Positions 1 to 64,000 of a DNA stretch of 64,000 bases are shown piece by piece. The notes below the pieces were generated by a model, which was given only the letters and a program-made list of their open reading frames with translations, searched no databases and was not told the DNA's origin. The position numbers and the translations under genes were made by a program. The stretch's first letter is position 1, and each line of letters starts with the position of its first letter. Source of the stretch: Bimastos eiseni (lineage: Eukaryota > Annelida > Clitellata > Crassiclitellata > Lumbricidae); NCBI GenBank assembly GCA_959347315.1, contig OY365809.1, positions 7,480,853-7,544,852 on the forward strand. Direction: 5' to 3'.

Positions 1-1913
1 TTCTAAATTAAATTTTACTTCATATAGTCTAGTGCACCTCTGATTTGTTTTGTTCCTTGTGATGTGTGTTGTGGATTATTTCCTCTTTGCTGCATTTGCA
101 TTGTTGAACCGCATTAATTATCAGTGACTGTCTGTCATCTGTGCTGTTGAAGCAAGTATGTGCATTCGTGTATATACCAATCGGTTGACTTTGAGCAGTT
201 AGGATTATAATCAGATTTCTCTTATAGCCAATATTCAGTTCTCAGTCTGTCTGCAACTTATTGGATGAGAATCTTTCTCCGACATTGCCCATTTGACATT
301 ATTTAAAGTCCCCATTTATTGACCCTGCTAACGTTAGACTTCTTTGTGATGCAATCATTTCATTTCCTGTGTATATTTTTGCTCTTATTGTGTCAAATCA
401 GTAAATCTGAATCTGGGTGAATTGTGGAGAATATCTTGTTCAGGGTCATTACACAGTAGGTGCTGCATTACTGACCCAATGCTCCTAGAAGCCACTGTGT
501 CTGTCTCACAGCATCGATGCATCATTTCAGCTAGACAGACGAGAGAAATTCTTTATGATAAATTAGACTGATGCGTTTGTTTCATGAGAATTTGTGTTTA
601 GAGTTCTGTGAGTGCTCATAAGTGTGAAGTTACCTAATGCAAATCTGTTTTTGTAATTGATTTGTTTCTGAATTTTTGCTGAATCTATAGTGTGCTGGTA
701 TTGGAAATGTAAGAGTCAGTAAAGTATAGAGATTTTTCACATTCAAGTGTTGCATTGATGTCATCTGTACACATGCGTGATTTATCATCCAATGCAGGTT
801 GACACGCACACTGTTTTATGACCTTTGTCGGGTATGCAACTATGGGCGAACCTGTGATTAGCTTGTGCACGTTAAGCAGGCAGTTATCTCCACCATTCAT
901 GTTGTATTTGGTTACTGTGAGAAGTCCCGAAATGTAACTGAGTTTATTACTTGATCAAGTCTGATTCACCCGTAGAAGGTGTCTTTGGGGTCACTAGATT
1001 TGGCTGATCAATAATAATCAGTTACAGTGTAGGGCGAGTGAAAATGTCCACAGATCCTTGATTGTGACATTTTCACTATAACTTACGCTTGTGCTATCCT
1101 AAGACGCTGTATGTGTTGGCCATTTGGATATTTTCATTAGAAATATAAGATATTCTTTCGATTATGCAGACTTGATAGTGCGAACGTTTGGTGACCTGTG
1201 AAGAACACACTAACCAGCTGTAGGTTGTTTGCTCATTTTGTAGGATGTTTACAACTCCTGATAGCATCATAACATACATATATAATTTCTTCCACATGTC
1301 TGTTATACTCTGCTTGTGATTCTGAATCGGTTTCAATTGGTATCTGACAATTGTATACAGTATGTAAAATATCAAAAATGACATCACATACAGCTGTCTT
1401 AGTGCATAAAATTGTAAAATTCCATTTGTTAATTGGCTGCACGAGGAATCATAGGCATGACTTAATAGCAGGATCTGTCAAGAAAGATCTGCAAGTCATT
1501 GTTGTTTATTTCAGCTGCTTAATGAAAGTGTAAGCAAGATGTTATTGTGAGTGGTGTCAACAGGTAGCTCAGGCCATTTTTTTTCATTGGTTGGGAGCTA
1601 AGGCTTTTTCGGTATTTTCTGGCCGAGCTGATCGACCACATACTATTAGCTAAATAATATGCTTATGGTCCATTTTAATTTTGCATATTTTATTTCCATT
1701 ACTGAAGCCAGTAATATCTCATGCATTAATTAATTTAAACTCTACTAAGTTTGAGTAATACAAGTTGATTATGGTTTAACAAATGATTTTAGCTCTGCTT
1801 TTTCTCCTTAAGACTTTTTGTTTGGTCAAATAACAGGACCTTAATATGCCGATGGCATTTCTTTGTTTGAATTCTCTAATAGTTTATACGAACACCTGCT
1901 GATGACTTTACAG
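1..1913. other. Upstream intron or 5' flank of the FAM184-like gene, no coding exon seen
   Basis: The first 1.9 kb is AT-rich. No reading frame here resembles the coiled-coil protein encoded downstream, and the first recognisable exon begins at 1914 after a TTTACAG acceptor. Because that exon opens in mid-protein, this stretch is most likely intron sequence of the same gene, with the N-terminal exons outside the window. No RNA gene or clear repeat family was recognised. Confidence 0.4.
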
Positions 1914-4900
1914 ATTGAACGACTAGAACAGTTGGTTCAAGAAAGTCAGCAGGGTCTCGGGTCAGTGAACTCGCATCTGAACAGTCTGCGCGAATCAGCC
2001 GACACTCTAAGATCCGAACTCACACAAACGAAACTCCTTCTCAGCGAATCCCACAGCAACTGTGCAGCACTACAGGTCACGCCAATTAACTCTTTTGCTT
2101 TTCAGAATTTGCTGATTCTTGTTAGCATTGAGATGAACTTTTTATTCCATTCCTCACCTGAACATAAAAAAATAAATATTATGTGTGTACACGGTTTCAT
2201 TTGTATTTGTTAAATACATGTGAAAAAATTATGTGTGTGTGCATGTGTGTGTATTACGTATAAAGTGGTCTTCACTTTGCAGAAGGACTATGACAGTCTG
2301 AAAATTCAGCACGATAGCAGTTTAAAGGACGCTGAAGCAAAACTCAGAACTGAGTTACAGCAACTCAAAACGGAACTAGACAACAGCTGGAAGAATCAGG
2401 CAAAGTAAGAAGAGATAGTTTGTGAGTTGTCCTGAAGGCAACTGTTGATTCTCAGTGGCATTGCTCTTGTCTGGACACGAAATTCTAATCATTTCTCTAT
2501 GATAATGATTACAGTGATGATAGCAGAGCTTTTCAAATCTTGTATACATGATCGAAGATGGGAAGACTTGAGGTTTGACAATCATGGATTCACTTCAGTA
2601 TAATTCTGTGTACAGGTTGATTTGTTGAGATCAGTTGTCTTTAAATGCACTGTAATTATTCTCTGTAGTATCTTTCCTTTGTCAAACTCTGTTTTTATTC
2701 TGAGCAAGGTAAATACTGTTGTCCTCTTGTTATATTTTAGTATATTGTATTGGTGAGTGTACTTCTAACAGCATTCCAGGCAAGAGAGCTCAGTGGAAAC
2801 AGGAAAGTCTTAAGGTTTCAAGCTGCTGCATTTATGCCTTCTGAAGCCCCGTGAGCATGCATTGGTAGATGGAATGTTGTGTCCATGGTGTCAGGCTATA
2901 TTTGATTATTTGAAATGAACCGTAGGTGACCCTAGTTAGCCGGATCTTGATCCGTTGAGGGCCGCTTATTGAAGTGTTTGCAATCAGAGCCTAAGATACA
3001 GTTTAATTGTCTGTATTTGTTGAAATGATCACAATTGAAGCTCTTGATTGATTACTCAATTGATTGGTAGGATAGCCTGACTTCTTGTTTCCCTGATTTT
3101 GCTTTCCATTACTTTATTGGTTGTAATTTGAAGTGACCTACAGCTGATGTCTTGTTTATAGCAATGATGGTGTTCTAGGAGTCGTTTGATTAGATTGTGT
3201 TACACTGCATTGAAGGTTATACTTTTTTGCACCCTGTGCTTATGTTAGTTATAGAAGAGAGTAGTTTTCATATCCTGAGAATTTTACTCTGACATCTTGT
3301 GCTGCCTTTTAGAGCGGAGTGTGACCGGCTGAGGAAGGAATTAATAAAGCAGAAGGAATCAGACGAAAAAGCCACCGTTGATCGACTGATGAAACTGAAG
3401 GAGGCTGAACTGACTGCTACCAAACAGGGATGGGAGAAGAAAGTCAGCCAGTTGCTAGATGAGGTACACTGATGTATATAGTACTTGTTTTGATGTGTAG
3501 TCTCATTCAATCCTGTGCCATACTCTGCATTTTAATGAGTGCCAGTGTATGTTCAGACTTTAGTCACCTTGTGCTTTAGTTTGTTGAACTCTAGCAACCG
3601 TTCTCGCTGAGGTAGCGTCCCTTAATTCCTTCATATTCATTCCGGTTCTTTCTTGTATTCGTCCATCCATTTCTTGGGGGCCCTCATTTTGTCTTTCCTT
3701 CTCTGCATACCAACATCATTTCCTTTTCCATTCCATTTGATTGCATTACATGTCCCAAAAAAACCAGCTTCCTTGTCAACGCTGTATGTTGTAAGATCTC
3801 ATCATTCTCAACTCCAATCTTCCTGCGCACCTCTTCGTTTGTCTTCTTCTCCGTCCATGATATTCTCTGCATCTTCCTCCATGTCCACATTTTGCATGCA
3901 TTGATCTTCTTCTCCATGTTCTTCCATGTTCTTCAGACTTATGTACCATATATGTAAACAAAGAAACACATTTCTCTGTTTGAAATGTAGTCTGAATGAT
4001 TCTAGATCACAGGTCTGAAGAAAGCGCTGAGTGCAACCAAAGCCACTCAGTCGGAGATGATGGAGGAGTTGAAGAAGCTGAAAGATGAAGAACTACGTCA
4101 GCTGCGTCTGGAGATGTTTAAATCTGCGGAGGAGTACGAACGCAAAGTGGACAGCCTGAATGTCATGTACACTGGAGAGATTGAGACAATGATTAGCACA
4201 CACAAGGAACAGATGAAGGTCAGAGAAGACATTTCCATTTCTACATACATTGGGTTTTTTGAGTTTATTTACTCTGGTATTTTATTTATTTGCTCTAAAT
4301 GTATTCCTTGTATTTATGTGCTGACCAGTTCGCAGGTCCTATGTCGGGTGCAACTATTCCGCGGTTTACTCCTCGCTCACGCATGGCAACAACAGCCATG
4401 GCCTATTCGGTGAATGGTTACTTCGGGTGTAAGCTCTATTCAAAGAATAAGCTATTCCAACCCATGCATATGGGCACAGAACTATAGTGAGACTTTATTA
4501 GATACTTGTTCAAGGTTCCTACTTGGTGAAAAACCTAGGGTGAAGTTTTAAGTTTAGTACTGCTTTTTATAAGTTGATACTCTGCCACACTTATTTTTTT
4601 ACATTCAATATAATTGTTATTCATTCATTTGAGAATTTATCACAGCTAATATATTCATTGATCAATTATTATTATTTTATTACTTATCTCATGCAATGGA
4701 CCCAAGATGACTTGGATCGCTACAGAAAGTCGTGCGCTGAATTGTTGATCGACCAGTTACTGATGAAGATGAGGGGCAGAAGGAAGTGGAAGAAGATTCT
4801 CTGCATTTCAGACAATGCTTGACTCAAAGATGGTTGAAGACAAGATTAGATAAAGAGGCAACATTAGTTGTTCTATGTCCCTTGTTGTCATTTATGAAAA

Positions 4901-7900
4901 CTTAAATTCGAGATGTGTGCAGCAGGATTGAAAAAGGACACTGAGTTTGGACCTCACCAGTTGGACAGTTTCACGAGCGACTGGTATTCATTGTTGCCTT
5001 GGTGATGTATATATCCTGTTTAGACGTTGGAGGGTGAGATGAGGAAGCGCCAGGTGGAGGAACTGAAGACACATATTGACTCACATAAGATTGTTGTGGC
5101 AGCATTACGAGACGATCTGGAGAAGGAAAAGAGAATGGAATTGGATGCACAGCTTAGACAGAACCAACAGGACATGGGTAATGTATTACACGGTCGACTC
5201 TGTTGATTGAAGTTATATACATTGGAAAGTGTTGGTTACTTGCTGCAAGTGCAAAAATCATTCTTTTATGAAATGTTGTCACATATGTTATACTTATTTA
5301 CTCCTTCAAACATTTGCTTGAATTAGAACTTGTTTATGCAAACACTTGAAGACCATAGAATTAGTTATTCATGTAGTCAACTTGGGAGTGCCTCTGCCGA
5401 GTTCCTCTTGAATGGATGCTGCCTTAGATAGGTGCCTACAATTACAGTTCTGTCTCTCAATGTTTAATGACTGCTGTGTTTGCAGAGGACCTTCGAGTTG
5501 AGCTGGAACAGAGGCTGGCATCGGAGATTGAAAACTTGACTTACGTGCACGTGGAAGAGCTACAGGCATCCAGACTAGAACTGGAAAGACAGATTGAAAT
5601 CTCTAAGGAAAAGGTAGGCACGGTCTAATTAGTCTGTGGTCTTGGTAGGCTGTACTTGGCTATTCCAGACCATGTTAGAATTGCTGAGGAGAACTCTAGC
5701 TTAGGACAGTTTTGAAGAAAATGTAGACTAGCTTGCAATAGATGATGATGACTGTGATATGCATGTCCTTGGCAGAAAATGACAGTTTGAGGACGTTGAC
5801 TCTGTTAAATGCAAATGAAGTACACTTAAGCAAAAAAATATTTCATGATACACGTTAGAATAATTTCATATATTTATTTTGCCTTGTTATACATTTTAAT
5901 TGTAAATGGTTTAAATAACTATTATTGTGTTTCATTTGCTGTCTGCAATATTTTACATAGAACTAATTTATTGGTATTTATTAGAGTTTTGTGTTTATAG
6001 AATGGTGAGAATGCTATTCTAATCATGCACCTAAAGGAGACAGTAACTCACAAGGATGAAGCAATCAGTAAACTCCAGGCTGAGATAAAGACTCTCCAGG
6101 AAGCTGTGCAAGAGATCACAGGAAACTTAGAACAGAAGGGAAAGGACATTGTACGACTACGAAAGGAAGCAAGTCGCACAATCAAGTAGGCACCGAGAAG
6201 ATGTCTTGGTCTTTACTGTAAGGACGTTGGCAAACATTGTCATATTTGAGGAATAAAAACTGATGCATTAATGGGAGATAATTCAGGTTTTTTTAGGCAA
6301 AATGGCAGATGCAGTCAGGTGTTTTTTCATGTTTTGAGAAATTATGAATTTTGGATTCTGGTATATCTAAGTTATTCGCCTGAAATCTAATAATTATGTG
6401 AAGATATTTTTGTATTGTATTGAATATGAAGATTTGTAAAGCATCTGTAGTAGGGTGAATCATTCACAAGCGCTGCCAACGTGCACGACCCAGTGATAAG
6501 AACAGTGAGAAAGTCCTCTTTCATCCTCTTCTGCTTTTCTCACAAGCGATAAAAGATGAACGACTGCCGGATACAATTGTAGATCGAATAGAAGAAGAAA
6601 GTGTTCCAAAGAAGACGAGAAGAAGGGAATTGCAGAGGCCAATTCAAGAACGTATTTAGCATATTTGAAAATATTGCGAATGGTAATAATCATAGATGAT
6701 ATCAGGGTAGATAATTATAGATTTGGCCTAGTTTCCATTTACCCAAAATACATATAGTTTGTGGAAAAGTTCAATCAATTGTTATTTTGTGCTTTATAAA
6801 TCGTATGCTTGTCATGTGATTAGGGCCAGAGAGTCTGAGCTTCAGAAGAGACATGCCGAGAATAACGCAGCCCTTGAATCTAATCACCTGTCACAGACTC
6901 AAGAAATGGTCAGGGAGTTCAGTGGTGCTCAACTGCTGTTAAAGGAAAAGATTACACAGCTCCAGGACATGTATGTCTTACCAGTGCTTAGTCATACCAG
7001 TGCTACTTAAACATACCAGTGCTTAATCATACCAGTGCTACTTAAACATACCAGTGCTTAATCATATCAGTGCTACTTAAACATACCAGTGCTTAATCAT
7101 ACCAGTGCTACTTAAACATACCAGTGTTTAATCATACCAGTGCTACTTAAACATACCAGTGCTTAATCATACCCATGCTCACTTAATAATACCAGTGCTT
7201 ACTTAATGATACCAGTGTTACTTAATCGTATCAGTGCTTAAACATACCAGTGCTTATCATACTGATGCTTAATTGTGCCTGTTTGAACATTATAAATGAA
7301 AACTAGCCGCTTGAACTCGTTTCACTTTACATAATTTAGTCTACAGATACTTTGTAGCCTGTCTTAGAGCATGTTACAGTTGAAATATGAACTTTAGCAT
7401 GAAATTGCTTTCAAAGTTCTTTGAAGTTAGATTCATAAAACTGGTGGTAAAATGTGGCTTAAAGCATGAAGTGAGTGTAGTGTAACATTAAAACTTACAT
7501 TATTTTTATAAACAATATATGAATATGAAACTATTTCACTTCTTGTGACATATTTATTGTGAAAGGCTTGAGGAAGCGGAAGAGAGGTATCAAAACAGAG
7601 AATCACGAGAGGAAGATGTTGAGAAGATACGAGGCCTGAATGCTCAGCTACTCAGTAAAGAGGAAGAAATGAAAAAGCTCATAGTAAGTTTAACAAATTA
7701 ACCATCAACAGTTACATCTTCTTCTTTATTATAACAGCTGCTTATGTCTATGCATCAGTTGTTGAGGCTGCTGCTTTTAAGTCTTTAATCAGACCTTTTT
7801 ATGTTGTTAAGGAACAGTAGTGTAGTGTTTGACAAATTCGTGACAATAGAGCCTAGGTGAGAGTTACAATATGTAATGACACTGAGAAGCTATAAACATG

Positions 7901-9006
7901 TCTGTCACCCACCACTAAAATTTGGTATAGGTGGTAAAGTACTATAAGCCCTTGGCTGCATTGGCCTCCTGTCTAATTCGAGCTCTTGAAATATAAAAAT
8001 CTCACTGCAGAGGTCATGGATTGTAGGATGAAAAGCTGGAAACAGATTAGAACAGAGAAATGGCACAATGTTGACTGTAGAGGCATCTCATCAGTATATA
8101 TGAACATTCTGCTCCTACATAAATCCTGTCATGTATTTGTATTTGGCATATTTACTATAGAGTATAAAGGATTACTTAATTTCTTACGTTGTCATTGTAG
8201 GCCGACAAGAAATACTTCCAGCTGGAACTAGTCAATCGTGAAACAAACTTCAACAAAGTTTTCAGTGCAGACCCTAAAGTTGGCCTACTCAACCCTCTAA
8301 CAGTGAACAAGGTTAGAGCATATGTTTATCACCATCATTCGCCATCATTAGTTTATATCAGGGGCAGCAAACCAGGGGAGGGGTCGAGGGGGACAAGTCC
8401 CCCACCTTTTACGGAGAGGGGACACGTTATACATTTGTCCTCCACAATTTCTACCCCTCTCATTGGGTGTCCCCCATCTGTCAAACGAGATCACAGCCTC
8501 TGGTTTACATCAATGTCTGCTTGTAATAATAAAATAATTAACAATTAGCTAACCTGCCCTGGACTGTCCATTGTCCAAACTGTTTGACAATTACAGCAGA
8601 GTACAAACAATATAGAAATACAGGGTCTATCTGGATTCTTAACTTCTGAGATAACATCACGAGTTGGAATTACTTCTATTCTAGATAAATATCTAGATTA
8701 GCACTTGAGGAAATGCTTCATGCATTCTCCAAGTGGTTGAATCCCATCTCAGAACCAGTGTGGGCTATAAATCAGCTACCTGTATAAAAATGAATTTTCA
8801 ATGAAAATATCAGTCTGTGCCAATTGTAATACTGCATTTTCTTTTACTAATTTTAGAAGCCAAAGCTAAAAGATTTTCCTCTACGCCAGAATAGCAGTTC
8901 TTCGCTCGTTGCTCGACTTGATCCTTTGCCTGGTTCACCATTTCACGATGAGAAATTATATAACTTTAAACCCCTTCCACCACCAGTAAAAAAATTTCTT
9001 CACTAG
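1914..9006 (+). CDS. FAM184: FAM184 family coiled-coil protein, 3' eleven exons (5' part outside window)
   Basis: Coding exons by splice consensus and phase: 1914-2075, 2283-2404, 3313-3463, 4006-4218, 5024-5177, 5486-5613, 6001-6185, 6824-6970, 7566-7683, 8201-8311, 8857-9006 (stop TAG at 9004). They join in one frame to 546 residues, nearly all charged heptad coiled coil rich in E, K, Q and L (for example EELKKLKDEELRQLRLEM in exon 4). The C-terminus identifies the family: KKYFQLELVNRETNFNKVF is the conserved FAM184A/B signature, followed by a low-complexity tail with RLDPLPGSP and KPLPPPVKKF. FAM184 proteins are poorly understood coiled-coil proteins; no enzymatic motif is visible, so the role is unknown. 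The N-terminal half is missing only because the window starts inside the gene. It runs tail-to-tail with the calmodulin-like gene. Family assignment is strong; A versus B type cannot be decided. Confidence 0.9.
6975..7262. repeat. 35-bp minisatellite in a FAM184 intron
   Basis: About seven to eight tandem copies of a 35-bp unit, built from two half-units that each contain CATACCAGTGCT. Copies diverge towards the right end. The array starts within about five bases of the splice donor at 6971. Confidence 0.85.
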
Positions 9007-9865
9007 CCAGACACATTAGAACCAGGTGTGTGTGTGTGTGATGGTGGTGGTGGTGGAAATCAGTTCATTAACTGTGATATTGTAGAAATAATTAATAAAT
9101 TATTTTTTGAAAATTCTTCTGATAATTCTAGTAGAGGTTGTATTTTGGGGCTTTGTGGGAAATGGAAAACTGCCACAGATTCAGTGATTTGACAACCTCA
9201 AGACTGATGTGAAACCATTTTGTTGGCAGATATATTAAGAAAATAGCACATACAACAGTTTTCAAGCCTTTAGTCTTTTGAGGTTACAAAACAACTACTC
9301 AATGTTAAAGTATATGTAGTTCATGAGAACATGAGTTGACAAAGCTACTGGTGGCAAATACAGATCTAAAATTTCTTTAAACATGAAGAATATTTAAAAT
9401 TAGCTTTGCATTTATATTACCACGATTATTACTAAATCGACAGAGTATGTGAGACAAAATGAGAAAAAAAGGTTGTGAAGCAAAAGTGTGACCTGGGGTG
9501 AACTACTGTGTCCCATTAAACCAATGCATTCTCTCGTTGTGTTAGTTCACAAGACTAACACGTCATTCTTCTTAATCAATGTTCAGTCAACTTAAAACTT
9601 TCAACAATGAGATTTTACTAAAACTGATTGGCAAAAAAATGCAGTTCGTCATTAAAATCTTACAAATCCCTTACAAATTCCCATTTAAATCCATATTTCA
9701 ATAGCCATCCACAGATTGTGGGAACTGGAGTGGGGTTTTTAGTTGTTCTTGTAGCAACACATGGAGCTGCCTTAATTATTTCCTCCATGACAAACAGTAT
9801 TACCTAACAGGAAAAGTCGTCTGCTACTCATTCTGTTCTTCGCTACAAGTTTCTTGTGTCATGGT
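9007..9865. other. Convergent intergenic region between FAM184-like and calmodulin-like genes
   Basis: AT-rich sequence presumably holding both 3' UTRs. No coding exon or repeat family was recognised. No canonical polyadenylation hexamer for the minus-strand gene was found by eye. Confidence 0.5.
9094..9099 (+). terminator. Candidate polyadenylation signal of the FAM184-like gene
   Basis: A canonical AATAAA lies 88 bases after the stop codon, in AT-rich sequence, preceded by a short GT run and a TGG-repeat tract. The position suits a short 3' UTR. There is no direct evidence of cleavage. Confidence 0.4.
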
Positions 9866-12800
9866 TCATGAAGTCTGGATAACTTTGAATTCTGCAGACT
9901 ACTATTTCATGTGCATTATGTCCTAAGTGAATTACTGAGTTCCACGTATAAGTCTTGTGAAATGTGCACTAGCGATGCGTAAAATTGTAGTAACAGGTTT
10001 GGTTCAGCTGGAACCGTCGACCAAATCTTCTCTACTTGTTACACATCAGTCTAACTACATCTGAAACACAGCAAAGTAAAATACATCACTAAACACACAA
10101 TCAGTTTTATCGTACCATTGTCTTTACCTTAGGGCCCATTCATATATTACGTTTAAAAAAATCGGATTTTCGGACCCTCCCTACCCCCTTGCTGCATACG
10201 TGATATGTGGACGGACCCATACAGCAGAAATTTCTTCCATATACTACTGTACCATTATATTTCTTCAATTTTTTTAGGTGCAGGTTTTTAAAAAAAATGC
10301 AAGTTTGTTCACTAATGAACTTCTGAGCTCGACAAACTTTGAAAGTAGTTAATGGGCACAATTTCAAGTGTCTCGATAACTGACCAATTAACCGTCTTTG
10401 CAACAATGTGGTACCCAGGATTGTTGTATATGACTCACAAATTTCACATGATGCTACACGAATGGCATGAGACAAAGAGTTTAATATCAAATACCGAAAT
10501 TGAACTATGATGGTAAAAAATACATGAGATTTTAATTCGTCATACCATTGTACATGATCTGTCCATCATGATCGACGTCGATCTCCTTGATCAGGTCATT
10601 CACTTCCTGGTCGGTCAGTTTTTCACCGAGGTTGCACAGAATATGACGAAGCTCCTGCACGGAGATGGACCCCGTTCCGTCACGATCGAAAACGCGGAAC
10701 GCCTCACGCACCTCTTCCGCTTTCTCAGCTGGATTGCTAGTGAACCGTGACATGACGGACTGGAGGTCAGACACGGTGAATGCACTATTTTCTGCAACCA
10801 ATAATGACATCAAACATCTGTTCAATTAACCATTAGTGCCAATAGCTATAAAAATAGTTTCTATGGTTTCTGCAAACTAAAATCAGAATTTCAACTGGTA
10901 TGTAGAATTTATTTAGAATTGTTGGATGTTTCTTGGACTTGATTTTAACTTTGACTAAAAGATCATTCAAATTGTTGACCAAAATTCATATTTGCTATTC
11001 CAAATGTCCCAAGCAATCCTTAAATTACCTGAACCCAAGCAGATTTGTGGTGCAATTATTATTCTGAAAGATTTCAAATTACTCCATCCAGAGCACTTAA
11101 AGGAAATCAAAGCTCTGTGAGGAGCACAACTTAGTCTGAAATAAAAAATACTTCTAGCCCCACCTCAAAACATTGAATTACTCTGCCCATAACCTTAACA
11201 ATTAAAGACTACACCAAATAACAGAAACGCCTTCATGGACCTCTCTTGGTTTGGACCAGTTTCAATTTAGGATTTCATATGACTGGCAAACTTAAAATTC
11301 ATATACAGTAACCAGTGCCATACATATTGATTATTATTAATTTTTTATTATTATACAAAAAAACATAACATTTTCATTATAATATAAAACAATTAAATTC
11401 CCATTTTAAACAATCAAATCAATCAAAAGTTCTTTATTGTTACCAAATCAAATTCAGAAGCAGCAGAAACATGAAATTATACAAGTGGGTATATAAACTA
11501 TAGTTAACACATTTCTATAATAGCAATGATCAAGTACTGTTGAACGATGGAATTAAATAAAAAAATGATTATGTACTTATGGTGTTGCGAGCAATTTCAT
11601 CCACTTCGGCCTCCGTTGGATTCTGTCCTAGAGAGCGAATCACTGTTCCAAGTTCCTGACAAGAAATCTTTCCATCGCCATCTTTGTCAAAGAGAGTGAA
11701 ACACTCCTTGATTTCTGCAAAACATGTCAAAAAATAAAGCAACATAGTTCAATACCTATGGTCGAACCCGCACACTCAGAGCACACTGAGCATTATGGCC
11801 TGACCGCTCTAACCAATCGGCCACCGTGCCGATTGTTACTATTATTATTACTAGCATATAAATATTTCTAAAGCACAAGTTAGCACAACTAAATACATGC
11901 ATATATATTTAAATACAAGGCATACATTGTAGAAGTATGCATACAGATTCGATATAATTTATTTATTTATTTTATTACCGAAATTTGATACCGCCCTTCT
12001 TCCAACATTTTTTGCTCAGAACTGCACACACATGCCTCAATGGCCTGTAACGTATATAACGATACATGCCGATATATACATGTATTACATACAGATACAT
12101 ATATGCAAACATACACAATATCCATATGTATCCTTATACATAAATTTTACATGTCACATATGTAAGCTCAATTTAAAATAAACAACACTGTAGCTGTATT
12201 CTTTTCACTTTTGTAACCATAACACATTAAAACACAAATGCCAATTCAATTTCAATAGACCAGTTCTAACCAGATTGCATTACACAGTTTTATCAATTGA
12301 CATTAAAGCAGCAAATATTTTATCGATTTAGGATTTAAACTTTAAACGAGTTCATTTACTAAGTTAGCTGAAAAATTAATTATTTATGTGCTATTATTAA
12401 TTAAAATATGAACACAGATGCTTACCATCAGAATGAATTTTAGACTGAAACATCAAGAAAAAATATCTCATTAAGAAAGCCGATAAAATATGCAAATAAC
12501 ACAGTACTTAATTAATAAATGTGAACAAAAAGCAATTTCCAAAGATGGTACATGGCCACAGAAAAGAATTTAGGTGGATATAGATCATTTGGAAATCAGT
12601 TCCAGTACATTGGTCAAATTGATGAATGAACAGAAGAATTACAAAATTAAGGCAATGCAACCAGTATCGAGCATCGCGTACATTTTGAGAATGGTTTTAA
12701 ACAAATAATATAATGTGCAGACAATTGCCAAGCTACCAACTGTTACCGATGCAATACTTCATTATTCTGGTCAACTTCAGTCAAAGATCCTAACCCAAAA

Positions 12801-13115
12801 GAGCTTTTCTATATTGTCACACACAGTCACCGAAAAGGCTTTCACCGTTAAACCGACAATGTTTTGTTTATACTTATTTGAATTAACTGCTTATGAAAGA
12901 AAATACAAAGACTGATTATAATGCCGATGGCAGGGCAAGTCACGAAAACACCCAACTGACACACCTTGATGCGTCAGTTGATTGCCCTACCTGACCGGAC
13001 CTGGTCAACCAGTAGCCGAACAGACAGTAGTACGCGGGCTGACATTTATGATAATCAACGTCTTAGAAACAAAACAGCACTGATGAAGTTTTTCTCATAT
13101 TCCATAACTTACCAT
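9866..13115 (-). CDS. Calmodulin-like EF-hand protein, complete, five exons
   Basis: Exons in coding order on the minus strand: 13115-13113 (ATG only), 12444-12426 (19 nt), 11714-11577, 10791-10546, 9891-9866 (stop TGA). All junctions have GT/AG consensus and compatible phases, giving 143 residues against about 149 for calmodulin. EF1 loop (residues 17-28, [12 protein letters not shown]), EF3 (89-100, [12 protein letters not shown]) and EF4 (125-136, [12 protein letters not shown]) keep the coordinating residues. EF2 (about 51-62) has lost the Asp/Asn pattern and probably does not bind calcium. The last exon restores the bidentate Glu of EF4; reading through its donor instead ends in a false stop. 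The ATG-only first exon is also the arrangement of classical calmodulin genes. The N-terminus lacks the calmodulin ADQLTEEQ start, so this is a diverged paralogue or a troponin C/calmodulin-like sensor. Targets are unknown. Confidence 0.87.
11759..11830 (-). mobile_element. SINE fragment, tRNA-like head
   Basis: The minus strand carries the tRNA-like head of the local SINE family: an A-box-like GGCCGATTGGTTAGAGC and a B-box-like GGGTTCGACC. It lies in a calmodulin-like gene intron. The body and tail are absent, so it is a truncated insertion and not a tRNA gene. Confidence 0.7.
11956..12048 (-). mobile_element. SINE fragment, 3' tail
   Basis: Matches the 3' part of the SINE copy at 13751-13988 (TTGGAAGAAGGGCGGTATC and following AT-rich tail). 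Its order relative to the head fragment at 11759 is inverted with respect to an intact copy, so the two are separate or rearranged insertions. Confidence 0.65.
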
Positions 13116-13545
13116 TTTACCGCTAAGACTATAATGTTTCCTCAACCTAAAGTGACTGCAACCTGGCCAGTGCTCTCAAGCGCGCAGGAAGGCGTGTCCG
13201 CAACGGGTGTCTATAAATTCGTAACCAGCTATTTTTACGATCTTCGGCACCGAGTAGTGTCTTTCGTGACCACCTGTTTCCAACCAGCTCTGAAAACAGA
13301 ACTGCATGAGAACTAGCATTGACGGGAATTGTTCTTCTTAATCCCTGCTGGTGTCACTATAATTGTCAGTTTTGTCGAACTAACTTAGGCAAAACAGTCT
13401 AAGCTCAAAAGAATGCAAAAATTCCAACGTAGGCCCCTAGAGGCCCCAACTATAGGACGGGCAATAGACTTATATATATAAAATCGTTGGCTCTTTGCAG
13501 TTTTCGATGTTCACTATATATTATAGATTAACTCTCAAATACGAG

Positions 13546-13648
13546 CAGGACTGTTAACAATACTTGAAAAATGTATTGCAATTGCAATACCAATACATCC
13601 TAATTAAAAGTATCGCGATACCAATACCAATACTTTTCAATATCCCTG
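13546..13648. mobile_element. Short inverted-repeat element, hAT-like ends
   Basis: About 103 bp with imperfect terminal inverted repeats (CAGGACTGTTAACAATACTTG against the complement of the right end, CAGGGATATTGAAAAGTATTG begins it) and an internal palindrome GTATTGCAATTGCAATAC. No clear target-site duplication is visible, so the class call is tentative. Confidence 0.4.
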
Positions 13649-13750
13649 CCGAATTCGATCTTAGCATAAATTCTAATTCATGCAACGATAATTATTGAAA
13701 ATATCACAAGGAATCGCTTGGACCAATCACAAGGGATCTAGATAAGAGGA

Positions 13751-13988
13751 ATTTATTTTATTTATTTTCCGAAATTTGATACCGCCCTTCTTCCAACATC
13801 TTTGGCTCAGAAGTGCATACACACACCTCGACGGCGCAATTACAGTTGTATTGTAAAGCAATGGTGCGCGAAGGACTTGCTCAAGGTCCCTACACAGTGA
13901 CGCCCCGGATGAGGCTTGAACCCGCGCGCTCAGCACACACTGAACGTTACGGACTGACTGCTCTACCTGATCGGCCACTGTGTCACAC
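13751..13988 (-). mobile_element. tRNA-derived SINE, near full length
   Basis: Read on the minus strand it has a tRNA-like head with A-box (TGGCCGATCAGGTAGAGC) and B-box (GGGTTCAAGCC), a body with CTTGAGCAAGTCCTTCGCGC, a tail with TTGGAAGAAGGGCGGTATC, and a terminal short AT repeat (AAATAAATAAA). Related copies lie at 49105 and 59943 and fragments at 11759 and 11956, so this is a dispersed family. It is not a functional tRNA because no folded anticodon arm is preserved. Confidence 0.85.
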
Positions 13989-16900
13989 CAATAAGGAATG
14001 GTTACCTGTTACTCGTCAAATGTTCCTGTACACGCTTTTCTCTTAAACACAGATGTCGCCCCAATCTAAACTTTTCTTCTATTCGAAAATATGGTGTTTT
14101 GAACCTCTAACGGCATAAAAAGGATGGTCTTTGAATTGACCTCAGAATTTGCGCCCATTCTATTTTAAGAAACACGTTCCACAGATGTTAGATCAAAGCT
14201 CAGACGGCATAATTATTATGCAAAATTAAGCCAATTATGTAAGCCTATGAATATGTACACAAGAGAAGAAGACATATTAACCTATCTAGTATAATATTGA
14301 TGTCAAACCTCGTGAATAAGTTGGGGCCCTGCGTTATATATTTCTACAGTAGTGTGCTAAACTTTTAGAGTTCGCAATTAGGTCTACAATAATTAACCCT
14401 CAACCAGAACCATATAGGATTACTTAACCTAATGCAAATTTGATCCACATAATTGCACAGTTCCAAATTGCATCGCAAGTGGAAACTTAATTAGGGAAAA
14501 GATTACCTCTGATCACCAGTGGCGGCGTTAGACTTTTCCAGCAGAGGGACCCACGAATTAAGGGGTCAAGAAACCGGACAGAGGGGCAAGATGAATGTCT
14601 GTTTTCTTCAAAACTGAAAGTTGAATAAATCTGGAGGAGCCGCCGGAGACACAGACTCAGAGTTGGGGCCATTGGTCCCTCTAGGCCTCCTCTGCGAAAA
14701 ACCTGTATTTACAATAATACTAATTATTGTTTCCAGAACTTTTAATATTCCGCCCATATGGACTTATGTATGAATACAAATGTATACGTTTATATGCCCA
14801 ATCTGCTACATATGTTGTATTTGGATTCACCAGTAGGGCCTAGGCCTATACGCTATATATGCCTATATTAGCCTATATCGTAGTGCCCCACCTTCCGCTC
14901 CGATTGCTACCATTTTCTGCATATGGATGTCGCAATTTCTGTGTAGAAATTGATTTATATTGCACCTAAGATCTAGATCGCCTCTCACAGTACAACCTAA
15001 TCAGCGGCGCTTCTAGACTTCTAGTAAGCCTACTAAAATAGCTAGCCTGAGCATCGTTTCGTGTCATGCGCGATTCCCACATAAATATTTCACATTATTC
15101 GATCTGGTTAAGCGCGTTTACAAAGTGACTAAGAGCAGTGTATACGTGTCCCTTAATTCTGTCTTAATTCTGTCCTCGTAACCTACATCGACCAGTCTGC
15201 ACGATGTGTAAATTTCATGCAATCAACGGACTTCAGGCCACACATTCACATGCGCAATACTTTTTACTGCTCATCCTGAACGCTTTGAGCGGATGCACAC
15301 CACACTTGGAGTGTTTGACCACACCCTTAATTGTAGTATTTGATCCACCCACAAACATTCCTCGTCAGTTGATTTCCTCGTAGGCTTATGTTTAAATAGA
15401 TGCCACCTTTAAGCTGACATCAAATTTGATAAGAATTTATTTTTGGAATTTGGGTCATTGAGCAGCTGTCCTCAAAACGGCTTCGGTTGACCTCTGAATC
15501 GCTGCTGTTCCTCCCCTAAATGCTTGCTACGCACTTTGTCTCATCTTACCTCAACGCCTTTGTTGGGATTATAAAATTTGTAATCGACGTTCGACGGTCC
15601 AAGTGTGTAAACATTAATTTCGAGCTAGTAATGAATGGCGATTGACGCATTTGTCTTCCACTGACAGAGAGGAATTCTTATAGCGTCGTAGTTCACGCTT
15701 CAGTGAATATTCAAGTTCAGGACAAGCTTTGATGCTCTCAGGACAACTTTTACCTCTCAGTCCAATCGCATTTATCACTGCCATATGCCCTTGTCCATAT
15801 GCCTATACACATGCATATATAGTAAACTTATCAATCACGACAATGTACTAAAACACAGTAGGCCTAGGCCTATAGGCCCATTTCTACCTTTTAATGCAAA
15901 TGAAGCCTAATTGTGACCGATGAGATCAAGAAGAGGAATCAAAACTTGGCTTTCTGAACTAAATTCGCCTTGAGATCATTTGGATACTATTGGATAAATG
16001 TGTCATAGGCCTATATTATTTCATTGTGCCCAATGCCCATAAAATCCTTGGCCTATAGGCCTACAGAAAAAGATCGAAAACGTTTATCATTTAACAACTG
16101 TACGTATGACCCCTATGTCTAAAATCATTTAACAACTGTATGTATGAGAAAATCGATTCATATGAAAGTTGTTTATTGTTATATTTCAATAGTTGTATGG
16201 TTTTTTATAAAGTTTATGCTCTTACAATGACGTTTAACGATTTTTGTGCAAGATTTACTTTAATTGTAAAAAAAATCACCAGATGTTTGGGGCAAAGCAA
16301 CACGGTCTACAAAGTCCAAAAGTCGTGTTGGTATGCACGTGTCAATTACAGACGTCAGTATTTCAGCTAAATCAATCCATTAAATAAGTAGGCCTACTGT
16401 ACGTGCACTGAAGGGCCTACACTCTATTCTTGTTGTTTTGTTATTTAACTACATTAGATTTGAATTATGTTTGTGTACTGTATAAAATTCTTGACATCTC
16501 AGCTCTTTGCTGACAACTAAGGCACTGGATGTGCCATGCTAAAATAATTGAATCTGGGGGTGTAACTGAACCGGACGTCAACCATTTAAGTTGCTATCCA
16601 GGGGCTGGTCCTCTTTCCTCAATTAAAATCATAATAATTGCAAAGTCCAGCGATGCAGGACCATGCGCTCGTGCTCAAGTGCTCAACGCACTGGTCCATC
16701 AATCCACCCATGTGTGACTTACTGGAACATGACGAGTAGGTTCAATGCTAAATGTAACTTAATGTAGGCCGTGTCGGTCCAGTTCCATTCAGAGACTACA
16801 ATTGTGTGAGTCGCGAAGGACGCACAAGAATTGAATGCATTCCAATTGAGGGCAAAGACTCGCAGTGTTAATCAACAATACAAATGCAGGAGATCCGATA

Positions 16901-17090
16901 TGGAGCACGGTCTATTTTTATTAAAATGCCTATTCATATTGTCGTAAAAATAGCGCACGAGTAAGAGCTGAAAGAATCAGGAATTGCTCAAGTTCCTATT
17001 ATCATTAGTCATTCCTTCGCTATTCTGCAGATTGAACTGAACTCTCAACTTATTATCTCTCTATCTCTCTCTCCCACCCTCGAGATCTGT

Positions 17091-17093
<3 letters not shown>

Positions 17094-17181
<88 letters not shown>

Positions 17182-17205
17182 ACGCACACACAGTCACACA
17201 CACAC
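17094..17205. repeat. (CT)n microsatellite followed by a short (CA)n tract
   Basis: About 85 bp of nearly pure CT dinucleotides, then an interrupted CA stretch, roughly 1 kb upstream of the vWA-profilin gene start. Confidence 0.95.
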
Positions 17206-18149
17206 CTAAGCACACACATGCGCACATACCGGTGATGTTATTTACATTTAAGACCTTTTATTGATTGAAGTGCCAGCTGTATCCGATCTCTACATGGGTG
17301 CTTCAAAACCAGGCAAAACTCCGGGACGGATAGACGATAGTAATAGAGATGTTAACTGAAGCGCATCGATGACTAGCCTTTGTTTGGAAAGCACAAGCAA
17401 AAGCCCTGCGTCGTGATTCTCTTTAAAATGGGGAGCGGCTCCCACGACTAATCCCCACCGCCCACAGGTCACTGACCAAACAAAGCATATGGGCAGTGTT
17501 TTACGCACGATCGCATGACCATCGATTCACATGATCGCCCACCACTGCTCAGGTCAGGTCGACACTGTAGTAAAAACTTTATTTAAGAGACCACTGAAGC
17601 GACGCTCTTGCAGAAAACAACGAACACTAAGGTTGCTCGCACGATACCGTGGTTTAAGGATTCGATGTTAATACGTATTTTACTTTAAAAAATGAATTAC
17701 AGAGAAAAATAACTAAACCGACTAAACGTTGAGGTAGTTGGTCGGATCATATTTTACTGCCTAAGACTTTTAACAGAAAGGTAGTGTCTGCAACAGACTG
17801 TCTGTCAGTAAACGGGAAGACGAAAAGTCAGAAGATAGAAAGGGAAAACAAGAAGAACAGCAAAGCCCAAAGTGAAACAAGGAAGAAGACAGAAGTAGCA
17901 AATTTATAACGAAGCAGACACTGAATGAGTAACGCCAGAGAGAGCGAAAGAGGAAAACTAAGCCACCTATAGGTTCATAAAAACGGATCTCAGCAGATAA
18001 AGCGTCGTAAGTCAGTCCTACGATATAACTGGTCGAACATTTCTCTATTGGAAGCGAGACCATTGACGAATTGACGAAATCAGAGAATAATTATCAAGAC
18101 TCAGTTTGACCCATCGTCCTAATATCAAAGTCAATACAAAGCAAAGGCG

Positions 18150-21100
18150 ATGAGTCTGAGGCTGGGTCTGTTCACCATCTGGTTGTTCGCCCTCTGGCTT
18201 GGCTCCCTCTCCGTTTCTCCATCAACCGCTCGTCTTCTCCAGAAGCGACAGACGACCACCAACGACACCCAATCACAGATTGGAGACATAGTTCGTCTGC
18301 TCGGACCTCGCAACCAGGTCGACCTCGTCGTTGTGCTTCACCGCTCTCAGGGCATCGGCAAGAGGAACTTTTACACCGCCGTCAGACCCCTAGTCGAGGC
18401 CCTTATGACACAGTACGCTACCATCCATCCGGACTACGTGCGAACGGCGGCCGTGACCTTCGCGGCGGATGCGACGATCGACTACGATCAGATATCTATG
18501 GGAACGAACGCAGAGACCAAATGTGAACTGTTCGCTGGAAACAATTCCGCCTGGAATAAGGTTGTCTTCAGGGATGAAGGAATGTCCGGATGCAACGTTC
18601 GCGATGGCTTCTATAGAGCCATCGATATACTCAGACAGGGAAGGCTGAACAGACCGAATGTCACTCAGGTGTGTAGGTCAACTGTATACTCACTCTGTGT
18701 GAAGCCTCGTTACATTCCTATAGTTGAGCTGTTTAGTAATTTGTAGGACTCGTTGGTTGATTTTATGGTGACCGGACAATTTGGCACTGGACAATTCGGC
18801 GCCCGGACAATTCGGCGACGGACAATTCGGCGACGGACAATTCGGCGTCGGACAATTCGGCGCGCGGACAATTTGACAATGGACAATTCGGCACCGGATG
18901 AGTTTGTAAGTGTATTTAGACCAGATGTCGGTATGTAGTAACTGACATTTTTAAAATATTCAGAATGGGAGCGAAAATAATATTCACCATATTATCCAGC
19001 ACATGTTGGCTATTGTAGAGTCATAGTTAACACATAGGGGACTGTGTCACCTTCTAACTGTTGAGAAAATTAAAGAATATTACAAATTACATCGATTTCG
19101 GTTTCTGGCTCACATAGTATTTACCAACGGCAGTAGAAATTGATAAATCCATGTCTTAACGTTACTGTACTCTTTAATCGCAATTACTCAACTTCAGTAT
19201 TTTAGGGCTGTTGTCTTCACCAGTCTCTATAATAACCAGACATGTGCTGGATAATATGGAGTATACTATTCTGCTCCCATTCTGAATATTTTCTAAATAC
19301 ACTTACAAACTCATCCGGCGCCGAATTGTCTGTCGCCGAATTGTCTGGGCGCCAAATTGTCTGGGCGCCAAATTGTCCGGGAACCGTTTTTATAACGACA
19401 CCGTTCCATATCGAAAATGATCTGGTGTCGACCTCCTCCTTTCTCCAGCTTGGGACTAACACTGTCAAAGTCCTAACAGTGGTGGAGTTAATTTGTAGGA
19501 AAACATATAGCTATATAGGGCGTACTTGGTATACCGGGTTCGAGTAGACCTGCAGTTATAGTAGACAGTTAAATGGAGAGTGTGCAAATGACGTTTATTA
19601 GTGTTTTGGACACTGCTGGATGCCCAGTACAGCATTAATTATAAAGCGAATTACTCTGAATAAAAACGGCCATGTAGTTCCATAGGTCTATCATCCTACG
19701 AATTCCAACATGAGTTCTCCTGGAGAAATTGAACCAATAATAATAACAATAGGAACGTAACCTCATTACTGCTGCTCTTGATATTACTCCCTAAGGCGAC
19801 ATAATAATTTATGTGATTTCAAGTTGGTTTCAAAAATCATCTTTTTAACTCAGTTAACTAATGATGTGCATAATTATTAGTACCACACTAAATAGGATAA
19901 GGCGGTGCTCTTTTGCTAGTCCCGCACCTGCAGTTTGTTAAGCACTCTTAGAGCGATGTATGCAATGCAATGTATACAATGCAATGTATACAATGCAATG
20001 TATGTATACCGTGCAGTAGCTAAGTGGTGAAGTTGCGATGGTCGTGTCCATTTTGGGATTAGGTGTTGGTCGTCGTTACGGATGGAGACTATACCGCTTC
20101 GGATGACCCTCTGGAACCTCAGGGAACTCTCCAGGGACCAACGATGAATGTCACCATGTTTTCCGTTGGACTCGGCGCCTGGTTCAAGCCAGGCAGCGTT
20201 CGTGCCTTCGCCTCCAATCCTTCCTACTACGGAGAGCTGGATAAGCAGTGGACCGCGCTCCTCAGGACGAACATGTCCTCCGTCGGATCAGGTAGGCCGC
20301 CCACTCAAAAACACATAGCGTATCGCATAGTATAGGATCTTCAAATTTATATAGCGCCTCTCACAGAAAAACTTTTCAGAAGTGCTCTCAGCAGTCAGCA
20401 CAGAAACTCCGTGGAAAAAGAAACGTCGATAAAGAGCGAGGAGCCGATGGAGAGAATCCAGTCATTGGTTTAGTCCTTAATGATGGAGGAAGGTCATTCC
20501 AGGTAGATGGACCCACAACAGTAAAATAAATACATAAATGCCGATGATCAGTACACTTCAGGGAGGCTCAATATAATCTCCAAAAACTATCCATAACTAT
20601 TGTTGCCTATAGTTACTGTAACTTACTGATCACACGCATCCAGGCGCAGACTTTTATTTGGGGTGGGAATTGAACTGCTTATAGTGCCGAATATATTCAG
20701 AAATATTATCGATTTATTCCTTTTCGAGCCAATGAAATGGGCCTACGAGGTGTGGACGGCGCTGCTTCTTTACCCCAATATTTGTTTTGACCAGTCCCCC
20801 AAACCAATGACTAAGTCTCCGCCACTGACAGACATGCTTGTTGGCGCCTAATAACCCCAGCATAATTGTTGTTGCAAATTTACTTACTTATTTAGCCCAG
20901 TTTGTGCCTTAGCCCAGGCGGACTACATTCATATAGCACCCCTTCCAAACTTCTACTCAGAGGCGCTCTCTGCGCTAGCCTGAGCAACTGCTGCAAATTT
21001 TGCTGACTACGGTATCAGTACTTTACTAATTGTAGCCGCAATTATACTAATTATATAATTATTTAACTGTTGATGAATGCATTTGCTGACAGACGTCAGC

Positions 21101-24100
21101 CCATTCTGGTCACGTGTTAACGACACCGTCTGCGATTATTTTGGCGCCAACTGTTCTGATGAAAATTCCGCATGCTACTGTGACGTCGACAGAGGAATCT
21201 CCGAATGCAGATGCCAGGCCGGGTTTTATCAGCAACAGCAACAGCAGCAGGATGACATTCAGTGCCAAGGTAAATCCTTAGAAAACACCTGTCAAATGGC
21301 AATCTGTGATATATATGTATGTATGAATGTATATGTATAAAATATGCATATATGTAGGCTATGTGTGCAGATATGTACGTATGTTTATATGTATGTATAT
21401 ATACGTGAGTATAGGACTATATATATATTATATATATATATACAATATGAATGTATCAATGCTTAATCAATCAATCAGTCAATCAATCATACATACTTGA
21501 TATAGCGCCCCTTCAAGATATCTACTCATAATGTGTGTATGCATGTGCATATGTCAGTATACTATTATGTATTGGTTTCTACCTATGACCATTTACGTAC
21601 ATAGCTATGTTACCAGCGTTTCACTTCATCTACAATGCGTACCCCCTACCCACAAACATATACCCCATTGGGCCATTATATTGCAGAGATTTATCTTGTC
21701 GAGAGTCGAATCCCGGACGCATTGATGTCAGCCAACGTACTTTATTCTCCCTAACATATTTGATTGGTTTACGATTCACTTATGAGTCGCAAAGTCCGTC
21801 CTTTGAAACGATCGGTTTATTAAATGTTTGGACGTGAGTGAACGGGAATCGTGACACTTAAGTGACAGAATATGCGTCTTGAGCTGCGTCAATTGTGAGT
21901 CATGAGGACGTCAAGTGGTCGTTCGGTCGAGTGTGACGGCAGAGAAGAAGGAACTTCGTGTTGCGGTCGAGACTATCCTTCGTCTTTGCAGGAAATTATC
22001 GCTCCAGTGAAGCGTTAAAGTTTACAACCTATTGAACCTACGACCAATTCTCTCTCTTCAGGTCACAGCTTCAGCGAAGAACTAATTTATCGCCTCAGTG
22101 TTACTCAGCTTTGAGTCGCTGTTAGAAATAAATAAAATATGAGCCGAGTGAGTTACTTAAACTTTCGTTTGTTTCCACGAAGAAAGGATTCAGAGAGGAG
22201 TTGAAGAGAGAGACAGACAGACAGACAGGCAGACAGACAGGCAGAGAGACAGACAGAGAGAGACAGACAGACAGACAGAGAGAAATTGTGTGACCAAGGA
22301 TGAGTAATTAAGTCAAATATTGACTCGTTGAAGAGCGGTTTGTTAGTGACGCGATCGGATTGTTTGCTTCGTGATCTGTAACGTATAGAGATTCAATGGC
22401 ACCATTATAATACGCCAGAATCTCTACACCGGATCATGAATAGAGTCATGTATCAGAGACCTATATTGTGACCATCTGTTCTCTATAAACTTATCATCAT
22501 GATCATCATCACCACCACCACCATCATCATGATCATGATCATCATCATGAGCATCATCATCATCATCATCGTCATCATCGTCATCGTCACCGTAGTATAT
22601 AGTATATACGTCACCATCACCATCGCCGTCGTCGTCGACATACGTCATCATCATCATCATCATCATTTGATTATAATGATTATTGTCATCATCGTCGTCA
22701 TCACCATCAGCATCGTCGTCATCATCATCATCATCATCCTTATTATTATTGTGATTTAAGTCTGTTGTTTATTACTATAGCTTAATTATGATGCTTCGCT
22801 GATCAACACAAAATAAATGGTGATTAGTCCAAGGTGTCTCATTTGATTTAAATAGATAGTATTTGAATGAACTAAATTTATATCGATCACTTCTTCTTCT
22901 GACCCAGCCTGTCCGCCAGATTCCTATCGAGGTGAATTGGATGATGACCAATCCTGTCGATCATGCAGTCCAGGATTCGGAACCGAACCAGCGATTAACA
23001 ACGGGTCGATTACACCAGACATCGGTTGTCAGTGCAAAGAAAACAACTGCACAGGTACTGATAATTAATAATATAGGCCTAGGCCTACCTCTGCAGTTAG
23101 GCCATTAGGCCATCTATTCTATTGCAACTCAATCATGCTCCAGTTCCGTTCCTTCACATAGGCCTAATGTTCGTTCAATTGACGATTGTATCAGCTAACA
23201 CGTGACCTGTAATAATTCTAAATATTGGCCAAATGGAAAACTCAAAGATTTACAAAGCGCCAAAGATAAGTAGATTTGACGTCAACAGAACAAACAATTG
23301 ATTCTTACTTACTTAGTCACTTACTTTGCTCAATTTTTTCTTATCATTTTCTCTGCATTCTATTTTTTAATCTCCTCCGCTTTCTCTCCTTTCATCCTTC
23401 CTCCTTTTCTTTTTCTTTCCAGTGTTTATTGTTTCCATAAAAGTCCGGCCCTCAGCATCTCTGTATTTCCATTCTTACCGCTAACCGACTTAGTCTTAAG
23501 CAATTAAGTTTCTTACACAACTGTTTAACTGATCATCGTTATGTTGATATGAGCAGATTGGCGACTGCATACTACAGTGCGTGTTATTTAGGTTTATATT
23601 CGTGTACTACGTTTAGATCCGTGCGATGAGGCTCATAATTCATGTGGAGTGAACGAAGTCTGTTCGGTTGATGTATCTACGGGTAGCCCCAGCTGTAGCT
23701 GTCTCAAGGGTTTCACTGGACCGAATTGTTCAGTCAACCAAGACGACTGTTCCGCTTCGTCGCAGTGCCTGAACGGGGCAACGTGTTACGATAAGGTAGA
23801 CGGAGTTCAGTGCGTCTGCGCACTGGGATTCAGCGGACGTAGCTGCGAACTGGATGCCAAGGATTGCATCTTCAACATCTGCGTTAGCAACCACACGCAG
23901 TCCTGTCAAGACGCAGGGAATAACTTCCGCTGCACCTGCATGTACGGATGGATCGGAGACTTCTGCGAAAACGTCGACTCAAACACCACGCCACTGTCAA
24001 CCAGTCCCACGACATCCACTTCATCTGTAACTCTGATCGCCTCACCTCCAAACGCCACAGGGATCAACGAAACAGGCAAGTGATATTCCTCTCTTCATCG

Positions 24101-25081
24101 CCCAAAGGGAACAAAATTCTTCTCAATAGTAGAACTTGGACAAACAACATCTCACGAGAGGCTCTTCTTTATAATCATAAGGCGGACCTAGCTCTGTATA
24201 AGATATCCATATCTCTAAGAGGCGAATACAAATAGATACTACGCATACGTAAGGTAACGTAACTGTGCACGAATGACATCATTGACATGCACTTAAACAC
24301 GCATTTATAGTTGCACACACACATACTGTTGACCTTAATACATTTTTACAACCCTCTATGAAAATCGCGTAAAACATCACACATAATCTAAATGCAAGAC
24401 AGAGATCGACGACTTTGATAAACAATTATACACCGTGAGAGTAAGTCAATAAGTGAGTGAGTAAGTGAGCGAGCTAGTAAGTATGCATGCAAGTAAGGGA
24501 GCGATTGCGGGAGCGGCCGAGCCAGCCATCCAGTAAGTCCCCCATTCTGTCTTCCAATATTAGGTTTGACATCTTCAACGAACCCGAGTGTCTTGGCCAG
24601 AACAGACGAGAAGAGCAGTGAACAGACGACCCTTATCATCGTCATCGTGTGCGTCATCGGTGGAGCACTGCTTCTTCTCGTCCTCATTCTCATCGTCGTC
24701 ATAGTAACGAGCAGACGAAGGCGACGGAGGCGGGAAGAGGAGGAGAGGAAGAAAGCGGCTTCCGCTGGAAGAGCGGAGTCTTTCCAGACGCCGCGCCACT
24801 TTGGAGTCCAGTCCACTAAGAATCGACTGAGTCGAACGTTTTCGGATCGGTTCAGTGGACTCTGGAAAAAGTGGACAGTACGAGGAAATGACCCAAGCGA
24901 CTGGTACAACAACGCAGGGTCAGTATCTCTCTGTTTCTGTCTTGGACTCTCTCTGTCTGTCAACCTCTTCCTCTCCCATTTCTCCTCCCTCTCTCTTTAA
25001 TCTTTATCTGTCTGTCATCCTCTCTCTATTTCTGTTTCTCAAAATTCTCTGTCTCTCTGCCTTCCTTTCTCTCTCCACTCC

Positions 25082-25144
<63 letters not shown>

Positions 25145-26222
25145 CTTATCCCTCGTATTGGGGAACGTGGAATACCATGCTGGTATTCATTCAGACCTCC
25201 ATCTTTCGGTTAAGAAAATCGTGCAAACTAAGACAACGATCCAAAAACAGTTCAACTCGAATAAACCTTCACGAATCCACGCCAAGGTTCCTTGCTGTTG
25301 GACTGCTTTGGATTCTGACCTGGAACCGATTTTTACAATACCTGCCTATCGATTTTGTTTTGAATGAGCTGTTTATATCTCAGGATAACGATTAAAATTC
25401 TGTCAATTACAATGTAGGATTCCGAGTGTGCCGAAACGAAGGTCTGGTCTACAAGATGTCAGCGACCCTCGATCAGTCGACCTTGAGGAAACTGTCGTCA
25501 CGAATGACGTAAGAACAATCATTGATAATCACGAGACACTAATAAAAAAATAGGCCTAATCGTAATCTCCAAGCTTCGAATGAGCCACTCGAAATCCAAG
25601 CGCAGTACACCAGCTTATTCGCGAGAATGGAATGATGTAGACTTGGGAAATAGTAGATATGGACAAGGTCACTAGGGTAGGCTATAATAGATTTGAACGC
25701 CGAAGTGTATAAACCCTATAAGCGTACAAGAAATCAAAGCCCACTAAGACCGTATAACCGATGCGCATTGTTTACCCACAGGAAATCTTCGTCGATGGCC
25801 GTCTGAGCGGTTGGAACTCGTACCTCAAGGACCTGGGAAAATCCGGAATACTGGAGAGCGGAGTCATCGCCCAGACGGACACACAAGAATTCGCCAAGAC
25901 GGATACTTGGTCTTTGGACTGGAAGGAGCTGGAGGAAGTGGAAGCGATGATCTCCAGTCACGAGGCAGACCAAACAATCAGCATCCAGGGAACTAGCTTC
26001 CAAATCGAGACCAACGACGGGGTCTTAGCTAGGGGAATAAGCGACGAGAAGGGAGATGGAAGCTCCGCCTCCTCTTCTTCGTCCAGGGGAGGAGCAAGAA
26101 CTATCGCTGTTGGTGCAACCAAATGCTATCTGATCGTATGGGTAACGAGACATGATGACGATAAGGCCTTTCACAAGGAAATCCAATGGGTTGTCGACCA
26201 CATCACTGCGGAAGGATACTAA
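18150..26222 (+). CDS. Single-pass membrane receptor: vWA, Cys-rich, three EGF, TM and cytoplasmic profilin domain
   Basis: Exons 18150-18668, 20063-20291, 21093-21269, 22908-23054, 23617-24075, 24564-24918, 25418-25508, 25782-26222 join in frame to 805 residues. Order: signal peptide (1-27); vWA domain (about 57-245) resembling the SVEP1 vWA, with VLVVVTDG at 174-181 but MIDAS DxSxS replaced by HRSQG at 64-68; Cys-rich region (250-357) with a CPPDSYRGE module; three EGF repeats (360-395, 402-434, 441-474); Ser/Thr linker; TM helix (about 534-558); a run of eight Arg; a basic linker with PSVPKRRSG; and a profilin-like domain (about 668-805). The last part shows profilin's WxxY start (W670, Y673), a GVIAQ segment, a hydrophobic strand CYLIVWV and the terminal HITAEGY, matching profilin's H-x5-Y end. 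Introns 2-5 are phase 1; intron 5 is GC-AG. Inferred role: adhesion receptor coupled to actin or proline-rich ligands. The fusion is read directly from one frame; expression is untested. Confidence 0.87.
18772..19380. mobile_element. Foldback element with tandem GGACAATTCGGCGAC units
   Basis: A long imperfect inverted repeat in intron 1 of the vWA-profilin gene. The left arm (18772 to about 19027) starts CCGGACAATTTGG and the right arm (about 19211-19380) ends with its exact complement. The ends carry tandem ~15-bp units with AATTCGGCG; the inner arms share GGATGAGTTTGTAAGTGTAT and TTCAGAATGGGAGC. The left arm has about 30 extra bases. No coding capacity and no clear target-site duplication. 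Confidence 0.75.
20335..20525 (-). mobile_element. LINE 3'-end fragment (L2/CR1-like)
   Basis: The minus strand translates to GPSTWNDLPPSLRT, the characteristic end of L2/CR1-type LINE reverse-transcriptase ORFs, followed by the hairpin-like AGCGCC tail shared by many short repeats in the window. It is a 5'-truncated insertion in intron 2 of the vWA-profilin gene. Confidence 0.65.
20915..20990 (-). repeat. LINE-tail repeat (AGCGCC hairpin family)
   Basis: Contains the paired motifs TATAGCACCCCTTCC and CTCAGAGGCGCTC of the same tail family as 20335 and 29230. Short 5'-truncated copy in intron 2 of the vWA-profilin gene. Confidence 0.5.
21455..21535 (-). repeat. LINE-tail repeat with (TGAT)n end
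   Basis: On the minus strand, a GAAGGGGCGCTATATCAAG core is followed by a TTGATTGATTGACTGATTG tail. The same core-plus-tail combination occurs at 35195, 57537 and 59480, so the tetranucleotide run is part of the element. Confidence 0.6.
22207..22283. repeat. (AGAC)n microsatellite
   Basis: Imperfect GACA tetranucleotide run with GGCA and GAGA variants, in intron 3 of the vWA-profilin gene. Confidence 0.9.
22491..22745. repeat. (ATC)n trinucleotide tract
   Basis: About 250 bp dominated by ATC/GTC/ACC trinucleotides. It opens long frames of poly-Ile/Val on one strand and poly-Asp on the other, which are simple-sequence artefacts. Intron 3 of the vWA-profilin gene. Confidence 0.9.
25080..25141. 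repeat. (CTGT)n then (CT)n microsatellite
   Basis: Tetranucleotide run followed by a dinucleotide run, within the longer pyrimidine-rich first half of intron 6 of the vWA-profilin gene. Confidence 0.9.
25782..26222 (+). other. Terminal exon encoding the profilin-like domain
   Basis: One exon holds the entire domain of about 138 residues, the usual profilin length (125-140). Aligned by eye to animal profilins: W670 and Y673 occupy the W3/Y6 positions, WSLDWKELEEVEAMI aligns with the helix before the central strands, ISIQGTSFQI with the strand pair carrying the GxxF/Y-type pattern, and the C-terminal helix ends HITAEGY. The tryptophan expected near profilin W31 is Ile. A Ser-rich insertion (SSASSSSS) sits between the last strands. 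Intron phase 0 immediately upstream would suit capture of a whole domain. Confidence 0.85.
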
Positions 26223-28234
26223 CACGTTCACGTATATATATACTCGTATTTCACCGACTGATAAAATGTTGTATTGTATTGATTGATTGTCTGACTGATT
26301 GGCATATATTGCCTGATTGATATTATCGCATTGACTACCTTGTTGTCTCACTTATTGGTAGGCCTATGCTGTCGCATGGACTGGCATCCCGTCTTAAACC
26401 GACTAACATGCTAGTCTTACTAAATGCCGTTAACTATCTCCTTTATTTACACATATATTTATACATATAATATGTACACTGTTTTACTGATTGTTCAGCT
26501 GTATTGTATTCTAACGAGCTTGTGTCGTATTCATTGATGTATACTATAGCGTAGGGTCAGTCATGTCTCTACCTAAATGACATAATTATATGCCCTATTA
26601 TAAGTCTTATTGTTGAACTGAATTTAATTCGATTGACACTACCCTAATGTTTATTATCAGTTCGTGATTCTACAGGATAAATTGTGATTCAACTGTATAA
26701 AGTTTATTATGCTTCGTTGGTGCTTATGCAGTAAATTACGTTTTGTTTCTTTGCCGAAATCTTGTCTGTTTGGTCTAGAAATTATTACCATTATTATAAC
26801 TAGTAGGACGAGTATTAAGGAAGTTTTCTGTGGCACCTCTTCATGGTAGACTACTCAGAGGCGCTACCGGCTCAATTCCCGATTCTGAGTAGAATTGTCG
26901 GGCGGATGAAGAGCGAGTTGAAAGGAGTGGCTGGATAATGGTTAGATCTGCTAATGACTGAATTGACTGACATAACACGATAATTATATAGTCTATGACT
27001 GTGATTTGTCATCTTTTGGAAACTTGAAGAAACGCGAGAAAACACATGGAAGCTCGTAAGACATGTTTTAATCATGAGTGAATCGAGACCTCTCCTCTAG
27101 AGAAGCTTAACGGCGCTACGTCAGTTCCATGTTGACTCCTTGCCTCCCTTCCTTCTAGTCTAGGCCTAGTCTTCTATCCGCTTCCTTCTTATCTCTTGGC
27201 TCATTTCATTACAACGGAAAAAACAGGGCTTACGGGAGTTTAAGCCACTCCAGGGGCCCTCCTGCCTTCTACGAGCTTACGGGGTTTTACGCCACTTCAG
27301 AGCCTTAGCAGGTCGAGAGGAAATATACTAGCAACAAACATACAGAAACGAACGAGCAAACCCCATGAGCTGCGGTTTTTAGGCCATAGACTCACGGGGG
27401 GGGGGGGGGCAGCTTATGTACAAACAATTACTAACACACAAACAAACAAAAAACAGAGCCACAGTGCAATCATAACATTCATCTCAATCCACCCCTTCTC
27501 CTCTCACAACGAAACCTCGCCACCGGAAAACCATCCGACACGAACCAAGCAGCGCAGACGCCTATATAAACAGATCAAGACAACGGCGTTACGACAGAGA
27601 TGAGATAAATAGTATCATCACAGGAAAGACTTATTAACTCCTTCTGGGACAGAACTCGTTGACCGGCACCGTACTGACACGCATTAATAGTCAATTACAT
27701 CAGGAAGTTAGTAGGCTACATGATCAATCATGGCAGCCTTCGCTGCGTTCAGACATGGTCCTCTGGAGTGCCATGGTTCAGCTGGTCTGGTTCCAATCCT
27801 ATTTTGTGTTCCAGATTCTTATCTGTCAACGTCTCAACCACTGTTCGCAATCCCTCCCAATCACTTGCGGTATCCATCAAGTAGTTCCGTCCTGGGTCCA
27901 CTCATCTTCATCCTCTGTCTTCTCTTTTGATCAATGGGTCGAAGACCCGCAGGTGTTCAATGCACTCTGTCTCCAGAGACCATGACCGCCGCACACTCCC
28001 TGGGTCTAGAAGCTGCCAGGTGTCTAATACTGCAACCCCGATCCCTGATTCTCTGTACCCAGAATTCATCTGTCTTGTCTGTGCATTGGATTTCTGTCGT
28101 CTTGTTTCTCTGTGGCCTGCACACATTCGACCGACCCTGCATGCTATTGTTTCCAGGTGCCTGGCTTTGTATGTTCTCATACATACACGCATGACCCGGT
28201 TTTTCTTATTGGAACAGTCTTCAAGCCTCACATG
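26223..28234. other. Intergenic region with 3' UTR of the vWA-profilin gene
   Basis: The first few hundred bases are AT-rich and probably the 3' UTR. A short copy of the AGCGCC tail repeat lies at about 26835-26880 (CTACTCAGAGGCGCTACC). A 14-base G run sits near 27397. Open frames at 27.6-28.3 kb overlap on both strands and match no protein known to me, so no gene is called. Confidence 0.4.
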
Positions 28235-28417
28235 CAGGGCCGTACCGAGCTATAATTGCGCCCTGTGCCTAGCTAATTGCGCCCTGTGCGTAGCATCAAT
28301 TTGGCGCCCCTACATTTTGAAAGTAGTGCATTTTATGGAGTAATAAGTTACTCCATCCTGAAATTTGTGCCCTTTCCACATTTGCGCCCGGGGCCTAGGC
28401 CCTTCGGTACGGCCCTG
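28235..28417. mobile_element. hAT-like non-autonomous element, 183 bp
   Basis: Near-perfect terminal inverted repeats: CAGGGCCGTACCGA at the left and TCGGTACGGCCCTG at the right. Flanking 8-bp target-site duplications CTCACATG and TTCACATG differ at one base. The 8-bp duplication and CAGGG ends are typical of the hAT superfamily. No transposase. Confidence 0.85.
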
Positions 28418-29229
28418 TTCACATGTGCGCTGTTGCATATAGCTACAGTCAGGAAACAGGCTACAAAATTCTAAATAGCTTAAAATGGACGGAAATGTCT
28501 AAATGAGATAGATCAGGGATCCCAAAGTTTTCGATATCGAGGACCACTTTAGTTAAAAACTGAGAGCTTGCGGGCCGAAGGGATATCATATGCGAGCCTA
28601 TAAGTTGCGAGGCCTTTTCAGGCTTAGTTTTTAAATATAAGGCCCATAGATATGAGGCTTACTTATATGCATACAATAAAGTTAAATAAACAATATATAA
28701 CGAAGTGCATGAATTTAAAACTAAAAATGTATAATAATTTCGTAACTAATTAAATACTTACTTCATTTATTTAGGCCCATTAAATTTATTCTAACCTTTA
28801 ATATTATTTTTCAATCCATTTGTAGCAAAGTTTTAAGTGAATGCTTTTATACTTTAACTTAGAATTTGTGTCAAAATTAGATTCACTTCCTGGGATGAAC
28901 GTTTTCAGAAATTATAGACGTACTACCAAATCGACGTTCAAAGCTTGTTATTGGAATGCCCCAAAAAGTGGCAAGCACGTTGTCAACTAGTCAAATAAAC
29001 CGAAAGCCATAAGCTTTGATAAAATTCCATCAAGCTAAGTGCATGAAATGAAGTTCGCTCCTCTGAACTTTCCTGCAAGTCTATCAGTTATAATTGCAAA
29101 TCAATTGGCAGTCTTTTTTTCATTAGTCGTGGATGGGAGCGCTACTGAGGTTCTTAAAGGGGCGCTATAAAAATTCTGAGAATGAATGCTACATGGTGCT
29201 GTGTACTTTCAGTTGAATAATAATATAAT
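28418..29229. other. Intergenic, no gene; possible one-ended hAT remnant
   Basis: Very AT-rich. At about 28513 the sequence CAGGGATCCCAAAG followed by GCGGGCCGAAG resembles the left end of an hAT element, but no matching right end was found, so it is not listed as an element. Confidence 0.4.
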
Positions 29230-30727
29230 GTAATGGAGCGCTTATACAGCGCCACTCAATCAGAGGCGCTCACGATTCAACACAAAGCTAAAGAGAAAAA
29301 GGAGTCTTCAATTAAGCGCTTCCGGAAGGCAGCAGAGGAGAGAGAGAAGCTCCTTCCGAAGAGGAAAGAGGAAGCTGCGTGGAATCACCAGAAGTCCGCG
29401 GGCAGCAAAACGAAGGGAAACCCGGTGCGGAATAGTGGAGACCCTAGTGCAGAGGGCTAGAAGGTAGGCAGACCCATGTAGAGGGTTATACATCCACGCA
29501 AGGGTCTTGAAACGAATGCGTAGAGGTGCTGGGAGCCAGTGAAGGGTCCGTTTCATGAATGAAATGTGACAAAATTTTGGAATTCCACCAATTAGTCCGG
29601 GCAGCCGCATTGAGAATGGACTGGAGTGTAGAGAGTTGTGAGGAGAGTCCAATGAAGGCAATGTTGCCAAAGTCGACCCTAGAACAGATCAGAGCGCGCA
29701 GAAGCGTGGACACAGCATGCAATGAGAGCGACCGTCTAATAGAGCGGATCTGGCACACGCGATAGAAGCAGAAGAGGGAAAAGGCACTTATGTGACTAGG
29801 TAAGGATAGGTCCAAAAGAATATGGCCAAGAAAGAGGCCCAAATCTAGAAGAGATAGGGAAAAGGACATGTTGGAGGAAAGCCTGACGGAGGGCATCCAA
29901 GTCGATCCTGCCTAGATGGACCCCGCCAGATCTACTGGGTTTTGCTAAAGTCCAGGGAGAGGCGATTAGAAGAGATCCAGAAGTCCAGAACAGTGGACGC
30001 CTCCAGCATGCGCTCAATCATCTGCAAAACCGAGGAAGAGTGCCCAGGCAGATAGGCCTGTGTGTCATCAGCATACTGGTGGGAAACAATGCCGAGAGGA
30101 GGGAGGATGGTGCCTAGAGCACAAGTGTACAGAATAAAAAGAATGGACCAGGACCGAATCTTGAGGGAGGCCATAAGGAAGTGGGTTGAACGTTGAACCA
30201 AAAACCACCGCGATCGACCGGTCAGAGATAAATGAGCGCATCCAAAGGAGCTCTCCATCAGAGATACCGAAGGAAGTAGAAAGGCGGTCAAGGAGGATAG
30301 TGATCAACAGTGTCAAAGGCCGCACTTATATCGAAGAGTGAAAAAAGAGTCACTTTGCCATGGCTCCAAAGATGTCGGCTAGATGAGACAGCAGGGTTTC
30401 CGTAGAGTGAAACTTCCTGAACCAAGACTGCAAAGGAGGCATGAGAGAATTAGAACCCAGATAAGTGGTCAGCTGGAAGGCCACACAGCGCTCAAGGAGT
30501 GTAGAAAGGAAAGATGGATTTGAGCTTGGTTGTAGTAATTGCTGGAAGGGAAAACTACCGTCCTCTTGTGGAGCACTGGAACCAAAACCTGGCCTAATGA
30601 AGCATTTAAAAGTCAAAAATAGTAGACAATCATACAAGAAATGTTTTGGGAGGAAAGGTGTGAGAAAATCCAGCTCACACGATTTAGAGGGCACCACTAT
30701 GACTAATACTAATATTTGAACCCCCAC
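29230..30727 (-). mobile_element. Decayed L2/CR1-like LINE, reverse transcriptase and 3' end
   Basis: Minus-strand reading shows, in order, reverse-transcriptase landmarks in shifting frames: FQLTTYLGSNSLMPPLQSWF with FHSTETLLSHL (30.4-30.5 kb), LLDRLSTSFGISDGE and GLPQDSVL (30.1-30.3 kb), the catalytic SHQYADDTQAYL (near 30060), ICSRVDFGNIAF with AAAR (29.6-29.7 kb), LHWLPAPLRIRFK (near 29540), and the AGCGCC hairpin tail at 29230-29275. Several frameshifts and stops break it, and no endonuclease domain was recognised. It is a dead, 5'-truncated retrotransposon. Confidence 0.85.
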
Positions 30728-30734
30728 TTCTAAC

Positions 30735-31044
30735 TAATGCTGTCGACGGGTAACTGCCCGAGGCTGACTACCCGGGTAATGAAATCGCTTTTCGGGTACC
30801 CGAAATTCCGTAAAAATGCGCGATTTTACCTGAACATGTGCCAGAAATATTCTGTTGAACATATTGCCTGACTGCCCAGGCGATGAAATCGGTTCTCGGA
30901 TGCCCAACATCCCGTAAAAATGCACAATTCCCCACATTTCCTAACAAAATATCCACGCGGTCGAGTACCCGACCGCGCGGGTACTCGATCGATACCCGAT
31001 CGTCGGGTACCCGGGTCGTGAGTCAACATTTTTTGACAGCCTTA
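30735..31044. mobile_element. hAT-like non-autonomous element with CCCGGGTA-type repeats
   Basis: 310 bp with ends TAATGCTGTC and GACAGCCTTA (inverted, one mismatch) and 8-bp target-site duplications CTTCTAAC and CTTCTAGC. The interior is made of diverged repeats around CGGGTACCCG and CCGTAAAAATGC, giving several palindromes. Confidence 0.75.
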
Positions 31045-31710
31045 CTTCTAGCTTGTGTACAACAGTACGAATACCACTAGCCTAGAACCTGAAAGACACA
31101 AGAACACAACATGTGATATGCTTAAAAACTTAAAACAAAAATTTCACATTCCACTAGTAAATTGCAATTCTAGTTAACAATACAACATTCTTAACTAAAA
31201 TGTATCACCTTCTTCAGATGCTACATTTAGCTCCAAGGCCTATCAATGTTGCCAGCCATATTAATGGGATATATTCCACTAAAATGCACCATTTCATACA
31301 AAGGCAAAACTGCTGCAAAACAAGATAAAGAGGAAAAGTCTGTAAAATCAGAACAATGTTATATCAGACATTAAAAACTGTAAACAGCATGATAATCGGC
31401 TTAAGTTTGTGAAACATTTCCTGACAGCTGACGCATGAACAAAATTGAGTGATTCATTAGTTACAACACAAATGAAAGTTTCAAACATTCCATGCACTAA
31501 GTGCATCAAAATACATCAATTAGAAGCAGTAAAATCTCTTCCATTGAAAGCCTGTACACAAAGGACCAGTAACAGCTCAATTAGTTCATTAATTAAAGCA
31601 CTGCCAAGCAGATAGGTATGATTTAGGCATCCATTAACAAAGCACAATCCATTTTAATAATGACCTTGACATCTGAATGTTTTACATCAGCAATTTTTAG
31701 TTAAAACACT
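31045..31710. other. 3' flank of the zinc-finger gene
   Basis: AT-rich sequence presumably including the 3' UTR of the minus-strand zinc-finger gene. A variant polyadenylation hexamer ATTAAA on the minus strand lies at 31658-31653, about 55 bases beyond the stop codon. No coding sequence recognised. Confidence 0.4.
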
Positions 31711-34365
31711 TCAGCTGATTGGTTCAGAAACCCCATCGTTCACCTCAGTTGGTTCAGGCAGAAATTCATGAGTTGATAAGTCATTGTTCATTGACGGCGA
31801 CTTTCTCCTCTCGCCTTTGACATGTCCCGCATTAGCCATCTTTCCTTGACCATCCGAGTCGGAATTTGCCTCATCTGCTAGTGTTATTCTGTAGTCAACA
31901 TTTTCAACTACACAGCCTGATTCATTATCAATATCAGGTGACATGATTTCTTCTTTAACCTCTGCATTCATTGCAGCAAAACTAACATGATTTGAATCCT
32001 CATCAACCACGTCAACTTCATCCAACTCTGCTCCAACCATTTGCAAACAACGTCTCTCTTTCGAGTTAACAATGGAGTCATTACCAATTACCGCAGTTTT
32101 CACTTTCTTCAGTTTCTCGCGTCTGGCAGTTGGAAAGCCATTCTCCTTAACCTTTCGGGTTTTGCTTTTCGCGGCCTTCCTCTTCCTTTTCGGAGTGCTA
32201 TTCACAGCACTGTTGTTTACACCAGGCTCCACTTCAGTCAAAATGGTTTTGCCAGAAGACAGCTGAGGGACGTTAAAAGACGTCTTGCGATTGTGTTCGA
32301 TGGGTATCTCCACAAAACGGTTGTCGATCCTGTCTACGACCGTGGCCGAGCTCACCAATCGAGATGCCATGTGGTGGACATCGGTCAGATGCACGATCAT
32401 GCTGTCATCGCTCACAGTGTTGTACGAACACTCGGGACATGTAAAGAGCACGTGTCTGTTCTGGTGTGAGCTCAGAGTGTGAGAAAGTACGGTGTAAGAG
32501 CACTTCACACACAGATCACACAGCATGCATATGAACACGTCCCACCGACAACCGGCAAGCTCTGCATCCGAGATCGCCTGGTTATACGTCACATTCGCCC
32601 GGTCGGTCGGCTTCTGAATCATCATCAGCTTAACAAAGCATCCATTGTAGTTCAACGTATCGGCGTGCTGTTGAAGCACGTGCAGTGCAAGCGCTTTGGA
32701 ATTCGTCGACACTCTGAAGCAGTCAAAGCAAACGTAAGATGATGGTGAAGAAATGACGTCGTTGCCAGAAAGTTCATTCAGCTCTAGCGTCACAGAGAAA
32801 TCGATATCTGGGTGCAGGCCTCCGTCAAGTATTCCAGAGATGCCATGGTGCAGTTCAAGATGAATCCACAGGATCACTGGATCGACAGTGACAAAATCAC
32901 AATGCCGGCAGTTGATGAAGAGAAAAGATTTTCCTAGCAGTTCCTTCTTGTTCAAGGCAAAGGAAAGCTCTGGGTGGTCTTCGTGTAAGTGTCTGACGAT
33001 TGTCTTTGGACTTTCGGCCAATAGAGGACAGAAGACGCACTGACAGAAGAAGTGGGAGTTTCTCCACCAAACCACAGTCAACCATTGCATAACGTCTTCA
33101 GTTGGACCCATGTACATCGTGCGGACCGCATGATCGCGTGCCTCATTCATGTCTGGCAAAAGACGAACTTTGATCGAATCAGGAAATGCTGACGAGTTTC
33201 CGCTAACAAACACAGACTTCAATGCAGATCCAGTTTCAGACTTCTTTTTTAATCGTGTTTTCAAATATTTAACATTTAGATACTTTCTAACGTCGATTCT
33301 GCGTGCTAATAGCAACTCAGGAACAATAACTCTGCCTCTCACATCTCTCTTGATTGCTAACTTTGTCAGCCTCACTTCACATGGAGGCAAATTGTATTTA
33401 TCCAGATTTTCATCAGATACAAGCTCTTCAAGAGAATAATCGTTGACCTCAGACTTCACTTCCTTAGAAGATATGGAATTTTCCAATATATTTGTCATGT
33501 GAACATCTCCAACACGACTTCTGCGCGCTCGCTTTCGCGGAACCTCTGCGAATTCTCGATCTTGGACATTTTCTAAGGCTGCTTGACTTTTACTTTTTCT
33601 ACTTTGTATTGCTGGTGACTTAACAACCTGTTGTGTTTTCTTAGATCTGGCATTCTTGTTATTTTTCGTTTTTGAAGACGGCAACTTGACAGTTACATTG
33701 ACACGCTGGCCAGCAGACATCTGAACTAAATGCTGAAATGCTTCATCTTCGGGAAGCTGGCCAGCTTGCTGAAGGACTTGTACGAGTTGACCAAGGATGC
33801 TCTTTGCCATTTCTGGATTGACATTCTTCAGTGGCACAGAGTTAGGAATGTTAACAGCCTGAGTGGTGCTGGATTTTGCTGTTGTAGATCTGCAAACATG
33901 ATTTTCTGGAGATGGCTTTGTAAGTCTATCATAAAACAAATCATTTGCAGAGACACCTTGAATATTCAATTCAACGGGTCCTTCTTGGACATCTTCTGCT
34001 TGTGTGCGATCTGGAATCACGTGAATAATGTTTTCACCCAAGTCTAATGAGGCAATGGGCTGCTTAGCCAGCAACTGTGTAAGAACGGGCAAACTTTCGA
34101 TTTGAGCTGCATGACCCAACCCTGAGTCCAATAGCACATCCTCTGCTTGTGGTGCACATGCTACACTATGCGATAAGAGTTCATTGTCCACAGGTTCAAT
34201 CTCAGAAGCACTACCAAAATGATCTTGTGATGTTGACTGGAATTCAAAGGAATTGTTCTGCATGATATCAATGATCACCAGCGTCCTAGAGTCACAGTCA
34301 AAGCAAGGTGTCAATAACAAGTGATTACTAAGCTCAAATGCCAAAACCATTATGCATTTCAGCAA
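31711..34365 (-). CDS. C2H2 zinc-finger nuclear protein, 884 aa, unspliced coding region
   Basis: A single uninterrupted frame of 884 codons, far longer than chance in this AT-rich DNA. Five C2H2-like fingers: C443-C446...H464, C486-C489...H506, C546-C549...H567, C613-C616...H634, C643-C646...H664, mostly C-x2-C-x12-H-x3-5-H, widely spaced and without the TGEKP linkers of KRAB-type arrays. Two basic clusters look like nuclear localisation signals (RKRARRSR near 277; KRKRKAAKSKTRK after the fingers). The C-terminal part is acidic. It is probably a DNA- or chromatin-binding regulator, but I do not recognise the orthologue. An in-frame TAG nine bases upstream supports the first ATG (34365); the ATG at residue 35 is an alternative start. 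A TTTTAG just upstream could be an acceptor for a 5' UTR intron. It is divergent from the ferlin gene. Confidence 0.82.
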   Translation of the reverse strand: MLKCIMVLAFELSNHLLLTPCFDCDSRTLVIIDIMQNNSFEFQSTSQDHFGSASEIEPVDNELLSHSVACAPQAEDVLLDSGLGHAAQIESLPVLTQLLAKQPIASLDLGENIIHVIPDRTQAEDVQEGPVELNIQGVSANDLFYDRLTKPSPENHVCRSTTAKSSTTQAVNIPNSVPLKNVNPEMAKSILGQLVQVLQQAGQLPEDEAFQHLVQMSAGQRVNVTVKLPSSKTKNNKNARSKKTQQVVKSPAIQSRKSKSQAALENVQDREFAEVPRKRARRSRVGDVHMTNILENSISSKEVKSEVNDYSLEELVSDENLDKYNLPPCEVRLTKLAIKRDVRGRVIVPELLLARRIDVRKYLNVKYLKTRLKKKSETGSALKSVFVSGNSSAFPDSIKVRLLPDMNEARDHAVRTMYMGPTEDVMQWLTVVWWRNSHFFCQCVFCPLLAESPKTIVRHLHEDHPELSFALNKKELLGKSFLFINCRHCDFVTVDPVILWIHLELHHGISGILDGGLHPDIDFSVTLELNELSGNDVISSPSSYVCFDCFRVSTNSKALALHVLQQHADTLNYNGCFVKLMMIQKPTDRANVTYNQAISDAELAGCRWDVFICMLCDLCVKCSYTVLSHTLSSHQNRHVLFTCPECSYNTVSDDSMIVHLTDVHHMASRLVSSATVVDRIDNRFVEIPIEHNRKTSFNVPQLSSGKTILTEVEPGVNNSAVNSTPKRKRKAAKSKTRKVKENGFPTARREKLKKVKTAVIGNDSIVNSKERRCLQMVGAELDEVDVVDEDSNHVSFAAMNAEVKEEIMSPDIDNESGCVVENVDYRITLADEANSDSDGQGKMANAGHVKGERRKSPSMNNDLSTHEFLPEPTEVNDGVSEPIS

Positions 34366-34468
34366 CCTAACCTAAAATAGAGCAGTATTTTCAAAACAAT
34401 ACATTGCTTAAGTTCTAAGAGACATAATAAATTGTTTATGCAATGGCATTATTCCAAAGCATCTTGAG

Positions 34469-35168
34469 TAGAGCTCTACCAAATTCACTTTTTGCCCAAT
34501 TATTTCATTTGCTGATACCGATTATTTCATTGTGTTTCCCAAGATTTCCGGTTCCAAAAGATAGACCTACTGCTACTGCCTGTTGTTGTGATACAAGTAC
34601 AGCACTTGCTCCATAGGAGACATATATATGTAGTTGGGGACAAATCCTAGGCAGGCAATACAGATTAGACACACCGTCGACCTTGCATGACGGAGGAGAG
34701 AAAAGAGATATCTATGTAGCTGGATGCCTTCTTCTAACAGGCTTCACAATGATGCCATTCCCTCCCCACTTTTATTACATTCTGCTTTGACCTAAAATAA
34801 CGGCCAGCAGCAAGATGGGGCCAGCAGAAATTATCTGTGCCCATGGTAATTACTAATTACTCACTCTGCACAACACCTATGTTGACACTTTCCCACGGTC
34901 TATACTAGCACAATTCCTACTGGGTGGTCTGAAGCAGCCAAGCTCGATGAAGCCCGAGCTAACACGCTATGGGAACGAAATACTGTCCTTCACAGACCCA
35001 ATTATGTTGCTTGATGTCGTCATTTTGCTCTTATAGACTGAAAACAATATCATAAAATACAGAACAAATTTTTTATTGGTGCCGATTATCTTGCCGATAT
35101 CCGATACCACTGATATTTCTATAATCGGCACCGATTATAAGTGCTGCCGATGTATCAATACAGCTCTA
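34469..35168. mobile_element. hAT-like non-autonomous element, 700 bp
   Basis: Ends TAGAGCTCTACCAA and ATCAATACAGCTCTA form inverted repeats (TAGAGCTgta type). The flanking 8-bp sequences ATCTTGAG and ATCTTGCC fit a target-site duplication with two changes. Both ends carry GCCGATTAT-type subterminal repeats. No transposase frame. It lies just upstream of the zinc-finger gene. Confidence 0.7.
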
Positions 35169-35194
35169 ATCTTGCCTCACCGGGTCTTCTTAAT

Positions 35195-35285
35195 GCCTTT
35201 TCTCTGATATGACTGAGGTCGGACCGGGAGTGCCTCTGAGTAGATTTTTTGAAGAGGTGCTATACTAAGTTTCATTGATTGACTG
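35195..35285 (+). repeat. LINE-tail repeat with (TTGA)n end
   Basis: GAGTGCCTCTGAGTAGATT then GAAGAGGTGCTATACTAAG and a TTTCATTGATTGACTG tail: a plus-strand copy of the hairpin tail family also seen at 59480. Confidence 0.6.
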
Positions 35286-37314
35286 TTGAATATGAATAGC
35301 AATTCAATTAAACACAATGGCGTATCTGTAGCGTGGTGGAGGGGCAGTGAACCAAAGACTGAGTTGGTGGCTCCAAACACTGTAGTCTAATCCCTTGCAT
35401 TAAGTCCAGCCTCACAGACGATCTATCTGCACAAATTTCATGGGTATTAATAATTTCGCAGAGCACACATAGCTGCATCACTGGTTAATAGGTGGGATCT
35501 GTCAGAATCCCAGACTCGATTCAAAAGTGTTGAAAATGCTCAACTCACTGAATTCCTGAAAACAATTGTTATAGCAAGGATTCAAATTATGAAAACTAGC
35601 ATGGACTAGTCGACCAATAAGCATCGTGAGGGTCGGTAAGGGTCAGGTTAGGGTCAATTTGGTTTTTAGATAAATATGAAAAACCTTAGGCCACAGAAGT
35701 CATTTTTCCGAGCGTTGAGTGACCGAAGTTTCGGCCGCAAATGTACCAAGCATAAACTAAACACCAGCGCTATAACAAAAGTCAATTTACTATGGAAAGT
35801 AGCATAGCACAGATCTATCACCACGGTCATTGTTTAGCAATAAAGAACCGTTTCTGTAAGCACTAACTACTTACGATGCGTAAGTGAATCAGACTTTAAA
35901 AGATGCATAAACATCTTCAAAATAAGAAAAGAGAAAAATATTAGGAAAATACATCAATGTTCAAGCGGAAATGATCATGATATCAACCATTGAACTGTTA
36001 TCAACCAACCGTATAATGATCTAGGCTAAATTTGTAGCGCAATAATTATGAATCTTGACAAAACGTGTTAATTGTAGATGTACACATTTTGCAGTTACTG
36101 AATACTGAAAGCGTCTGAATAGGAGTACGCCAGTGTACATTTTCAATATTTAAGATCACTACAATGCCTGCAACTTTAAATCTAAAATCATGGCCGTAAA
36201 CCCGTAAATTCAACGTCATTACACACACTATAAATTTATCTGCAGTCGTACTGCGGTTTGTCAGTTTGAAATTAAACGAAGATTATAGTTATTATTAATA
36301 AATTATGCATGTCTTGCAATCTCTGCACAATTATACGTATTACTCAACACTTAAAACTTTTTTGGTGCTACAAATCCTATTATGGGCAGGGCTGTACAAT
36401 TTGTTCAAATAACTTAATTGTTTAGGCTCTTTTTTCTTCAAACCTACAAGTCGCAAAGGTACCATGTTTCTTAGAGCTTTTTTCGGTTTAAAGTCAACGG
36501 TCCTAAATTAATTGGAATTCTTATATGAGACGTCCACGTGGCATTCTACGCTCACTGGATTCATCGGTAGTAAGAGTGTACTGAAGATAGTAAGTAGGTC
36601 TAGGCTCGTTAACTCGTCTACAGCTAACGTGAAGCAAACTATATCGATTTCTGAAATTCACAAGAATTCCGTGCAGATGCTACATATGATATGGCTGATG
36701 GCCATGGGAAATGCGATTTCTTCAAACCCGCAGTCTCAGTCACCGTTCTATTTCAGATGTTCGTGTCTTAAGAACTCTTAATCATAAACGTCTGAACACT
36801 CTTACTTTGCGTTTCCGCATAGTGAGAGCCCGTTTGCTAGCAATGCTAGGGCAACGACGATCGAGCAATTGAGCAATAATTTAATAGGTCAGAACTGAGA
36901 ATTTCTCTATTGTGTGTTTGAGGTGCTGCATTACATTACCGTCACACTGACTCACTTTTAAATGTTGAAGAAATTAGGAATTTATTAGTACTATTGTGTG
37001 TTTGAGCAAGATGATTTTAACCTAGGCACATCATAGGAGAGCGATAACATAAGACTTTCGGAAGTGGCGATGTTTATATATAGTAAATGTTTTATTCTAA
37101 ATTATGTATGATATCTTTGGGCAACGCCTATGCACGATAGACGTCTTGCGTAGGACGTCTGATTTGGTTAAATAGACGAAGAATGGCTTCAAATAATTTG
37201 TTTGCGGCGTAAACTGCAGCCAAGGCTGCTGTAGCGAATTCTTTAATTGCTATTCTATGTTCTGCTGTTGACTTGGAATATCGCATGAGCTTCGAAGGCT
37301 GATTTTGGCTGAAA
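35286..37314. other. Divergent promoter region between zinc-finger and ferlin genes
   Basis: About 2 kb with no recognisable exon. It should contain the ferlin promoter and perhaps 5' UTR. At about 36387 CAGGGCTGTACAATTTG looks like one hAT end without a partner. Otherwise unremarkable. Confidence 0.4.
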
Positions 37315-63697
<26,383 letters not shown>

Positions 63698-64000
63698 GTA
63701 TGTTCAGTTTTTTCTCAGATAACCAACCATTTGCATCCACTTTACTTCTTCGAAAAGCAACTAAGGATGCGCCTTCGAGAGGTCCTATAAGGCGCTATAT
63801 AAATAGTCTAATACTTACATACAATATGTTGGGAATAATTGTACAGAAGTTTAAATCAGTTGCAATTGATATTGGAAGTTTTTATTTTCTTTAAGTAAAA
63901 ACTTTATATATATTTTTTTAATTGAATATTTATTGATGAATATGTACTGCCTGTATTACTGTATGTTGTGATCCAAGGGAAGATAGCTTTGTAATATTTT
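63698..64000 (+). other. Start of ferlin intron 12
   Basis: Begins with a GTATGT donor at 63698. Near 63770 CGAGAGGTCCTATAAGGCGC is another short piece of the AGCGCC tail family. No further exon before the window edge. Confidence 0.6.

Follow-up and report, generated by a model that had tools for sequence, protein, structure and literature searches.

Does the gene at 18150..26222 of the window, a stretch of 64,000 nucleotides that was analysed as a whole, encode an adhesion receptor that ends in a profilin domain of its own? Profilin is described in passages of PMC1964790 as an actin-binding protein for which over 50 ligands have been characterised. The candidate domain would lie outside the usual small, soluble, single-domain form, since the gene model joins it to a transmembrane receptor. 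The sequence-only reading had held that eight exons join in frame, and this was borne out when the sequence was re-read: the exons below, all on the plus strand, give one open frame of 805 amino acids, stop codon included.

18150..18668, + strand: exon 1, start codon, signal-peptide-like segment and first part of the vWA domain, residues 1-173 (gene model, VWA match, hydropathy)
20063..20291, + strand: exon 2, remainder of the vWA domain (gene model and Pfam)
21093..21269, + strand: exon 3, first part of the Cys-rich module (gene model and Cys positions)
22908..23054, + strand: exon 4, second part of the Cys-rich module (gene model and Cys positions)
23617..24075, + strand: exon 5, EGF repeats (three by eye) and a Thr/Ser-rich stalk, with a GC-AG donor at its end (Pfam EGF)
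24564..24918, + strand: exon 6, TM helix at about 534-558, Arg561-567 and basic amphipathic segment 597-614 (hydropathy)
25418..25508, + strand: exon 7, linker exon of 91 bases, phases 2 and 0
25782..26222, + strand: exon 8, profilin-like domain, residues 660-805, and stop codon

The ATG of exon 1 is the first after a stop, in a frame that opens at 18123. Six of the seven introns are of the GT-AG type; intron 5 is GC-AG with a strong donor, CAG/GCAAGT. The GC content is 50-57% in the exons and 37-42% in the introns. Between the phase 2 end of exon 6 and the phase 0 start of exon 8, the 91 bases of exon 7 restore the frame exactly. A rough splice score, made from base frequencies and ranked among the window's GT or AG sites, placed all four splice sites from the end of exon 6 to the start of exon 8 in the top 2-7%; on the same rough scale, four of the other ten sites score lower (80-92%). 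Exons 6-8 would be joined by splicing in a single mRNA.

Several further features were seen in the window. Intron 1 contains an inverted-repeat element (18766-19386) in which GGACAATTCGGC-type repeats lie opposite their own reverse complement, with arms of up to 70 nt that are 87% complementary; it resembles an insertion of the foldback or MITE type. On the minus strand, an intronless frame of 886 aa (31711-34371) matches a C2H2 zinc finger only weakly (E 5.6e-4, below the cut-off). Broken frames at 29308-30733 on that strand resemble, by eye, a LINE reverse transcriptase; Pfam gave no match for two of these frames. Tandem arrays are found at 39098-39654 (a 277-bp unit twice, 100% matches), 45687-46571 (a 59-bp unit 15 times, 96%), 59126-59390 (a 31-bp unit 8.5 times, 98%) and 44255-44494 (AGGC about 61 times).

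The extracellular part of the protein is built from familiar modules. When the whole protein was searched, Pfam placed VWA at residues 58-227 (E 5.2e-13, 50 bits against a cut-off of 23.8) and EGF above its cut-off; exon 5 alone reached 34.5 bits for EGF against a cut-off of 21.5, with three matched stretches. A signal-peptide-like hydrophobic peak spans residues 5-23, and the Cys-rich module has 12 Cys within residues 263-351. Apart from the N-terminal peak, hydropathy gave a single TM segment, a helix at about residues 534-558 with a 19-residue mean of up to 3.45. Because seven Arg (Arg561-567) come directly after this helix, the profilin side would lie on the cytoplasmic face; the basic amphipathic segment at 597-614 follows further on. 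The gene model, Pfam, hydropathy and the structure model together support the proposed order of vWA domain, Cys-rich module, EGF repeats, TM helix, basic stretch and profilin-like C-terminus. An intact MIDAS motif reads DxSxS, and it is missing from many vWA domains. Here the position reads HxSxG by eye (VVVLHRSQGIG), so that the metal site looks degenerate and classical metal-dependent ligand binding would be doubtful.

A profilin-like domain had been claimed for the last exon, and the check that could have refuted this, a profile search without a profilin match, did not do so when exon 8 was searched alone against Pfam (PF00235): Profilin was the sole Pfam family, with E 2e-4 over positions 2-127 of the 127 in the profile, though its 21.9 bits are under the Pfam cut-off of 25. 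Because of this score, exon 8 is filed as a divergent profilin-like domain and not as a curated PF00235 member. In the Pfam search of the whole 805-aa protein, 22 families had matches at E<=1, and Profilin was not one of them. A profile was also built from six canonical profilins and run against the 266 ORFs of the window with at least 60 aa. The exon-8 ORF came first with 12.0 bits, followed by an ORF with 2.5, and none of 2,000 shuffled versions of the exon-8 protein scored as high (maximum 8.6); its E-value of 0.01 fails HMMER's inclusion threshold. With these ORFs and shuffles as controls, a chance profilin match was ruled out.

The predicted structure agrees with the earlier claim as well. 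An AlphaFold model of exon 8 made with four relatives finds profilins by structure comparison, with a fold match over 121 residues; only two of the five models are confident, and a single-sequence model has a pLDDT of 36. Neither exon 8 nor its family profile matched any PDB profilin in sequence, and close kinship to one solved profilin was rejected on this ground. Profile-profile comparison of the exon-8 family with the profilins of its own genome gave a weak score (probability 7.7) and was too shallow to be decisive. A profilin fold is predicted for the exon 8 domain.

The genome (660 Mb in 118 contigs) was searched for further copies of the gene. One convincing locus apiece came up for exon 8, for exons 6-7 and for the ectodomain (the last at E<=1e-4); a single copy was thus found, in searches whose loose first pass could miss diverged copies. 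For exons 6-7, 71 matches were obtained at E<=1, of which the first two are the receptor gene itself and the others have E-values of at least 7.5e-4; five of the latter were inspected and are low-complexity or TM-like sequence. A repeat or multi-copy artefact was rejected on the strength of these single loci. The canonical profilins of the same genome, on contigs C10, C7 and C4, have three coding exons each. At both positions where they carry introns the receptor domain is intronless, which suggests retroposition or intron loss. Probably the domain descends from a soluble profilin that was taken up as an intronless copy, or else its introns were lost. A PF00235 search of the genome listed 12 matches, and the receptor locus is not among them.

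Divergent exons of the profilin family were also seen elsewhere in the genome (L013, L014, L015 and L016, on C17, C8, C7:40.77 Mb and C1). Contig C118 is mitochondrial DNA: it has COX1 by Pfam and reads sensibly with the invertebrate code 5. One of its strands carries nad4L, nad4, an rRNA-sized gap, nad1, nad3, nad2, cox1, cox2 and cox3, all but COX1 being assigned by eye. This arrangement agrees with the annelid gene order, and COX1 has a clitellate-like look, so that the genome is probably that of an annelid worm. Pfam found 35 COX1 matches in the genome, seven of which span positions 1-435 of 436, one of these on C118. The six nearly complete copies in nuclear contigs (C15, C16, C6, C5 and C4; L017-L023) are either large mitochondrial insertions or assembly effects.

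Protein searches returned four relatives of exon 8 (P0001, P0002, P0003 and P0004). The Pfam Profilin profile matches P0003 with 32.5 bits, over the cut-off, and P0001 with 22.7, under it; P0002 and P0004 are unmatched. No fused protein was found among these relatives. A search for full-length relatives with residues 590-805 gave 1,461 candidates, none at E<=0.1, and a third protein search, aimed at a fused ORF, scored 7,991 candidates and again yielded just these four relatives. The 106 pattern matches in IMG/VR contained no relative. The C-terminal 15 residues are invariant in all five family members, which points to strong constraint on the helix that holds three of the six poly-proline contacts.

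The ligand surfaces were mapped using the poly-proline and actin residues listed for human profilin in Table 2 of PMC1964790. Of the six poly-proline contacts, W3, Y6, H133 and Y139 are identical and two are conservative changes (W31 to F, L134 to I); canonical controls keep five of six (own-genome profilins) and four of six (amoeba profilin). Within the family, the W31 position is C in P0003, and P0004 falls short of the first three positions. The comparison favours a poly-proline groove that is kept. The actin face is less informative: one of 21 contacts is identical to human, against 2-5 of 21 in five other profilins, a weak control, and because the control profilins also keep few actin residues, nothing firm follows from this mapping.

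Might the receptor and the profilin-like domain belong to two transcripts? The receptor would then stop in intron 7, and exon 8 would be a separate small profilin-like gene or isoform that starts from an ATG at 25761. This ATG lies 21 bases before exon 8 and shares its frame, and an in-frame Met at the matching place occurs in P0001 and P0002. P0003 begins with MDGWNSYL and resembles a free profilin, and the lack of a fused ORF among the relatives found points the same way. Intron 7 also has an in-frame stop just inside it, after exon 7, and an AATAAA at 25541..25546 (+). The latter may end a receptor form that does not include the profilin domain; such hexamers also arise by chance here. However, the acceptor before exon 8 is pyrimidine-rich and in the top 3% of the AG sites of the window by the rough score, exon 7 exactly restores the frame, and the 273 bases of intron 7 are short for a promoter. 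GC content steps from 41% to 52% at 25782, where exon 8 begins, and of the 7 residue positions upstream of it, 2-3 vary among the relatives. Two separate transcripts are considered unlikely.

If the exons do form one mRNA, the tail could still act otherwise than by gripping poly-proline. It could be a classical profilin held at the membrane, binding actin monomers and passing them to filaments that grow at the receptor. The predicted profilin-like fold agrees with this, as does K125 of human profilin, which is kept in exon 8 and invariant across the five family sequences. The single identical actin contact speaks against it, not decisively given the weak control, and so does the GKKG loop of the own, plant and amoeba profilins, which in exon 8 is swapped for a Ser-rich insert of low model confidence. 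We regard a classical membrane profilin as quite improbable. The fold might instead have been retained for a new partner that is neither actin nor poly-proline. W31 is replaced, and W136 (domain numbering), in the same C-terminal helix, is invariant in the family yet missing from six other aligned profilins. A precedent is described in passages of PMC1964790: a profilin homologue of ectromelia virus with a modelled fold and few ligand residues binds tropomyosin. That homologue, however, keeps one of the six poly-proline residues (Table 2 of the same paper), whereas four are identical in exon 8, and a wholly new partner seems just as improbable.

The best-supported reading, to which we give about an even chance, is that the receptor tail is a membrane-fixed, poly-proline-binding, profilin-like module. 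The fuller account is more tentative and falls somewhat short of that: a worm adhesion receptor took a retroposed profilin as its cytoplasmic tail and grips proline-rich actin polymerases directly. The ectodomain would attach to matrix or to another cell. The tail, which the basic amphipathic juxtamembrane stretch would likely keep near acidic lipids, would be the docking site for proline-rich regulators (Ena/VASP, formins, WAVE). Clustering of the receptor by its ligand could raise the local density of docked actin polymerases, and such density may couple adhesion to local filament growth. According to passages of PMC11974892, proline-rich membrane proteins recruit actin-profilin from the cytosol, and profilin-binding sites clustered at the membrane accelerate actin assembly. 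A built-in profilin would invert this usual geometry, with the proline-binding side anchored in the receptor and the polymerases drawn towards it. The control of actin at an adhesion site without adaptors, as putatively proposed here, is plausible.

If true, the gene would offer a one-protein route from ectodomain to filament growth, with profilin fixed at the membrane instead of diffusing. It would also allow a natural and genetically simple test of whether adhesion and actin growth can be coupled by the recruitment of proline-rich regulators alone, and it would exemplify domain capture, perhaps via an intronless copy.

The domain resembles soluble profilins (PF00235) in its predicted fold, its order of helices and strands, most poly-proline contacts and the C-terminal GY end. 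It differs from them in its place as the tail of a TM receptor, its single exon against three in the own-genome profilins, the Ser-rich insert in place of the GKKG loop and the Pfam score below the cut-off. The vWA, Cys-rich and EGF modules are those of matrilin, SVEP1 and other vWA/EGF surface or matrix proteins; the receptor is set apart from these by its TM helix and its profilin-like tail. We know of no protein of the matrilin/SVEP1 type with a profilin domain. No natural transmembrane profilin was found in the open-access literature searched (titles, abstract starts and some passages), and a text search of a 2021 profilin review (PMC8387879) gave 0 occurrences of 'transmembrane' and 'membrane receptor'. 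The receptor would thus be a known fold in an architecture of which no description was found in that literature. An engineered fusion of Neospora profilin to the GP64 TM domain likewise joins profilin to a TM segment (PMC6523865); it is a laboratory construct for secreted nanoparticles and not a natural receptor. A functional likeness lies with receptors that connect to Ena/VASP by way of an adaptor, such as integrin with lamellipodin or RIAM (PMC4543927 and PMC8813058): the outcome proposed for the present receptor is the same, a gathering of proline-rich or Ena/VASP actin regulators at the membrane. Unlike in that system, the binding module proposed here would be within the receptor itself.
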